From Gordonia tangerina (GTDB taxonomy: Bacteria; Actinomycetota; Actinomycetes; Mycobacteriales; Mycobacteriaceae): DNA of 64,000 nucleotides. This document shows positions 1-64,000 of the stretch, one piece after another. Each line of letters begins with the position of its first letter. The first letter of the stretch is position 1. Both the position numbers and the translations under genes were made by a program. The stretch lies in NCBI RefSeq assembly GCF_021556435.1, contig NZ_JAKGCU010000001.1:124001-188000 (forward strand). The letters run 5' to 3'. The notes beneath the pieces were generated by a model. It saw only the letters and a list, made by a program, of their open reading frames with translations. It was not told the DNA's origin and made no database searches.

Positions 1-333
1 GGATTCACCGGTCGGTCCGGTACCCAGGTCGACTCGGTGGATCAGCACCAACCCGAGGCCGTTGAGCACCGCGACCACCGGCAGCAGCAGCGGATCGGCG
101 TGTGGGGCGTAGCGCCGCACCACCAGGTGCGCGACGCCGAAGAGCACCGTGTAGGCGGCGACGTACTTCGCCAGATCCCAGGTGAGGCTCTGTTCCTGGG
201 CGGACTGCACGATGAGCAGCGCCACGGTCACCAGGCCGATGGCGAACCCGAGCAGCAGCATCTCGGCGGTGCGGCCGGTCTGTTCGGGAGGTTGGCGCGG
301 CGGAGCGTGAACGGTCGCGGACGGTTGACTCAT
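1..333 (-). CDS. rodA: FtsW/RodA-family peptidoglycan polymerase, N-terminal part
   Basis: The reverse strand is open from an ATG at 333 to the window edge, giving the first 111 residues of a SEDS-family membrane glycosyltransferase that makes peptidoglycan strands during elongation or division. Visible are a short polar N-terminus rich in Pro/Gln, then at least three hydrophobic segments (starting near residue 25 with EMLLLGFAIGLVTVALLIV). The start codon follows the pstP stop directly (stop at 334-336), so the two are certainly co-transcribed. Identification rests on the N-terminus plus gene order: in mycobacteria pstP is followed by rodA, pbpA, pknA and pknB. The catalytic extracellular loop lies outside the window. 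Confidence 0.85.
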   Translation of the reverse strand, partial: MSQPSATVHAPPRQPPEQTGRTAEMLLLGFAIGLVTVALLIVQSAQEQSLTWDLAKYVAAYTVLFGVAHLVVRRYAPHADPLLLPVVAVLNGLGLVLIHRVDLGTGPTGES

Positions 334-1797
334 CTAGTGGCCCCGGCAGATCTTGTTGCCGTCATTGTCGTATTGGGGTGCCAGCGACGACGACGTGGTC
401 GAGGCGGGCGTGGACGACGCCGGCGATGGGGCCGGTGGGGTGGCGGGTGTCGGGGAGGGCCGAGGGGCCGGCTGACCGGGCACCGGCGCGGGTGTCGGGG
501 TGGGCTCGGGCAGCGGTTCCGGGCACAGCGGCAGGAAGTTGAGCGCCTCGACGCGGTCCTCGGCGTCGGACAGCGGCATGTTGCGGATCGACTTGCCCTC
601 GACGGCGTTGCGATCGAGTTCGGCCAGATCCGACGTCTGCAGCGGCGTGCAGGTGTCTGAGGTGTCGTATTCGACGAACTCCACCTGCGGCTGTTCCTGG
701 TCGAGACCGGTTACGCACACCGATTGGTTGGCTGAACTGAGGTCGAGGAACAGCACCTTGTCCGGCGAGCCCTGGAAGATCACCACCTCGTTGTTCTCGG
801 CGCCCACGTAGTAGCTGTTGCGCACCATCGCCCGGGTGATGAACGCACCCACAATGATGAGAGCGATCACGGCCACCGCGGTCCCGGCGAACACCCAACG
901 GCGCCACGGTCGGTGCGGCGGTGCCTGATCGTCGTCGGCCATGATGGTGGGACGTTGCGGTTTCTCGGCCGGTGGCCGCAGGGCGGCTGCGCGTCCGGCC
1001 GCGGTTGCCGGGTTGGGCGTGTAGCCCTCGTCATCGCCACCGGCGGCGCCGCCGACGATGGGTCGCGAATCGCCGTACTCGGTGTCGACGACGTCGGCGA
1101 CGATGACGGTCACATTGTCGGGACCGCCACCACGCAACGCCAGTTCGATGAGCCGGTCGGCGCATTCCTTGTAGTCGGTGATGGATCCGAGGGTGTCGGC
1201 GAGGGTCTCCTCGCTCACCACGTCGGACAGGCCGTCGCTGCACAGCAGGTAGCGGTCGCCGGCGCGGGCTTCCCGGATGGTCAGCGTCGGCTCCACCTCC
1301 TGACCGGTGAGCGCCCGCATGATCAGCGAACGCTGCGGGTGGGTGTGGGCCTGTTCGGCGGTGATGCGGCCCTCGTCGACGAGGGTCTGCACGAACGTGT
1401 CGTCGCGGGTGATCTGGGTGAGCTGGTCGTCGCGGTACAGGTAGCCGCGGGAGTCACCGATGTGGCACAGGCCGATACGGCTGCCCGCGAACAGGATCGC
1501 GGTGAGGGTGGTGCCCATGCCCTCGAGTTCGGGGGAGTGCTCCACTTGGGCGGCGATGGCCGCGTTGCCGTTGTGGGTGGCGCGATCGAGCTGGGCCAGC
1601 AGATCGCCGCCGGGCTCGTCGTCGTCGAGGCTGCGCAGCGCCTGGATCACCAGCTGGCTGGCGACCTCCCCGGCCGCGTGACCGCCCATGCCGTCGGCGA
1701 GCGCCAGCAGCCGGGCACCGGCGTACACGGAGTCCTCGTTGTTCGAGCGGACCAGCCCACGGTCGCTTCGCGCGATGTAGCGCAGTACCAGGGTCAC
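334..1797 (-). CDS. pstP: PP2C-type Ser/Thr protein phosphatase PstP
   Basis: 487-residue membrane-anchored phosphatase that reverses PknA/PknB phosphorylation. Residues 1-240 form a PP2C domain: RSNNEDS near residue 20, the metal-binding ALADGMGGHAAGE near 33-45, GDSRGYLYR near 118, and CSDGLSD near 188. A Pro/Ala-rich linker follows, then one membrane helix (about 300-320, VFAGTAVAVIALIIVGAF), and an extracellular C-terminus ending in a Pro/Ser/Thr-rich tail. Mycobacterial PstP has the same plan at about 510 residues. Start is GTG at 1797; its GTGA overlaps the fhaB stop, so translation is probably coupled. The gene sits in the conserved fhaA-fhaB-pstP-rodA order. Confidence 0.95.
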   Translation of the reverse strand: MTLVLRYIARSDRGLVRSNNEDSVYAGARLLALADGMGGHAAGEVASQLVIQALRSLDDDEPGGDLLAQLDRATHNGNAAIAAQVEHSPELEGMGTTLTAILFAGSRIGLCHIGDSRGYLYRDDQLTQITRDDTFVQTLVDEGRITAEQAHTHPQRSLIMRALTGQEVEPTLTIREARAGDRYLLCSDGLSDVVSEETLADTLGSITDYKECADRLIELALRGGGPDNVTVIVADVVDTEYGDSRPIVGGAAGGDDEGYTPNPATAAGRAAALRPPAEKPQRPTIMADDDQAPPHRPWRRWVFAGTAVAVIALIIVGAFITRAMVRNSYYVGAENNEVVIFQGSPDKVLFLDLSSANQSVCVTGLDQEQPQVEFVEYDTSDTCTPLQTSDLAELDRNAVEGKSIRNMPLSDAEDRVEALNFLPLCPEPLPEPTPTPAPVPGQPAPRPSPTPATPPAPSPASSTPASTTSSSLAPQYDNDGNKICRGH

Positions 1798-2261
1798 GGG
1801 CGCAACTCGATCACGGTCTTGCCGATCCTGATCGGCGTGCTCAGCGGAACCCGCACCGCGGTGGTGACCTTGGAGCGGTCAAGGTAGGTGCCGTTGGTGG
1901 AGCCGAGGTCTTCGACGTACCAGTCGTCGCCGCGCCGCGACAGCCGCGCGTGCCGTTCGGATGCGTAGTCGTCGGTGAGGACCAGCGTCGAGTCGTCGGC
2001 GCGTCCGAGCAGCACCGGTTGGGTGCCCAGCGTGATCCGGGTGTTGGCCAGCGCGCCCTGGGTCACCACCAGGTACCGCGCGGAGCCGCGGGCCGTACGC
2101 GCGCTCGACCGATCCCTTTTGTCGCCGCGCGTATAGCGCGCCAAGCGGCTGCCGCCGGCAGACGCGATGTCGGCGCGCAGGGTTCGGATGACGGCGTACA
2201 CGAACAGCCAGAGCAGCAGCAAGAACCCAATTCGGGTCAGCTGCAGCACCAAGCCCTGCAT
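1794..2261 (-). CDS. fhaB: FHA-domain membrane protein FhaB (FipA)
   Basis: 155-residue protein with an N-terminal membrane helix (residues about 3-27, QGLVLQLTRIGFLLLLWLFV) and a C-terminal forkhead-associated domain (about 75-150) that binds phosphothreonine. FHA signature residues are visible: the LLGRADDSTLVL strand, SERHARLSR and DLGSTNGTYLD. In mycobacteria this protein is a PknA/PknB substrate linking FtsZ and FtsQ at the septum. ATG at 2261. It is preceded by 180 bp without a gene after fhaA and overlaps pstP by 4 bp. Length and order match the family closely. Confidence 0.95.
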   Translation of the reverse strand: MQGLVLQLTRIGFLLLLWLFVYAVIRTLRADIASAGGSRLARYTRGDKRDRSSARTARGSARYLVVTQGALANTRITLGTQPVLLGRADDSTLVLTDDYASERHARLSRRGDDWYVEDLGSTNGTYLDRSKVTTAVRVPLSTPIRIGKTVIELRP

Positions 2262-2440
2262 CTAAGTGTTCACCTCCAGCGCCATCACTTCTCGGCCCAC
2301 GCGTTCCACCCCGGGCGCCGGTCGTACAAACGGACCCGACTGCATCTTATGGGCAGACTGAGTTTTCGCCTGCATTGAGATGTGACAGTTCAGTATCAAC
2401 GCCCGGTCGCCTGGTGAGCGACCGGGTGAATGCGTGGTGA

Positions 2441-3679
2441 CTACTGGAACCGGACAGTGATGTCGGAGTGGCCCACGCGGATACGGTCACCGTCGGCGAG
2501 TTCCCAGCTGCTGACCTGCAGGTCGTTGACGGTGGTGCCGTTGGTGGAGTTCAGATCCGTCAGCATCGCCACGGAGCCGTCCCAGCGGATCTCCACATGC
2601 CGGCGCGACACGCCGGTGTCGGGCAGCCGGAACTGGGCGTCCTGGCCGCGCCCGATGATGTTGGAGCCCTCCCGCAGCTGGAAGGTGCGGTTGCTGCCGT
2701 CCTCGAGAAGCAGGGTGATCGCCGCGGGCGCGTACCCCGGCCGGCCGTAGCCCTGGTCGTAACCGCCCTGGCCGTAGCCGTAGGCGGGCTGACCGTAGCC
2801 CTGCTGCTGGTAGTCACCCGGCTGGTAGTCGTAGGCCTGCTGGTAGCCACCCTGGTCGTAACCGCCCTGCTGGTAGCCCTGCTCGTAGCCGGGCTGGGCG
2901 TAGGCCTGGTCGGCATAGCTCTGGCCGTAGTTCTGGTCGGCGTAGGCCTGGTCGTAGCCGCCCTGCTGGGCGTAGGCCGGGTCGTAACCCTGCTGATAGC
3001 CCTGGTCATATCCGGGCTGTCCGTAGCCCTGCTGTGCGTATCCCTGGTCGGCGTAGCCCTGCTGGCCGTAGCCCTGGGGATAGCCGCCGGCCTGCTGGTA
3101 GTCGTAGCCACCCTGCTGGCCACCCTGGTCATACGCCGGGTCGGTCCCCCTGCGCTGGTCATATCCGGGGTTGTTGGTCATCTGTGGGGCTCCTACTTGT
3201 CGATGTGCACTTTCGGGGTGCTGCTCTGCCTGGGGTGCGTGCGGCGCCGACGGTGCCTGCGCTGCGGGTGGATCTTGTCGGCCGGGCGACATCGGTCTGG
3301 GTCGGGCATCCGGATTCACCGATCCGTGGGCACGGAAGATACCGGTATGCAATGACGGGGACTCGTCGAACTCTACGACGACCCGGCCGTAGGTTTGCCA
3401 GCCGTTGTCGGAGATGAAGTTCTCGAGGTGCTTGGAGAAGGTCTTGCGGTTCAGTTCGTACTCGGCCGCCACGTGCTTGAAGTCGGTGGAACTGAGCTGC
3501 AATCGATAGCTGTTGGGGGCCAGGATCGCGCCGTCACCGAGATCGCGCAGACCCTCCTGCGCCTCGCGCTGTAGTCCGTTCTCGATCTCCTGCGGTGCGA
3601 CCTGGCCGCCGAAGACACGCGCGAAGCTGTCGTCGACCGCGCCCTCCAGCTTGCGTTCGATACGCTGCAAAATACCCAC
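2441..3679 (-). CDS. fhaA: FHA-domain protein FhaA with Tyr/Gly/Gln-rich central repeats
   Basis: 412 residues from a GTG at 3679, preceded by a strong AAGGGAGGG ribosome binding site at about 3686-3694; the longer reading frame to 3787 lacks this support and the family start (Met-Gly-x-Leu-Gln-Arg-x-Glu-Arg-Lys-Leu-Glu) fits here. The N-terminal 120 residues are a DUF3662 domain. Residues about 150-310 are low-complexity, built from imperfect repeats of the type [15 protein letters not shown]. The C-terminal ~90 residues are an FHA domain ([31 protein letters not shown]). In mycobacteria FhaA binds the phosphorylated pseudokinase domain of MviN and restrains peptidoglycan synthesis. Confidence 0.93.
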
Positions 3680-3916
3680 CGGCGACCCTCCCTTCGCGGC
3701 TTGCTGCACACGGTCGTGGCGTGTCGCCGTGCGTATGGCCTTGATAGATGATACCGATTCTGACCATTTAGCCTGGGTCGACGTCAATGCAGCAACGTTC
3801 GCAACATCAGCAACAGCGACGTCGTGGTGTTCACCCTACCTGCCACACCGTCGCTGACCAGCGCATACGGGTGTATTTCCGATCACGAACCGATACATCC
3901 ACGTCCACAAACCCCG

Positions 3917-4080
3917 TCGAGTGGGCGCCATGTCCCGTCGACTGGGCGCTGTTTTTCGTTGAGTGGGTACGCGGCGGCGAGCTCGCGAGCGGTCGTCGGT
4001 CCCTGAGGAGCGAGCTTGCGAGTGACACGAAGGGCGCCCCGTCGACTGGGCGCTGGTTTCCGTCGGCTGGGTCCTCACGC
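3917..4080. repeat. Cluster of short imperfect repeats between fhaA and tRNA-Leu
   Basis: The 464-bp gap between fhaA and the tRNA holds no convincing gene. It contains at least four copies of a motif close to CCCGTCGASTGGGCGC (near 3917, 3937, 3952 and 4039, the third diverged), followed by a variant CCGTCGGCTGGGTCC near 4057. Inside lies a second element, GGTCCCTGAGGAGC to CACGAAGGG (3998-4034), which recurs at 42159. These look like intergenic palindromic repeats rather than protein-coding sequence. Confidence 0.6.
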
Positions 4081-4143
4081 GACGCGTTTTGCTTCCGCCC
4101 CGTACCCCTTGCTATCGTTCTCGGGTCTCACGCAGACAGCCAC

Positions 4144-4229
4144 GGGCGAGTGGCGGAATGGCAGACGCGCTGGCTTCAGGTGCCAGTGTCCTTCGGGACG
4201 TGGGGGTTCAAGTCCCCCTTCGCCCACCA
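4144..4229 (+). tRNA. tRNA-Leu (anticodon CAG)
   Basis: A full class II tRNA with encoded CCA. The acceptor stem GGGCGAG (4144-4150) pairs with TTCGCCC (4219-4225), followed by discriminator A and CCA (4227-4229). The anticodon loop reads TTCAGGT with CAG at 4177-4179; the long variable arm (GTCCTTCGGGAC) and the TPsiC arm GGGGGTTCAAGTCCCCC are clear. It decodes CUG, the main leucine codon in this GC-rich genome. Confidence 0.97.
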
Positions 4230-4257
4230 TGAGCGGGAAACCGCAAGTAAGAATACG

Positions 4258-4285
4258 AAGCCGCAGTTCCTTGGGACTGCGGCTT
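4258..4285 (+). terminator. Hairpin terminator after tRNA-Leu
   Basis: Perfect 10-bp stem AAGCCGCAGT / ACTGCGGCTT with an 8-nt loop, 28 nt after the tRNA 3' end. There is only a short T run after it, which is usual for actinobacterial terminators. Confidence 0.75.
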
Positions 4286-4503
4286 TGTCCTTGGCTGTGC
4301 CCCACCGGTCCGAGACGGCCAAAGGGCGGACCAGACCGCCGAACGTGACAAGCGTGCTCCAAGCGCTGCTCGTGCGTCGGGTGAACGACTCGAACAGCAG
4401 AATCCGCCCCGGCACATTGCCCGAGAAGAACTGCAGCGCTTACGCTTCGACGCCAACGTTGCACGCGGCCGAACAGAGGCCAGGTCAAACCGCGTACTTC
4501 CCG

Positions 4504-5609
4504 TCACCGCCGCCGCGTCGCGACGATGGTGAACGGCTCGGGTCGCAGCGTGGCCCGTTCACGCATGGACAGTTGCGTGGCGGGGTCCGCCAGGTGCAGC
4601 CGGAACCGCGAGATGAGCGCAGCGATGAGCAACGTCGTCTCGTGCAACGCGAATTGGCGGCCGATACACGAGCGCGGGCCGGTTCCCCATGGCGCGAAGT
4701 ACTTGTCCGAGCTGGCGGTGAGCCGCTCGCCGACGAACCGGTCGGCCCGGAAGGTGTCGGCGTCGTCGCCCCACACCTCCGGGTCCCGTTGCGCGGCAAG
4801 GGATAGGACACCTGATCGCGCACGTTGTCCAGCGGCAGGCTGGCACCGGTCTCGAGGTCGGGAGTGCTCAGCATGAGCCCGAGCAGGTCGGTGGTGTCGA
4901 TGTCGCCCGCCCGCTGCCTGTCCTCGATGATGGTTTCCACGTATCGGCGGGCGGTCGCGACGTCGCGGTGGCGGCCGGGGGCACTGAGCATCTCTCGGAT
5001 CGGGCCGATGATGGGTAGATCGTTGGTCGACTCGCTCGCCCAGGTGAGTGCACGGCCGAGCGCCTCGAGGAACTCCTCGGTCCCGGTCACCGCTTGACCG
5101 GTGTCGCCCAGCAAGCCCATCCGTTGGGAGAACCCGGCTCGGCCGATCACTTCGAGAGTGGCGGCGGTCATGTCCTGATGCACATCGACCGTAGGTTCCT
5201 TCTCCCATTGGGCCGACAGGTCGGCTGCGACGCTGGCCATCGCATCGTGATAGGTCCGCATCGCAGTCTGGGAGAAACCCGGTGTGAGGATGCGCCGGGC
5301 CTGACCCCACAGCGGGTCCTTCGTCTTCGCGGTGAACAGGCCGGCGCCGGCCACCTCCCGCAGCTTTGCCAGAGGCCCGACGAGTGCTCGGCCCCAGTTC
5401 CGTTCGTCGAGGGTCTGATTGGCGAGTTTCGCGCCGCCGACCACGATCAGCCGCTCACCCAGCAGCAGGCGTTGAAAGATCGGTCCCAGTTCGCGGGTCA
5501 ATTCGGTCTCGTGCTGGGTGGGCTTGTGGCGATCGACCGAGGTCACGTCGCCGAGGACGGGGATGCGGCCGGCAGGGTGTGGCAGTTCGCTCAGCGGCTG
5601 TGGCGTCAC
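4504..5609 (-). pseudogene. CYP102-like cytochrome P450, internal deletion with frameshift
   Basis: The N-terminal ~270 residues read as a fatty-acid-hydroxylase type P450 (PHPAGRIPVLGD, then LGPIFQRLLLGERLIVVGG, FTAKTKDPLWGQARRILTPGFS), like the heme domain of CYP102/P450-BM3. The frame is lost at about 4797-4812, and the C-terminal third resumes one frame over: AQRDPEVWGDDADTFRADRF, then the heme loop FAPWGTGPRSCIGRQFA with the Cys ligand. The I-helix (AGHETT) and the K-helix ExxR motif are absent: the sequence passes from LDNVRDQV straight to the region after ExxR, so roughly 90-100 residues (about 280-300 bp) were deleted. Start is uncertain (GTG at 5609, or ATG at 5669). A working enzyme is not possible from this copy. 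Confidence 0.85.
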
Positions 5610-5841
5610 GACAGCACAGTGTCCCAGAGAGCCGCGAACTGCGCCGTACCGTGCCGTCACGATCTTCACTCGCGCTAGACCGCGTGATAGAGCAATCTCC
5701 CGGAACCCGACAATTCCGAATAATCGTAGTGATCGGAACTGTCCGTGAATTCATCCTTTTAAGCGAACTCGCCACAGCCGACAATTGATACGCTGGCCCA
5801 CGGATATGCCAATGAAGCCAATCCATGGAGGTACCTTTCCG

Positions 5842-6549
5842 ATGCGTCGATTTGTCCGCACCGCGACGGTGGCCAGCGCACTGGGGGCGGCCGCAATGAT
5901 TTCTCCGGCAGTCGCGACGGCAGCACCCGACACCGGCAGCCTCGGGTCGAATCAATGCGCACAGATCTCGGCCGAGAACCAGACCAACGGTTGGGGCAAC
6001 ACCGCGCCCGACGAGCAGGGGCAGGCCGGCACCTACTCGGCGACCAACGTCATCGACACGGACGGATCGTTGGAGCTGAAGACCGACGCGGCGAACAAGC
6101 GCAAAGCGTCCTATCACTCGGCCGGCGGAGTAAAGCTCTCCGACATCCTGGGTAAGCCGCTCACCTTTGAGAGCAAGGGCGGCAACGCCAACTGGCAGAT
6201 CCGTTCCACCGGCGCCGACACCGGCGAAGGCAATGGATTCGTCACCTTTGTGTGGAGCACGAACGCCGAGGATGCAGGCCAGCGCAATGCGACCACTTCC
6301 GATCAGTGGTGGGCCACCCGCGACCTGGGTGACAACTTCCCCCGCGGCACACGTGGCACGCTGCAGGAACTGTCGGATGCGGCGGGCGCGAACACTGTCG
6401 TCGACGACTACGGCATCTCGAGCCAGCCCTCCTCCGTGCCGGACACGGTGTACGTCGACAATGTGACATTCAACGGATGCACCACGAATTTCGCCAAGAC
6501 CGCACCCACCACCGGATTCGGATCTTTGGAGGACATCCTGCCGTTCTGA
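5842..6549 (+). CDS. Secreted protein of unknown function
   Basis: 235 residues from ATG 5842, with GGAGG at 5827-5831. The start at 5785 is rejected because the one at 5842 gives a textbook Sec signal peptide: MRRFVRT, a hydrophobic Ala-rich core, then cleavage near VATAAPDT (residue ~28). The mature part is polar, with two Cys (SNQCAQ near the N-terminus and NGCTTN near the C-terminus) that could form a disulfide. No family was recognised. The gene is monocistronic, divergent from the broken P450 and closed by a strong hairpin at 6580. Confidence 0.75.
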   Translation: MRRFVRTATVASALGAAAMISPAVATAAPDTGSLGSNQCAQISAENQTNGWGNTAPDEQGQAGTYSATNVIDTDGSLELKTDAANKRKASYHSAGGVKLSDILGKPLTFESKGGNANWQIRSTGADTGEGNGFVTFVWSTNAEDAGQRNATTSDQWWATRDLGDNFPRGTRGTLQELSDAAGANTVVDDYGISSQPSSVPDTVYVDNVTFNGCTTNFAKTAPTTGFGSLEDILPF

Positions 6550-6579
6550 TGCACTGACGGTTTCCACGGAATACGCAAA

Positions 6580-6611
6580 GAATGCGGGCCCTCGACACCG
6601 GGCCCGCATTC
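6580..6611 (+). terminator. Strong hairpin terminator
   Basis: Perfect 12-bp stem GAATGCGGGCCC / GGGCCCGCATTC with an 8-nt loop, 30 bp after the secreted-protein stop codon. It can serve both strands: it also lies just past the 3' end of the sortase remnant. Confidence 0.85.
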
Positions 6612-6659
6612 GTTTCGCAGATGTGTCGGATTTTTCCTTTTACCGAAATATGTCGCTCC

Positions 6660-6949
6660 TCACGCTCGTCCTATCGGCGACGCATAGACGAGATAAGCGT
6701 CGTCGGTGGGCTGCCCGTTACGACAAAGCAGGTCACCAGGATCAGTCGCCCGGGCACGGCCTGCCACACCTCGTCGTATCGGGTGAGATTCCACTTCTCG
6801 TAGGTTGTGGTCGCATCGACACGGTACGTGCGTGCGCCGGCGGTGGTGTCGAGCCTGATCTGCGCGCCGGGCTGCACCTGCTGCAGCGGCGCGAAGACCC
6901 CGTCGCCGCTGTGGATGGCCTGGTCGGCGAGGTAGGCGGTGTCGGCCAA
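6660..6949 (-). pseudogene. Sortase remnant (class E/F-like), truncated and frameshifted
   Basis: The reverse strand encodes the C-terminal half of a sortase: AIHSGDGVFAPLQQV, PGAQIRLDTTAGARTYRVD, and RLILVTCF carrying the catalytic Cys. The frame breaks just after TCF; one frame over, RNGQPTDDAYLVYASPIG completes the barrel, which implies a single lost base at about 6730. The N-terminal half, including the signal anchor and catalytic His region, is missing: an in-frame TAG lies just upstream and the next gene's promoter begins there. Only ~95 of the usual 200 or more residues remain. Confidence 0.65.
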
Positions 6950-6993
6950 GATTTCTGCGCGCTACCGTCGGGGAGGTCGTCGAAAGGACAGCA

Positions 6994-7827
6994 ATGCCGT
7001 CGTTCTCCGCAGGCCTGCTCGACCTGGTCCAAAGGCGGACGCTGCTGCCCGGTCGAGTGGAGCGGACCCTGACCGGGCCGGGCCGCGATGTCGCCGGCCT
7101 CACCGTGGTGGTGACCGGGGCGTCGGCCGGGATCGGGAGGGCCACCACACAGTTGCTCGCGCAACGTGGTGCGCGGGTGATCGCGGTGGCACGCCGCGAG
7201 CACGAACTACAGACCCTGTCCGACGAGACGGGAGCGGCGTATCTCGTCTGCGACCTGTCCGATGAGTCCGCGATCGTCGATCTGCTCGCTCAGCTCGCCG
7301 ATCGGAACGTGGACGTACTGGTGAACAACGCCGGGCACTCGATTCGCCGCTCCATCATGGACTCGACCGACCGCCTGCACGACTACCAGCGGACGATGCA
7401 GCTCAACTACTTTGCCGCGGTCCAGCTGAGTCTGGGATTGCTGCCCGGCATGGTCGCCCGTGGCCGCGGGCAGCTGGTGAACGTGTGTACGTGGGCGTTG
7501 ATGGCCAACACGTTTCCCCGGTTCTCCGCGTATGCGGGGTCCAAGAATGCGCTCGCGATCTTCGGACGCAGCCTCAACGCCGAGCGCCCACACCCGAACG
7601 TGCGCGCGACAAATGTGCACTTCCCGCTGGTGCGGACCGAGATGATCTCCCCGACCGCCGAATACGACGTCACCGCGTTGACGGTTGACGACGCGGCGCG
7701 CTGGACTCTGCGGGCGGTGACCCATCAACCCGGCGCGGTCGCGCCCGCGGCATTGCGGGCACTCCTACCGGCGATCGACTACGTCGCCCCGACGGTCGCC
7801 GACCGGGCGATCGCTGCAGTGACCTGA
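6994..7827 (+). CDS. Short-chain dehydrogenase/reductase
   Basis: 277 residues; ATG 6994 with AAAGGA seven bases upstream. A classical SDR: the glycine motif TGASAGIG (41-48) for NAD(P), NNAG in the central strand, and the catalytic YAGSK (Tyr-x-x-x-Lys). A ~35-residue leader before the Rossmann fold (LVQRRTLLPGRVERTLTGPG) resembles mycobacterial SDRs linked to lipid metabolism. Substrate cannot be read from sequence. It is monocistronic, with the 21-residue peptide gene at 7853 converging on its end. Confidence 0.85.
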   Translation: MPSFSAGLLDLVQRRTLLPGRVERTLTGPGRDVAGLTVVVTGASAGIGRATTQLLAQRGARVIAVARREHELQTLSDETGAAYLVCDLSDESAIVDLLAQLADRNVDVLVNNAGHSIRRSIMDSTDRLHDYQRTMQLNYFAAVQLSLGLLPGMVARGRGQLVNVCTWALMANTFPRFSAYAGSKNALAIFGRSLNAERPHPNVRATNVHFPLVRTEMISPTAEYDVTALTVDDAARWTLRAVTHQPGAVAPAALRALLPAIDYVAPTVADRAIAAVT

Positions 7828-7852
7828 CTGCGCCGGCCGGCGGTCTCGACGA

Positions 7853-7918
7853 TCACCAGAGGAAGTTGCCGACGGCGCTGAGAATGCCGTACACGAGATC
7901 GGCGATCAGACTGAACAT
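7853..7918 (-). CDS. 21-residue hydrophobic peptide (copy 1)
   Basis: ATG at 7918, TGA at 7853-7855. The reading frame is Met-Phe-Ser-Leu-Ile-Ala-Asp-Leu-Val-Tyr, then GILSAVGNFLW: a strongly hydrophobic, probably amphipathic helix with one acidic residue. A very good Shine-Dalgarno (GGAGGGAGGTGCGCC) sits right before the start, which argues for real translation. A second gene of identical length and similar character lies 344 bp upstream on the same strand (8262-8327). A CRP-like palindrome lies 40 bp upstream of the start. Function unknown; such peptides can be membrane-active, pore-forming or signalling. Confidence 0.6.
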   Translation of the reverse strand: MFSLIADLVYGILSAVGNFLW

Positions 7919-7958
7919 GGCGCACCTCCCTCCGGTGACCTGGGATTACCCGCGTAAG

Positions 7959-7974
7959 TGTAATCTAGATCACA
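7959..7974. promoter_or_regulatory. CRP/GlxR-like operator
   Basis: TGTAATCTAGATCACA is one base from the consensus TGTGA-N6-TCACA of actinobacterial CRP/GlxR, with a perfect TCTAGA centre. It lies 41-56 bp upstream of the 21-residue peptide gene (reverse strand), a usual place for control. Confidence 0.5.
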
Positions 7975-8261
7975 GCATGGAGCGATGGGCATGCTTTGGT
8001 CGGACGACCCCCTGACCGGGGGTGCCCGAGGGAGCGGGGAGATGGCGAAACGCCCGGACTCACCACCGTTGCGAATACCCCGCCCGAGAACCTTCGGAGT
8101 GAAAAAGGCAAGTCTTCACCCCGAGCGGTTTCGGAGGTGTACTCAGAAATGAGTACGGGATTGATCAGTGAAAAGAGAGTACAGGGGGGGAACGACTCTC
8201 GTTTGCGTTGATCATCACGCAATGTCGGTGAGGCCGGGCGTTCGTACTACCCAATCCAGGC

Positions 8262-8327
8262 TCAGTAGAACTGGCCGAGGAAGGCGAGGGCAGCTCCGAT
8301 GAAATCGTTGAGGATGTCGAACAGCAT
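8262..8327 (-). CDS. 21-residue hydrophobic peptide (copy 2)
   Basis: ATG at 8327, TGA at 8262-8264. The frame is Met-Leu-Phe-Asp-Ile-Leu-Asn-Asp-Phe-Ile, then GAALAFLGQFY. It has the same length as the peptide at 7853 and the same layout: acidic residue(s) in the first third, a GxL/GAAL centre, and an aromatic C-terminus. The Shine-Dalgarno AAAGGAGGTGACAACC is near-perfect. The upstream ~300 bp are unusually AT-rich for this window. No family is recognised; coding status is inferred from the RBS and the twin gene. Confidence 0.6.
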   Translation of the reverse strand: MLFDILNDFIGAALAFLGQFY

Positions 8328-8632
8328 GGTTGTCACCTCCTTTCCACACGTAACGGACACGGACACCAACGACCGTGAGAACCAAAGGGGGCCTGGATCT
8401 CTCGGCCGAAGCTCGGGGGGTCTGGCAGATCTCGTGGGATCGCCGCGGGCTTGACGATCCTCTGGTCTGCGTTTCGGTGACGCTCAGTGATTCGTTACAA
8501 CCACCGAAGAATTTATCCTCACGAACACCATATACCGAAGTGTACGGATGACCCAGTCGGGTGTCACCTAAATCTTGGTTCTCCCCCAGCAAAGTCTCAG
8601 TTAACCCCGGTAATGTGAATCTGTTCTTTTCC

Positions 8633-8664
8633 CAACGGTAGTTGAGAATTCTCAACGGAAGTTG
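8633..8664. promoter_or_regulatory. Double operator CAACGGWAGTTG around a 16-bp palindrome
   Basis: CAACGGTAGTTG (8633-8644) and CAACGGAAGTTG (8653-8664) are near-identical 12-bp half-palindromes spaced exactly 20 bp (two helical turns). Between them lies the perfect palindrome GTTGAGAATTCTCAAC (8641-8656). The site is about 185 bp upstream of the SDR/acyl-CoA dehydrogenase/TetR operon, so the operon's own TetR (10988) is the likeliest ligand. That link is inference. Confidence 0.55.
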
Positions 8665-8847
8665 TGAAAACACATTGTTCCTGATTGTTGAACATCGTCG
8701 ATGTCATTTCCCTCTGCGCTGGTGAACAGCGGTGTGGCACCTGAACGGCACTTGAACCTGAACGCAACTTCAAGTAGGTTCCGAGCCGAACCCGACGCGA
8801 CCGGGTGATGCCACTCGGCCGCAACCGTCCACGACGAGGATGTGGTG

Positions 8848-9672
8848 ATGGAGCTCGACGGCAAGGTGGCCATCGTGACCGGAGGCGCCGGCGGTATCGG
8901 CGCAGCACTGGCCGAGGCACTCGTGGCGCGCAACGTACGGGTGGTGATCACCGACCTGGCGGCCGATGGACTCGACTCCGTCGCAGCGACGCTGTCGGAG
9001 TCCGCCCCCGGGTCGATCGCCACCATCGCCGGTGACGCCGCCTCCCCTGAGCACATCGAGGCCACCATCGCCCTCGCCGAATCAGAGTTCGGGCCGGTGG
9101 ATCTCTACTTCGCCAACGCGGGAATCAGTGGTGCTCCCGGGCTCGAGGTGACCGACGACGAGTGGGCGCAGGTCATCGACGTCAACCTGATGGGCCACAT
9201 CCGGGCGGCCCGGCGGCTCGTCCCCGGATGGGTGGAGCGCGGTGCCGGCTATTTCGTGTCGACCGCGTCGGCGGCCGGCCTGCTCACCCAACTCGGATCG
9301 GCCACCTATTCGGTGACCAAACACGCTGCGGTGGGTTTCGCGGAGTGGCTCAACGTCACCTACGGCGATCGTGGCGTGCGGGCGAGCTGCCTGTGTCCGA
9401 TGGGTGTCGATACCAAGCTATTGCGCCCCGACGACATCCCGGCCGACGACGGCGCGGTACTCATGCAACGAGCGGTGGAGACCGCCGGGCGGGTGCTGAC
9501 CACCACCGAGGTCGCCGACGTGGTGATCGACGCCCTCGGCGATGAGCGCTTCCTGATCCTGCCGCATCCCGAGGTACTCGAGATGTATCGGCACAAGGGC
9601 GCCGACTACGACAGATGGCTGCGCGGCATGCGCCGTTACCAGCAGGGTCTGGTCGACTCCGCGAAACCGTGA
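8848..9672 (+). CDS. Short-chain dehydrogenase/reductase, first gene of an acyl-CoA dehydrogenase operon
   Basis: 274 residues. ATG 8848 is preferred over the in-frame GTG 8842 because the GAGGA at 8836-8840 is then correctly spaced. NAD-binding TGGAGGIG (11-18), NAG in the middle, and catalytic YSVTK. The family is typical of hydroxyacyl or alcohol oxidation in lipid catabolism. It is followed after 50 bp by an acyl-CoA dehydrogenase and then a TetR gene that overlaps it, so the three form one unit, probably for oxidation of an acyl or branched substrate. Confidence 0.87.
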
Positions 9673-9722
9673 ACCGGCGCCTCGGCCGGCCAGAGCTGAA
9701 CCCCTCGACAAAGGAGAATCCG

Positions 9723-10991
9723 ATGGATCTGTTCACTCCCTCCGAACGTGCGGAGAAGTATCGCGCGCAGCTGCTCGAATTCATGGACGCCCACATCTAT
9801 CCGAACGAGGCGGTCTACGCCCAGCAGATGGCCGAGTCCGACAACCCGCACGCAACACCGGAGATCCTGCTCGAGCTCAAACAGAAGGCCAAGGACGCCG
9901 GGTTGTGGAACCTCTTCCACCCGCATCCGGAGTGGGGACCGGGCCTGACCAACCTTGAGTACGCGCCGCTGGCCGAGATCATGGGACACGTGGGCTTCGC
10001 GTCGGAGGTGTTCAACTGCAACGCCCCCGACACCGGCAACATCGAGGTGCTGACCTTGTTCGGCACCGACGAGCACAAGAAGCGCTACCTCAAGCCGCTC
10101 TTGGACGGCGAGATCGCGTCGGCGTTCGCCATGACCGAACCCGACGTCGCGAGCTCGGATGCCACCAACGTGGAGATGTCCATGGTGCGCGATGGTGACG
10201 AGTATGTACTCAACGGGCGTAAGTGGTTCGCGTCCAACGTGATGCGTCCCGACTGCAAGGTGCTGATCGTCATGGGCAAGACCGACCCGAGCGCCGCGAC
10301 GCATCGACAGCAGTCGATGATGGTGGTGCCCACCGACGCACCCGGACTGACCATTGTGCGGAACCTGCCGGTCTTCGGTTACGTCGACCGCGAAGGCCAC
10401 GGCGAACTGATCTTCGACAACGTGCGCGTTCCGGCCGCCGACGTGCTCAAAGGTGAGGGCGAGGGATTCGCGATCAGCCAGGCCCGCCTCGGTCCCGGTC
10501 GCATCCACCACTGCATGCGCACCATCGGGGTCGCCGAACGTGCACTCGAGGCGATGTGCGCGCGGGCGTCACAGCGGGTGACCTTCGGCAAGCCCATCGC
10601 CGAGCGCGCCAACATCCAGGACTGGATTGCCGAGGCGCGCATCGACATCGAGATGGTTCGTCTGTTGACGCTCAAGGCCGCCTACATGATGGACACCGTC
10701 GGCAACAAGGCCGCCGCCACCGAGATCGCGGCCATCAAGGTGGCCGCGCCGAACATCGCCCTGAAGATCATCGACCGCGCGATTCAGGTGCACGGCGGTG
10801 GCGGGGTCACCGACGACTTCCCGCTGGCCATGGCCTACGCACACATTCGCACGCTGCGGCTGGCCGACGGCCCCGATGAGGTGCACAAGCGCGCCATCGC
10901 CCGGCGTGAGCTGCGTCCGTACCGCGACGCGGCGGCCGCAGCGAAGGAGACCGTGGCGGGTGTGTCGGATCAGGCGCTCGTATCGCGATGA
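9723..10991 (+). CDS. Acyl-CoA dehydrogenase family protein
   Basis: 422 residues from ATG 9723, with AAAGGAGA just upstream; the longer frame to 9615 overlaps the SDR and is discarded. The FAD enzyme fold is clear: the all-alpha N-terminal domain, [16 protein letters not shown] in the beta domain, GRKWFASN, and a C-terminal helical domain with [30 protein letters not shown] and [15 protein letters not shown]. The last two motifs are typical of ACAD10/11-like members acting on bulky acyl-CoAs. It probably introduces the alpha-beta double bond using an electron-transfer flavoprotein. Its last codons overlap the TetR start (ATGA). Confidence 0.9.
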
Positions 10992-11596
10992 CCGTGCGGC
11001 CGCTCACCGCGCGCGGTGAACGTACCCGGGCGGCGTTGATCGTCGCAGCCCGAACGGTTTTTGAGCGAGACGGGTTCGCCGACGCCCGCCTCACCGACAT
11101 CACGGTGGAGGCGGGCTGCGCGACCGGCTCGTTCTACACCTACTTCGACTCGAAGGAGGACATCCTCGACGCGGTGCTCGCCGCTGCCCAAGAGGAGATC
11201 CTGCATCCCGGGATGCCCCATGGCGAACCGGACTCCGATGATCCGATCGCGACCATCGAAGCGGCCAACCGCGCCTACTTCCAGGCATATCGACGCAACG
11301 CCAAGCTCATGATGGTGCGCGAACAGGTGGCCGGGATCAGTCCGGACTTCCGGCAGAAACGGGTTGAGCGCGGCCAGGTGTTCATCGAACGCAACGCCCG
11401 CGGCATCCGCGAACTCCAGGAGGCCGGCCTCGCCGACGCCGACCTGGACCCCTTGCAGGCCGCGCGGGCGCTATCGGGGATGGTGTCACGGATGGCATAT
11501 CAGAGTCTGGGCGTCGGCGGCGCCGACGACATCGAGGACCTGGTCTTCACCGCAACACTCTTGTGGGCCAACGCCCTCGGCCTCACCCGCAAGTAG
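10988..11596 (+). CDS. TetR-family regulator of the SDR/ACAD operon
   Basis: 202 residues. The N-terminal helix-turn-helix is clear ([47 protein letters not shown]). The C-terminal ligand domain is variable. It overlaps the acyl-CoA dehydrogenase by 4 bp and so is co-translated with the genes it probably represses. The paired palindromes at 8633-8664 are a candidate operator. Inducer unknown, perhaps an acyl-CoA as in KstR/FadR-like TetR proteins. Confidence 0.88.
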
Positions 11597-11609
11597 CTTT
11601 CGAACCCCT

Positions 11610-11911
11610 CGGTGGTCGACCTCAGTCGGCGTCGCCTTTCGTCGGTGGTCGAGTACCGTCCGGGCCGTTCTGTCGGCGTCGTCCCAAATCGGTGGTCGAG
11701 TAGCATCCGAGCCGCTAGGCGAGGGTGCGTATCGAGACCACGCAGGCTGACATGCTGTGTGTGGGTGGTGATCTCGATACGCGCACTCACTTCGTTCGTG
11801 GGCTACTCGATCACCGAGGGAGCGCGCACTCACTGCGTTCGTGGGCTACTCGATCACCGAGGGTACGCGCACTCACTGCGTTCGTGGGCTACTCGATCAC
11901 CGGTATGGCCC
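11610..11911. repeat. Palindromic repeat array, three 43-bp copies
   Basis: There is no gene in this 315-bp gap. Left part: inverted units with core GGTGGTCGAGTA and CGTATCGAGACCAC. Right part (11781-11910): three near-identical 43-bp copies starting GCGCACTCACTTCGTTCG and ending CTACTCGATCACC. The same family recurs at 18300, 26372, 62174 and 62797. The two arms can fold into long hairpins. Confidence 0.85.
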
Positions 11912-12871
11912 TCACTCAAAGTACCGCCGCGGCACGTCGACGAGCATCGTCTGGATGTCCTTGTCGCTCACACCCCGCTCGCGCAGCGCCGGCAGCACGT
12001 CCTCACTGATGTGCCGATAGTTCCACTTGGGCACCGCCTCGCGCTTGGCCTCCGGCGAGAACCAGTCGATGAAACAGGCGGCGTCGTGCGCCAGGCCCAT
12101 CCGGTCGGCATAACCACGTTCGCACAGGGTGGCCACCGTGTTGACGCGCTCCTCGAACGGCAGCAGCACATCCAGTCCGAAACGATCCATGCCCAGAATC
12201 GAGCCGGCGTCGGCGAGCTGCATCAGATAGTCCAAATTCGTCGAGTCGCCGGAGTGGCCGATGACGACCTTCGTCAGGTCGACGCCCTCCTCCTTGAGCA
12301 CCTGCTGCGCCACCAGCCCCGACTGGGTGTGCGGGTTGGTGTGCACGGTGATGGGCGCCCCGGTCTGCACGTGGGCTTGTCCGACGGCGCGCATGGCTCG
12401 CTCCACCCCGGGCGTCAGACCCTGCTCCTCGATGGCGCATTTGAGGAATGCCGCCTTCACCCCGGTGTCGGCGATTCCCTCGGTCAGGTCCTTGACGAAG
12501 AACGTGACCAGCGGTTCGGCAACGTCGAACAGCAGGCCTGGACCGGTGTAATGGAACTGGAACGGGATGTCGTTGTAGGTGTACAAACCGGTCGCGACCA
12601 CGAGCTTCAGGTCGGTCTGCTCGGCAATGCGCTGGATTCGCGGAATGTAGCGGCCCAACCCGAGCACCGTCGGATCCAGGATGGTGTCCATCCCCAATCC
12701 CTTGAGTTCCGTCAGGTCGCGCACTGCCTCGGCGATCTTCTCGTCCTCGTCCCAATCATCTTGGTAGTTCTGCCGATACTCCTCGCCGAGGACAAAGACG
12801 TGCTCGTGGATGAGGACATTGCCGAGGTCAGCGGAATCGACGGGTCCGGTGACGGTGTTGACGGTGCTCAT
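11912..12871 (-). CDS. Phosphotriesterase-like hydrolase (PTE/PLL family)
   Basis: 319 residues from ATG 12871 with AAAGGAG upstream; an upstream in-frame ATG at 12919 lacks an RBS. A binuclear-metal TIM barrel: HEHVF gives the N-terminal His-x-His, FLKCAIEEQG holds the carboxylated Lys, TVHTNPH and IGHSGDS supply the other His ligands, and DRFG the catalytic Asp. The family holds phosphotriesterase-like lactonases and related esterases; the true substrate here is unknown. It diverges from a sulfatase with 116 bp between, which may mean shared control. Confidence 0.85.
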   Translation of the reverse strand: MSTVNTVTGPVDSADLGNVLIHEHVFVLGEEYRQNYQDDWDEDEKIAEAVRDLTELKGLGMDTILDPTVLGLGRYIPRIQRIAEQTDLKLVVATGLYTYNDIPFQFHYTGPGLLFDVAEPLVTFFVKDLTEGIADTGVKAAFLKCAIEEQGLTPGVERAMRAVGQAHVQTGAPITVHTNPHTQSGLVAQQVLKEEGVDLTKVVIGHSGDSTNLDYLMQLADAGSILGMDRFGLDVLLPFEERVNTVATLCERGYADRMGLAHDAACFIDWFSPEAKREAVPKWNYRHISEDVLPALRERGVSDKDIQTMLVDVPRRYFE

Positions 12872-12938
12872 GTGGCTCCTTTGCGCAGGCGGGCGGCCGA
12901 ATCGTGTGGTCTGGGTCACTCTCTCCGGACTGTATTTG

Positions 12939-12975
12939 AGGGTGACTTCAACTTCAAGAGCGGCTTGATCACCCT
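12939..12975. promoter_or_regulatory. Inverted repeat in the PTE/sulfatase divergent promoter
   Basis: AGGGTGA (12939-12945) and TCACCCT (12969-12975) are perfect 7-bp arms spaced 23 bp apart. Inside are CTTCAACTTCAAG-like repeats. It sits midway between the two divergent starts and could be one operator serving both genes. No regulator gene lies adjacent. Confidence 0.35.
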
Positions 12976-12987
12976 CATGCGCGCATC

Positions 12988-14334
12988 ATGGAAGTCATGT
13001 CCACTGCGCAATCCCTCGGCGTCTCTGCTGCGGATGCCCGCAGCAGCGAGACCCCGCGCGAGAACGTCTTGATGATCCACTGGCACGACCTCGGCCGGCA
13101 CCTCGGGTGCTACGGGGCCGCCGGGGTGAACAGTCCCCATCTGGACGGGTTGGCGGCCAACGGAATTCGATTCACGGCTGCGCACGCCACCGCGCCACTC
13201 TGCTCGCCGGCGCGTGGATCACTGTTCACCGGCTGTTACCCGCACAGCACCGGGCTCATCGGCCTCGCGCACCACGGTTTCGAGTACCGCGACGGGGTGC
13301 GCACCCTGCCGTTCCTGCTGTCGCAGGTGGGCTACCGAACGGTGCTGATCGGGATGCAGCACGAGAGTGCCGACGCCACCACCCTCGGCTTCGACACCGT
13401 CGACGACTCCGACACCCGTGGCGACGTGGTGAGCGACCGCGCAGCCGAGTGGCTCACCGAACACGTGCGCGTGTCCGACGAGCGGCCGTTCTTCCTCACC
13501 GCGGGCTTCTTCGAAGCCCACCGTCCATACCCCGAGGACCGGTATCCGCCCGCGGACCCGACATCGATCACCGTCCCCGACTTCCTGCCTGACACCGATG
13601 ATGTCCGCGCCGACCTCGCGGGCCTGCACGGCACCATCGCGACCGCCGACGCTGCGGTGGGACGACTGCTCGCCGCGGTCGCCGACCTCGGGCTCGACGA
13701 GACCACCTGGATCGTCTTCGTCACCGACCACGGACTTGCCTTCCCGCGCGCGAAATCCACTCTGTACGAAACGGGTACGGGAATCGCGCTGATCATCCGC
13801 CCGCCGCGCCGCCGCGACCTGCTGCCCCGCAGCCATGACGGACTGATGTCGGGCGTCGACCTGGTACCGACGGTGCTGGACCTGTTGTCGGTGCCGGTCC
13901 CCGACGATGTCGACGGCCTGTCGCATGCCGAAGCGATCGTTGGCGATACTGAAACACCATGCAGAACCGAGGTTTTCACCGAGAAGACCTACCACGACGC
14001 ATTCGATCCGATCCGCGCGGTACGCACCAGAGACTTCTCCTACATCGAGAACTACGCCATACGGCCCACTCTGCAGCTGCCGCGCGACATCGCCGAGAGC
14101 CGCTCGGCCCGTTCGATAGACCAGGCGGCCGCCCAGAAGCCGCGACCGCCGCGCGAGCTGTACGACCTCACTGCCGATCCCGGGGAACTGCACAACCTCG
14201 TCGACGATCCCGCACACCGCGAGACACAGCGCATCCTGGCAGAGACCCTGGCACAGTGGCGAGAACGCACCGGCGACACCATCCCCGAAGAGGCCGAGGG
14301 CGACGCCATCGCCGAACGCTTCACCGACCGATAG
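12988..14334 (+). CDS. Type I sulfatase (formylglycine-dependent)
   Basis: 448 residues (ATG 12988; ATG 12997 also possible, neither has a clear RBS). The sulfatase signature LCSPARGSLFTG has Cys72 in the C-x-P-x-R context that is converted to formylglycine, so an FGE-type enzyme must be encoded elsewhere. The metal-binding N-terminus reads IHWHDLGRH, with His-Asp in place of the usual Asp-Asp. A second metal site is TDHG near 250. No signal peptide is evident, so it is probably cytoplasmic. Family members hydrolyse alkyl, aryl or choline sulfates; this one is not resolved further. Confidence 0.88.
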   Translation: MEVMSTAQSLGVSAADARSSETPRENVLMIHWHDLGRHLGCYGAAGVNSPHLDGLAANGIRFTAAHATAPLCSPARGSLFTGCYPHSTGLIGLAHHGFEYRDGVRTLPFLLSQVGYRTVLIGMQHESADATTLGFDTVDDSDTRGDVVSDRAAEWLTEHVRVSDERPFFLTAGFFEAHRPYPEDRYPPADPTSITVPDFLPDTDDVRADLAGLHGTIATADAAVGRLLAAVADLGLDETTWIVFVTDHGLAFPRAKSTLYETGTGIALIIRPPRRRDLLPRSHDGLMSGVDLVPTVLDLLSVPVPDDVDGLSHAEAIVGDTETPCRTEVFTEKTYHDAFDPIRAVRTRDFSYIENYAIRPTLQLPRDIAESRSARSIDQAAAQKPRPPRELYDLTADPGELHNLVDDPAHRETQRILAETLAQWRERTGDTIPEEAEGDAIAERFTDR

Positions 14335-14387
14335 ATCAGATCGGCTACCCTGCCCTTCGGGGTTCGTTCGATCAGGGGGTGGAATCA

Positions 14388-15092
14388 GTGCGCACATCAC
14401 TATTTCGGGTGACGGCGATATCGGTGTCGGCGGTCGCCGCGATCGGTGTTACGGGATGCGGGGATTCGGGTTCGCAACCGGACACCGGCGAGTCGGCCGA
14501 GCAGTCGGCGTCGGCAGAGGTCAACGCGCTGTTGCTGACCACCGATGAGCTTCCGGCCGGATTCCGCACCATGCCCATCCCGGCCGGGCAGGTGGCGCAG
14601 GCCGCCAACAGCGTTCTCGATGTGGCCAAGGGTGCCACTATCAGTCCCGCCGAGTGTGCGGCGACCGGTACCGCCGACGACTCCGGGATGGTGATGTTGA
14701 TGGCCGTCTCCGGTTCCACCACGGTCACCGAGACGGTGACGCCCGGTGGCGGGGGCTCGCTCGACGACGTCCGCGCCTCGCGCACCGGACAATGCGCGAG
14801 CGTGACGGCGACCATCGGCAACGGAGGTGGCGCAGCCGAATCGAGAATCACCAACGACCCCATCGACCTTTCCGACACCGCCGTCGACGACGTGTTCGCG
14901 GTAGAGCAGACCAGTACGTCGACCTTCAACGGCCGTGAGGTTGCCTCCACCACCCTGCTGGCCTGGGCGTCGGTCGGCGATTACGCAGTGACGGTGAGCT
15001 CGGCGGGCGCCGTCGCCGACGATCCGGACGTGAACACCTTCCGGCAGGCGGTGACCTCCGCGATCGACAAGGTGGCGGCGGCGAGCCGGTGA
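14388..15092 (+). CDS. Lipoprotein with PknH-like sensor domain
   Basis: 234 residues from GTG 14388, with AGGGGGTGG upstream; the long frame to 13959 overlaps the sulfatase and is a shadow. The signal peptide ends in a lipobox, GVTGC, so the protein should be lipid-anchored. The body (LLLTTDELPAGF..., a pair of Cys at SPAEC and GQC) resembles the extracellular domain of PknH and DUF5642 proteins of mycobacteria, proposed ligand-binding modules. It stands alone between the sulfatase and a phosphatase. Confidence 0.75.
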   Translation: MRTSLFRVTAISVSAVAAIGVTGCGDSGSQPDTGESAEQSASAEVNALLLTTDELPAGFRTMPIPAGQVAQAANSVLDVAKGATISPAECAATGTADDSGMVMLMAVSGSTTVTETVTPGGGGSLDDVRASRTGQCASVTATIGNGGGAAESRITNDPIDLSDTAVDDVFAVEQTSTSTFNGREVASTTLLAWASVGDYAVTVSSAGAVADDPDVNTFRQAVTSAIDKVAAASR

Positions 15093-15148
15093 CGGGTAAC
15101 CAAGCCCCCGACGTCGCGCCGGCGTCGACGATGCGATGAACTGAACCC

Positions 15149-15733
15149 ATGGAGCTGCTGCTGATCCGTCACGCCAAACCGTTTCGGCTGTCCGATCCGG
15201 CGGGGGCCGACCCCGATCTGATGCCAGAGGGCGAGGACCAGGCGAAGCTGCTGGCGAAGGCGATGGCCGCCGGACGCTACGGCCAGGTGGATGCGGTGGT
15301 CAGCAGCCCGATGCGGCGGGCGGCGCAGACCGCATCGGTCACCGCGGCAGCGCTGTCGCATGAGATCTCCTTCGACGACCGACTCGTCGAACTCGATCAC
15401 GGGTGGACGACGTACGGAGTCGTGCACACCTACACCGACCGCGCGACCCTCCTCACAGACATGAACGCCGGTCGCCTGGGAGACAACAGCTTCGACCTCG
15501 ACGATTTCCGCAGTCGCGTTGTCGACGGGATCGAATCTCTGATCGTCGACGACGAGCGGACCGTCGCTGTGGTCTGTCACGGCGGGGTGATCAACGCCTA
15601 CCTTTCGCACATCATCGGCGCCGAGCGCATGTTCTTCACCGAACCCTTCTACACTTCGGTGTCGCGGGTGATCGCGCTGCCGGGCGGCTACCGCCAGGTG
15701 ATGTCGCTCAACGAAACCGACCACCTGCGGTAG
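15149..15733 (+). CDS. Histidine phosphatase (phosphoglycerate mutase-like) family protein
   Basis: 194 residues. The N-terminal LLIRHAKP is a variant of the RHG phosphohistidine motif with RHA. SSPMRRAAQTA carries the second Arg, ELDHGW the acidic residue, and VVCHGGVINAYL the second His. This is a complete active site for a branch 2 enzyme of unknown substrate. It follows the lipoprotein after 56 bp and could share its transcript. Confidence 0.85.
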   Translation: MELLLIRHAKPFRLSDPAGADPDLMPEGEDQAKLLAKAMAAGRYGQVDAVVSSPMRRAAQTASVTAAALSHEISFDDRLVELDHGWTTYGVVHTYTDRATLLTDMNAGRLGDNSFDLDDFRSRVVDGIESLIVDDERTVAVVCHGGVINAYLSHIIGAERMFFTEPFYTSVSRVIALPGGYRQVMSLNETDHLR

Positions 15734-15826
15734 GTGCCGGGAGCGCCGTATCCGCCAGCGGTGCCAGCGGATCGTCGCGTCAATTATTGTTCCGGGACCT
15801 CGCTGTAACCGCCGCTGTATCGGCGG

Positions 15827-16465
15827 TCAGTCGGGCCCGGCGGTGATGGTCAGCCAGATGGTGCGGGACAGCGCGGCGACCACCCGATCGTCGTCGGAGA
15901 CGTCGCTGTCTGCGGAGATGATGTGCTGGGCGATGCTGCGTTCCACCATCCAGGTCACCGCTGCCACCGACTCGGCGGTCACCACGGCGTCGACGCGGCC
16001 CTGCGTCTGCCAGCGCGCCACCCGATCGGCGGCGAAGTCGATGAACTCGTGGGTGCGTCCGAACCAGAACTCGGCGACTTCGGTGTCGTAGGCGGCGGCC
16101 TCGCCCAGCGCGCGCATCAACGGCCAGTGCTTGCGGAACTCCGCGAACATCTCGGCGATGGCCCGCTGCACCCCGGCCACCCCGGCATCGAGCGAGGCGT
16201 CGTCAGCGAACCACGACGTCGGGGCCGCAAAGAATTCCTTCGACGCGATCTCCGCGACCTCGATCAACACCTGACTCTTGTTCGGGAAGTATTGATAGAA
16301 GTTGGTGCGCGACATGCCCGATCGCTCGGCGATCCGTTGCACCGGTAGCTCGGTGAAGCGTTCTCCGGCGCCGAGCAGATCTTCCACGGCGCCGAGCACC
16401 CGATCGGTGACCTCGGCCCGACGCTGCAGCGTCTGCCCCGTGTGCGCCCGCGTCACCGACCCCAT
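15827..16465 (-). CDS. TetR-family regulator divergent from a FAD monooxygenase
   Basis: 212 residues from ATG 16465. The helix-turn-helix is clear (TELPVQRIAERSGMSRTNFYQYFPNKSQVLIEV). The C-terminal domain contains a Trp-rich helix (HWPLMRALGEAAAYDTEVAEFWFGR), like EthR-type ligand pockets. It is divergent from the FAD monooxygenase at 16571 and very probably controls it; the 105-bp gap holds a good promoter and the inverted repeat GTCAGCCTGAC (16514-16524). Confidence 0.85.
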   Translation of the reverse strand: MGSVTRAHTGQTLQRRAEVTDRVLGAVEDLLGAGERFTELPVQRIAERSGMSRTNFYQYFPNKSQVLIEVAEIASKEFFAAPTSWFADDASLDAGVAGVQRAIAEMFAEFRKHWPLMRALGEAAAYDTEVAEFWFGRTHEFIDFAADRVARWQTQGRVDAVVTAESVAAVTWMVERSIAQHIISADSDVSDDDRVVAALSRTIWLTITAGPD

Positions 16466-16486
16466 GCGCCTGATGCTACGCCACCC

Positions 16487-16515
16487 TTGACACCCGGGTT
16501 GTGCAGGCATAACGT
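16487..16515 (+). promoter_or_regulatory. Sigma-70-type promoter of the FAD monooxygenase
   Basis: TTGACA (16487-16492), a 17-bp spacer, then TAACGT (16510-16515). The inverted repeat GTCAGCCTGAC overlaps its downstream edge, where a TetR repressor would block it. Confidence 0.55.
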
Positions 16516-16570
16516 CAGCCTGACACTGTGTCGGACTGCATGTCGGGGGCCGGCCGGGAGGAGCGAGGTC

Positions 16571-17983
16571 ATGAGCTCAACCGTCGAGCAGTTCGACGCG
16601 GTGATCGTCGGGGCCCGCATCGCCGGATCGGCCACCGCGATCACGCTGGCCGAACGGGGATTGCGGGTCCTCGCGATCGATTCCGCGCGATTCCCGTCGG
16701 ACACCCTGTCCACCCATCTGTTGTGGCCGACCACCATGGCCGAGATCCAGACGCTGGGCGCGCTCCCGGCGGTCGAGGCGATCGGTGCGCCCAGGATGCC
16801 GATGGCCGAGGCCATCCTCGACGATATCGGCTGGCGCACCACATACTCGCCGGTCGCCGGCATCGACTACGCAATGTGTTTGAGGCGCACCCACCTCGAC
16901 CACGTCCTCCTCCAGACGGCCAGGGACGCGGGCGCCGATATCCGTGAGCAGTGCACGGCCACCGAACTCATTCGGGTCGACGGGCGGGTGGCAGGCCTGA
17001 GTTACACCGACGACGATGACACAACTCACGAGATCCACGCGCCCATCGTGATCGGCGCGGACGGACGCAAGAGTTTCGTCGCCCGTCAGGTCGGAGCGCA
17101 GACGCCGACACTTCTCGCGCCCAGCGGACGCGCCTGCTACTACGCGTACTGGTCCGACGACCGTGACGACCTGCGCCACATCGCATCCCAATGGCGAGTC
17201 GATCGGCTGCTGGGAACCGCGTTCCCCTGCGACGGTGGCGATCTGCTGTGCCTGCTGCAACCGCCGGTGGACATGATCCCGCAGTTCCGGGGACGCAAGG
17301 CTTATGACGCCTATCTGGAGGGAGTGGCGGCGTTGCCGGGGCTGGCGGCCAGGCTGTCCGGGTGTGAACTGACCTCGCGGGTTCGGGCCGGCGTCGGGAT
17401 CGAGTCCTACTTCCGCCGCTCGAGCGGTCCTGGCTGGGCGTTGCCCGGCGACGCCGGCCACTTCAAGGACCCGGTGACCGCACAGGGCATCCGTGACGGA
17501 CTGCGCTACGGCCGCCTTCTGGGTGAGGCGATCTCGCCGGTGCTCGGTGCACGAACCGGTGTGGATGCGGCGGAGCTCGACCGCGCGACCGCCGGGTGGG
17601 CGGCGCAACGTGACCGCGACTGCATCGACGTGTTCCAGTGGACCAACTTCCTGGCCTCGGGACTGCCGCCGTCGCCGCTGGAGTACGAGCTGTACCGGCG
17701 AGCGCAGCGACAGCCCGACTACGCTGCCGTGCTCAGCGACATCTACAACCGTGTGCAGCCGCCGGCGGCCATGATGTCGCCGTCGACGATGGCCAGTGCC
17801 GTGGTCAAGGCAGTGCGTAGGCCGGGGGTGCCGACCCGCGAGGTGGTTTCGGATCTACGTTTCCAGCAGCAACGCCTGGTGTCCGGATGGCGGGAGAAGC
17901 GACGTTTTCTGCGCGCCGAACCCGACGGAGGTCGGCTGCTCGGCGACGACCTCCCCGCCGAGCAGATACCGGTCACCGTCTGA
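16571..17983 (+). CDS. FAD-dependent monooxygenase (PHBH-like)
   Basis: 470 residues from ATG 16571, with GGGAGGAG upstream; the frame to 16442 is a shadow across the promoter. N-terminal FAD dinucleotide fold (VIVGARIAGSATAITLAERGLRVLAID, with Ala in place of the second Gly). The GDAGHFKDP motif near 300 binds the FAD ribityl chain; the DG-like IGADGRKS lies between them. Related proteins include geranylgeranyl reductase-like and aromatic hydroxylase-like oxidoreductases. Substrate unknown; divergent TetR suggests induction by a small hydrophobic compound. Confidence 0.82.
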   Translation: MSSTVEQFDAVIVGARIAGSATAITLAERGLRVLAIDSARFPSDTLSTHLLWPTTMAEIQTLGALPAVEAIGAPRMPMAEAILDDIGWRTTYSPVAGIDYAMCLRRTHLDHVLLQTARDAGADIREQCTATELIRVDGRVAGLSYTDDDDTTHEIHAPIVIGADGRKSFVARQVGAQTPTLLAPSGRACYYAYWSDDRDDLRHIASQWRVDRLLGTAFPCDGGDLLCLLQPPVDMIPQFRGRKAYDAYLEGVAALPGLAARLSGCELTSRVRAGVGIESYFRRSSGPGWALPGDAGHFKDPVTAQGIRDGLRYGRLLGEAISPVLGARTGVDAAELDRATAGWAAQRDRDCIDVFQWTNFLASGLPPSPLEYELYRRAQRQPDYAAVLSDIYNRVQPPAAMMSPSTMASAVVKAVRRPGVPTREVVSDLRFQQQRLVSGWREKRRFLRAEPDGGRLLGDDLPAEQIPVTV

Positions 17984-17994
17984 TCGGCCATCGC

Positions 17995-18100
17995 CAGCAA
18001 CCTCCCAGCGGGCGTCGAAGGTTTCACCAGCCCTGGCCCGCATTCTCAATGGTGTCAACGAGATCCACCCCGGATCGCACACCGACGAGAAAGGCCGACG
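17995..18100 (+). promoter_or_regulatory. Conserved 106-nt leader of small peptide A
   Basis: Begins CAGCAACCTCCCAGCGGG and runs to the ATG of the peptide. It aligns without gaps to the leader of peptide B (37924-38029), also exactly 106 nt, with shared blocks CAGCAA-CTCCCAGC, ACCAG, GCAT, TGTCA and GAGAT. It could be a promoter plus 5' UTR or a structured RNA. Confidence 0.5.
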
Positions 18101-18220
18101 ATGCCCACTCCGCATAAGACCACCAACAAGAACAAGGCCCCGCAGACCCCCGCCCGCCGCCGCCGTCGCGTGCGTCACTGGGACCAGCGCACCCGTCGCT
18201 GGCTCTGGATCTGGCAGTGA
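18101..18220 (+). CDS. Small Arg/Trp-rich peptide A (39 residues)
   Basis: ATG 18101, with GAAAGG seven bases upstream. Sequence layout: MPTPHKTTNKNK, a Pro-rich stretch, then RRRRRVRHWDQRTRRW ending LWIWQ. It is paralogous to the 34-residue peptide at 38030: both start MPTP, carry a five-Arg run, then V-R and an Arg/Trp C-terminus. Net charge is strongly positive, so a nucleic-acid or membrane/ribosome contact is likely, but the function is unknown. A strong terminator hairpin follows at 18259, marking a self-contained gene. Confidence 0.7.
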   Translation: MPTPHKTTNKNKAPQTPARRRRRVRHWDQRTRRWLWIWQ

Positions 18221-18258
18221 CCTGCGGCCGCCGCTAGCTTCGGGCTTCGCCCTCCCCC

Positions 18259-18291
18259 GCAACCCCGTCGTGGACGCCACGGCGGGGTTGC
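18259..18291 (+). terminator. Hairpin terminator of peptide A
   Basis: Outer stem GCAACCCCG / CGGGGTTGC (9 bp) continues into an inner stem CGTGG / CCACG with a 3-nt loop, 38 bp after the peptide stop. Confidence 0.75.
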
Positions 18292-18299
18292 CGCCGTCG

Positions 18300-18540
18300 C
18301 CACCCCTTCGGCGGTCGAGTAGTCCGAGCCGCCTACCTGTTGGTCGAGTGGTGCGGAGCGGCCCCTTCGGTGGTCGAGTGGTGCGCAGCCGCCCCCTTCG
18401 GTGGCTGAGTGGTGCGCAGCCGCTCCCTTCGGTGATTGAGTGGTGCGCAGCCGCTCCCTTCGGTGGTTGAGTGGTGCGCAGCCGCCCCCTTCGGTGGTCG
18501 AGTAGATCCGAGCCGCTAGGCGAGGAACGTATCGAGACCA
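18300..18540. repeat. Palindromic repeat array with 31-bp tandem period
   Basis: Five tandem copies with TTCGG at 18366, 18397, 18428, 18459 and 18490, a strict 31-bp period; the unit contains CTTCGGTGGTCGAGTGGTGC and GCAGCCGCC. The array is bracketed by ordinary family units GGTCGAGTAG...CGTATCGAGACCACAC. It fills the gap before the nitrilase-type operon. There are no unique spacers, so it is not a CRISPR array. Confidence 0.85.
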
Positions 18541-18756
18541 CACAGCCGCACAGCGGGCCATGTTAACGAAACCCGTGCCGCAATTATTCTCCCGGTAACC
18601 ACCACGCAATAGATCGGGCGTGAACTGAATGTCGTAGCCGCCCGACGGCTACAACCCCGATCTCCGGATCGAATCCTCTTGCGAGGCAGCGTCGCCTCGA
18701 CTTCCGCTAACCGGGTCGACGGCCGTGAACCGTCGTGCCTCATTCTAGGAGACTCC

Positions 18757-19281
18757 GTGCCTACTTTCGACGAGACCATCACCGACAACATCGCCACGTC
18801 ACTCGGTGAGATCCCGCACCCCTCGCTGCCGAAGGGTTCCAACATCTACGGTGGCACCAAGATCTTCCCCGACTACCAGGCCGAGGACGGCGAGACCTAC
18901 TTCACCCTCGTGCACGGCATCGCCCACGAATCGTCGGTGTCGTTCGTCGCGGTTCTGCAGGCCACCCGCGCACTGCGCAAGGGTTTTGAATCTGCCATCT
19001 ACTTCTACGGGCCCGGCGCCATCAATTGCCTTGCCACCCGAGGCTTTCCGAAGACCGGTGACTCCGGCTTCCCGGGTGAGCAGAACATCAACGACTCGCT
19101 GGCAACCTTCATCTCCGAGGGTGGCACCGTGTTCTGCTGCCGCTTCGGTCTGGCCCTGCACGGTGGCCGCGAGGAGGATCTCATCGAAGGCGTGATTCCT
19201 GCCCATCCACTCGATGTCCAGGACGCGATCATCCACTACGCGCGCAAGGGCGCGATCATCAACTCCACCTACATGGTGTGA
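18757..19281 (+). CDS. MSMEG_0572/Sll0783-family nitrogen-starvation protein
   Basis: 174 residues from GTG 18757, with AGGAGA upstream; the frame to 18679 extends into a region without an RBS. First gene of the nitrilase-type cluster. The family name comes from Synechocystis Sll0783, induced on nitrogen starvation. Features: an N-terminal TFDETITDNIATSL, and a well-ordered domain with a putative Cys pair (GTVFCCRFGLALHGG). No catalytic motif is recognised; the fold is probably DsrE-like. It is co-transcribed with the carbon-nitrogen hydrolase 20 bp downstream. Confidence 0.85.
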   Translation: MPTFDETITDNIATSLGEIPHPSLPKGSNIYGGTKIFPDYQAEDGETYFTLVHGIAHESSVSFVAVLQATRALRKGFESAIYFYGPGAINCLATRGFPKTGDSGFPGEQNINDSLATFISEGGTVFCCRFGLALHGGREEDLIEGVIPAHPLDVQDAIIHYARKGAIINSTYMV

Positions 19282-19301
19282 CCGAGCCCGAGGCAAACCT
19301 C

Positions 19302-20201
19302 ATGACCACCATCGCCGCGGTCGCGGCCAATTTCACCCGCGACCTCGAACAGAACTACGCAACCATCGCCGACTACGTGGTGCAGGCCCGCGAGCGGGGC
19401 GTCGACTTCCTGGTCTTCCCCGAAGCGGCCATCGGCGGCTACCTCTCGTCACTCGGCAATCACGGTGACACCGTCAAGAACGCCAATCGGTCGCTGCCGC
19501 CGGCGATCAGCCTGGATGGGCCGGAAATCCAACGCGTGCAATCGATCATCGGTGACATGGTGATCGCCATCGGCTTCTGCGAGATCGCCGACGACGGGGA
19601 GACCCGCTACAACGCGGCGGCTGTGCTCGACGGCTCGCAGATCTACGGCAGTTATCGCAAGGTGCATCAGCCGCTGGGTGAGAACATGTCGTATTCGTCG
19701 GGAACCGACTACGGCGTATTCGACACCCCGGTCGGACGGGTCGGACTTCAGATCTGTTATGACAAAGCGTTTCCCGAAGCCGCGCGGGTGATGGCACTCA
19801 ACGGGGCCGAGATCATCGCGAGCCTGTCGGCGTGGCCTGCTGCCCGCACGGCCACCGCCGAGAATCTGCAGGACGACCGGTGGACCTACCGGTTCAACCT
19901 GTTCGACACCGCGCGTGCCCTCGACAACCAGGTGTTCTGGATCGCGTCCAACCAATCCGGAACCTTTGGCTCGCTGCGCTACGTCGGCAACGCGAAGATC
20001 GTCGATCCCGGTGGCAATATTCTCGACACCACCCTGCTCGGCAGCGGCATGGCCGTGGCCGACGTCGACATCGCCGGAACCTTCACCGCCATGCGTGGCG
20101 GCATGTTCCACCTGCGGGATCGTCGGCCCGACGCCTACGGCGTACTCACCGAACTCGACGCGACCGGAACCGCACCTTGGCGGGATCTGTCGCATGCCTG
20201 A
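19302..20201 (+). CDS. Carbon-nitrogen hydrolase (nitrilase superfamily), intact triad
   Basis: 299 residues from ATG 19302 (an in-frame GTG at 19278 overlaps the previous stop and is possible). The catalytic triad of the superfamily is complete: Glu41 in FPEAAIGG, Lys120 in YRKVHQPL, Cys152 in LQICYDKAFPE. It is therefore a nitrilase or amidase that forms a thioester with its substrate. It matches MSMEG_0571 in order. In related Nit1C clusters the hydrolase is linked to cyanide/nitrile assimilation in Pseudomonas fluorescens; direct transfer of that role is inference. Confidence 0.88.
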   Translation: MTTIAAVAANFTRDLEQNYATIADYVVQARERGVDFLVFPEAAIGGYLSSLGNHGDTVKNANRSLPPAISLDGPEIQRVQSIIGDMVIAIGFCEIADDGETRYNAAAVLDGSQIYGSYRKVHQPLGENMSYSSGTDYGVFDTPVGRVGLQICYDKAFPEAARVMALNGAEIIASLSAWPAARTATAENLQDDRWTYRFNLFDTARALDNQVFWIASNQSGTFGSLRYVGNAKIVDPGGNILDTTLLGSGMAVADVDIAGTFTAMRGGMFHLRDRRPDAYGVLTELDATGTAPWRDLSHA

Positions 20202-20502
20202 GATGACGTTCACCGTCCGCTGGCCGGACGGCCAAGTGCAGCAATGCTATTCGCCGAGCCTGGTGATGCACGACCACCTTGTCGTCGGGCAACATTATAC
20301 GGTCGACGAGTTCACCAGCCGCGCCACCACGGCACTCGGTGAGGCCGCCGAGCGGGTGCGGGCGAAGTTCGGTTTCGCCTGTACGTCGGCCGCCGCCTCC
20401 GCCGACGACATCATCCGAACCGCGCAACACCACGAACCAGACGCCTCCGTCGAAGTCGTCCGCATGTACCCGCCCCTGCCCATTCCACTGGAGACATCAT
20501 GA
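20194..20502 (+). CDS. MSMEG_0570-family small protein
   Basis: 102 residues from ATG 20194 (MPEMTFTVRWPDG), overlapping the hydrolase by 8 bp; the next gene overlaps its stop (ATGA). Family features: an N-terminal beta pair (VRWPDGQVQQCYSPS), Asp-His at LVMHDHL, then an Ala-rich helix with RVRAKFGFACTSA. No known biochemical activity; always found beside the MSMEG_0569 flavoprotein, so it may be a partner or chaperone. Confidence 0.82.
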   Translation: MPEMTFTVRWPDGQVQQCYSPSLVMHDHLVVGQHYTVDEFTSRATTALGEAAERVRAKFGFACTSAAASADDIIRTAQHHEPDASVEVVRMYPPLPIPLETS

Positions 20503-21776
20503 GCGCTCCCGCTCATCACCCCGTCGTGATCATCGGCGCCGGCCAGGCCGGACTCTCGGTCAGCTGGTACCTCGGTAACGCCGGCATCGACCACCTTGTC
20601 GTCGAAGCAGAGACCCCCACCCACGCCTGGGCCGACTCACGCTGGGACAACTTCACTCTCGTCACCCCCAACTGGCATTGTCGACTACCCGGCTACACCT
20701 ACGACGGCCCTGACCCGGACGGCTTCATGACCCGCGACGAGGTGGTCGATTGGCTCGCGGGCTGGCTCGACACCTTCGATCCGCCGGTACGCACCCACAC
20801 CAGGGTCACCCGGCTGCGCCGGCCCGGCCATAGCGGCTTCGAACTCACCCTGGCCGGCTCCGACGGTGTGGAACTGGTGACCTGTGACCAGGTGGTGATC
20901 GCCACCGGCGGCTACCCACTGCCGGTCATCCCGCCCTACGCGTCGTCACTCGACCAGTCGATCACCCAGATCCACTCCGAGCAGTACTTCAATTCCGAGC
21001 AGCTCCCCGACGGTGCGGTGCTCGTCGTCGGCTCCGGCCAGTCCGGGGCGCAGATCGCCGAAGACCTGCACCTGGCCGGCCGGCAGGTACACCTGGCCAT
21101 CGGCAACGCGCCGCGCGTGGCCCGCTTCTACCGGGGCCGCGACTGCATGACCTGGCTCGCCGACATGGGACTCTACGACACACCCGCCCAAGAGTATCCG
21201 GGAGGCAAAGCCGCGCAGGAGAAAACGAATCATTACGTGACCGGCCGCGACGGGGGTCGGGATGTGGATCTGCGCCAGTTCGCCGCCGAGGGCATGCAGC
21301 TTTACGGCACCCTGACCGACGGCAAGGACACAGCGCTGCGGTTCGCCCCGACTCTGACCACAGCCCTGGACAAGGCCGATTCCGTCTACAACTCCATCTG
21401 CGCCGACATCGACCGCCACATCGAAGCCGCCGGCATCGACGCCCCACCACCGACTCGCTACGAACCGGTGTGGACACCCGAGGCCGATCCCACCGAGCTC
21501 GACCTCACCGATGCCGGCATCACCAGCATCGTGTGGGCCATCGGGTTTCGACCCGACTACCGGTGGATCGAGGTCAGCGCGTTCGACGGCGGCGGTCGGC
21601 CCATGCAGACCCGCGGCGTCACCCAGGTGCCCGGTCTGAGCTTCATCGGTCTGCCGTGGATGCACACCTGGGGTTCGGGCCGGTTCCTGGGCATCGAGCG
21701 CGACGCCCGACATGTCGCCGACACCATCATCGACGGCCTGCGCGCCACTGCTCCGCGCCTTGCCGCTGTCCGGTAG
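20499..21776 (+). CDS. MSMEG_0569-family flavin-dependent oxidoreductase
   Basis: 425 residues. Two dinucleotide folds typical of FAD/NADPH monooxygenases: VVIIGAGQAGLSVSWYL at residues 7-23 for FAD, and VLVVGSGQSGAQIAEDL near 175 for NADPH. An ATG motif (VVIATGGYP) lies between them. Sequence style is like flavin-containing/Baeyer-Villiger monooxygenases, but the cluster assignment is better than the substrate guess. Probably oxidises the nitrogen-containing intermediate made or used by the radical SAM protein and hydrolase. Confidence 0.87.
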   Translation: MSAPAHHPVVIIGAGQAGLSVSWYLGNAGIDHLVVEAETPTHAWADSRWDNFTLVTPNWHCRLPGYTYDGPDPDGFMTRDEVVDWLAGWLDTFDPPVRTHTRVTRLRRPGHSGFELTLAGSDGVELVTCDQVVIATGGYPLPVIPPYASSLDQSITQIHSEQYFNSEQLPDGAVLVVGSGQSGAQIAEDLHLAGRQVHLAIGNAPRVARFYRGRDCMTWLADMGLYDTPAQEYPGGKAAQEKTNHYVTGRDGGRDVDLRQFAAEGMQLYGTLTDGKDTALRFAPTLTTALDKADSVYNSICADIDRHIEAAGIDAPPPTRYEPVWTPEADPTELDLTDAGITSIVWAIGFRPDYRWIEVSAFDGGGRPMQTRGVTQVPGLSFIGLPWMHTWGSGRFLGIERDARHVADTIIDGLRATAPRLAAVR

Positions 21777-21788
21777 GCAGGCTATCCG

Positions 21789-21938
21789 ATGGCACGCCAA
21801 CCGATCTCTCACCTACCTGACCGCACAAGTCTGGCCCATCGACCACTCCGCAACGACGCGGGCAAGATCCGCCGGCGGTCGCTGACCGGCTGCAGCCCGG
21901 AACTGGCGACCCTGCACGTGAACGGAGTACCCACATGA
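21789..21938 (+). CDS. Possible 49-residue ORF ahead of the radical SAM gene
   Basis: ATG 21789, with GGCAGG a few bases upstream; the stop TGA is embedded in the ATGA that starts the radical SAM gene. It begins 12 bp after the flavoprotein stop and fills the only sizeable gap in the operon. The composition is Arg-rich (GKIRRRSLTGC) with one Cys. Third-position GC (~65%) is lower than in neighbouring genes, which weakens the case. No homologue recognised. It may be translated only to couple ribosomes to the next gene. Confidence 0.3.
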   Translation: MARQPISHLPDRTSLAHRPLRNDAGKIRRRSLTGCSPELATLHVNGVPT

Positions 21939-22990
21939 CCGTGTCCACCCGAGTCGACCTCGCCCTGCTCGGTATCCGCGGCACCCCGCCGGTCAATCGC
22001 ACCGGCGGCGCCGGACCGTCCGACGACGGTCACTTGCTGATCGATGGCCTCAACGCTGCGATACCACGAAACCCGAACAGTCCATTCATCTTCGACGGCG
22101 ACCGCGTTCTATTCGACGGTGTCGACGCGGGTGTCGAGGTGGCGACGATCGGGCGGCCCCGCTTCTACGATCTCACCACCGACGACGGGGTGCCGTATGA
22201 GCAGATCGCCAAACTGCACGGCGCCGACGTGCTGGCCACCACCGTGGTACAGACCTGCATCCGCTACGCAGAAGACCAGCGCTGCCGCTTCTGCTCTATC
22301 GAGGAATCGCTGCGGTCCGGGGCGACAGTGGCGGTGAAGAAACCCGAGCAGCTCGCCGACGTGGCCCGCGCCGCCGTCGAACTCGACGGGATCACCCAGA
22401 TGGTGATGACCACCGGGACGTCGAACGGTAAGGACCGCGGCGCCAAGCATCTCGCGCGCTGCGTGCGGGCGGTGAAGGCGGCCGTGCCGGATCTCCCCAT
22501 CCAGGTGCAGTGTGAACCGCCCGCCGACCTCGTCACCATCACCGACCTCCGGGACGCCGGCGCCGACGCGATCGGCATCCACGTCGAATCCCTCGACGAC
22601 GACGTACGCCGACGCTGGATGCCCGGCAAGGCGACGGTGTCCCTGGACGATTACCGCGCCGCTTGGGCCGAGGCGGTGCGGGTGTTCGGCCGCAACCAGG
22701 TGTCCACGTACCTGCTCGTCGGTCTGGGCGATAACCCCGACGAGATGATCGCCGGCGCCAAAGAACTCGCCGACACCGGCGTCTACCCGTTCATCGTGCC
22801 GTTCCGGCCGCACGCAGGCACCCTCGCGGTGGACGTGGACCATGCTGCCGGGCCCGACCCAGCCATCGTCGAGAAGATCAGTCGCGAGGTCGCCGTGCAC
22901 CTGCAGTGGATCGGGATGACCGGCTCCGAGCAACGTGCCGGCTGTGCCGCCTGCGGGGCCTGCGGCGTCCTGCAGAACGTGGGAGGCTGA
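21935..22990 (+). CDS. MSMEG_0568-family radical SAM protein
   Basis: 351 residues. The iron-sulfur site is an unusual CX8CX2C: Cys108, Cys117 and Cys120 (CIRYAEDQRCRFC), instead of CX3CX2C. A TIM-barrel core follows, with TGTSNGKDRG, QCEPPADL and a GIHVESLDD strand. The C-terminus carries three more Cys in CX2CX2C (337, 340, 343), which could hold a second cluster. It belongs to the cluster core with the flavoprotein and hydrolase. Reaction unknown. Confidence 0.87.
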   Translation: MTVSTRVDLALLGIRGTPPVNRTGGAGPSDDGHLLIDGLNAAIPRNPNSPFIFDGDRVLFDGVDAGVEVATIGRPRFYDLTTDDGVPYEQIAKLHGADVLATTVVQTCIRYAEDQRCRFCSIEESLRSGATVAVKKPEQLADVARAAVELDGITQMVMTTGTSNGKDRGAKHLARCVRAVKAAVPDLPIQVQCEPPADLVTITDLRDAGADAIGIHVESLDDDVRRRWMPGKATVSLDDYRAAWAEAVRVFGRNQVSTYLLVGLGDNPDEMIAGAKELADTGVYPFIVPFRPHAGTLAVDVDHAAGPDPAIVEKISREVAVHLQWIGMTGSEQRAGCAACGACGVLQNVGG

Positions 22991-22993
22991 CCG

Positions 22994-24430
22994 ATGCTGG
23001 ACGGCACCCACACGATGATCCCGGCGCTGCGGCCATCCGGCGACCTGTCGATCTTGGCCGGCACCCGAGGCCGCCCCATGCCGCCGTACCTGATCCAAGT
23101 GGTCGACACACCCGACAAGTTGTCCTCGTATCACGCGCTGCGCCACCGCGAATTCGTCGAGCGACAGGGTCTTTTCGACCGCACCGATCGTGACGACACC
23201 GACGACGATCCACGTGCTGTGGTGCTCGCCGCCGTGACCGGCGACGGCACGCTGATCGGGGGCGTGCGGGTGGCGCCGTGCACCGCCACCGACATCGGCT
23301 GGTGGTCGGGCAGCCGACTCGTTGTCGCCGACCCGGCGCACGCCGCCGGTATCGGCGCCGCGCTGGTTCGCGCCGCATGCGCCTACGTGGAGTCCGTTGG
23401 GGTGGTGCGGTTCGACGCGACCGTGCAGGACCGCTACGCGGGGATGTTCCGCACCCTCGGCTGGGAGGACCGCGCTGCGGGCCCGACACTCGCCGGACGT
23501 GCCCACCGCGAGATGCGGTGGCCCATCGGGCACATCCAGCAGACCGCCGACTCCACCAAAGCCATTCTCGCCGACGTTCTCGCTCCACTCGGTCGGCAGC
23601 CGGGAGGATTGGGTCCCAGTGGCTTCCGCGGCGACGACGGTGTGCCGGTACCCGAGTCCGACGTGATCGCTGCCTGCGACGCCATCCTGCCGGCCATGGT
23701 CGACCGCGACCCGGAATGGGCGGGCTGGTGTTCGGTGCTGGTCAACCTCAACGATCTCACCGCGATGGGTGCCGCACCCCTGGGCTTGCTCGATGCCGTT
23801 GCCGCGCCGACCCGATCACATCTGACCCGCATCATGCGAGGTGTCGCCTCGGCCGCGCAGGCGTGGCGGGCGCCCGTGCTCGGTGGGCACACCCAGTTGG
23901 GTGTGCACGCGTCGCTGTCGGTCACGGCGCTGGGTCGCACCGCGAGACCGGTCCCGGCCGGCGGCGGCCGGGTCGGCGACACCGTCTCGCTGATCGCAGA
24001 CCTCGGCGGCGGCTGGCGACCCGGCTACCACGGACGGCAATGGGACTCCAGCAGCGCACGATCCGCCGACGAACTCGCCGACATGGCCGGACTGATCCGA
24101 CGACTGCAGCCGGCCGCGGCCAAGGACGTCAGCATGGCCGGCGTTGCCGGGACTCTCGGCATGCTGGCCGAGGCGTCCGGGACGGGCGCCGAACTCGATG
24201 TCGCCGCGATCCCGCGGCCGACCGACGCGAGTATGGGCAACTGGCTCACCTGCTTCCCCGGTTACGCGATGCTGGTGGCAGATCGGCATGCGCACGACAC
24301 CGTTGCCGGGCCCACCGTCGGCGCATCGTGCGGACGGCTGACCGGTGACCCGGGTGTGCGACTACGCTGGCCCGACGGTGAGGTGACGGTCGCCGTCGCA
24401 TCCACGGTCACCGGATTGGGCGCCGCGTGA
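22994..24430 (+). CDS. MSMEG_0567-family fusion: GNAT acetyltransferase plus AIR synthase-like domain
   Basis: 478 residues. Residues 1-~185 are a GNAT-type N-acetyltransferase (LSSYHALRHREFVERQGLF, RVAPCTATDIGWWSGSRLVVADPAHAAGIGAALVRAACAY as the acetyl-CoA loop). Residues ~190-478 are an AIR synthase/ThiL-like ATP-binding domain (LVNLNDLTAMGAAPLGLLDA, HTQLGVHASLSVTALGR, KDVSMAGVAGTLGMLAEASG). In Synechocystis these are two genes, sll0786 and sll0787; here one chain. It suggests acyl transfer followed by ATP-driven activation of an amide or carboxylate. Three bases separate it from the radical SAM gene. Confidence 0.85.
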   Translation: MLDGTHTMIPALRPSGDLSILAGTRGRPMPPYLIQVVDTPDKLSSYHALRHREFVERQGLFDRTDRDDTDDDPRAVVLAAVTGDGTLIGGVRVAPCTATDIGWWSGSRLVVADPAHAAGIGAALVRAACAYVESVGVVRFDATVQDRYAGMFRTLGWEDRAAGPTLAGRAHREMRWPIGHIQQTADSTKAILADVLAPLGRQPGGLGPSGFRGDDGVPVPESDVIAACDAILPAMVDRDPEWAGWCSVLVNLNDLTAMGAAPLGLLDAVAAPTRSHLTRIMRGVASAAQAWRAPVLGGHTQLGVHASLSVTALGRTARPVPAGGGRVGDTVSLIADLGGGWRPGYHGRQWDSSSARSADELADMAGLIRRLQPAAAKDVSMAGVAGTLGMLAEASGTGAELDVAAIPRPTDASMGNWLTCFPGYAMLVADRHAHDTVAGPTVGASCGRLTGDPGVRLRWPDGEVTVAVASTVTGLGAA

Positions 24431-24445
24431 GTAGAGTCCGATGAC

Positions 24446-25276
24446 ATGACCACGGTCACGCTGGGCGCCCTCGCGGCGCATTTCGGACGCGATGTCCACC
24501 GCGGCGTGTCCAAAGCGGTGGGCATCATCGAAGCCGCCAGGCGAGATGGCGTCGATCTGCTCGTCTTCCCGGACGCCTCGATCGGCGGCTACATCGGCGA
24601 CCTGCGTCGGCCCGACACCACCGAGTTGCCGCCGACACTCGATCCCGACGGTCCCGAACTCGCGGCCATCGCCGCAGCCGCCGGTGCGATGACAGTCTGC
24701 ATCGGGTATACCGAAGCGGCAGAAGGCAAGCGCTACAACAGTGCCGTGTGCCTGTCCGGCGACGGCGTTCTCGGCAGGCATCGCAAGGTGCATCAGCCGG
24801 CGGGAGAGTCGCTCGCCTACGCTGCCGGAGAGTCGTTCTGCGCCTTCGATACCCCGGTGGGTCGAATGGGCATGCTGATCGACTACGACAAGACCTTCCC
24901 GGAATCGGCCCGCACGCTCGCCCTGGATGGTGCGCGGATCATCGCCACCCTCAACGCCTGGCCGGCCAGTGTCACCGACCGGGCGGCACGACTGCCCGCC
25001 GACCGTCAGTCACGGTTGTTCGACCTGTACGACTGTGCGCGCGCCGCCGAGAACCAGGTGTTTGTGGTGTCGTCGAACCTGACCGGTGTCACCGGCTCCC
25101 TGCGATTCCTGGGGCAGGCCAAGGTCGTCGGGCCGGGCGGCGATGTCCTGGCCAATACCCGATCCAAGGGCGGCCTGGCCAAGGTGGACGTGGATGTGAC
25201 CGCCGAGATCACTCGCGCCCGCAAGGTTCTCAACCACCTCGCGGAACTCAAGAGCGAAGCCTACGGACGCCGATGA
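24446..25276 (+). CDS. MSMEG_0566-type carbon-nitrogen hydrolase homologue, triad lost
   Basis: 276 residues, clearly paralogous to the hydrolase at 19302 (same HRKVHQP, TFPESARTLALDGA and NQVFVVSSN blocks). The catalytic residues differ: Glu is Asp43 (FPDASIGG), Lys114 is kept, and the nucleophile Cys is Asp146 (MLIDYDKTFPE; codon GAC at 24889-24891). Without a Cys it cannot act as a normal nitrilase or amidase. It may be a regulatory or structural partner of the active hydrolase, or have evolved another activity. The reading frame is intact and conserved in surrounding residues, so it is not simply decaying. Confidence 0.85.
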   Translation: MTTVTLGALAAHFGRDVHRGVSKAVGIIEAARRDGVDLLVFPDASIGGYIGDLRRPDTTELPPTLDPDGPELAAIAAAAGAMTVCIGYTEAAEGKRYNSAVCLSGDGVLGRHRKVHQPAGESLAYAAGESFCAFDTPVGRMGMLIDYDKTFPESARTLALDGARIIATLNAWPASVTDRAARLPADRQSRLFDLYDCARAAENQVFVVSSNLTGVTGSLRFLGQAKVVGPGGDVLANTRSKGGLAKVDVDVTAEITRARKVLNHLAELKSEAYGRR

Positions 25277-26400
25277 CCATGCGTATCGCCCTGCTCACGT
25301 ACTCCACCAAGCCGCGCGGCGGCGTCGTTCATACGCTCAACCTCGCCGAGGCGCTGAGCCGCCACGGCGCCGAGGTCACAGTGTGGAGTCTCGCCCGCGG
25401 CGGCGACGACGGCTTTTTCCGCCAGATCGACCCGACGGTGACGCAGCGGCTCATCCCGTTCGCCGACGTTGCCGACAAGACCATCACCGAGCGGATCGTG
25501 CGCTCCATCGAGACCCTGCGTCACGCGTTCGACCCGAGTGCCTACGACATCGTGCACGCGCAAGATTGCATCAGCGCCAACGCTGTCGGAACATGCATCC
25601 GCACCATTCATCATCTCGACCAGTTCACCACCCCGATCCTGGTGGAATGCCACGAGAAGGCCGTCGTCAACCCGTACGCGCACATCTGTGTGTCCCGGGC
25701 GGTCGCCCACGAGGTGCACGGCGGTTGGGGATTATCGCCGACGGTGATACCGAATGGCGTTGACTACCAGCGGTTCCACGATGCGGCTGCTCCCGCCGCT
25801 ACGGAGGATCGTCGACGATGGCGCGAGCGGCTCGGGCCGTATGTGCTCGCGGTCGGCGGTATCGAACCGCGCAAGGGCAGCATCGATCTTCTGGAGGCCT
25901 ACGCCGCGCTGCGGCAGCAGAATCCCGATCTGGCTTTGGTTTTCGCGGGTGGTGAAACGCTGTTCGACTACCGTGACTATCGGGCCGAGTTCGAGCGTCG
26001 GCAAGCCGAACTCGGGGTGGAGCCGGTCGTGCTGGGCCCGGTGGCCGACGACGCCCTGCCCGCCCTGGTCGCCGGGTGCGAGGTCTTCGCATTCCCGTCG
26101 ACGAAGGAAGGTTTCGGTCTCGCGGCCATGGAGGCGCTGGCCGCAGGTCGTCCGGTGGTCGCCCGCGAACTCCCCATCCTGCGCGAGGTGTTCGGCGACA
26201 CCGTCACCTATGCCGCCGACCTCGACGCGCTGGCCACGCAGCTACACGCGGCGCGCACCTCCCATCCCGGCCGGCGCGCAGCCGGTGAAGCGCTGGCCAG
26301 GTCGCTCACCTGGGACAACGCCGCCCAAGCGCACCTCGAGTTCTATGCGGCGCATCCCTACCCTGTCGGTGGCCGTGGTCTCGATACGGTCCTCGCCTAG
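25273..26400 (+). CDS. MSMEG_0565-family glycosyltransferase (GT4)
   Basis: 375 residues; ATG 25273 overlaps the previous stop (ATGA). GT-B fold: N-terminal domain MRIALLTYSTKPRGGVVHTLNLAEALSRHGAEV, the hinge IPNGVDYQRF, and the nucleotide-sugar motif FPSTKEGFGLAAMEALAAG (E-x7-E type) near 295-313. It probably glycosylates the cluster product or a cell-envelope lipid. The last residues (GLDTVLA) are read from a palindromic repeat that also supplies the TAG stop, so the native C-terminus may have been replaced. Confidence 0.86.
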   Translation: MTMRIALLTYSTKPRGGVVHTLNLAEALSRHGAEVTVWSLARGGDDGFFRQIDPTVTQRLIPFADVADKTITERIVRSIETLRHAFDPSAYDIVHAQDCISANAVGTCIRTIHHLDQFTTPILVECHEKAVVNPYAHICVSRAVAHEVHGGWGLSPTVIPNGVDYQRFHDAAAPAATEDRRRWRERLGPYVLAVGGIEPRKGSIDLLEAYAALRQQNPDLALVFAGGETLFDYRDYRAEFERRQAELGVEPVVLGPVADDALPALVAGCEVFAFPSTKEGFGLAAMEALAAGRPVVARELPILREVFGDTVTYAADLDALATQLHAARTSHPGRRAAGEALARSLTWDNAAQAHLEFYAAHPYPVGGRGLDTVLA

Positions 26401-26556
26401 CGGCTCGTCCCTACTCGACCACCGAATGGGTGAGTCACTTCCGTCGGTGGTCGATCTCGATACGCCGCTCACTACGGTCGCGGCGTCTCGAACCGTTCTC
26501 GTCGGTGGTCGAGTAGTGTCGAGCCGCTAGGCGAGAGACGTATCGAGACCACGTGA
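26372..26556. repeat. Palindromic repeat block after the nitrilase-type operon
   Basis: Contains GGTCTCGATACG-type left arms at 26375 and 26455, and right arms GGTGGTCGAGTAG (about 26504) and CGTATCGAGACCAC (about 26538). The first arm overlaps the glycosyltransferase 3' end. The operon is thus bracketed by this family on both sides (18300-18540 and here). Confidence 0.85.
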
Positions 26557-26569
26557 GCCACCTCCGAGA

Positions 26570-27762
26570 TCACCCCTGCGCCAACAACACCGGCACCAGC
26601 TGCTCGGCAGCGGTCCACGCCCCGTGGTGGCCGACCATGTTCACCTCGAGCTCGGGATCGGTCAGGCTGCGGGTGAGGATCGTCGTACCGCGCGCCACCG
26701 CCACCAGGTCACCGATCCGTTCGGCCACGGCGTCGGTCACCTCCACCCCGAACCACTCCTCGTCAAGCACCTGCTCACGCGCCACCACATGCGCATCGTC
26801 GCCCAGCGCGTCGGTCCAGAACGACTGCACATCGTCGCGGGCGCCCGGCCGGGTGTACACCTGACGCACCCGCATCTCGCCCGCGACGGCCTCCACGCCC
26901 TTCAACATCTCGTCGGTGGTGTCGATGTCGAATCTGTTGTCCGCCTGGATCATCCCGTGATCACCGGTGACGACCAGCGTGGCGTCGCGGCCGAGCGCGG
27001 CGGCCAGGTCGGCCACCATGCGGTCGGCCACAGCCAACGCCTTGACCCACTGCGGAGATCCGGGTCCGAAGAGGTGGCCGGCGGCGTCGAGGTCGGGCCA
27101 GTACGCGTACACGAACCGGTGCCGTGGACTCTGCGGCGCGAGCGCCTCACCCACCCCGGCGAGGATCTCGGCCGGGTTCTGCGCCGGCCGATAGGTGCCC
27201 TCTACTCGAAATGCTGCCCGACTGAAACCGGATCGCGGTAGAGCCCCGGCATCACATAGGTGACCTCGACGCCACGCGCCGCCATCTCCGGCAACAATCC
27301 CTCGATGGGTTGGATCTGTTCGGGTACATAGGTTCCCAACGCCGAGCGGCCGTCGGAGCGGTCCAGGGTCCAGCGTAAGGCGTTGAGCAGCTGCCGGTTC
27401 GGTGCCCGGGTGGCCGCACGGTCGGTGCGAAACGAGTAACCGATCACGCCGTGACTGCCGCACGAAGCCCCGGACATGAGGCTGGTGATGCTGGACGCGG
27501 TGGTGGCCGGGAAGCCGGCGCGGATGGTGGTCGAGCGCAGCGACGTGAGGGTCGGCGCCACATCGGCGTGCGCGGTGAGCAGACTGTCACCGAGGCCGTC
27601 GATCAGCAGCAGCACCACATCCTTGCTCCCCGGCACCGGTACCGCCGCCGACAGCTGACCGTTCAGCGAGTCGTCAATCGCGGGCAGGACGTCGGCCAGC
27701 GTGGCATAGCTGCTCCAGCGCCACGGGTGGAGCTCGTCGATCACTTCATTCACAGACGACAC
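26570..27762 (-). pseudogene. Alkaline phosphatase/nucleotide pyrophosphatase family protein, single frameshift
   Basis: Two frames together give one ~395-residue type I phosphodiesterase. N-terminal frame: VVLLLIDGLGDSLL (first metal Asp), GFPATTASSITSLMSG (Thr nucleophile), ending at a TAG (27202-27204). C-terminal frame: AYWPDLDAAGHLFG, VVTGDHGM and NMVGHHGAW with the remaining Asp/His ligands. The break is at about 27228-27232, where one base is missing (GLYRDP in one frame, GFSRAAFRVEG in the next). All active-site residues survive, so this is either a recent mutation or an assembly error. Start near GTG 27762, divergent from the helicase. Confidence 0.8.
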
Positions 27763-27835
27763 GGTAACCACAGATCCTGTGCACAACGCACGCTCATCAC
27801 GAATTTCGTCGTCGTCGAGCCCTACGCTGGGGGCC

Positions 27836-30800
27836 ATGTCCGGCTATCAACCCATCGGCACCAACGGGGCTGACCACCTCACTGCCTTCGACGAGCGCAC
27901 CGTCGATCGCGGCTCCGCCTATGCCGACCAGGGGCGCATCGCCGGTATGAGCTGGTCCGACGACGAACTGGTGCTGTCCGGGTTGTGTCAAGGATCGGGC
28001 GGCCACAGCTATCACACCACCATCGAGTTCACCTCCCACGAGCGCACCCGCCGACTCGACACAACCGAGTGCAGCTGCCCGGTCGGGTTCTTCTGCAAGC
28101 ACGCGGTCGCGTTGCTGTTGACGGCCTTCGACGAAGAGCGACGGACCGCACACCCACCCACGCCAGTGGCGCCTGCGTCGGTTGCGCACCTGCCGGCGCA
28201 GTGGCGGACCACGCTGAGCGCACTTGTCCCGGTCGAGCCGGAGCAGACCGAACCCGACCCGCTAGGCATCCTCGTGGAACTGCCGCCCACCCATCGGTAT
28301 GCGCCCAATCCGGCGCCCACTCTGCGGCTGGTTCGGCGCGGCACCAGCGGCAAGTGGGTTCGGACCGGCATCAACTGGCGCACGGTGTCGGGCGCCGCAT
28401 CGGGCGCATTCAGCGCGAGGTCGCCGGCCGGCTATGACCCCGCCCAGCATCGGGCCGTCGTCGCGATCGCGCGTGCCGTCGCCGAGGGCGGGATAAACGT
28501 CGACACATTGTCGCTGACGTGGGCGCCCGCCGACATCTGGACGATGCTCGCCGAGGCACAGGCCGCCGGGGTGGCACTGGTCGCGGATCGGTCAACGGGC
28601 GCCGACCGGGTCGAGGTATTCGCGGGTGCGCGCATCGCGTTACGCATCACCGCCGTCGACGACGGTGCGTTGGTCTCCCCGTATCTGCAGGTCGACCACG
28701 AGCAGTGGGACCAGTCGCCAGTGGGGCTCATCGGTTCTCCGATGCCGCACAGTGCGTTCACCGTCGCTGACGGTGTGTTGCTGATGGGACCGTTCGAATG
28801 CCCCACCCACCGTGGCGCCCTGGACAGTCTGGTTGCTTCCGGTGGTATCACCATTCCCTACGACGACATCGACGAGTTCGCAGCCGAGCTGCTACCCGAA
28901 CTGTCGGCGCATGTACCGGTCGACATCGTCGACGACGCCATCGCCGCCCCGGTCATCGACGGTCCCACACCCCTGTTGACGGTTCAGGTCGGCGACGAGT
29001 CGGCGCTCATGCATTGGAGCATCCGCTACACGATCAACGGGCGGCCGCGCGACTTCGAGGAGCGGGAGTCGCCGGCGGCCAGCACCTTGCGTGATGTCGA
29101 TGCCGAAGCGCAGGCCTGGAAGGATGCGCGCGCTGCGCTGGAGCTCGTTGCGATGCGCTGCTCACGGTGGTTGCCGCAGGCCACGCGATGGGTACACAGC
29201 GATCTGCGTGGTGGCGCCGGCGTCGACGCCGATCTCGACGCCGTGGTGGCCGAGGACACCGAGACCGCTGTCCAGAAGGCCAGCACCCGGCTGCTTCGGC
29301 GAACCTTCACCTACTCGATGCTCGACACGGCCGTCCTGATCGGTGAGCTCATCCCAGAGCTGGGCGACAACATCGCCGTCGAGATCACCGGCAACGCCAC
29401 CGATTTCCGGCCCGCCGAGAACGAACCGGAGATCGCGATCTCCGAGGAGGAGACCACCGCCGGCAACGACTGGCTGAATCTCGCGATCACCGTCACCGTC
29501 GACGGGCACGACGTCCCGCTGGGTGTGGTGATCCGGGCCATCGCCGCGCGCGCCACCCACCTGCTGTTGGCGGATGGCACCTACTTTCCGCTCGACGACC
29601 CAGGCCTGCGGCGGCTCGCCGAACTGATGGACGAGGCCCACGAACTCGGCGAGGTCGACAACGGGCACGTGCGCCGCGACACCTATCACGCCAGCCTCTG
29701 GGACGAACTGCTCAGCCTCGGTGTGGTCGATGATCAGCTCGCCGAATGGCATGAGCGCGTGCGTAAACTGGCCACCGCCACCCTGCCCGGTCCGGGTGGG
29801 CCACCCGCCGGTCTGAACGCCGAGCTGCGCGACTACCAGGCCGACGGCCTCGACTGGCTCCGCTTCCTCTGGCACAACCGGCTCGGTGGCATCCTCGCCG
29901 ACGACATGGGACTGGGCAAGACGGTGCAGGCACTCGCACTGATCGCCGAGGCCTCCGCCGAGGTCCCCACCGGCAGCTTCCTGGTGATCGCGCCGACAAG
30001 TGTGGTGGGGAACTGGGTCAGCGAGGCACAGCGTTTCGTGCCCGATCTGCGGGCTGTCGCGGTCACCGCCACCGAAGCCAAGAGCGGAGTGAGCTTTGCC
30101 GAACAGGTCGACGGCGCACACATCGTGGTCACCTCGTACACATTGCTGCGCTTGCAGTTCCAGCAGATCAGCCAATTCCAATGGACGGGCGTCATCTTCG
30201 ACGAGGCGCAGTTCGTCAAGAACCACAACAGCAAAACCCATCAATGTGCACGTCGTCTTGGGGCCGAGATGAAGCTGGCCATCACCGGCACCCCTATGGA
30301 GAACAACCTGATGGAGCTGTGGTCGTTGCTGTCGCTGACCGCGCCCGGGTTGTTCCCGTCGCCGAAGGTGTTCGGCGACTATTTCCGCAAACCCATCGAG
30401 TCCGGACAGAACCCGGGCCGGCTCGAGCAACTGCGGCAGCGTATCCGGCCGGTCATGTTGCGCCGCACCAAGGATCAGGTGGTCGGCGACCTACCGGCGA
30501 AACAGGAGCAGGTGCTCGCCGTGGGGTTGGCCGCCAAACACGACAAGATCTATCAGACTCGCCTCAACCGGGAGCGGCAACGGGTGCTCGGTCTGCTCGG
30601 GGATTGGGAGGAGAACCGGTTCGCGATCTTCCGGTCGCTGACCATGCTGCGACAGCTGAGCCTGCACGCTGGGCTGGTGGAGGACAAGCATCGCGACGTG
30701 GCGTCGGCGAAGATCGACTACCTCGCCGAACAACTGCCCGAGTTGATCGCCGAAGGCCATGCGTCGCTGGTGTTCAGCCAGTTCACCGGCTTCCTCGGGC

Positions 30801-31240
30801 TGATCCGTGAGCGGCTCGACGACCTCGGCATCGCCTACAGCTACCTCGACGGCTCGATGTCGGCGGCCCAGCGCACGGCCCAGATCGACGCCTTCACCGA
30901 CGGCACCGCGAAGGTGTTCCTGATCAGCCTCAAGGCCGGCGGTTTCGGCCTCAACCTCACCGAAGCCGACTACTGCTTCGTGTGCGATCCGTGGTGGAAC
31001 CCGGCCGCCGAGGCCCAGGCCGTCGACCGCGCCCACCGCATCGGGCAGACCCGACCGGTCACCGTCTACCGCCTGGTGTCCAAGGGCACCATCGAGGAGA
31101 AAGTGGTGGAGTTGCAGGACCGCAAGCGCGCCCTGTTCGACGCCGTCGTCGACGAGGGCGACCTATTCGGCACCGTCATCAGCGCCGCCGACGTCCGTGC
31201 CCTCGTCGGCGACGACGCATCTGTGGGCGACCCTTCGTGA
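27836..31240 (+). CDS. SNF2-family DEAD/DEAH helicase with SWIM zinc finger
   Basis: 1134 residues from ATG 27836. An N-terminal SWIM zinc finger (Cys79, Cys81, Cys87, His89 in CSCPVGFFCKHA) is followed by a long bacterial-SNF2 linker. The ATPase core has Walker A DDMGLGKTVQ (~688), DEAQ Walker B (~789), TGTPMENN, and C-terminal motifs VFSQFTGFL, LKAGGFGLNL, and DPWWNPAAEAQAVDRAHRIGQ. It is a double-stranded DNA translocase of the RapA/HepA-like bacterial group, probably remodelling protein-DNA complexes. Its last 62 bp overlap a convergent gene. Confidence 0.93.
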   Translation: MSGYQPIGTNGADHLTAFDERTVDRGSAYADQGRIAGMSWSDDELVLSGLCQGSGGHSYHTTIEFTSHERTRRLDTTECSCPVGFFCKHAVALLLTAFDEERRTAHPPTPVAPASVAHLPAQWRTTLSALVPVEPEQTEPDPLGILVELPPTHRYAPNPAPTLRLVRRGTSGKWVRTGINWRTVSGAASGAFSARSPAGYDPAQHRAVVAIARAVAEGGINVDTLSLTWAPADIWTMLAEAQAAGVALVADRSTGADRVEVFAGARIALRITAVDDGALVSPYLQVDHEQWDQSPVGLIGSPMPHSAFTVADGVLLMGPFECPTHRGALDSLVASGGITIPYDDIDEFAAELLPELSAHVPVDIVDDAIAAPVIDGPTPLLTVQVGDESALMHWSIRYTINGRPRDFEERESPAASTLRDVDAEAQAWKDARAALELVAMRCSRWLPQATRWVHSDLRGGAGVDADLDAVVAEDTETAVQKASTRLLRRTFTYSMLDTAVLIGELIPELGDNIAVEITGNATDFRPAENEPEIAISEEETTAGNDWLNLAITVTVDGHDVPLGVVIRAIAARATHLLLADGTYFPLDDPGLRRLAELMDEAHELGEVDNGHVRRDTYHASLWDELLSLGVVDDQLAEWHERVRKLATATLPGPGGPPAGLNAELRDYQADGLDWLRFLWHNRLGGILADDMGLGKTVQALALIAEASAEVPTGSFLVIAPTSVVGNWVSEAQRFVPDLRAVAVTATEAKSGVSFAEQVDGAHIVVTSYTLLRLQFQQISQFQWTGVIFDEAQFVKNHNSKTHQCARRLGAEMKLAITGTPMENNLMELWSLLSLTAPGLFPSPKVFGDYFRKPIESGQNPGRLEQLRQRIRPVMLRRTKDQVVGDLPAKQEQVLAVGLAAKHDKIYQTRLNRERQRVLGLLGDWEENRFAIFRSLTMLRQLSLHAGLVEDKHRDVASAKIDYLAEQLPELIAEGHASLVFSQFTGFLGLIRERLDDLGIAYSYLDGSMSAAQRTAQIDAFTDGTAKVFLISLKAGGFGLNLTEADYCFVCDPWWNPAAEAQAVDRAHRIGQTRPVTVYRLVSKGTIEEKVVELQDRKRALFDAVVDEGDLFGTVISAADVRALVGDDASVGDPS

Positions 31241-31712
31241 CGGACCTCCGCAGGCTCCGGTCCTCCTCAGGTATCGGGGGTTGCGCCAACCCCGCCCCAC
31301 CGAACCACCCTGCCGCCACCCGGTATTCAAGCTCCACCAGATGGTGTGCGGGCACATGAATCGCACATTGCGCGACCCGGCTCCGCCGTCGTCCGCGCCG
31401 CAGATAGATCAGAACCTGACGATGTCCGGCCGGCAGCGGAAGCTCGATGCGCCCCCACCGTCCCTGCAGCAATTCGTGACCGTCGACCACCACATGAGCA
31501 CCGCCCAGCGGCGCGGGAAGATGTGCAGCCGCCAGCCGGCATGTGATCGCCACACCCTGATGCAACTGTCGCGGTGCCCGACCGGGCCGACGCACCGGTT
31601 GGGACGAGGCGACGTGCGGTCGACGCGCCCACGCGCGGGTGGGGAGCGGTCGTCGACCGAGGTCGGCGGCAGGTCCCGTCGTCGGTGGCGGGGCGTACGG
31701 ATGGGCGGTCAT
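31179..31712 (-). CDS. Hypothetical protein with immunoglobulin-like beta domain
   Basis: 177 residues from ATG 31712. The N-terminal half is Pro/Arg-rich. The middle (about residues 75-140) reads VVVDGHELLQGRWGRIELPLPAGHRQVLIYL, then AIHVPAHHLVELEYRVAAGW: the pattern of actinobacterial small beta-sandwich proteins that often follow a cytosolic tail. The C-terminus runs over the end of the SNF2 gene on the other strand by 62 bp and is low-complexity (RRRRRGHGRRRR), so the true stop may be functional but that part is poorly constrained. Confidence 0.55.
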   Translation of the reverse strand: MTAHPYAPPPTTGPAADLGRRPLPTRAWARRPHVASSQPVRRPGRAPRQLHQGVAITCRLAAAHLPAPLGGAHVVVDGHELLQGRWGRIELPLPAGHRQVLIYLRRGRRRSRVAQCAIHVPAHHLVELEYRVAAGWFGGAGLAQPPIPEEDRSLRRSVTKGRPQMRRRRRGHGRRRR

Positions 31713-31812
31713 GTCGCGCAGCACCGTACGGGACCGCTGCGCGGCACCGTGGGAGGCCCGCCGTCACGTCGGTCGCACGAATGATGTCCACCGACGAACT
31801 GCCAGCTCCCGA

Positions 31813-33537
31813 CTATGCGGGCCCCAGATCCCCGCGCCACTGCCCGGTGATCTCATCCACCTTCGCCCCGGTGGTCGGTGCGAATCGACTCTCGTCGAAG
31901 CGCGGCTCGCCATGCAACGTGAGGTCGTAGTGGGCGAGTTGGTCGCGTACGGGGTCCTTCATCTCGGCGAAGACCAGGGTGATGTCCTGTGCGCGCAGGA
32001 AGTCGTCGAGCTCCACGATTTCGTCGACCGCGGTCGCGTCGATCTCGGTGATGGGTTCGGCGGCGATGATGACGGTTTGCAGGTCGCGGTGCGCGCGCAT
32101 CACTTCAGTGCGCACGTAGTCATCGAAGATCCCGCCGTTGGCGAAGAACAGCGGCGCGTCGAACCGCAGTATCAGTACACCCTCGATGCGTTCGGCACTG
32201 GGGTGGCGGCTCACGTCGTGGTATCCGCGGACGCCCGGCACCCGTCCGAGTTCGGTGCGATAGGGCCGCCACGCCTGGTTGATGAACGCCAGGAACGACA
32301 GTCCGATGGCCACCAGAATGCCCTGCAGCACGCCGATCAGCGCGACACCGAGGAACGCCGCAACCGACAAGGCCCCCTCGATCCAGTGCATCCGGAACAG
32401 CGTCACCACCCCGCGAATGTCGACCAGCGTCAGCGCAGCCGAGATCACCACTGCGGCCAACGCCGACGACGGCAGGTACTCGGTGATATTCGGGGCGGCA
32501 AAGATGAATACCACGATCATCAACGCGCCGACCAAAGGCGCCAGCTGTGTTCGGGCACCAGATGATTCGGCCACCGGTGTCCGCGACGACGATGCCGAGA
32601 TGGCGAAGCCGCTCAGGAAGCCGGTGGCGATGTTGGCGGTACCGATGGCGGCCATCTCCTGACTGCCGTTGACCGTGGTGCCCGCGCGCGCCGCGAAGGT
32701 CCGTGACAGCACACTGGTGTCGGCGAACGCGATCAGCGCGATGCCGATGGCCGGCCCGATCAGGTTGATCACGTCGTCGAGGGTGACACCACCGAGCGCG
32801 GGGGTGGGCAGACCTCGTGGCATCGCTCCGACCACCGGGATGTCGTCGGACCAGCCGAACACGGCGACCACCACGATCGCACCGATGACGGCCATCAAAA
32901 CTCCCGGAAAAGCTCTGCGCCACAGCTTGAGCAGCAGGATCACCCCCAGGCAGGACACACCGATCGCGGTCGACAGCCCGTCGACCTCGCCGTCAGCGAT
33001 GCCGGTGACGAAGTCGACCACTTCTTCCAGCGCCGAGTCGCCCTCGATGGAGAAACCGAGCAGCTTGGGCAGCTGACTCAACAACACCACCAACGCGATG
33101 CCGTTGAGATAGCCGATCCGGATCGGTTTGGACAGCAGATCGGTGACGAACCCGACGCGCAACAGCCCGCCGATCACCAGCACGATGCCGACCTCGATGG
33201 CCAACACGCCGGCAAGGGCCACGCGTTCTTCGTCGAGGGCGGCCAACGGGATGATGGCGGCGGCGATGATCGGTGCGAGAGAGGAATCCGGGCCCAGCAC
33301 CAGGATGCGCGACGGACCGACGATCGCGTAGGCGATGAGCGGGATGATGGTGGCGTACAGGCCGGTCACCGGCGGCAGGCCGGCCACCTCGGCGTACCCC
33401 ATGCCGGCCGGGATCAGCAGGGCGGTGAGCACCACGCCGGCGACGAGATCGCCGCGCAGCCAGGAACGGTCGTACGACTTGAGGGTGGCCAGTCCGGGTA
33501 GGTAGCGGTCGAGTCGCGAGGACGCCATGGCAGGCAT
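31813..33537 (-). CDS. SulP-family anion transporter with STAS domain
   Basis: 574 residues (ATG 33537, or 33528). Ten or more membrane segments: DLVAGVVLTALLIPAGMGYAEVAGLPPVTGLYATIIP is the SulP signature near residue 35. Motifs GPDSSLAP and SGFAISASSSRTPVAESSGARTQLA follow. The C-terminal STAS domain (~440-560) includes EITEIDATAVDEIVELDDFL. The family moves sulfate, bicarbonate or other anions; the substrate is not resolved. It is separate from the TetR gene upstream by 36 bp and on the same strand. Confidence 0.92.
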   Translation of the reverse strand: MPAMASSRLDRYLPGLATLKSYDRSWLRGDLVAGVVLTALLIPAGMGYAEVAGLPPVTGLYATIIPLIAYAIVGPSRILVLGPDSSLAPIIAAAIIPLAALDEERVALAGVLAIEVGIVLVIGGLLRVGFVTDLLSKPIRIGYLNGIALVVLLSQLPKLLGFSIEGDSALEEVVDFVTGIADGEVDGLSTAIGVSCLGVILLLKLWRRAFPGVLMAVIGAIVVVAVFGWSDDIPVVGAMPRGLPTPALGGVTLDDVINLIGPAIGIALIAFADTSVLSRTFAARAGTTVNGSQEMAAIGTANIATGFLSGFAISASSSRTPVAESSGARTQLAPLVGALMIVVFIFAAPNITEYLPSSALAAVVISAALTLVDIRGVVTLFRMHWIEGALSVAAFLGVALIGVLQGILVAIGLSFLAFINQAWRPYRTELGRVPGVRGYHDVSRHPSAERIEGVLILRFDAPLFFANGGIFDDYVRTEVMRAHRDLQTVIIAAEPITEIDATAVDEIVELDDFLRAQDITLVFAEMKDPVRDQLAHYDLTLHGEPRFDESRFAPTTGAKVDEITGQWRGDLGPA

Positions 33538-33572
33538 TATCGCCTACCGCGCACCTGCGGCGGACAACATCG

Positions 33573-34154
33573 TCAACCGGTCGCGATCAGCGTCACCGAC
33601 AGCTCCTCCGCGACTCGGAAAGCATCCTCGAGGACGCCCATCCCGTTGGTGACCAGTGCGCCCTCATGGATGAGCAGCAGCCGCTCGCCGACGTCCGCCG
33701 ACGACCCGATCCCGGCGTCGACGGCGACTTGCGTGAACAGGTCGAGCATCCAGTGCTTCTGGCCGATGATGATCGAATACGCGGGATGCTCGGGGTCGCT
33801 GATCTCGGCATGAGCGTTGATCATGCTGCAGCCCTTTGGGCTTCGGTCGACAGCCCAGTCCCGGGTGGCGCCGTAGATCACCCGGAGGCGTGTCCCCGGC
33901 GCGTCGCCGGCCTGCGCGAGACGTTCATTGACCAGTTCTCGCCACGCGAGGTCCCGCGCCCGTAGGTACTCGACAACGAGTTGCTCCTTGGACCCGAACC
34001 GGTCGTACAGGGTGCGTTTGGTGACGCCGGCACGCGAGGCTATCGCCTCGACCCCCACGGCGTGAATGCCCTGTTCATAGAACAGTTCGGAAGCGGCGTC
34101 GAGGATCACCCGCGCCTTTGGTGTCCAGTCGACCTCGATACTCACCTTGCACAT
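33573..34154 (-). CDS. TetR-family regulator of the EamA transporter
   Basis: 193 residues. HTH: ILDAASELFYEQGIHAVGVEAIASRAGVTKRTLYDRFGSKEQLV. The C-terminal half is like the TetR_C_33-type ligand domains, with a CSMINAHAEI segment. It is divergent from the EamA gene with two identical ACCGATCGGT palindromes between or inside the starts, the clearest regulator-operator pair in the window. Confidence 0.9.
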   Translation of the reverse strand: MCKVSIEVDWTPKARVILDAASELFYEQGIHAVGVEAIASRAGVTKRTLYDRFGSKEQLVVEYLRARDLAWRELVNERLAQAGDAPGTRLRVIYGATRDWAVDRSPKGCSMINAHAEISDPEHPAYSIIIGQKHWMLDLFTQVAVDAGIGSSADVGERLLLIHEGALVTNGMGVLEDAFRVAEELSVTLIATG

Positions 34155-34159
34155 ACTAC

Positions 34160-34202
34160 ACCGATCGGTAAAGTCGCGAACATGATGACTTCACCGATCG
34201 GT
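34160..34202. promoter_or_regulatory. Twin TetR operators ACCGATCGGT
   Basis: Perfect 10-bp palindromes at 34160-34169 and 34193-34202, each followed by AAAG, so the repeated unit is CACCGATCGGTAAAG with a 33-bp (three-turn) period. The first lies 5 bp from the TetR start codon; the second is inside the EamA coding region and encodes its Ser-Pro-Ile-Gly. Confidence 0.8.
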
Positions 34203-35165
34203 AAAGCTGCTTCGTGGGTGACACCGGCCCTTTCGGTGCTCTTCGTTCTCTGTTGGTCGTCGGGATTCATCGGCGCCAAGCTCGGCGCCGCCGATGCGCA
34301 GATGACCACCGTCTTGGCATGGCGGTTTGTGGTGGTCAGCGTACTTCTCGTGGTGGTGGGCGCCCTGGTGCGACGTGGGGCAGCACCACCTCGCCGTGCG
34401 GCGCGCGTCTACGGCCATCAGGTCGTCATCGGCGCGCTCTCGCTGTTCGGCTACGCCGCAACCGTGTTCTGGGCCATCGGGCTGGGCGTCAGCACCGGGA
34501 CCACTGCGCTCATCGACGGCGTGCAGCCGCTGGTGGTCGCCGCACTGGCCGGGCCGGTCCTCGGCACCGCCGCGACAGGACGGCAGTGGTGGGGTTTGCT
34601 CGTCGGAGCCGCGGGCGTGGTGATCGTGACGTGGACCGATGCGGCGAGTGCGGCCACCGACGCGCCGTGGTGGGCTTATCTGGTGCCGCTCATCGGTATG
34701 GGGTGTCTCGTTGCGGCAACCTTTTTGGAGCGGCGAATCGACTCGCCGATGTCGGTGTGGGAGGCGTTCACCGTGCATTGTGTGACATCGGCGGCGTTGT
34801 TCGCCGCGTTGGCGATCGCGACCGGCGCCGTGGTTCCGCCGATGCAGTTGGACTTCTGGCTCGCAATCGGGTGGCTGGTGGTGTTCTCGACCTTGGGCGG
34901 CTTCGGCCTGTATTGGGTGCTCGTTCGCCGGGTCGGCGTGACATCGACGAATACCCTGATGTTCCTCATGCCGCCGGTGACGGCGGTCTGGGGAGCGGCG
35001 ATGTACAGCGAACCACTCACGTGGACAACCATCCTCGGGCTGAGTATGGCGCTCGGTGCCACCTGGGTGGTCAATCGCGGCGGCCGATGCGGTGGTGAAC
35101 GGTCGGATGCCGAACCGTCTGACATGGCAGCGTCTTACGACGCGCCGCGTCGAATGCGTCGATGA
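34185..35165 (+). CDS. EamA/DMT-family transporter
   Basis: 326 residues from ATG 34185 (ATG 34182 is directly before it). About ten membrane helices in two EamA repeats: FVLCWSSGFIGAKLGAADAQMTTVLAWRF in the first, FSTLGGFGLYWVLVRRVGVTSTNTLMFLMPPVTAVWGAAMYSEPLTW in the second. The family exports amino acids or drugs. The adjacent TetR and double operator suggest an inducible efflux role. Its last 95 bp overlap the convergent Lsr2 gene. Confidence 0.9.
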   Translation: MTSPIGKAASWVTPALSVLFVLCWSSGFIGAKLGAADAQMTTVLAWRFVVVSVLLVVVGALVRRGAAPPRRAARVYGHQVVIGALSLFGYAATVFWAIGLGVSTGTTALIDGVQPLVVAALAGPVLGTAATGRQWWGLLVGAAGVVIVTWTDAASAATDAPWWAYLVPLIGMGCLVAATFLERRIDSPMSVWEAFTVHCVTSAALFAALAIATGAVVPPMQLDFWLAIGWLVVFSTLGGFGLYWVLVRRVGVTSTNTLMFLMPPVTAVWGAAMYSEPLTWTTILGLSMALGATWVVNRGGRCGGERSDAEPSDMAASYDAPRRMRR

Positions 35166-35517
35166 GCTCGGCCGATAGCCGCCCGCGTGTCGACACCTCG
35201 TAGCCTTTCTCCTGTGCCCACAGCCGGATGGCCCGATTCCGTTGCCGCACCTCGGCGCGTGTGGACACCTTGGCCGGGCCATCGGTGGCCGGTACGCGCG
35301 CTGCCATCTGGACGTACTCCGCGATACCCACCTCGAATTTGGCGACATTCGCGGAGCGGAGGTCCAAACGGTAGCGAACCGGCCGACGGCCGGGTAGCTT
35401 CACCTCGAACTCGACACGGTTGAAGTCATCGGGATCGATCGGTTCTCCGTCCATGTCGTCGACGATCTCGATGCGTTGTATGCGGACCAATGTGCCGACC
35501 ACCCTCCCCAGTGTCAT
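35071..35517 (-). CDS. lsr2: Lsr2-family nucleoid protein
   Basis: 148 residues from ATG 35517. N-terminal dimerisation domain RIEIVDDMDGEPIDPDDFNRVEFEVKLPGRRPVRYRLDL and C-terminal DNA-binding domain NRAIRLWAQEKGYEVSTRGRLSAELIDAF with the RGR minor-groove hook. Lsr2 silences AT-rich, often horizontally acquired DNA. The N-terminus differs from canonical MAKKVTVTLVDD and there is a ~20-residue C-terminal extension, so this may be a second, divergent copy rather than the main lsr2. The tail overlaps the EamA 3' end on the other strand. Confidence 0.83.
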   Translation of the reverse strand: MTLGRVVGTLVRIQRIEIVDDMDGEPIDPDDFNRVEFEVKLPGRRPVRYRLDLRSANVAKFEVGIAEYVQMAARVPATDGPAKVSTRAEVRQRNRAIRLWAQEKGYEVSTRGRLSAELIDAFDAARRKTLPCQTVRHPTVHHRIGRRD

Positions 35518-35658
35518 ACTTGATCGCTGGTTCACGATAGTACATAAGTGCGTTGCGGGCTGATCCGGGTCCGCATTGAAGGATGTCCACCGCGGTGGCG
35601 GGGCTCGAGTGACATGATGCGAGGGTCCGTCACCCAAGACCCCACCGGGAAGATGAGA

Positions 35659-36837
35659 ATGCCGCCTCAACTGCACCTGAGCAGCATGCGACCGCGCGAC
35701 CCGGCCGAACCCGGCCGCTCCGCCGGTCCGCTCGAGTTGTTCTTCGACCTCGTGTTCGTGGTGGCAGTGGCCACCGCGGCTGTGCAACTGCATCATGCGT
35801 TGACAGAGAATCACGTGGCCGACGGCCTCGTGTCTTACGCGATCGTGTTCTTCGGGATCTGGTGGGCGTGGATGAACTTCACGTGGTTCGCCACCTCATT
35901 CGGTACCGACGACTGGCTCTACCGAGTACTGACGTTCGTGCAGATGGCGGGTGTGTTGGTGCTCGCGGCGGGAATCGAGCCGACCTTCACCGACCGCAAT
36001 TTCACGCTTCTGGTGGTCGGCTACGTGATCATGCGATTCGCGATGGTGGCCCAGTGGCTACGGGCGTCGCGCGCGTCGGTCGAGTTCCGGCGGACCTGCC
36101 GGCGTTATGCCGCGGGCATTGCAGTCGTGCAGTTTCTGTGGATTCTCTGGCTCTTCATTCCTGAAGGTCCGGTGGCCTCGGTCGTCTTGGTGTTGTTGAT
36201 CGCCGGCGAACTCGCCGTGCCCGTCGTCGCCGAACGGGCGGGCAACACGCCGTGGCATCCGCATCACATCACCGAACGCTACGGCCTGTTCACCCTGATC
36301 CTGTTGGGCGAGAGCCTGTTGGCCTCGGCCAACGCGATCATCGAGGCGCTGCACGGTGAAGAAGAACTCGCGCCACTGATCTCGCTGGCGATTCTGACCT
36401 TCATCGTCACTGCTTCGCTGTTCTGGATCTACTTCTGGCCGCCGCACCATCGCGCCATCGGCTCACTTTCGCAGTCGATCCGGTACGGCTATGTGCACTA
36501 CTTCGTGTTTGCGGCGGCGGGTGCGTTCTCGGCGGGTATCGAGGTGGAGATCGACGTGCTGACCCATCACAGCGAACTCACCGAGACCCAGGCGTCGTTC
36601 ACCGTCACCGTCCCGATCGCCATCTTCATTCTCGGCATCTGGTGGATAGCGTTGCGAGCCAACGCCGACCGTGTCGTCAACACGGTGGTCCCGGTGGGTG
36701 CGCTGCTGGTGCTGTTCGACCCGTTCATCCCGGTACCGGTGACCCTGACCGCGGTGCTGCTGATCGCCATCGTCGTCGTGCTGGTGCTGCACCCACCGGT
36801 GGGCGAGTGCAATTCGGAACGAGCAGAGCAACACTGA
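35659..36837 (+). CDS. LtrA-like low-temperature requirement membrane protein
   Basis: 392 residues from ATG 35659, with GGGAAG at about 35647-35652. Family signature ELFFDLVFVVAVA right after a short polar N-terminus, then about eleven membrane helices (WWAWMNFTWFATSFGTDDWLYR, HHITERYGLFTLILLGESLLA). LtrA proteins are named from Listeria cold growth; biochemical role unknown. It is divergent from Lsr2 and followed 57 bp later by a lipoprotein hydrolase. Confidence 0.88.
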   Translation: MPPQLHLSSMRPRDPAEPGRSAGPLELFFDLVFVVAVATAAVQLHHALTENHVADGLVSYAIVFFGIWWAWMNFTWFATSFGTDDWLYRVLTFVQMAGVLVLAAGIEPTFTDRNFTLLVVGYVIMRFAMVAQWLRASRASVEFRRTCRRYAAGIAVVQFLWILWLFIPEGPVASVVLVLLIAGELAVPVVAERAGNTPWHPHHITERYGLFTLILLGESLLASANAIIEALHGEEELAPLISLAILTFIVTASLFWIYFWPPHHRAIGSLSQSIRYGYVHYFVFAAAGAFSAGIEVEIDVLTHHSELTETQASFTVTVPIAIFILGIWWIALRANADRVVNTVVPVGALLVLFDPFIPVPVTLTAVLLIAIVVVLVLHPPVGECNSERAEQH

Positions 36838-36894
36838 CGACAAACAAATCACCGCAGACGCTGTCGCGGCGGTGAATGCTGAACAGGAGCCCGC

Positions 36895-37854
36895 GTGCGG
36901 CGTTTCAGGAAGTCCATGATCATCGGCCTGGTCGGAGCGATGGTGATGACCGCGGTTGCCTGCGGCTCGGATGGTTCCGAACCACCGACCGGCGGCCAGA
37001 GCAGCGCAGTCGCGACCTCGGGTGCCGATGCGGGTCAGGTGACCGTCACCCGCATCGAGTACCCCACCGTCGACGACGCCGACACCGAACAGAACTGGGC
37101 CGACCTCTACCTGCCCGCCGACGCTCAGGAACCCGACACCGTCCCGCTGGTCGTGCTGATCCACGGCGGTTCCTGGCAGAGCCACTTGGGTGCGGATCTG
37201 TTCGACCCGTTGGCTCGCGACCTCGCGGCGCGGGGGATGGCGGTCTACAACGTCGAGTATCGGCGTGTCGGATCCGGTGGCGGGTGGCCGACCACCTTCC
37301 GCGACATCGCCAGTGCCCTCGATCATGTGGTCGACGTGGACAAGCGTTACCCGCAACTGACCACCGACGATGAGCTCGTCGTCGGGCACAGTGCGGGTGC
37401 GCAGTTGGCGGTGTGGGGCGGAACCCGACACAAACTGGAGAACGACGAAGTCGGTTCCCGTCCGGTGTTCCGGCCCACCCGAGTCGTGTCGTTGGCCGGT
37501 CCCCTGGACATGCGCTACGCCGCGACACACGGTGATGACCGCATCGTGACCGTGCTCGGCGGCACTCCCGGCGAGGTGCCCGACAGGTACACCTCGGTGG
37601 ACCCGATTCAGAACATCGATCCGGACACGCCGGTGATCGCGATGCACGGCTCGGCCGACACCGTTGTGGCCCCGGTCAATTCGCGCCGCTATGTCGAAGC
37701 CGTGGAGCGCGAGGACGGGACCGCCTCGCTGGTCCTGCTCTCCGACATCGACCACGCGGCGATCGTCTCATCGGATGCGCCGTCCTACGAGCGGGTGCTC
37801 GATGTCATCAGCGCGACCTCGGAGGCGTCGCTGGACGAGCTGACCGAGGAATAG
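36895..37854 (+). CDS. Lipid-anchored alpha/beta hydrolase (BD-FAE-like)
   Basis: 319 residues from GTG 36895. A signal peptide ends at the lipobox TAVAC. The hydrolase domain has the oxyanion HGGSW, nucleophile elbow GHSAGAQLA (Ser), Asp in MHGSADTVV and His in DIDHAAI, so the triad is complete. The fold resembles feruloyl/carboxyl-esterase and N-formylkynurenine formamidase-like enzymes. It acts outside the membrane, attached to it. Confidence 0.87.
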   Translation: MRRFRKSMIIGLVGAMVMTAVACGSDGSEPPTGGQSSAVATSGADAGQVTVTRIEYPTVDDADTEQNWADLYLPADAQEPDTVPLVVLIHGGSWQSHLGADLFDPLARDLAARGMAVYNVEYRRVGSGGGWPTTFRDIASALDHVVDVDKRYPQLTTDDELVVGHSAGAQLAVWGGTRHKLENDEVGSRPVFRPTRVVSLAGPLDMRYAATHGDDRIVTVLGGTPGEVPDRYTSVDPIQNIDPDTPVIAMHGSADTVVAPVNSRRYVEAVEREDGTASLVLLSDIDHAAIVSSDAPSYERVLDVISATSEASLDELTEE

Positions 37855-37923
37855 CTGCCATGCAGCGGCTGCGGTCCATCGTCAGGGGAGCCGAGTCCTG
37901 AGCAAAGACCTCGGATGTCCTGT

Positions 37924-38029
37924 CAGCAATCTCCCAGCCGGACCCGATGTGCTGACCAGGTTCGGGGCGCATCGTTGTTCCTGTCAGAGATGCGCCGGCG
38001 TGAGGCCGGACCGAACAGGAAGGGCAACG
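37924..38029 (+). promoter_or_regulatory. Conserved 106-nt leader of small peptide B
   Basis: Starts CAGCAATCTCCCAGCCGG and ends at the ATG at 38030. It is collinear with the leader of peptide A with no gap needed. The ribosome binding site GGAAGGG is at 38018-38024. Confidence 0.5.
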
Positions 38030-38134
38030 ATGCCGACTCCCGCCAAGAACACCAACATCGCCCCGCAGCGCCGCCGTCGTCGGGTTCGCCAGTTCGACAA
38101 GCGCCTGCGCCGTTGGATTTGGGTGTGGAAGTAA
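38030..38134 (+). CDS. Small Arg/Trp-rich peptide B (34 residues)
   Basis: ATG 38030 to TAA 38134. Layout MPTPAKNTNIAPQ, then RRRRRVRQFDKRLRRW and WVWK at the end. Paralogue of peptide A at 18101 (shared MPTP start, Arg run, Val-Arg, Asp-x-Arg-x-Arg-Arg-Trp, aromatic tail). It has its own leader and a strong hairpin terminator, so it is an independent gene. Very basic; could bind RNA, ribosome or membranes. Function unknown. Confidence 0.7.
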   Translation: MPTPAKNTNIAPQRRRRRVRQFDKRLRRWIWVWK

Positions 38135-38158
38135 ACCCCGACCCGCCACACCCAGCTG

Positions 38159-38200
38159 CCACGACCCCGGTGCCCACTCTCCCTGGCGCCGGGGTCGTGG
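38159..38200 (+). terminator. Hairpin terminator of peptide B
   Basis: Perfect 12-bp stem CCACGACCCCGG / CCGGGGTCGTGG, starting 24 bp after the stop codon, with inner GGTGCC/GGCGCC pairing. Confidence 0.8.
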
Positions 38201-38315
38201 TGTGTTGCATGCCGACTCGGTCAGTGAAGGCTGCCGCGGCGATCGTGCATAGTGAGGCACGGTTCGACGACTCGAGCGGGGTTGCGGCGGGGCGAACACC
38301 AGGTCTATATGTGGC

Positions 38316-40055
38316 TCAGACCGTCTCGGCGTCAGCGCGCCAGGTGACGGTCACCGGGACGGTGTCGTCCCACGGTTGGCGGGTCACCAGGTCGGCTACG
38401 TTGACGTAGCCACGTTCGAGTTCACCGATCGCCGGGTCCACGAGCCGATACTGCTGGGTCTGCCGGTGGATGGGCTGCCCGTCGAGCAGCACGACACGTA
38501 CCTCGCCCGGCTCGAACCGGCAGCGGCTGTGTAGCGCGGCGATGAGCTGCTCGTTGCACATGTGGCCGTCGCCGAAATTCCAGCCCATCGCCGTCGAGCA
38601 GATGCGTTCGCCGTCGGTCAGCACATACGCCGACTCGTCGTGGGGCGCCATGGCGCGATGGGCGAGCGTGAACAATGCCCGGCCGTGACTGTTGAAGGAG
38701 CGGAACGCATATCCCATGTACAGCGGGATCTGCGCCGCCTCGGGGGAGCCATAGAACCGCTCGAGCTGCGCGGCCGGCATCGAGGCGATGGCGACGATGC
38801 CGTTCTCGATCTTCGCCGACGCCGACGGCTTCATGCACCACAGGCTGGTGTCCCAGTTGCCGGCGTAATAGCGCATGCCGGGCAGGAACGACACGGTGCG
38901 TGGCGAGAGGTTACCGAGGACCACAGTGCCCGCCGACACCGCGAACAACACGATCGGCCAGGGGGATTGGAGGTCGGTGAGGCCGATGTCGGCGTGGCCG
39001 ACGAACAGCGCCAGCACGCCGAACATCATGAAGACGTTCCATTCCAGCGGCACCCCCATCGGAATCGAGGACAGGATGCCGAAATGGAAGATCAGCATGA
39101 CGGTGGCGGTCACCGCGGTGACCCAGCCGCCGTGGGAGAAGAACAGCGCGATCGGGACCAGACCCTCGACGGCGGTGGAGAAGTGGGCGATCCAGCGGGA
39201 GCGTCGCCCGGGGCGCAGGTCGTCGGGGAAGTTCTCGAAGAACTTGCGTTTGATCGCCGGCGACCGCCAGATCGGGTTGTTCGACATCATCGTCGAGATC
39301 ACGAACGGGAAGTGCTTGTTCAGTTTCGACGTGGCCGCGCCCAGCCAGATGCACAGGAAGATCAGTTCCGCGCCGATGATCATGTCCGCGCCGGCGAACA
39401 GGAACGTCACCGTGAGGGCCGCGTACACCTCGCCGCGGGCCGCGAGGAAGACGGTCTTGTCCCGCAGGCCGAGGACCGCGAGCAGTATCAGGATCGTCCA
39501 GATCTGCCACACCGGCAGAACGCCGGCGGTGGTGTCGAGCGCGGGGATCGGTCCGGTACCGGAACCGAACAATGCCACCAGCAGCATCAGCAGGAAGGCG
39601 CCGTAGAGCACCGCGTCGAGGGGTCGGCGGGTGTCGCCGCGGGTGAGCGGGATGCGTGCCGGCCACGGCGGCTGGCGGATGGTGCCCGGTCGCAGCCAGT
39701 AGAGGACCGATCCCATCGGCGGGAAGAACCGGTTGTTCAGCGGCCCGAATCCGCAGCCGAGGCCGATGACCTCGAACAGCATCGTGTACAGCACGACCTT
39801 CTGGAAGACGATCGGCTCGTTGTACCAGGCGGTGACATCAAAGAACCCGTCGATACCCGGGGTCGCGACGACGAGGATCCACCCGACCAGGACGTAAGCC
39901 ACGATCTTGCCGACATAGAACAGGTGCAACGCCACCGGTGTCCCGAACCCGACCTCGGCCCAGTGTTTCGCCATCGGGCGGATCTTCTCCGCCCGCGTCC
40001 CCTGACTCCACGTCGGGAAGTCGATCTCAGGGGTGTTCTGCTTCAGGAATCCCAT
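38316..40055 (-). CDS. DUF3556 transmembrane protein
   Basis: 579 residues from ATG 40055 (an upstream in-frame TTG at 40064 is possible; neither has a clear RBS). Starts MGFLKQNTPEIDF, then several membrane helices (LHLFYVGKIVAYVLVGWILVVATPGI, VVLYTMLFEVIGLGCGFGPLNNRFFPP) and a soluble C-terminal third. DUF3556 is typical of mycolic-acid bacteria; function unknown. The palindrome CAAGCAGTTGCTTG lies just upstream of the start. Confidence 0.85.
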   Translation of the reverse strand: MGFLKQNTPEIDFPTWSQGTRAEKIRPMAKHWAEVGFGTPVALHLFYVGKIVAYVLVGWILVVATPGIDGFFDVTAWYNEPIVFQKVVLYTMLFEVIGLGCGFGPLNNRFFPPMGSVLYWLRPGTIRQPPWPARIPLTRGDTRRPLDAVLYGAFLLMLLVALFGSGTGPIPALDTTAGVLPVWQIWTILILLAVLGLRDKTVFLAARGEVYAALTVTFLFAGADMIIGAELIFLCIWLGAATSKLNKHFPFVISTMMSNNPIWRSPAIKRKFFENFPDDLRPGRRSRWIAHFSTAVEGLVPIALFFSHGGWVTAVTATVMLIFHFGILSSIPMGVPLEWNVFMMFGVLALFVGHADIGLTDLQSPWPIVLFAVSAGTVVLGNLSPRTVSFLPGMRYYAGNWDTSLWCMKPSASAKIENGIVAIASMPAAQLERFYGSPEAAQIPLYMGYAFRSFNSHGRALFTLAHRAMAPHDESAYVLTDGERICSTAMGWNFGDGHMCNEQLIAALHSRCRFEPGEVRVVLLDGQPIHRQTQQYRLVDPAIGELERGYVNVADLVTRQPWDDTVPVTVTWRADAETV

Positions 40056-40074
40056 CGTTGGCAAGCTAGCAAAG

Positions 40075-40088
40075 CAAGCAGTTGCTTG
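40075..40088. promoter_or_regulatory. Palindrome CAAGCA-GT-TGCTTG upstream of the DUF3556 gene
   Basis: 6-bp arms with a 2-bp spacer, 20 bp from the DUF3556 start; a third AAGCA copy lies next to it. Similar in form to TetR operators such as those controlling lipid genes, but no regulator is adjacent. Confidence 0.4.
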
Positions 40089-40165
40089 GTAGCGCTATGC
40101 GGATGTCGTGGCTCAGAGCGGCAGGCACGTGTCTCAACCCGCCCTGTCCTGGGTATCCGGTCACC

Positions 40166-40654
40166 ATGACCACTCCGAGTCCGTACCGCCGTCAACTCCT
40201 CGCGACGTATCTGCGCATGCACCTCGTCGGCGCGGGCGCCGGCATTCGATTGGCCGAACTGCTGGCCGGTGATCCCTGGACCGACGGCCGGCTCGACCAC
40301 CTACCGGACGAACTCGCCGACGAGGCCACCTTCTCTCGGGGTTGGGCGGCGTCGGTGAGTGGTTTGTCCGAGTCGTGGGTACCGCCGACGTTCGCTCTCA
40401 CCGCCGGGGTGCGCCGCGTCGTGGCCCCGTTGCGCCCCACCCGCGGGCGGTTTCGGCGCGTCCTCGCGCTTGAGGCGATGCGGTCACTGGTACTGGCGAA
40501 GAAGGCGATGTGGGAACTCGGCATCGCCCTCGGCGACGACGTCGTCGACCGGGACACCGTCGAGCAACTCCGCATGCATGACGAGGATGCGAAACGGCAG
40601 GCGCGAACCCTACAGGAGCTGCACCAGCGGGCATCCTCGGAGGTATTCACCTGA
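40166..40654 (+). CDS. Hypothetical helical protein
   Basis: 162 residues from ATG 40166; the frame to 40082 crosses the promoter region. Predominantly helical by eye (ATYLRMHLVGAGAGIRLAELLAG; LALEAMRSLVLAKKAMWELGIALGD; LRMHDEDAKRQARTLQELHQRA). No membrane helices and no known domain recognised. Stands alone between divergent DUF3556 and a lipoprotein. Confidence 0.65.
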   Translation: MTTPSPYRRQLLATYLRMHLVGAGAGIRLAELLAGDPWTDGRLDHLPDELADEATFSRGWAASVSGLSESWVPPTFALTAGVRRVVAPLRPTRGRFRRVLALEAMRSLVLAKKAMWELGIALGDDVVDRDTVEQLRMHDEDAKRQARTLQELHQRASSEVFT

Positions 40655-40724
40655 CCGACGGCGCAGCGTGCCGCAGTCAGTCTTAGACCGCCACTACGCT
40701 CGATGCCGGATCTGAGGGAGCGTG

Positions 40725-41360
40725 ATGATGAAACGACGGGCGATGGCGGTGGCGGTGATGCTGGTCGGCGCGGCGGCCTTGAGCGGGTGTGGCGACTCCG
40801 ACGACGACGTGGGTGTCGCCACCGTGACCAGCACGCTGGTTGTCACCCCCAGCACTGCGGCGAGTAGCCAAGCCGCCGGATCACCGGGCAACACCAACTG
40901 TGTCGAGGACGGCATGGACCCGGCCACCTGGAACACCGCCGCCGACACCGCACCGCCGCTCGCCCCGGTCACCGACGGCGGAGTCACCGACGTGACCCCC
41001 AGCGCCGGAGACTGTTTCGACACCATCGTCATCCGTACCGACACCGACTCCGACGTCGGCTTCAACGTCCGCTACGTACCGCAGGTCACCGAGGACGGAT
41101 CGGGTCGACCCGTCCCGCTCCGCGGTGACGCGTTCCTGCAGGTCTCGGTGTCCGCGCCGGTGCTGGACCCACAACTGACCGACACCTTCGACTTCACGGC
41201 CGACGATCAGTACCGCACACTGCGCGAGATCGCTTTCGCCACCTCCTTCGAAGGTGTCACCACGCTGGGCGTCGGGGTTGACCACACCACCCCGTTCGCC
41301 GTCGAATCCCGTCGCGCCGACGACGGCACCACCGACATCGTCATGTACCTGGCGCATTGA
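40725..41360 (+). CDS. AMIN-like domain lipoprotein
   Basis: 211 residues from ATG 40725 (GTG 40722 and ATG 40728 are adjacent), with GAGGGAG upstream. The signal peptide ends at lipobox LSGC. The C-terminal domain (CFDTIVIRTDTDSDVGFNVRYVPQV..., FEGVTTLGVGVDHTTPFAV) has the pattern of actinobacterial AMIN-like proteins, found on the outer face of the membrane. Role unknown. Confidence 0.78.
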   Translation: MMKRRAMAVAVMLVGAAALSGCGDSDDDVGVATVTSTLVVTPSTAASSQAAGSPGNTNCVEDGMDPATWNTAADTAPPLAPVTDGGVTDVTPSAGDCFDTIVIRTDTDSDVGFNVRYVPQVTEDGSGRPVPLRGDAFLQVSVSAPVLDPQLTDTFDFTADDQYRTLREIAFATSFEGVTTLGVGVDHTTPFAVESRRADDGTTDIVMYLAH

Positions 41361-41383
41361 CCGACATCGGCGGGTGACAATCC

Positions 41384-41986
41384 TCAGCGCGACGCCAGCA
41401 GCGGGGTGTGCAGATCGTAGTAGGAGATGTCGCCCATCAACCGCATCTCCTCTTCGAACAGCGGCCGCAGATCGTCGGGCATCTCCATCTTCTCGCCCTC
41501 GCGGGCCGCGGCCTCGGAGGTGAAGTAGATGGCCTCCACATACGAGTCACTGCCGTCGCCACACAGCAGTCCGCCGATGATGTCCGGGCGACCCTCGTGC
41601 ACCCGGTCGGACACTTCGCCCATCAGCTCGCGCATGCGGCCGACGTCGCTGGAGTGGCTTTCCATGATCTGGACGAAGCCGGCGTCGTCGGAACCGCCCT
41701 GCATCCACTCGGTGACATCCGTGCAGTCCATGAACGTGACCGGGCCGTCGAAGCACTGCTCGGTCTCGGCCCACCAGGTGCCCTGTTCGGGACGTTCGCT
41801 GTTGCGTTTCGCGGCCTCTTGGGATTCGAACCGAGCCAGCGCCACGAAGGTGCCGTCGTCGGTGATGCCGGCGGTGGTGCCGAGGTAGCCGGTCGCGCCC
41901 GGCTTCAGTTCGGTGTCCCATCGGTCGAGGCAGCGTTGCAGCCCGTCGGCATCGGATACTTTTCCTTGGAAGAGTTGAATGAACAT
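41384..41986 (-). CDS. Dimeric alpha/beta-barrel (ABM-like) hypothetical protein
   Basis: 200 residues from ATG 41986, with a GGAGG site just upstream. Two ferredoxin-like halves are visible: FIQLFQGKVSDADGLQRCLDRWDTELKP...LARFESQEAAKRN, and FVQIMESHSSDVGRMRELMGEVSDRV...EAIYFTSEAAAREGE. This is the layout of antibiotic-biosynthesis-monooxygenase and related barrel proteins, but no heme or catalytic residues can be assigned. Function unknown. Confidence 0.72.
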   Translation of the reverse strand: MFIQLFQGKVSDADGLQRCLDRWDTELKPGATGYLGTTAGITDDGTFVALARFESQEAAKRNSERPEQGTWWAETEQCFDGPVTFMDCTDVTEWMQGGSDDAGFVQIMESHSSDVGRMRELMGEVSDRVHEGRPDIIGGLLCGDGSDSYVEAIYFTSEAAAREGEKMEMPDDLRPLFEEEMRLMGDISYYDLHTPLLASR

Positions 41987-42158
41987 GATTGCCTCCGTGC
42001 GGATTTCCGCAGTGAGATCATCTGGTGGTGGCCGACCCGTCGCAGGTCCCGTCGCACACCGACGGCCCATGGCCGCAGCCACTCCACCGATAATCGTGCT
42101 CTCCCGCACGGGACGGCGCAAGGGTGTCCGAGGACTTGCGCAGGGCGTCGCAACATCT

Positions 42159-42201
42159 GGTCCCTGAGGAGCCCGGAGCTTGCGGAGGGCGTCACGAAGG
42201 G
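42159..42201. repeat. Second copy of a GGTCCCTGAGGAGC repeat
   Basis: GGTCCCTGAGGAGC, then GAGCTTGCG and GTCACGAAGGG, matching the element at 3998-4034 with a small insertion. It occupies the 271-bp gap before the small membrane protein gene, which holds no other feature. Confidence 0.6.
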
Positions 42202-42257
42202 TCACCCCCCCACACCACAAAAACGTAGCGTGGAGGCACCGATTCTGGACGGAGACC

Positions 42258-42665
42258 ATGACCGACCCCGACGACCCGGACCCCGACGACCCGGACCGTG
42301 GCAGACCATTGGACCCCACCAGTCGTGAGAGCGTTCTCGTCATCACGCTCGCGCTGGCCGGGCTGATGATGACGCTGGCGACGTCGACGCTGCCGGTAAT
42401 CGCCGACGTACCGCGCAGCGGGGTCTTCGCAGTGGTGGACGGCGCGGCAGATACCGCCGGCTATCTGGCGATGGCCGCGATTGCGGCGCGACCGCCCGTG
42501 CGCTGGGAGCTGGTGCGCCGCGTCGGTTGGGCGATGATTGCCGTGGCCGTGCTCGGTGGGGTGTGGGCGGCTGCGGCCGGTTCCGGCGCAGACTTCCTGC
42601 TCGCGATGTCGGGGTTGATGGCGGCGGTGGTGATCGTGGTCAGCCACCTCGTCGCGAGTCGCTGA
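42258..42665 (+). CDS. Small membrane protein of unknown function
   Basis: 135 residues from ATG 42258 with GGAGACC upstream. The N-terminus is an acidic DPDD repeat, then four hydrophobic segments (LVITLALAGLMMTLATSTL; FAVVDGAADTAGYLAMAAIAA; VGWAMIAVAVLGGVWAAAA; FLLAMSGLMAAVVIVVSHL). Convergent with the secreted protein at 42672 with 6 bp between stops. Confidence 0.68.
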   Translation: MTDPDDPDPDDPDRGRPLDPTSRESVLVITLALAGLMMTLATSTLPVIADVPRSGVFAVVDGAADTAGYLAMAAIAARPPVRWELVRRVGWAMIAVAVLGGVWAAAAGSGADFLLAMSGLMAAVVIVVSHLVASR

Positions 42666-42671
42666 CCGTGC

Positions 42672-43433
42672 TCATCGGGTGGCGTCGATGACCGCGTCCG
42701 CCGCGTCGAGGAACTCGCCGAATCGGGTCATCCCGCCCGCCCGCGCACGATCGACATCTCCGCTGACGGCGAGTTCGCTCGCGGCGACGTCGGCCGACTC
42801 GGTGGCACCGGTCATCAGGATCTCAGGAGCCTGGAACAACACCGCGGACCCGGTGTCGACGACGGCGAGCGCCGCCTGCTGCGCGGGGGTCGTCGGCACG
42901 GCGATCTGTGGTGGATTCGGCACGATCGGTGCCGTGAGGGCGTCGAGCACACGCGCCCGGCCGGTGTCGACGCGTGCTCCCACTGCCGCCGAATCTGCGC
43001 CCGACCACGCGACGTCGGCCACGTCGAGTATCTCCACCACCGCCACCTCGAGGGCGTTCTGTGCGCGAGGCAACACCAGGTTAAGGTCGTTGTCGATGAT
43101 CCCGCTCATCGCCGAGCGGGCCGGTGCGGTGACCGTCGCCGCCGCGATACCCGTTGCGCGCTCGAGGGAATGGCCGTTCGAGCGGGCCGAGTCGTACACA
43201 CCTGGAGCCTGCACCAGCGCCCGCGGGACGTCGACGACGAAGTCGACGAGATGCGGACAGATCAGCGAGCAGTAGGTGAGTTGATTGTCGGCGAAGGCCA
43301 CGATCAGCGACCCGGGCGGGGGAGCGGGTCTGATCGGCGCGGGCGTCGCAGCCGCAGGCTCGGCAGGCAGTGCGAGGAATCCGGCCGCCGACAGCACAGC
43401 CATCAGTAACGTGCGAGCAGTGGCGGACCACAC
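42672..43433 (-). CDS. Secreted protein of unknown function
   Basis: 253 residues from GTG 43433, with CAGGAG 9 bp upstream. A signal peptide of ~30 residues (VWSATARTLLMAVLSAAGFLALPAEPAAATPA) is followed by a Pro-rich stretch, a Cys pair (TYCSLICPH) and long Ala/Val-rich helices. No family recognised. The longer frame reaching 44264 is a shadow of the protease gene. Confidence 0.65.
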   Translation of the reverse strand: MWSATARTLLMAVLSAAGFLALPAEPAAATPAPIRPAPPPGSLIVAFADNQLTYCSLICPHLVDFVVDVPRALVQAPGVYDSARSNGHSLERATGIAAATVTAPARSAMSGIIDNDLNLVLPRAQNALEVAVVEILDVADVAWSGADSAAVGARVDTGRARVLDALTAPIVPNPPQIAVPTTPAQQAALAVVDTGSAVLFQAPEILMTGATESADVAASELAVSGDVDRARAGGMTRFGEFLDAADAVIDATR

Positions 43434-43510
43434 CGTCGGGAACTCCTGGCCGGACGACAGATGCCCCGAGTGTGCGACGCCGATGCTGAAACCGCGCTGA
43501 AATACCCGGG

Positions 43511-44305
43511 TCAGGTATTCGGCGGCACGTCCGCGGACGCGGTCTTGCGCAGTGCGAAGAGCTTGCGGATGGTCGCGAACGCGATGATGGCGAGGATGAT
43601 GTCGACCAGGATGAACAGCATCGCGCCGAGACCAATGTCGTCGCCGATCGTGTTGGTGAACAGCCCGAAGTCCCACAGGCCGTGCAGGACCATCGCGAAG
43701 ATCAGCGTCCCCGACACGCGCCGTGCGAGGTAGAAGAAGTACCCGGCGATGGCGGTCGTCAGCACCTGCGGGATGGCGCCGACGCCTTCGGAGAAGAGGT
43801 TGGTGGCGTGCGCCAACCCGAACAGCACCGACGTCCACAGCGCAACCATGGGCTCGCTGTAACCGGCGTCGCGGAAGCTCACCACACCGATGCCGCGGAA
43901 GATGCCCTCTTCGCTGAACCCGACGGCCAGGGTGCCGAGCAGCAGCAGGATGGTGAAGGTGAGACCCTTGTCGGCCAACCGCGAGTAGGCGGTTCCGGCG
44001 ACGATCGCGAACAGCATCACCGCCGGAAACAGCCACACCCACCGGGGTAGGCGGTTCTCCTCGACGAACACCGGCCGCCACCAGCGCAGCACTCCGACCG
44101 CGATCAGCACGATCAGACAGCCCAGGCCGGTGGTCACCCACAATCCGCGGGTGATCTCGGAGACGGTTTCGAAGTTGCCGTACTCGGCGCCGTCCGGGGT
44201 GGTCAGCAGCGGCACCGTCTGGATGATCGCCAGATATCCGATGGCCAGCACGATGAAGCCCCATATGGGGAGTCGTCGTCTGCCCTGAATCGGCTCAGCG
44301 GTCAT
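43511..44305 (-). CDS. CPBP-family intramembrane metalloprotease
   Basis: 264 residues from ATG 44305. Eight or so hydrophobic segments. The CAAX-protease/bacteriocin-processing motifs are present: SEEGIFRG (Glu-Glu-x3-Arg), FGLAHATN (Phe-x3-His) and HGLWDF. The family cleaves inside membranes; targets unknown. Confidence 0.87.
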   Translation of the reverse strand: MTAEPIQGRRRLPIWGFIVLAIGYLAIIQTVPLLTTPDGAEYGNFETVSEITRGLWVTTGLGCLIVLIAVGVLRWWRPVFVEENRLPRWVWLFPAVMLFAIVAGTAYSRLADKGLTFTILLLLGTLAVGFSEEGIFRGIGVVSFRDAGYSEPMVALWTSVLFGLAHATNLFSEGVGAIPQVLTTAIAGYFFYLARRVSGTLIFAMVLHGLWDFGLFTNTIGDDIGLGAMLFILVDIILAIIAFATIRKLFALRKTASADVPPNT

Positions 44306-44771
44306 CGGCGGCGCTCCGATCGTCGTTGCGGTGTGCGTTGAACGTACCGGTGCCCGCAACGTTCAGCGCACTCAGGACCGTCGACAGTCGGCGGGCTACT
44401 GCCGACCACCCAACAACGCTGATGTGCCATCGATCGCGACCACGGTGCCACCACCGCCGGACGCCTCGGAGGTACCCAAACACACCGCCGGCACCGGTGA
44501 CGTCGGATGGGCTCTATCCGGGGGCCGACAGCACCGTCCGAGTCCTCGACATCGTAGGTGCCGTCGACGCAGACACCAGGCACCGATGCACCGTCGTCTG
44601 AGGTGGCGCCCACTGAGTCCAGTGCACCGAGCAGATTCGGAGTCAGTGACGCCTGCGCCGGGATGGAGGAACGCCACAGGGTCGGTGGATTTCCTTGGTC
44701 GACTGGCGATGGCTCAGTTGTGGAGTACACTCATTATTGAGTCCACTCATTATCTCTTGGAGGTTCGAGCC
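44306..44771. other. Gap with possible secreted-protein remnant on the reverse strand
   Basis: 466 bp without a convincing gene. On the reverse strand two frames read like pieces of one protein: NLLGALDSVGATSDDGASV...DGTYDVEDSD in one, and SPVPAVCLGTSEASGGGGTVVAIDGTSALLGG in the other, ending at a TAG at about 44398. The latter has high third-position GC. This could be a decayed gene with a frameshift near 44510. The right end (44723-44754) is the TetR operator. Confidence 0.3.
44723..44754. promoter_or_regulatory. Tandem 16-bp operator of the oleate hydratase operon
   Basis: GAGTACACTCATTATT (44723-44738) and GAGTCCACTCATTATC (44739-44754) are direct repeats with a 16-bp period; each is itself a GAGT-NN-ACTC dyad, and ACTCATTATTGAGT (44729-44742) is a perfect palindrome across their joint. 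It lies 17-49 bp before the TetR start, so autorepression is likely. Confidence 0.7.
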
Positions 44772-45422
44772 ATGACGACCCTGTCGCCCCAATCCGGTGG
44801 CCGCAGAGCGCGCAACATGCGTGACAAGCAGGACCGGATCTTTCGTGCCGCTGCCGAACTCTTCGCGGAGCGTGGATTCGAGGACGTCTCGACCGGCCAG
44901 GTATCCGAGCGGGCCGATGTCGCGATCGGGACCGTCTTCCGGTACGCGTCGTCGAAGGGTGAGCTCCTGCTCATGGTGCTCAACGACATGCTTCGGACCG
45001 CGCTCGAGGCCGGCGCGGAGCGTGGCGCCGTCGAGAGCGAGACCGCGGAAGCAGTCACTCAGATGGTGCTGCCGATTGTCGAGTACGCGCACCGCCATCC
45101 GACGAATGGGCTCGCCTACCAGCGTGAACTGCTGTTCGGGAGTTCCGACGACATGTATCGCGCCGAGGGTTTGGATCTCATTCTGCGACTGCAGGATCGG
45201 ATTGCTCGACGGATGATCGACGACGCCCGGCAGCGGGGCCTGAGCCCGGATCCGCAGCTCGCCGCGCTCGCGGCGAACATGGTATTCGGGGTCACCCACC
45301 TCGCAATCGCCCGCCCCTCTACGCGGACGCACACCGACCGCGATCCGATCGAGGACATCCGGGCGCAGGCCGGTGTTGCGGTGGAGGGATTCTTCGCCCG
45401 TCTGACATTTGAGGATCGCTGA
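44772..45422 (+). CDS. TetR-family regulator, first gene of the oleate hydratase operon
   Basis: 216 residues from ATG 44772 with TTGGAGG upstream. HTH: RIFRAAAELFAERGFEDVSTGQVSERADVAIGTVFRYASSKGELLLMV. The ligand domain is unremarkable. 29 bp before oleate hydratase. An unsaturated or hydroxy fatty acid is a reasonable inducer, by inference from the genes it controls. Confidence 0.9.
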   Translation: MTTLSPQSGGRRARNMRDKQDRIFRAAAELFAERGFEDVSTGQVSERADVAIGTVFRYASSKGELLLMVLNDMLRTALEAGAERGAVESETAEAVTQMVLPIVEYAHRHPTNGLAYQRELLFGSSDDMYRAEGLDLILRLQDRIARRMIDDARQRGLSPDPQLAALAANMVFGVTHLAIARPSTRTHTDRDPIEDIRAQAGVAVEGFFARLTFEDR

Positions 45423-45451
45423 CATCTCACTACACAGAGAAGGAAGAACAG

Positions 45452-47215
45452 ATGCGTTACACCAGTGGCAATTACGAGGCGTTCGTTCGGCCGCGCAGGC
45501 CGGCCGGAGTCGATGAGAAGACCGCGTGGTTCGTCGGTGCAGGATTGTCGTCGCTGTCGGGGGCGGCATTCCTCATCCGCGATGCACAGATGCCAGGAGA
45601 CAGGATCACCATCGTGGAGCGCTTGCCACTTCCCGGCGGTGCGCTCGACGGCATAAAGCATCCCGAGAAGGGTTTCGTGATTCGCGGTGGTCGCGAGATG
45701 GAAAACCACTTCGAATGTCTGTGGGATCTCTTCCGTTCGATTCCCTCGCTCGAGGTCGAGGACGCGAGCGTGCTCGACGAGTTCTATCGCCTCAATCGCG
45801 ACGACCCCAACTACTCGCTGCAACGTGCGACCGTGGACCGCGGGAAAGACGCACACACCGATGGACTTTTCGCGCTGTCCGACAAGGCGCAGAAGGACAT
45901 CGTCAAGGTCTTCCTCGCCACCCGGGAAGAGATGGAGAACAAGCGGATCGACGAGGTCTTCTCCGACGAATTCCTTGCCAGCAACTTCTGGCTGTACTGG
46001 CGCACGATGTTCGCCTTCGAGGAATGGCATTCGGCGCTGGAGATGAAGCTCTACCTGCACCGGTTCATCCATCACATCGGCGGTCTCCCCGACTTCTCCG
46101 CGCTGAAGTTCACCAAGTACAACCAGTACGAATCGCTGGTGCTGCCGCTGTACACGTGGTTGCTCGATCAAGGCGTCCAGTTCCGTTTCGACACCGAGGT
46201 CACCGACGTCGATTTCGACATCCGCTCCGGCCGCAAGCAGGCGTCGTACCTCCACTGGATCGACGAGAATGGCACCGAGGGTGGCACCAGCCTCAGCGAG
46301 AACGATCTGTTGTTCATGACGATCGGGTCGCTGACCGAGAACTCGTTCAACGGAGATCACCATCATCCGGCCGAGCTCGACGAAGGCCCTGCTCCCGCGT
46401 GGGATCTGTGGCGGCGTATCGCCGCGAAGGACGATTCATTCGGTCGCCCCGATGTTTTCGGTGGCCATATCCCGCAGACGAAGTGGGAATCGGCGACAGT
46501 CACCACCGTCGACCCCCGCATACCGGGCTACATCGAGAAGATCTGCAAGCGAGACCCTTTCAGCGGCAAGGTCGTCACCGGTGGGATCGTGACCGCCAAG
46601 GACTCACAGTGGCTTTTGAGTTGGACGGTGAACCGCCAGCCGCATTTCAAGGCACAGAAAGCCGAGGAGATCGTCGTATGGGTGTACGCGCTCTTCGTCG
46701 ATACCCCTGGGGACTACGTGAAGAAGCCGATGCAGAACTGCACGGGCGAGGAGATCACGCAGGAGTGGCTCTACCACCTCGGCGTCCCTGTCGAGGACAT
46801 CGCCGAACTGGCCGCCACCGGCGCCAAGACGGTTCCCGTGATGATGCCTTACGTCACTTCATTCTTCATGCCCAGGCAGGCCGGGGATCGACCCGACGTG
46901 GTGCCGGAGGGGGCAGTCAACTTCGCCTTCATCGGCCAGTTCGCCGAATCGAAGGAACGTGATTGCATCTTCACCACCGAGTATTCGGTGCGCACACCGA
47001 TGGAGGCCGTCTACACCCTTCTCGACGTCGAGCGGGGCGTGCCCGAGGTGTTCAACTCGACCTACGACATCCGCAGCCTCCTCGCGGCGACCAGTCGTGT
47101 TCGCGATGGTCAAGAGATCCGCCTCCCCGGACCCGAGTTCCTCCGAAAGCGACTGCTGGCCAAGCTCGACCGAACCGAGATCGGCGAGTTGCTCAGCGAC
47201 AGTGATCTGATCTGA
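45452..47215 (+). CDS. ohyA: Oleate hydratase (FAD-dependent fatty acid hydratase)
   Basis: 587 residues, the usual length for the family (once called myosin-cross-reactive antigen). It adds water across cis-9 (and 12) double bonds of free fatty acids to give 10-hydroxy acids. Visible: AWFVGAGLSSLSGAAFLIRDAQMPG for FAD, ERLPLPGGALDG, IRGGREMENHFECLWDLF, and the C-terminal NFAFIGQFAESKERDCIFTTEYSVRTPMEAVY. RBS is AGAAGGAAG. The 3-hydroxyacyl-CoA dehydrogenase-like gene in the same operon could act on the hydroxylated chain. Confidence 0.94.
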   Translation: MRYTSGNYEAFVRPRRPAGVDEKTAWFVGAGLSSLSGAAFLIRDAQMPGDRITIVERLPLPGGALDGIKHPEKGFVIRGGREMENHFECLWDLFRSIPSLEVEDASVLDEFYRLNRDDPNYSLQRATVDRGKDAHTDGLFALSDKAQKDIVKVFLATREEMENKRIDEVFSDEFLASNFWLYWRTMFAFEEWHSALEMKLYLHRFIHHIGGLPDFSALKFTKYNQYESLVLPLYTWLLDQGVQFRFDTEVTDVDFDIRSGRKQASYLHWIDENGTEGGTSLSENDLLFMTIGSLTENSFNGDHHHPAELDEGPAPAWDLWRRIAAKDDSFGRPDVFGGHIPQTKWESATVTTVDPRIPGYIEKICKRDPFSGKVVTGGIVTAKDSQWLLSWTVNRQPHFKAQKAEEIVVWVYALFVDTPGDYVKKPMQNCTGEEITQEWLYHLGVPVEDIAELAATGAKTVPVMMPYVTSFFMPRQAGDRPDVVPEGAVNFAFIGQFAESKERDCIFTTEYSVRTPMEAVYTLLDVERGVPEVFNSTYDIRSLLAATSRVRDGQEIRLPGPEFLRKRLLAKLDRTEIGELLSDSDLI

Positions 47216-47233
47216 CATCGAAGGACCACACCA

Positions 47234-48307
47234 TTGATCTTGCTGTCACCCGAACCGATGACGTTCGGCGCCAAGTATCGTAGGCTGTTGCTCGCCGTGG
47301 TGCTCCTGGGCGGGCTCACCCAGTTCGCCCTGGGTACGTTTTATCTGGCAGTCGGCCATTCGCCGTCGCCGCGCGAGATGCCCATCGGCATCGTCGGGTC
47401 AGACCAGCAAACGGCACAGCTGACGGCAAGTCTGGAGTCCGACGGATCGTTCGATGTCACCGGGTATCCGACACTCGATGCACTGACGGACGCCGTGGAG
47501 AAGCGGACCGAGGCGGGCGGCTTAGAGGTGACCCCGGACGGCGTCGTCGCCGTCACGGCCGGGGCGGGCGGAGCGCTGCCCGCCACGGCCGTGAAAGCAG
47601 TTGCCGCCGAAGTCAATGAACAGAACGGGATGTCGCAGACCCTGCCGGTCGATGTGGTCGAACTCTCCGACGAGGACATCAACGGATCGTCACTGGGCTA
47701 CATCCTCCAGGTGATCTCGCTCGGTGGCAGCATCGCCTCGCTCGGGCTGGGACGATTGATGCCGCGTGTGCCGCAATCGTTGCGCCGGGGCGTCGGTCAT
47801 GTGGCCGCGCTCGTCGCCTACGCGGTGGTTTCGGCTGCCATCGTCCTGCTGTTCTCGTCGTTCTTCGGCGTCGGCGGCTCGTCGGATACCACGAAGCTCT
47901 TCTGGACATACACGCTCGTCTCCCTGGCGATCACCGGGTCCACCGCAGGATTCGTCACGCTGTTCGGGCCGGTGGGATCGCTGTCTGGTGCGTTCTATTT
48001 CCTTGTCGGCGCAACGATTTCCGGCGCGTCCATCCCGTGGGACTTCCTCCCGAGATTCTGGGCGGTGCTCGGCGAGTGGCTCCCAACCGGAGGAGGCGCT
48101 GAGCTCATCAGAAACTCCCTCTACTTCCCACAGGCCGGCAACGGTTTCGCATTGCTCTGCCTCGGTCTCTACGCAGGGGCCGGCACACTCGTCGTTCTGG
48201 TTTGGAACATACTCGGCAACAGAAGTTCTCGTCGCTCCGTCATCGACGTGGACCCCATACACCCGATCAGACACAACCACCATCACACGCAAGGAGAACC
48301 ATCATGA
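47234..48307 (+). CDS. YhgE/Pip-like membrane protein
   Basis: 357 residues from TTG 47234, with GAAGGA 10 bases upstream (ATG 47258 is the alternative). One N-terminal helix, an extracellular domain (~35-150), then five helices with SLGGSIASLGLGRLMP and GPVGSLSGAFYFLVGATISGASIPWDFLP. This is the layout of ABC-2/YhgE-type proteins. The C-terminus is His-rich (HPIRHNHHH). Overlaps the dehydrogenase by 4 bp. Might export or sense fatty acids; inference only. Confidence 0.78.
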   Translation: MILLSPEPMTFGAKYRRLLLAVVLLGGLTQFALGTFYLAVGHSPSPREMPIGIVGSDQQTAQLTASLESDGSFDVTGYPTLDALTDAVEKRTEAGGLEVTPDGVVAVTAGAGGALPATAVKAVAAEVNEQNGMSQTLPVDVVELSDEDINGSSLGYILQVISLGGSIASLGLGRLMPRVPQSLRRGVGHVAALVAYAVVSAAIVLLFSSFFGVGGSSDTTKLFWTYTLVSLAITGSTAGFVTLFGPVGSLSGAFYFLVGATISGASIPWDFLPRFWAVLGEWLPTGGGAELIRNSLYFPQAGNGFALLCLGLYAGAGTLVVLVWNILGNRSSRRSVIDVDPIHPIRHNHHHTQGEPS

Positions 48308-49161
48308 CGATCGAGAATCTGACCGTTCTGGGCACCGGGGTGCTCGGCTCACAGATCGCCTACCAGGCAGCGTACGCTGGCTTCCACGTCACGGCGTGGG
48401 ACATCAGCGACGACGCCGTCACCGCGGCCGGCACGCGATTCCAGCAGTTGGCCGACACCTACGAAAGTGATGTGGAGGGCGCGACTTACGCAAACAAAGC
48501 TCGTCACACGGCCACGTCGATCACGCTCACGACCGACCTCACAACCGCGCTCGCCGAGGCGGATCTCGTCATCGAGGCGGTGCCCGAGGATCCCTCCATC
48601 AAGCGGGACACATGGACGCGGGTCGGAGGATCGGCCCCCGAGCACACGATCTTCGCGACGAACTCGTCGACGCTGTTGCCCAGCTCGCTCAAGGATTTCA
48701 CCGGCCGACCGGAGAAGTTCCTCGCCATTCATTTCGCCAATCACATCTGGGCACAGAACACTGCCGAGATCATGGGCACCAGCGACACCGATCATGCGGT
48801 GTTCCAGACCGCTGTGGACTTCGCCGAACGCATGGGCATGGTGCCGGTGGAACTCAAGAAGGAGAAGGCGGGTTACGTCCTGAACTCGCTGCTGGTGCCG
48901 CTTCTCGACGCCGCCGCGGAACTTCTTGTCGGTGGGTATGCTGACATCGAGACTGTCGACAAGACCTGGCGGATCGGTACGGGCGCGCCACTCGGCCCGT
49001 TCCAGATCTTCGACATCGTGGGTCTCACGACCGCCCGCAACATCGCTGCGGCATCAGAGAGTCCGATCCAGCAGCAGTTCGCCGATTACCTGAAAACCAA
49101 CTACATCGACAAAGGAAAGCTCGGAACATCCACCGGCGAAGGCTTTTACACGTACACGTAG
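48304..49161 (+). CDS. 3-hydroxyacyl-CoA dehydrogenase family protein
   Basis: 285 residues from ATG 48304, with AAGGAG upstream. NAD-binding VLGTGVLGSQIAYQAAYAGF, acidic residue after the second strand (WDISDDA), SSTLLPSSL, the catalytic His in AIHFANHIWAQNTAEIMG, and GYVLNSLLVPLL. It is the single-domain pair of Rossmann plus helical dimer domains. Last gene of the TetR-ohyA operon; its substrate may be a hydroxy acyl-CoA derived from oleate hydratase products. Confidence 0.9.
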   Translation: MTIENLTVLGTGVLGSQIAYQAAYAGFHVTAWDISDDAVTAAGTRFQQLADTYESDVEGATYANKARHTATSITLTTDLTTALAEADLVIEAVPEDPSIKRDTWTRVGGSAPEHTIFATNSSTLLPSSLKDFTGRPEKFLAIHFANHIWAQNTAEIMGTSDTDHAVFQTAVDFAERMGMVPVELKKEKAGYVLNSLLVPLLDAAAELLVGGYADIETVDKTWRIGTGAPLGPFQIFDIVGLTTARNIAAASESPIQQQFADYLKTNYIDKGKLGTSTGEGFYTYT

Positions 49162-49493
49162 TAGTGACCTCACGCCGCGATATCGAACACAGAGCTTCCG
49201 TATCGAACGTTGCTATCGGGACTGCGAGCGCTTCTTTCTTCCGCGAACACCGTCCACCTGACCGGATCGGGGAATGCGGACCGATCTCGACAAGGTGAGT
49301 GTCGCCATTGCATTGATCTCCGCCTTCGACGGACCAAAAGCGTTGCATGACACGCTGACCGAGGGCGGTACCGAGCTGTTCGCGTCGGGTGCGGAAGCTC
49401 TCGGTGCGATGATGGTTGCCGGGGCCTGGCTCAGCCGATGCCGATTGTCTTCCGTCGCGTCGATGGAGCGGTAGACGTGGATGGTGCTCCGAT
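49162..49493. other. 332-bp gap, no firm gene
   Basis: Between the oleate hydratase operon and the YbjN-like gene. A forward 66-codon frame (49274-49474, MRTDLDKVSVAIALISAFDG...) has fair codon use but no RBS or recognised family. An antisense frame is equally open. TATCGAAC occurs twice near 49180 and 49200. A relic of a lost gene is possible. Confidence 0.4.
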
Positions 49494-50654
49494 TCACCGC
49501 ACTCGCTGGGACGGCACATCCCCGTCCCCGCGCAACACCACCACCCGCAACGCCGCGCGCAACTGTTCGGTGGTTGCCCGCCACGCCTGCTCCTCGTGTC
49601 GGCAGGCCGCCGCTTCGTCGGCGTCGCCCGCGAGGTCGGCCTCGGCCGCCGACTTCATCCACTCCAGGTACTGCTCCTGGCTGGTGCGGATGTAGTCGAG
49701 GATGGCCGACTGGTCATGGCGGCAGATCGTCGCGACCTCGTGCGGGTCGAGGGTGGAGCCGTCCTCGTCGAGCACGATCAACGTCTGTAGCGGATCGGGC
49801 AGCGCCTCGTCGTGCGCGGCGGCGCCGGAGCCGGCCAGTGCGCTGATGATGCCGGGCGCGGTCTCGGCGGTGAACTGCAACCAGTGCCCGACGGCTGCAG
49901 TGAGGTTCTCCCGGTGGAATGCGGTCATCGGGACCGATGAGAACGCCATCAGCGATCCCTGGTGCAGCACCAGCGTGATGCCCGGCCAGCGCACCGATTC
50001 GGTGGCGATGAACTCCGCGGCGATCGCCGTGTCGGGCACCTCGTCGACCAGCGTCGCGACGAACTCGATGGTCGGCTCCTCGGTGAGTACCCGCAGCCAC
50101 GACGCGAGCGACCCGGTGGGCAGCGGGATGTCGCCGTCGTCGTCGACGGTGATGCGGCGGCCGGCGATGTCCTGCAGCGCGGACACGATCAACCGCAGCA
50201 GGTGCTCGCGCGACACCGGGTGTGCGCCGACGGCGATGGACGCTTCGCGGATCATGGGAAGGTCCTGTTCGAGGAAGGACGGGTGCACGACCTCCCAGTT
50301 CTCGCGCAGCGCGTCGACGGCGACCTGCGCCAACCGGTCGACGTGGCGGCGGCTGACCTCGACGATCAGCCGTCCGTCGCGCAGCAGCCGCCACCCGGCT
50401 GCCGTCAGCGCGTCGAGCTGCTCGGCGTGGACGTCCGGTGCGGGGTGCAGGTCGGCGACATGCGCGGTGCAGCGGATGCGGTGCGCGCGGGTGACGGTGA
50501 ACGTCAGGGTGCCTCGCGGGCCGTCGGGGGACTGCTGGACCTGCACCATATGATGCTCGTCGTCGGCGCGCAGCTGTGCGGCCCGGTCGGCCAGGTCGAT
50601 GCGGAACGCACGCCAGGCGTCATCGACAGATGCGTCGAAATCGAAGTCGCGCAT
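49494..50654 (-). CDS. YbjN/T3SS-chaperone-like domain protein
   Basis: 386 residues from ATG 50654, with GAGGAGAT upstream. Opening MRDFDFDASVDDAWRAFRIDLADRAAQL. The fold suggested is two or more YbjN-like peptide-binding modules (TFTVTRAHRIRCTAHV; RLIVEVSRRHVDRLA; TLVLHQGSLMAFSSVP). The C-terminal third is helical with an Ala/Glu-rich segment (EADLAGDADEAAACRHEEQA). Widespread in mycolata, function unknown. Lone gene. Confidence 0.7.
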   Translation of the reverse strand: MRDFDFDASVDDAWRAFRIDLADRAAQLRADDEHHMVQVQQSPDGPRGTLTFTVTRAHRIRCTAHVADLHPAPDVHAEQLDALTAAGWRLLRDGRLIVEVSRRHVDRLAQVAVDALRENWEVVHPSFLEQDLPMIREASIAVGAHPVSREHLLRLIVSALQDIAGRRITVDDDGDIPLPTGSLASWLRVLTEEPTIEFVATLVDEVPDTAIAAEFIATESVRWPGITLVLHQGSLMAFSSVPMTAFHRENLTAAVGHWLQFTAETAPGIISALAGSGAAAHDEALPDPLQTLIVLDEDGSTLDPHEVATICRHDQSAILDYIRTSQEQYLEWMKSAAEADLAGDADEAAACRHEEQAWRATTEQLRAALRVVVLRGDGDVPSQRVR

Positions 50655-51011
50655 GGCATCTCCTCTCGTCAGGCGTGCGACGTGACCGGTGCGGCGGCAG
50701 TGGTGGGCCGCTCGCGGGACGGTGTCGCGGTGCTTCTCGGTGTCTGAACCATAGGGGAGGTATCCGACAGGATGACGCGATCGTCTCGGTGGGATACGCC
50801 CTCGGAACGCGGGCTTGATTCCGGTGGCGGTGTCATTGTTGCATCGCGCAACGATGGGTGTCGCGTTACATCCGCAGGTCAGGTGAACCGTCGCCGCGGC
50901 GAGGTCGATGGAATCGCTGTCGAGGCCACGGCGTTAAACACAGCACAAACAGGCTCTGAACAGGGGGGATCAACGTGGATCGACACCCAACAGGGCCGAA
51001 CCGAGGTGACC
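50655..51011. other. 357-bp divergent promoter region
   Basis: Separates the YbjN-like gene from the lipase. No gene seen: the forward frame reaching back to 50772 lacks coding character. A GTTGC / GCAAC inverted repeat is at 50838-50852. Confidence 0.5.
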
Positions 51012-52301
51012 ATGACCACGCAGACCGCGCGCGGGCCGGCCAACGCTGCCGACCTGCTGCTACCCAACGACGATGCGTTCTACGACGTCCCGTCCGACCT
51101 GGACCGTATGCGGCCCGGCGACCTGATCCGGTCACGCCAAGTGGAGCTCAAGGACTACTGGGCGTCGCATCACCGTAGCCAGGCGTGGCAGTTGCTGTAC
51201 CGCTCGACCGACCTGCACGGCGGCGCCGGTGTGGCGGCGACCACCGTGGTGCTGCCGCGCAAGCCCGCGCCCGCCGGCCGGTTCATGCTGCTGTCGTTCC
51301 AGTGCGCCATCGACGCGGTCTCGAGCCAATGCTTTCCGTCGTATGCACTGCGCAAGGGTGCCGACTCGGTCCGAACCATCGCGCCGTTCGAATTCCTGGT
51401 GGTGCGTCGTGCACTGGCCAAGGGCTGGGCGGTCTCCATCCCAGACCACGAGGGCATGGTCGGTGCGTGGGGCGCGCCCCGTGAACCCGGCTACCGCACC
51501 CTCGACGGCATCCGCGCCGCCCTGGCATTCCCGCATCACGAACTGCCCGCCGACACTCCTGTCGGTCTCTGGGGCTACTCGGGTGGTGGGATGGCGACGT
51601 CGTGGGCAGCGGAGGTTGCACCGGACTACGCGCCCGAGCTCAACCTGATCGGCGCGGTGCTCGGGTCCCCGGTCGGTGACATGGCCTCGGCGCTGATGCG
51701 GCTCAACGGTGGCCTGCACGCCGGGCTGCCGGTGATGGCGATCGCCGGCCTGCGCCGCGTCTATCCGCAGCTGGAACGGGCGATCGGCGAGCATGCCACT
51801 GAGAAGGGGCGACGGCACCTCGACGAGATCGCCCGGCTGCCGGTGCTCGATGCCGTGCGGCAGTTCCGCCACCACGACATCGACGACTACCTCGACATCC
51901 CGCTCGCCGACCTGCTCGCCCAACCCGACATCGTCGAGATGATGGACGACCTCCAGCTCGGCACCCACGCCCCGACGATCCCGCTGCTGGTGGTGCAGGC
52001 GGTGCACGACGAGGTGATCGCCGTCGACGACATCGACGGTCAGGTCGCCCGCTACCGCGAGCAGGGCGCCACGGTCACCTACGTCCGCGACCAGCTCAGC
52101 GAGCACTACTCGCTGCTGCCGCTGTCGGGGCCGATGGCGGTGGGGTGGTTGGCGGATCGTCTCGAGGGGCGGTCGGCGAGCGATCGGACCGTGAGTGCTG
52201 TTGCCGGACAGCGTCGTCCGCGGTGGACGATGAAGTTGACCGGACGGGGACGGTCGGTGGAGCCGACCCCGCACAACGATGGGGAACAACCTGCTGCGTA
52301 G
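51012..52301 (+). CDS. Secretory-lipase-family (LIP) triacylglycerol lipase
   Basis: 429 residues from ATG 51012, with CGAGGTG upstream. Alpha/beta-hydrolase of the LIP group (PF03583 type): PDHEGMVGAWGAPREPGYRTLDGIRAAL, nucleophile GYSGGGMATSWAAEVAPDYAPELNL, catalytic Asp in VVQAVHDEVIAVDDI and His in SEHYSLL. No signal peptide is visible with this start, so it probably works on intracellular esters or storage lipid. The C-terminal ~40 residues are an extra basic tail. Confidence 0.9.
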   Translation: MTTQTARGPANAADLLLPNDDAFYDVPSDLDRMRPGDLIRSRQVELKDYWASHHRSQAWQLLYRSTDLHGGAGVAATTVVLPRKPAPAGRFMLLSFQCAIDAVSSQCFPSYALRKGADSVRTIAPFEFLVVRRALAKGWAVSIPDHEGMVGAWGAPREPGYRTLDGIRAALAFPHHELPADTPVGLWGYSGGGMATSWAAEVAPDYAPELNLIGAVLGSPVGDMASALMRLNGGLHAGLPVMAIAGLRRVYPQLERAIGEHATEKGRRHLDEIARLPVLDAVRQFRHHDIDDYLDIPLADLLAQPDIVEMMDDLQLGTHAPTIPLLVVQAVHDEVIAVDDIDGQVARYREQGATVTYVRDQLSEHYSLLPLSGPMAVGWLADRLEGRSASDRTVSAVAGQRRPRWTMKLTGRGRSVEPTPHNDGEQPAA

Positions 52302-52383
52302 CGGGTATGGCCCACCGACACCCATTCGCGGTGGCCGCGTCGAGCACGACGCAGCGAGCCGGCGAGCGCGTATGCTCATATGC

Positions 52384-52476
52384 ATGGCTGACAATACAAA
52401 AGGCTGCGACAACCCCGACTGCACCTGCGGGCCCGACTGCCAGTGTGGCGAGAACTGCACCTGCGGGAAAAAGTAG
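52384..52476 (+). CDS. 30-residue metallothionein-like protein
   Basis: From ATG 52384 (an in-frame ATG at 52372 adds four residues; neither has a good RBS). Seven Cys in 30 residues, at 8, 13, 15, 19, 21, 25 and 27, with three C-x-C pairs: DCTCGPDCQCGENCTCGKK. This is the signature of bacterial copper/zinc metallothioneins such as mycobacterial MymT. It probably binds Cu(I) or Zn(II) in the cytoplasm. Three bases separate its stop from the convergent AraC stop. Confidence 0.8.
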   Translation: MADNTKGCDNPDCTCGPDCQCGENCTCGKK

Positions 52477-52479
52477 CGA

Positions 52480-53472
52480 CTAGGAGTTCGCCGCGCGAAA
52501 CCGCCCCGGGCTGTGCCCGGTGAGGCGGCGAAATGTGCGGCTGAAATGCGACACGTCGAGGTATCCGACGGCTGCCGCAACATCGGCGACCGACAGGTCG
52601 GTCGTCAGGAGAAGATTCTTGGCTCGCTCGACACGAGCTTGATGCAGCAGGCCGGTTGGCGTGTGTCCAGTGGCACTCACCAGTTTCTGCATGTTGCGCA
52701 ACGACATCCCGGCCGCAGCCGCAACGTCGGGCAGGCTGAGGTACGGGTCGTGCAGCCCATCGGAGATGATCTGGGCGATCCGCGCCAGATCCCGTTCCCG
52801 CTGCGTCAACGCGGGGCCAATGGAGGTCGTCTCACTCAGCGCTGCGGCGAGCATGTCGACCGTGGCCGACCCGAACGAAGCTCTCGTCGACTGCGACATG
52901 GACTCGTCGCTGCCGGCCAGGTCTGCCAGCAGACGTCCCAGAACAGCAGGCGCCCCCAAGGGTTCATATGTTCGCGCAACCGCGTGGCCGGCAAGTCGTG
53001 CCGGCAGCCGAGATTCCATCAGCGACGTCGGAATACGCACCGCCACTTGATGAAACGGAACAAGTGAATGAAATACAAAGGGTCGGTTGAGGTTCACCAT
53101 CGCGAACGCGCCGCGCCCTAGTTCTGCCGTCCGATCGCATTGGGTGACCTCCACCGCGCCGTCGGTCACCATCAGCAGCAGGTAGCCATCCTCTCCGCTG
53201 TCGCGGATCATGGCCGGTGACCGGACGACGGTCTGGACGTCGGACCGGATCGCGCTCACGTGGAGCCGACCAAACGCGCGCCCGCCCCACTCGGCGTCGT
53301 AGCGCTCGGTGGGTTTGTCCCAGGTCACGTCCATCTCGCCGTAGAGCTGGCCGATCGTGCGCGCCCATTCGGCTCGCCCTTCGGTTGAATCGAGTTCACC
53401 GGTTCGTAGCTCGACGACATCGTCGGTGTCGGTCGTGCGCAATCCGCCATGTGACTGTTCGTTCTCAGCCAT
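52480..53472 (-). CDS. AraC-family regulator of the flavin hydroxylase operon (AphR-like)
   Basis: 330 residues from ATG 53472, with GGAGGTG upstream. N-terminal AraC-binding-like domain (LRTGELDSTEGRAEWARTIGQLY... LGRGAFAMVNLNRPFVFH) and a C-terminal double HTH (LPDVAAAAGMSLRNMQKLVSATGHTPTGLLHQARV; TDLSVADVAAAVGYLDVSHFSRTFRRLTGHSPGRFR). Paralogous to the AraC gene at 58408. It is divergent from the HpaB-type hydroxylase, with a conserved 20-bp element 22 nt from its start codon. Confidence 0.88.
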   Translation of the reverse strand: MAENEQSHGGLRTTDTDDVVELRTGELDSTEGRAEWARTIGQLYGEMDVTWDKPTERYDAEWGGRAFGRLHVSAIRSDVQTVVRSPAMIRDSGEDGYLLLMVTDGAVEVTQCDRTAELGRGAFAMVNLNRPFVFHSLVPFHQVAVRIPTSLMESRLPARLAGHAVARTYEPLGAPAVLGRLLADLAGSDESMSQSTRASFGSATVDMLAAALSETTSIGPALTQRERDLARIAQIISDGLHDPYLSLPDVAAAAGMSLRNMQKLVSATGHTPTGLLHQARVERAKNLLLTTDLSVADVAAAVGYLDVSHFSRTFRRLTGHSPGRFRAANS

Positions 53473-53494
53473 TCCGCGCCACACCTCCGCCTCT

Positions 53495-53514
53495 TAGTGT
53501 TCTACGTCACAGGG
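53495..53514. promoter_or_regulatory. Conserved 20-bp island element, copy 1
   Basis: TAGTGTTCTACGTCACAGGG between the AraC gene and the hydroxylase gene. It matches 17 of 20 bases with the element at 59429, at the same distance (22 nt) from its AraC start. The TCACA end resembles half of a CRP site. Confidence 0.65.
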
Positions 53515-53647
53515 ATGTGGCTCGGCCAACATACACCGAAACGTCACGGTCCCGCGAGTGGCTGTCATTTCGGCACCCACGCAACAGATTCGACCGATGA
53601 CCCGGCCGATCGGGCACATCGTCGGTCCGTACCAGGAGGTTTGTTCC

Positions 53648-55219
53648 GTGACATCTGCACCCGCAACCGTGAACCCGGCAGCAACCGCATCCGAGGAGAA
53701 CGACGTCCGCCCCATGACCGGCGCAGAGTATCTGGAATCGCTGCGGGACGGCCGGGAGATCTATTTTCGCGGAGAACGCGTCGATGATGTGACCACGCAT
53801 CCGGCATTCCGGAATTCGGCGCGGTCGATCGCCCGGATGTATGACGCTATGCATCAGCCTGACGCGCAGGGTGTGCTGGCGGTACCGACCGACACCGGAA
53901 ACGGTGGCTTCACCCATCCGTTCTTCAAGACGGCGCACTCGGCGGATGATCTGGTCGCTGCGCGCGATGCGATCGTCACCTGGCAGCGAGAGGTGTACGG
54001 CTGGATGGGCCGCTCACCCGACTACAAGGCATCCTTCCTGGGCACTTTGGGGGCCAATGCCGACTTCTACGGCGAGTACAAGCAGAACGCGCTGGACTGG
54101 TACAAGAAGTCGCAGGAGCGGATGCTCTATCTCAATCACGCGATCGTGAACCCGCCGATCGACCGCGACAAGCCTGCCGACGAGACCGCCGACGTGTGCG
54201 TGCATGTGGTCGACGAAACCGATGCCGGCCTGATCGTCTCCGGTGCGAAGGTCGTGGCGACGGGTTCGGCCATCACCAACGCCAACTTCATCGCGCACTA
54301 CGGACTGCCGTTGCGTAAGAAGGAATACGGCCTGATCTTCACCATCCCGATGGACTCGAAGGGCCTGAAACTGCTGTGCCGTACCTCGTATGAGATGAAC
54401 GCCGCGGTGATGGGAACACCCTTCGACTATCCGCTGTCGAGCCGGTTCGACGAGAACGACGCCATCATGGTGCTCGACCGGGTACTGGTGCCGTGGGAGA
54501 ACGTCTTCGCCTATGACGTCGACACCACCAACAACTTCGTGATGCGCTCCGGCTTTCTCAACCGCTTCATGTTCCACGGCTGCGCCCGCCTGGCGGTGAA
54601 ACTGGACTTCATCGCCGGCTGCGTGATGAAGGGCGTGGAGATGACCGGCTCCGCGGGATTCCGCGGGGTGCAGATGCAGGTTGGCGAGATCCTCAACTGG
54701 CGCGACATGTTCTGGGGCCTCTCGGATGCGATGGCCAAGTCGCCCGACGAGTGGGTCAACGGTGCGGTGCAGCCGAATCTCAACTACGGCTTGGCGTACC
54801 GAACCTTCATGGGTGTCGGCTATCCGCGGGTCAAGGAGATCATCCAGCAGGTGCTCGGTAGCGGTCTGATTTATCTCAACTCCCACGCCGACGATTGGGG
54901 CAACCCGGACATCGAGCCCTATCTCAACCAGTACGTCCGCGGCTCCAACGGCATCGCCGCCATCGACCGCGTGCAGTTGCTCAAACTGCTGTGGGACGCT
55001 GTCGGCTCCGAGTTTGGGGGACGCCACGAACTGTACGAACGCAACTACGGTGGCGACCACGAAGCCGTTCGCTTCCAGACCCTGTTCGCCTACCAGGGCA
55101 CCGGGCAGGATCTGGCACTCAAGGGCTTCGCCGAACAGTGCATGTCGGAGTACAACGTCGACGGTTGGACCCGACCGGACCTGATCAACAACGACGACCT
55201 CGCCATCGTCCGGCGCTGA
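53648..55219 (+). CDS. HpaB-type flavin-dependent aromatic hydroxylase, oxygenase component
   Basis: 523 residues from GTG 53648, with AGGAGG 9 bp upstream; the family usually has ~490-520. It takes reduced FAD from a partner and ortho-hydroxylates a phenol to a catechol. HpaB-like blocks: [83 protein letters not shown], and the C-terminal ...[23 protein letters not shown]. With the reductase behind it, it is most like the alkylphenol hydroxylase AphA of Rhodococcus; that substrate is inferred from context. Confidence 0.9.
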
Positions 55220-55229
55220 GAGGGCTGCC

Positions 55230-55763
55230 ATGAGCACTATTACCGACCACACCCTCGAGCTGGACCCGACACCGCCGCGGATGCGGAAGGCGCTCGGACG
55301 GTTCGCCAGCGGGGTCACCATCGTCACCACTGCCGAAGGGCCAGGCGAAGAGTCCGTGCACGGCATGACCGCCAACGCATTCACCTCGGTCTCGCTGGAC
55401 CCGCCGCTGGTGCTCGTGTCGATCGCCAACCGGGCGAGGATGAACGACAAGATCACCGAGACCGGCCGCTACGGTGTGTCGATCCTCGCCGGCGATCAGG
55501 AACCGCTGTCGCTGCATTTCGCCGGTGCCGCGCATGAACCCGACTTGGTGAGATTCACCTGGCGAAGAGGGGTTCCGCTATTGGATGGGGCGTTGGTGCA
55601 CCTGTCGTGTACGGTCACCGACTCGCATCCGGCGGGCGACCACACGCTGCATGTCGGTCAGGTGGAGGAACTCTGGTACGACAACGGACGGCCGCTGCTG
55701 TTCTACACCGGCAGCTTCCGCGCCCTGGATTTGCAGGGTACCTCCGACGGCTGGGGGTTCTAG
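55230..55763 (+). CDS. Flavin reductase, partner of the hydroxylase
   Basis: 177 residues from ATG 55230. HpaC/NtaB-like FMN/FAD reductase: LGRFASGVTIVTTA, HGMTANAFTSVSLDPPLVLVSI and GDQEPLSLHFAG. It supplies reduced flavin to the oxygenase 10 bp upstream. Overall a typical two-component monooxygenase, equivalent to AphB. Confidence 0.92.
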   Translation: MSTITDHTLELDPTPPRMRKALGRFASGVTIVTTAEGPGEESVHGMTANAFTSVSLDPPLVLVSIANRARMNDKITETGRYGVSILAGDQEPLSLHFAGAAHEPDLVRFTWRRGVPLLDGALVHLSCTVTDSHPAGDHTLHVGQVEELWYDNGRPLLFYTGSFRALDLQGTSDGWGF

Positions 55764-55766
55764 GAC

Positions 55767-56576
55767 ATGGCCGCGTTGCAAACCGTCCAGAAGATCGGCC
55801 CGGTCCTCGACCTGTTCACCGTGCAGCGGCCGGAGTGGGGGGTCACCGAGGTCGCCGGTGAACTCGGGCTGCCGCGATCGAGCGCTCATGCCTTGCTGGC
55901 GTCACTCGTCGACATCGGCTTACTGCAGTGCAGATCGCGCGGTCGTTACCGGATCGGCTGGCGGGTGGTAGAACTCAATCAGACTCTGCAGGGCACCGTC
56001 GACGTGAAGACCTGCGCGGCACCGATTCTGCAGGCCTTGTCGGAGGAGTACGGCGAGACCACACATCTGGCGATCATGGAGCGCTACCGCGTCATGTACG
56101 TCGACAAGGTGCTGGGCAACCACGTCATCAATGTGAACGGCGCACGAGTCGGCGCCCACCTGGACGCGCACTGCAGCGCCGTCGGCAAGGTGCTGCTGGC
56201 GCACTGTCACACCGCCGAGATCGAACGCAACATCACCGACAAGCCGCTGCGCCGATTCACGTCGTCGACCATCACCGACCCGGCCCACCTGCAGCGCGAG
56301 TTGGGGGCGGTGCTGCGCAACGGCTGTGCCTACGACTCCGGGGAAGCTGTCGCCGAGGTGCATTGCGTCGCCGCGCCCATCCGCGATGAGATGGGCGTGG
56401 TGGTCGCCGCCATCAGCATGACCGCGCCCGAGACCAGGTTCAAAGCCGGCCACCACGAGTATCGGCGGGCCGTCATCGCTGCAGCCGGGGCCATCTCGAA
56501 GTCGCTCGTGGCCGCCGTCGACAAGCCGTTCGGCCAGGACCGTGACGACCCCAGCCTGCGCGCCGTCGCCGGCTGA
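55767..56576 (+). CDS. IclR-family regulator
   Basis: 269 residues from ATG 55767, only 3 bp after the reductase stop. N-terminal winged HTH (VTEVAGELGLPRSSAHALLASLVDIGLLQ) and a C-terminal IclR effector domain (GETTHLAIMERYRVMYVDKVLG; HCSAVGKVLLA; AVAEVHCVAAPIRDE). Placed inside the operon it may give feedback control by a pathway metabolite, in addition to the AraC activator. Confidence 0.92.
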   Translation: MAALQTVQKIGPVLDLFTVQRPEWGVTEVAGELGLPRSSAHALLASLVDIGLLQCRSRGRYRIGWRVVELNQTLQGTVDVKTCAAPILQALSEEYGETTHLAIMERYRVMYVDKVLGNHVINVNGARVGAHLDAHCSAVGKVLLAHCHTAEIERNITDKPLRRFTSSTITDPAHLQRELGAVLRNGCAYDSGEAVAEVHCVAAPIRDEMGVVVAAISMTAPETRFKAGHHEYRRAVIAAAGAISKSLVAAVDKPFGQDRDDPSLRAVAG

Positions 56577-56599
56577 CCCTTCCACAGAAAGCAGATCCG

Positions 56600-57394
56600 A
56601 TGACCGTTGATGTGCAGTGGGCGGCCGACGCCCTGCTGACGGCCTACCGCACCCGCCAACCGATCTCACCGATCGCCGCACGCTTCGCCGACGCCCCGCT
56701 GTCGACGGCCTACGAGATCGCACTCGCCCAGGTCGAGTCGTGGGTAAAGGACGGCGACGTGGTGAAAGGGCACAAGGTCGGGCTTGCCTCCCGCGCCATC
56801 CAGCGCCAGATGAATGTCGACCAACCCGACTTCGGCCACCTCACCGCGGGAATGTTCCACCTTGAACACCAGCCGATTCCCGCGGACACATTCATCCAAC
56901 CGCGCATCGAACCCGAAGTGGCGTTCGTACTGGCCAAGCCGCTGCGCGGACCCGGCGTTACCGTCGCGGAAGCTGCGGCGGCCGTGGACTTCTGCCTGCC
57001 CGCGCTGGAGATCGTCGACTCCCGCATCCAGGATTGGCAGATCGGCATCTTCGACACCGTCGCCGACAACGCCTCCTCCGGTGGCGTGGTACTCGGCAGC
57101 CGCCCGGTCCGGCTCGCCGATGTCGACCTACGGCTGGCCGGCTGCACCCTGCACGTCAATGGCGAGCTCATCGCCACCGGCGCCGGCGGGGCTGTGCTGG
57201 GTTCACCCCTCAACGCTCTGGTGTGGCTCGCCAACACCGTCGGTCCGCTCGGCGTGACACTCGAACCCGGACACGTCGTCCTGCCCGGATCGATGACCAA
57301 GGCCGTGCCGATCGCCCCGGGTGATGCGGTGGTCGCCGACATCGCCGGCGTCGGCAGCGTCACCGCAGTTCTCGCAGGAAAGGAAGACCGATGA
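56600..57394 (+). CDS. 2-hydroxypenta-2,4-dienoate hydratase (MhpD/HsaE-like)
   Basis: 264 residues from ATG 56600. Hydrates the dienoate made by meta-cleavage to 4-hydroxy-2-oxo acid. Family motifs: GHKVGLASRAIQRQMNVDQPDFG, EPEVAFVLAKPLRGPGVT with metal-binding Glu residues, and ALEIVDSRIQDWQIGIFDTVADNASSGG. Overlaps the next gene by 4 bp; the two are distant paralogues but each has the motif variants of its own subgroup. Confidence 0.86.
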   Translation: MTVDVQWAADALLTAYRTRQPISPIAARFADAPLSTAYEIALAQVESWVKDGDVVKGHKVGLASRAIQRQMNVDQPDFGHLTAGMFHLEHQPIPADTFIQPRIEPEVAFVLAKPLRGPGVTVAEAAAAVDFCLPALEIVDSRIQDWQIGIFDTVADNASSGGVVLGSRPVRLADVDLRLAGCTLHVNGELIATGAGGAVLGSPLNALVWLANTVGPLGVTLEPGHVVLPGSMTKAVPIAPGDAVVADIAGVGSVTAVLAGKEDR

Positions 57395-58188
57395 CCACGG
57401 AGACCGCCACAGTGTGGAGTGCGGCCCGCGTTGCCGACATCCTGCTGACCGCCGAACGCACCCGCACCGCCCGCATGTCCATCCAGGCCGAATGGCCTGA
57501 TCTCGATCTGGACATCGCCTACACCGCACAGGATGTGGCATTGGCCGACCGGTTGTCGCGGGGTGAGGTGATCACCGGCGTCAAACTCGGCCTCACCTCA
57601 CGCGCCAAGCAGCGGCAGATGGGTGTCGATGTGCCGTCGGTGGCATGGCTGACCGACGCGATGGTGCTGCCTGCCGGTCTGCCGGTGCCGCGTGCCCAGC
57701 TCATTCATCCACGGGCCGAACCCGAGATCGCCTTCGTGCTCAAACGACCACTGAAGGGACCGGGTGTGACGGCCGCGCAGGCGCTTGCCGCGGTCGACAC
57801 GGTCGTCGGCGCCATCGAGATCATCGACAGCCGCTACTCCGGCTTCAAGTTCACCCTCGCCGATGCCGTCGCCGACAACAACTCGTCGGGTGTGTACGTG
57901 ACCGGACCCGTGCCACATAGACCCGCCGACCTGGACCTCGGCCTGGAGGCATGTCTCCTGGAAGTCGACGGTCACGTCATCGACAGTGCCACCGGCGCAG
58001 CGGTTCTGGGCCACCCGGCGGAGGCGCTTGCGTTCGCCGCGAACACCATGGGCGCTCGTGGCCACACGCTCGAGGCCGGCTGGACGGTACTCACCGGCGG
58101 CATGACCGATGCGGTGGCCGTGCCCGAAGGCGCGCGGGTGGCCGCCCACTTCACCTCGCTGGGCTCGATCACGATTGCGGGAGGGTGA
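57391..58188 (+). CDS. 4-oxalocrotonate decarboxylase (DmpH/XylI-like)
   Basis: 265 residues from ATG 57391. Same superfamily as the hydratase, but with decarboxylase-type signatures: GVKLGLTSRAKQRQMGVDVPS...WLTDAMVL and SGFKFTLADAVADNNSSGVYV. It converts the 2-oxo-3-enedioate (keto form from the tautomerase) to the 2-hydroxydienoate plus CO2, and normally acts in a complex with the hydratase. Directly followed by its tautomerase partner. Confidence 0.85.
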   Translation: MTTETATVWSAARVADILLTAERTRTARMSIQAEWPDLDLDIAYTAQDVALADRLSRGEVITGVKLGLTSRAKQRQMGVDVPSVAWLTDAMVLPAGLPVPRAQLIHPRAEPEIAFVLKRPLKGPGVTAAQALAAVDTVVGAIEIIDSRYSGFKFTLADAVADNNSSGVYVTGPVPHRPADLDLGLEACLLEVDGHVIDSATGAAVLGHPAEALAFAANTMGARGHTLEAGWTVLTGGMTDAVAVPEGARVAAHFTSLGSITIAGG

Positions 58189-58189
58189 C

Positions 58190-58429
58190 ATGCCGTTCAT
58201 CGATGTGACGCTGGCACAAGGGCGTTCCGACGAGCAGATCCGCGCGCTCATCCACGAGCTGACCGCGGCTGCCCAACGAGCCGTCGGTGCGCCGGCGGCC
58301 AACATCCGCGTGGTGGTCCGGGAAGTGCCACCGACGCACTTTGCCGCCGGCGACGTGACGATCGCGGAGCGGGCCGCGACGTCGGCGAATGATGCCCCGT
58401 CGAACAGTCAGGACCCGGCGGTGCGGTAG
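58190..58429 (+). CDS. 4-oxalocrotonate tautomerase
   Basis: 79 residues from ATG 58190, with GGGAGGG upstream. Catalytic Pro follows Met1 (PFIDVTLAQGRSDEQIRALI), the QGRSDEQ Arg is present, as is VRVVVREVPPTHFAAGD. The C-terminal ~20 residues extend beyond the usual 62 and overlap the AraC gene on the other strand by 22 bp. It interconverts enol and keto oxalocrotonates in the meta route. Confidence 0.9.
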   Translation: MPFIDVTLAQGRSDEQIRALIHELTAAAQRAVGAPAANIRVVVREVPPTHFAAGDVTIAERAATSANDAPSNSQDPAVR

Positions 58430-59406
58430 CGGCCCGGGCTGGTCCCGAAGTGTTTGCTGAACGCCCGGCTGAAGTGCGAGACGTCGCGGAAGCCGAGCTG
58501 TTCGGCAATGTCGGCGACGGGCAGGTCGGTCTGCAACAGCAGCGACCGCGCTCGGTCGAAACGCCGCGCGTACAACCAGGTTCGTGGGGTGGTGCCGGCG
58601 GCGCTGAACAGCTTGTGGATATACCGCACCGACATACCGACCTCGCCCGCAACATCGGTGAGCCGGTGATCGGGATTGCTGATCTCTCGCACCATCACCT
58701 GCTGCACCACGCGCAGGTCGGCATCATGTGCGCGTTCGATGAGTGTTGCCGCCGGAACTCGTGTATTCACCGCTGCGGCAACCACGTCGAGGACTGCCGA
58801 CGTCACCGCGGTCAGGTCGCCGGCGGTGAAGTCGTCGTCGTGTGAAGCGAGGTCCACCAACAGATTCGACGCCACCCGATCAATGCCTTTCTCAGCCGAG
58901 AATCGTTGGCCGAGTGAGTTGTCCAGTCGGTTCTCGGCAACCTGAGGGGCGAGCAGATCACGGCCCAGCCGTACCACGATCTGCTCGAAAGTGGTCTCGC
59001 CACGCACCACGAACGGCTGTGCGGAATCCACGAAACCGAACGCACCTTCACACAGCACACCGCTTCGCCCGGACTGCGCAATCGTCGCGGTCCCTTGAGT
59101 GATGAGACATAGCAACAGATCATCACCGGGATCGGACTCGATCATCGACGGCGTGCGGACCACCGTGTGCGGGTCGGCGCGCACCACACTCACCGAGATA
59201 CTGCCCACCGGTCGCGCGACGATGTCCGCGGCAAAACCGTCGCTACCCGAGGGCCAGTCGACAGCCATCTCGCAGTAGGTGGAATCCAACGTCTGCGACC
59301 ACAGCGCGCGCTGCTCGGTACTCGTCAGATCGCGGGTACTCAACGCCACGGTCGCCGGTTCAGGGTCCGTGCGCTCGCGGTCAACGAACGGTGCACTATC
59401 GGTCAT
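58408..59406 (-). CDS. AraC-family regulator of the P450 operon (AgcR-like)
   Basis: 332 residues from ATG 59406, with CGGAGGAGAG upstream. Paralogue of the AraC at 52480 ([43 protein letters not shown]). C-terminal HTH pair: [34 protein letters not shown] and [35 protein letters not shown]. It is divergent from the P450 gene, with the same 20-bp element 22 nt from its start. Confidence 0.88.
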
Positions 59407-59428
59407 TCTCTCTCCTCCGATCTGACCA

Positions 59429-59448
59429 TAGTGTTCCAGATCACAGGG
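59429..59448. promoter_or_regulatory. Conserved 20-bp island element, copy 2
   Basis: TAGTGTTCCAGATCACAGGG, between the second AraC gene and the P450. Matches the element at 53495 in 17 of 20 positions and in spacing. Confidence 0.65.
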
Positions 59449-59532
59449 TTCATCAAGCCCGGTCGCCGTCATCACCGGATCGTCCGCCGGTCGATTCCGA
59501 TGTCGATTCCGCATATCCGAACGGAGAAACCC

Positions 59533-60759
59533 ATGACCACTGCGCAATCTCTGACTCCCGCATGGATCGAAGACATCACCATCGAACAGCTGGAGAACGA
59601 TCCACACCAGGTGTACGAGCGGCTGCGGGCCGAGGCGCCCATCGCATACGTCCCGCAGTTGGGTCTGCACATCGTGTCCACCCGCGAACTGTGCATGGAG
59701 ATCGCCAAGGACTCGGAGAACTGGCCCGCAGTGATCTCACCGGCCGGCGGGCGCACCTTCGGGGAGGGCGCCATCCTCAACACCAACGGTCCGGAGCATC
59801 AGAACCTGCGCGGCATGGTGGAGCCACACCTGCAGCCCGCCGCGGTGGACGGTTACATCGACGACCTGGTGCGCCCGTTCGCCCGGGAACGGCTGGCGGC
59901 CATCGAAGACAACGGCACCGCCGACATCGTCGCGGAGTACTTCGAACCGGTCAGTGTCCGGTCCCTGGGCGATCTACTCGGGCTCAACGACGTCAGCACC
60001 GACAAACTGCGCGAATGGTTCCACAAGCTCAGCGTCTCGTTCACCAACGCCGACATGACCGCCGACGGCGAGTTCGCCAACCCGGACGGCTTCATCCCCG
60101 GTGACGAGGCGAAGGCCGAGATCATCGCGCACCTCGATCCGAAGATCGATCACTGGATCGAGAATCCGGATCACACCGCGATTTCGCACTGGCTGCATGA
60201 TGGGATGCCCGACGGTCAGACCCGCGACCGGTCGGTGATCTACCCGAACCTGTACGTGTTCCTGCTCGGCGCGATGCAGGAACCGGGCCACGCCATGGGC
60301 ACCACCCTCGCCGGACTGTTCAGTCGGCCCGAACAGCTCGAACGTGTCATCGACGATCCGACGCTGATCCCGCGCGCGGTGGGGGAGGGTATGCGGTGGG
60401 TCGCACCGATCTGGTCGGCGGCGGTGAAGGTGGCCACCGATGAGGTCACCGTCGGCGGCGTGACGCTACCCGCCGGGTCGTTGGTGATGCTGTCCTACGG
60501 GTCGGCGAACAACGATGAGCACGCCTACGACGCGCCCACCCGCTACGACCTGGACCGCGCGGTGATCCCCAACATGACCTTCGGCGGCGGCGTGCACGCC
60601 TGCGCCGGCACCTACTTCGCCAGCGCCGTGGTGCGCATCGCGCTCGAGGAACTGTTCGAGACGATCCCGAACATCGAACTCGATCCCGACCACGAGGTCA
60701 GCTTCTGGGGCTGGGGATTCCGCGGCCCCAAGGAATTGCACGTCACCTGGGAGGTGTGA
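59533..60759 (+). CDS. gcoA: Cytochrome P450 of the GcoA/AgcA type (CYP255A-like aromatic O-demethylase)
   Basis: 408 residues from ATG 59533, with GGAGAAA upstream. From memory it aligns along its whole length with GcoA of Amycolatopsis, which demethylates guaiacol to catechol plus formaldehyde. Heme ligand is Cys357 in [13 protein letters not shown]. The three pocket phenylalanines are kept: Phe76 (GGRTFGEG), Phe170 (VSFTNAD) and Phe396 (WGWGFRG), matching GcoA Phe75/169/395. The I-helix has [10 protein letters not shown] instead of the common AGxxT, as in GcoA. The fused reductase follows 3 bp after the stop. In Rhodococcus the close relative AgcA prefers 4-alkylguaiacols. Confidence 0.9.
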
Positions 60760-60762
60760 GCG

Positions 60763-61830
60763 ATGACCATCACCATGCCCGCCGGCCCGCCGCACCGAGA
60801 GGCGATCATGAGCACGCACCGAGTGGAGATCAAAGGATCGGCCGACGCGTTCGACGTCGCCGACGGTCAACCCATTCTCGACGCCGCCCTGCGCGCCGGC
60901 GCGTGGATTCCGCATTCGTGCACGCAGGGCACCTGCGGTACCTGCAAGCTCAAGGTGCTGTGCGGATCGGTCGATCATCGCGAGTCGCCCGAGTACACGC
61001 TGACCGGCGCCGAACGCGCCGACGACCTCGCCCTGGCCTGCATGGCGACCCCGCAGTCCGATCTTGTCGTCGAGCCGACCGGTGCCGTCGACGACGGAGT
61101 GCCGCACCATCCGCTGCGCGACTACCTCGGCGAGGTCGTCGAGCTGTCAGATGTCGCGGCGAACACCCGCCGTCTCGTCGTCGACCTCGACGAGGACATG
61201 GCGTTCAACGCCGGCCAGTACTGCGAGCTGATCGTGCCCGGGCACGGCGTCGGCAGACAGTACTCGATGGCCAATCCGCCCGGTGAGCAGCGGCGACTCG
61301 AGTTCCACGTGAAACGAACACCGGGTGGGCTGGCCACCGACGGTTGGATCTTCGACTCGCTCGCGGTGGGCGACCGCATCGACCTCCGCGGTCCGCTGGG
61401 CCAGTTCAACCTGGTCCACCAGCAAGCCGAACCGGCCATCCTCATCGGCGGTGGAACCGGCCTCGCGCCGCTCAAATCCATTGTGCGACACGCTCTTGAC
61501 CGCGAACTGGTGCCGGAGATGTACCTCTACCACGGTGGGCGCGGCCGTGCGGACCTGTACGACGTCGAGTTCTTCACCGACCTCGCCGCGCAGCACGAGC
61601 ACTTCCATTACCGCCCGGCGCTCAGCGACGAGTCATGGGACGGCGCGACCGGCCTGGTCACCGACGTCGTGGTCGGCGACTTCCGCAGCTGCAAAGGCAT
61701 GAGCGCCTACCTGTGCGGTCCGCCCGCCATGATCGACGCCGCGGTGAAGTCGCTCAAACGTCGCCGTATGGCGCCGCGGCTGATCTTCCGCGAGGAGTTC
61801 ACCCCCGCCGCATCCGTCGCGACACCCTGA
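60763..61830 (+). CDS. gcoB: Fused ferredoxin-FAD-NADH reductase of the P450 (GcoB-like)
   Basis: 355 residues from ATG 60763, with GGAGGTGAGCG upstream (ATG 60808 would drop 15 residues). N-terminal plant-type [2Fe-2S] domain with CTQGTCGTCKLKVLCG and the fourth Cys in LACMATP. FAD domain with GRQYSMANPP (Arg-x-Tyr-Ser), and NAD domain LIGGGTGLAPLKSI plus YLCGPPAMIDAA. Order of domains as in GcoB, one polypeptide passing electrons from NADH to the P450. Confidence 0.92.
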   Translation: MTITMPAGPPHREAIMSTHRVEIKGSADAFDVADGQPILDAALRAGAWIPHSCTQGTCGTCKLKVLCGSVDHRESPEYTLTGAERADDLALACMATPQSDLVVEPTGAVDDGVPHHPLRDYLGEVVELSDVAANTRRLVVDLDEDMAFNAGQYCELIVPGHGVGRQYSMANPPGEQRRLEFHVKRTPGGLATDGWIFDSLAVGDRIDLRGPLGQFNLVHQQAEPAILIGGGTGLAPLKSIVRHALDRELVPEMYLYHGGRGRADLYDVEFFTDLAAQHEHFHYRPALSDESWDGATGLVTDVVVGDFRSCKGMSAYLCGPPAMIDAAVKSLKRRRMAPRLIFREEFTPAASVATP

Positions 61831-61852
61831 CACCCACCCGAGAGGCACACCG

Positions 61853-62164
61853 ATGTATCAGCTCACTGTCATCTACAACCAGCCCACCGACCCGGTGGCC
61901 TTCGACGAGCACTACGAGACCAAGCATGTGCGCCTGGTTAAAGCCATCCCCGGTGTCGAGCGGTTCTCGATGGGCCGGTGCGAATCACTCGACGGCAACC
62001 CGCCGGCCGCCTACGCGATTGCGACACTCACCTTCACATCGAAAGACGCGTGCGCCCAGGCGCTCGGCTCCGACGCCGGGCAGGCCGCTGCCGGTGACGT
62101 CCCCAACTTCGCCTCCGGCGGTGCCACGATGTACTTCGTCGACGAAACCACCACCGGCCCCTGA
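61853..62164 (+). CDS. EthD-family protein
   Basis: 103 residues from ATG 61853. Dimeric ferredoxin-like fold: YQLTVIYNQPTDPVAFDEHYETKHVRLVKAIPGVERFSMGRC, and ATLTFTSKDACAQALGSDAG. EthD is needed with P450 EthB for fuel-ether degradation in Rhodococcus, role unclear. Its place after the P450 and reductase suggests a similar helper role in O-demethylation. 22 bp from the reductase stop, so in the same operon. Confidence 0.88.
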   Translation: MYQLTVIYNQPTDPVAFDEHYETKHVRLVKAIPGVERFSMGRCESLDGNPPAAYAIATLTFTSKDACAQALGSDAGQAAAGDVPNFASGGATMYFVDETTTGP

Positions 62165-62173
62165 CCGCCGATC

Positions 62174-62437
62174 GATCTCGATACGCGACTCACTCCGTTC
62201 GCCGCTACTCGATCAGCAGGAGAGACGCTCCAACTGCTGGTCGAGTAGTTCGAGGCGCCCCCGACTGTTGGTCGAGTAGTTCGAGGCGCTAGCCGAGAGC
62301 GTATCGAGACCAGTGCCGCCCACAGTGGATCTCGATACGCGACTCACTCCGTTCGCCGCTACTCGATCAGCAGAAGAGGCGCCTTCAACTGCTGGTCGAG
62401 TAGTTCGAGGCGCTAGCCGAGAACGTATCGAGACCAG
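62174..62437. repeat. Palindromic repeat block left of the GIY-YIG gene
   Basis: Two left arms starting GATCTCGATACGCGACTCAC (62174 and about 62328) and ending CTACTCGATCAGCAG. Right arms CTGCTGGTCGAGTAG...CGTATCGAGACCAG at about 62233 and 62389. Left and right arms are reverse complements over their ends, so each pair can fold into a long hairpin. Confidence 0.88.
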
Positions 62438-62458
62438 TGCTACGGCCAGCGATCGACC

Positions 62459-62746
62459 TCATCCCCGACGCCTCTTCTTCGAGAGCCGCGGAAGGTCGTC
62501 GAGCCTGCCTTCGATCAGCGCGAGCCGCTTCGCCCGTGACCAGTTCTGGATGCGCTTCTCCAGCGCGAACGCAACATCGATCGATTCGCACTCGTGGTAG
62601 TACGCCAACCGCACAGGCAACCGAGCAGACGTGTACACCGATCCTCGACCCGAGTTATGTTGCGCTAGTCGTAGTTCGAGATTCCGCGTGCTCCCGACGT
62701 AGAAGCTGCCATCGGCACATTCAAGGATGTAGACGAACGCCCCCAT
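62459..62746 (-). CDS. GIY-YIG-domain nuclease
   Basis: 95 residues from ATG 62746. The whole protein is one GIY-YIG domain: FVYILECADGSFYVGSTRNLELRLAQHNSG (Tyr, Tyr-x-Gly, catalytic Arg), then the helix with FALEKRIQNWSRAKRLALIEG (Glu for the metal). Stand-alone proteins of this size are common, and their role is unknown. It lies between two arrays of the same palindromic repeat, 22 bp from one and ~50 bp from the other. Confidence 0.9.
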   Translation of the reverse strand: MGAFVYILECADGSFYVGSTRNLELRLAQHNSGRGSVYTSARLPVRLAYYHECESIDVAFALEKRIQNWSRAKRLALIEGRLDDLPRLSKKRRRG

Positions 62747-62796
62747 ACGTCGACTATGCAGCCTGGAGCCATCGGTGCCGGATACTCATCCACAGG

Positions 62797-63202
62797 TGGT
62801 ACTGGTCTCGATACGTCTCCTCGCTGCGCTCGTCGACTACTCGACCAGCAGAGAGCTGCCCCAACTGCTCGTCGACTACTAGACCAGCAGGGAGCTGCCC
62901 CGAGTAGTTCGAGGCGTTCGATGCAAGGGCGGGCCCACTGCTGGTCGAGTAGTTCGAGCCGCTAGCCGAGAACGTATCGAGGCCAGTGCCACCCTCCGAG
63001 GTCTCGATACGCGACTCACTTCGTTCGCCGCTACTCGACCAGCAGGGAGCTGCCCCGAGCAGTTCGAGGCGTTCGATGCAAGGGCGGGCCCACTGCTGGT
63101 CGAGTAGTTCGAGGCGCTAGCCGAGAGCGTATCGAGACCAGTGCCACCTTCCGAGGTCTCGATACGCGACTCACTTCGTTTCGCTGCTACTCGACCACCA
63201 GT
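62797..63202. repeat. Palindromic repeat block right of the GIY-YIG gene, with 155-bp duplication
   Basis: Several arms of the GGTCGAGTAG/CGTATCGAGACC family. A stretch beginning AGCAGGGAGCTGCCCCGAG occurs at 62886 and again at 63041, a direct duplication with a 155-bp period reaching GTCTCGATACGCGACTCAC. The GTTCGATGCAAGGGCGGGCC segment sits within both copies. Confidence 0.88.
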
Positions 63203-63210
63203 TGGTGCGA

Positions 63211-63618
63211 CTACCTACGCGCTGCGATCTCCGCCGCCCGCAACGCGCTTGCCGGGGTCCCGCCGATCGACCAGTTCTCGGGCGCGACTTCGACGATCTG
63301 TCCGCGCACCTGCTTCCGCTCGACCCCGAGTACGTCGACCACCACATCGGTGAGCGCGCTCGCCAACTCCTGACGTTGCTCCACCGTCCGCCCGGCCAAC
63401 ACGATGGCGGTGAAGTAGGGCGACACCGCAGCGCCCTCGTCGACGAGTCGCCCGCCGACCGCGACAGCTGTCGGCTCATAGTGCACGACGAAGACGCGGA
63501 CACGGTCGATCGGCGAATCCAGCACACGCGCATAGGTTTCGCTGGCTGCTACGGCAAGGCGACGCTCCTCGTCGGCGCTGAAGGTGTTGCGGGGCAGGTG
63601 AAAGTGGGCGACAGGCAT
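63211..63618 (-). CDS. Tautomerase-superfamily protein
   Basis: 135 residues from ATG 63618. Pro follows Met1 (MPVAHFHLPRNTFSADEERRL). Two related halves are visible, the second around FTAIVLAGRTVEQRQELASALTDVV, as in fused 4-OT/cis-CaaD-like enzymes. Arg residues of the first half (RVRVFVVHYEP) are present. It follows the SDR at 63634 on the same strand, so it may be part of a catabolic operon extending beyond the window. Confidence 0.82.
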   Translation of the reverse strand: MPVAHFHLPRNTFSADEERRLAVAASETYARVLDSPIDRVRVFVVHYEPTAVAVGGRLVDEGAAVSPYFTAIVLAGRTVEQRQELASALTDVVVDVLGVERKQVRGQIVEVAPENWSIGGTPASALRAAEIAARR

Positions 63619-63633
63619 GTCAGGTCCTTGGGG

Positions 63634-64000
63634 TCAGAGGAGTGAGTGGCGTACGCCGCCGTCGGCTGCGAGGGTGGCACCGTGCAGGACGGCGGCCTCC
63701 GGTGCGAGCAGCGTTTCCACCAGCCAAGCGATCTCGTCAAGGGTGGGCAGCCGACCCAGCGAGGTCTTGGCGCGATAGTCGGCCCACACGTCGTCGACGC
63801 TGCGCCCGGACTCGCCGGCTTGCGTCTCCACCAGTGATCGCAGCCGTGGTGTATCGATAGGTCCGGGTGCGATGGTATGGGTGACAACGCCTTTCGGACC
63901 GTATAGCTTGCTGATCTGACGCATCAGGTTGAACAGCGCGGCGTTTGCGGTGCCGGGACCGGCATCGAGCGGACCCGGCTCGGCTCCGAGCGACCCGGCG
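63634..64000 (-). CDS. Short-chain dehydrogenase/reductase, C-terminal part
   Basis: The frame is open to the window edge, so the start lies outside. About 121 residues seen, ending TLAADGGVRHSLL, with the SDR C-terminal pattern HTIAPGPIDTPRLRSL and AVLHGATLAADGG. The segment that should hold Tyr-x-x-x-Lys reads DAGPGTANAALFNLMRQI: at the Tyr and Lys places there are Pro and Asn. So either the enzyme is inactive or its active site differs. 15 bp upstream of the tautomerase. Confidence 0.8.
   Translation of the reverse strand, partial: AGSLGAEPGPLDAGPGTANAALFNLMRQISKLYGPKGVVTHTIAPGPIDTPRLRSLVETQAGESGRSVDDVWADYRAKTSLGRLPTLDEIAWLVETLLAPEAAVLHGATLAADGGVRHSLL

Follow-up and report, generated by a model that had tools for sequence, protein, structure and literature searches.

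An invariant aspartate at the nucleophile site of a nitrilase-fold paralogue in actinobacterial gpr-like gene clusters

The gpr and Nit1C clusters and the locus in Gordonia tangerina

The textbook active site of the nitrilase superfamily is a Glu-Lys-Cys triad. Among described systems, the gpr cluster of Mycobacterium smegmatis (MSMEG_0565–0572) is induced by GlnR, raises the NADPH/NADP ratio and provides peroxide resistance; complementation was not obtained with single genes (PMC6039565). During nitrogen starvation, MSMEG_0571 was induced 48-fold and MSMEG_0566 9-fold (PMC4222082), and the latter has been called an aliphatic amidase, possibly feeding nitrogen assimilation (PMC4222082, PMC6039565). 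The Nit1C cluster of cyanobacteria and proteobacteria, with the nitrilase NitC/Nit6803 (TIGR04048), shares the MSMEG_0572-, radical SAM, GNAT, AIRS-like and flavoprotein families with the locus described here (PMC1199592).

The 64,000-nucleotide stretch of Gordonia tangerina DNA analysed here (the window) contains eight genes on the forward strand that all match the gpr cluster and are partly related to Nit1C. The first encodes an MSMEG_0572/Sll0783 family protein (18679..19281; TIGR04044, 256 bits), whose match begins at residue 44 and whose true start is probably downstream. It is followed by a first CN hydrolase of the MSMEG_0571 type, designated as H1 (19302..20201; Pfam CN_hydrolase, E = 8e-44), an MSMEG_0570 family protein (20191..20502; TIGR04042), an MSMEG_0569 family flavin-dependent oxidoreductase (20499..21776; TIGR04046, 657 bits), an MSMEG_0568 family radical SAM protein (21935..22990; TIGR04043) and MSMEG_0567, a fusion of GNAT and AIR-synthase-like parts (22994..24430; TIGR04045 and TIGR04050). 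The second CN hydrolase, H2 (24446..25276), comes next, and its stop overlaps or abuts the start of an MSMEG_0565 family glycosyltransferase (GT4) at 25273..26400 (TIGR04047). The gpr-cluster families around H2 score above their cut-offs in the window, related loci carry the same gene set, and the best homologues are from Gordonia (82–88%).

The operon is flanked by 56-nt inverted repeats of 91% identity (18486–18541, 26375–26430 and 26502–26553), and a tandem array of 31 bp × 6.6 (18303–18503) also brackets it. The flanking element is dispersed, with 52 matches in the G. tangerina genome.

A published proposal describes MSMEG_0571 as a selenoprotein via TGA read-through (PMC6039565). The stop codon of H1 in the window lies at 20199–20201. 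A conserved selenocysteine in the H1 family was not supported because 6 of 114 distinct homologues end in TAG, and among the 108 that end in TGA only a minority have a read-through of at least 500 residues.

Residues, distribution and origin of H2

H2 (276 residues) is 47% identical to H1. Codon reading confirmed the open reading frame and the residues reported in the initial annotation (Asp43, Lys114 and Asp146 in H2; Glu41, Lys120 and Cys152 in H1), but the nucleophile codon GAC is located at 24881..24883 and not, as had been given, at 24889–24891. With the second glutamate included, the active-site set is Asp43-Lys114-Glu121-Asp146 in H2 and Glu41-Lys120-Glu127-Cys152 in H1, whose Cys152 is encoded by TGT at 19755–19757. 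Asp146 aligns with the catalytic cysteine of the PH0642 amidase (Cys146) and of the N-carbamoylputrescine amidohydrolase MtCPA (Cys158). The catalytic-site lysine, Lys114 (AAG, 24785..24787), is kept, as is Glu121 (24806..24808), the equivalent of Glu132 in MtCPA, while Asp43 (GAC, 24572..24574) occupies the site of the former general-base Glu.

A full-length CN-hydrolase (nitrilase) fold in an intact frame is indicated for H2 by Pfam (CN_hydrolase, PF00795; E = 5e-35, 121.5 bits against a gathering score of 23.2) and by an AlphaFold2 model (pLDDT 95.9, pTM 0.94). The top Foldseek match of the model was the PH0642 amidase (E = 2e-23), N-carbamoylputrescine amidohydrolase was also among the best solved matches, and TM values to solved superfamily members were about 0.8. 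No NCBIfam model matched H2 above its cut-off. H2 is thus a member of the CN hydrolase/nitrilase superfamily by fold, but the H2 family has neither the Cys nucleophile at the elbow nor a general-base Glu; Lys114 is invariant and Glu121 was found in 55 of 56 thinned sequences.

Homologues were searched for with the peptide MGMLIDYD, which contains the Asp and yielded 80 loci from genome contigs, and with profiles built from a mixed Asp/Cys alignment on 395 genomes of the class and 397 of the phylum, which provide a fair test. A search bias from the Asp-containing peptide was rejected, since the whole-genome profile searches agree. H2 homologues came from many actinobacterial families, and one came from a genome of another class of the phylum (G735). 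A plasmid search located a homologue at 69–74% on four Rhodococcus plasmids. Two loci filed under other phyla (L013 and L075) are probably misbinned contigs because they have 72–74% GC and typical actinobacterial clusters.

Every H2 homologue recovered has both Asp146 and Lys114. Among 111 distinct coding sequences, codon 146 is GAC in 107 and GAT in 4, with no Cys. Site 43 is less uniform, with Asp (GAC/GAT) in 98 sequences, Gly in 7, His in 4 and Tyr and Gln in one each, so the initial description of the general base as Asp holds for the window copy and for the commonest state and does not extend to the family as a whole. The H1 homologues with the region covered have Glu-Lys-Glu-Cys throughout; one partial frame (L045) was scored as -EEC.

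A tree of 56 Asp and 61 Cys sequences was calculated with columns 43 and 146 removed, by a quick search run without bootstrap. The Asp sequences form one side of a single branch (SH-aLRT 98) with one change. Because the Asp clade nests among Cys sequences when two distant Cys sequences are used as the outgroup, the direction from Cys to Asp is likely. In several families H1 and H2 lie in tandem ahead of the glycosyltransferase gene, and in many clusters without H2 it is H1 that directly precedes this gene; tandem duplication is therefore the simplest origin of H2. To judge from the tree, Cys was swapped for Asp once, in an ancient paralogue, and the swap has been retained since.

That the window copy lacks two catalytic residues would also be expected of a degenerating pseudogene or a sequencing error. 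With Asp at all 111 codons, intact frames, a dN/dS of about 0.1 and a conservation higher than that of H1, such an explanation has practically no probability, and a local mutation, a pseudogene and an error are all refuted by the orthologues. Within Gordonia, dN/dS was 0.099 for H2 and 0.097 for H1, and the mean pairwise identities across 49 thinned genomes were 0.69 for H2, 0.64 for H1 and 0.72 for the radical SAM protein. The initial proposal of a conserved nitrilase-fold protein under purifying selection with no Cys nucleophile is borne out by these values, and the observation that it had named as its own refutation, Cys in the orthologues, did not occur. The H2 family is a genuine variant of the nitrilase fold that is old, arose once and is widely conserved.

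The pocket of H2, its partners and its possible function

Twelve pocket sites were defined, largely after the published MtCPA structure (PMC4812014), with site 188 added and the base site excluded. Their mean entropy was 0.06 bit in the Asp clade (1.00 elsewhere in the protein) and 0.26 in the Cys clade (1.26 elsewhere); the pocket of the Asp clade is thus the tighter, in a comparison that takes in sites conserved across the superfamily. Fixed differences between the Asp and Cys clades are Asp146/Cys, Thr150/Ala, Gln188/Trp, Leu191/Arg, Ala201/Leu, Leu222/Val, Leu262/Met and Glu267/Asp. In MtCPA, Trp162 holds the catalytic water and Glu187 sets the specificity (PMC4812014). Thr150 of H2 aligns with Trp162 in the catalytic-water niche, and Ser175 aligns with Glu187, where Ser is common in the Cys clade too. 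As read from the alignments, the pocket of H2 was altered and then held rather than released, release being confined to the proton-acceptor site. The conserved residues could alternatively serve structural packing or a dimer interface beside the pocket.

Classical Glu-Lys-Cys hydrolysis has probably been lost in H2 with the pocket still in use, and thioester chemistry is not expected because the Cys is absent and the base is not fixed (for the established mechanism, see PMC4812014). A carboxylate that is invariant opposite Lys114 would be charged like a thiolate but not reactive like one, and for this reason we tentatively favour a non-hydrolytic, ligand-holding role, in which a re-tooled pocket would bind a pathway intermediate. 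In this reading, the operon's CN hydrolase would have been duplicated long ago in Actinomycetota and the Cys at the nucleophile elbow of one copy replaced once by Asp, with loss of amide or nitrile hydrolysis, and the Asp146-Lys114-Glu121 core and the surrounding pocket would have become fixed for one intermediate of a gpr/Nit1C-like nitrogen-starvation pathway. Asp146 may take the place of the thiolate and, paired with Lys114, supply a permanent negative charge, so that the ligand would be held with no thioester formed and presented to a partner, for which the glycosyltransferase of the adjacent overlapping gene or the flavoprotein is the most plausible candidate. The invariance of Asp146 and Lys114 against the drift at site 43, the single origin on the tree, the frozen pocket with its clade-specific residues, the low dN/dS, the intact fold, the spacing of H2 to the glycosyltransferase gene and an orphan H2 (see below) were counted for this role. 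The initial annotation had also suggested a repurposed active site that binds metal or acts as a carboxylate nucleophile; carboxylate or other altered chemistry is possible, and metal binding received no specific support.

The same pocket can be read as that of a working enzyme. In the alpha/beta-hydrolase fold, switching the nucleophile to Asp gave rise to dehalogenases and epoxide hydrolases, and by analogy Asp146 may act as a carboxylate nucleophile or general base. Such catalysis would explain why site 146 tolerates Asp alone, why Lys114 (oxyanion/acid) and Glu121 are retained, and why the catalytic-water niche is altered in one consistent way (Thr150). The variable general-base site (Asp, Gly, His, Tyr or Gln) is awkward for an activated-water mechanism, however, and the invariant Asp is equally explicable as structural. 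Moreover, no superfamily member with an Asp nucleophile turned up in the library of open-access papers that was searched. A nitrilase-fold pseudoenzyme was not found there either. We consider an active H2 unlikely on this evidence, and less likely still a natural nucleophile switch at the elbow by which H2 would turn over a gpr-pathway intermediate as its substrate.

According to the initial annotation, H2 may serve the first hydrolase as a scaffold or allosteric subunit. H2 would then be a catalytically dead subunit that activates, stabilises or re-specifies H1 in a hetero-oligomer. In the class sample of 49 genomes with the radical SAM gene and a CN hydrolase of the H1/H2 kind, both hydrolases (two matches, with residues read in the sequences retrieved) were present in 33 and H1 only in 16; no cluster with H2 lacked H1 (33 of 33). 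This dependence counts against the ligand-holding role to the extent that it fits a subunit as well. H1 and H2 are also paralogues and often tandem neighbours, nitrilase-fold proteins are built from dimers with shared active-site entrances (PMC4812014), and precedents such as the trypanosome AdoMetDC prozyme and the sorghum NIT4A/NIT4B2 heteromer are described in PMC5154151, PMC5201418 and PMC3663545. The partial correlations of evolutionary rates were nevertheless only 0.18 for H1–H2, against 0.46 for H1–flavoprotein, 0.33 for H2–radical SAM and 0.29 for H2–glycosyltransferase, and the mirror-tree test of H1 and H2 gave ordinary covariation once the other operon genes were accounted for, an uninformative to negative result. 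Between the operons of Gordonia and those of Rhodococcus and Nocardia, H2 is 69–77% identical and H1 only 57–61%; from the Gordonia-type to the Rhodococcus-type operon, divergence is shared by H1 and the flavoprotein but not by H2. The distance from H2 to the glycosyltransferase gene is −25 to +74 bases in 121 of 123 loci (starts being approximate). An isolated and intact Asp-type H2 (L116:6342-7205) occurs in a genome (G028) that has no H1, radical SAM gene, flavoprotein or other cluster gene, although it could be a remnant, and a pure scaffold would not need a frozen pocket. An H1–H2 complex is possible and fits the co-occurrence, but the rate, divergence and glycosyltransferase-linkage results do not favour it, and we regard a dead subunit as doubtful, less likely than the ligand-holding role but somewhat likelier than catalysis by Asp, the proposal in the initial annotation having gained no specific support.

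The flavoprotein family was present in 32 of the 33 genomes with H2 and in 2 of the 16 without (p = 2.5e-9); when counted by genus, the co-occurrence is weak (p = 0.07, few genera).

Some further loci differ in composition. H1 and the flavoprotein seem to be exchanged as one unit among operon types (L078, L024, L020 and others); the Curtobacterium locus (L078) has a Gordonia-type H1 (74%) and a less similar H2 (65%), and two clusters (L117 and L126) have H1 and the flavoprotein without H2, natural test cases for its dispensability. In six class genomes (G051, G068, G027, G213, G221 and G352), the MSMEG_0568 radical SAM homologue is more distant (E = 1e-111 to 1e-118) and there is no H1/H2-type CN hydrolase at E ≤ 1e-40. 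Their clusters are possibly true Nit1C.

Comparison with known systems

The solved enzymes PH0642 (1j31, 6ypa) and MtCPA (5h8i) have the fold, the Lys and the second Glu in common with H2 at about 22–27% identity, and differ from it in the Cys nucleophile, which is Asp in H2, and in the general-base Glu, which H2 has lost. The AdoMetDC prozyme and the trypanosomatid DHS subunit, as presented in PMC5201418 and PMC3663545, resemble the H1/H2 idea in that a dead paralogue is kept with an active one. Their folds are unrelated to that of H2, and complex formation has been shown for them.

H2 was likened to MSMEG_0566 of M. smegmatis solely by the NCBIfam operon composition and its place beside MSMEG_0565. 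The active-site residues of the H2 family argue against the published amidase role: for a clade that is widespread in actinobacteria, invariably has Asp and is under strong selection in a cluster for nitrogen starvation and peroxide resistance, the amidase label used in published mycobacterial work is probably wrong. Asp146 offers one clean residue for probing what the gpr/Nit1C-like pathway does. Described Nit1C clusters have a single Cys nitrilase, whereas the present locus has two CN hydrolases of another branch, one of them without the Cys; against the curated TIGR04048 cut-off of 502.6 bits, the two hydrolases of the window score 41.8 and, for H2, 27.4.
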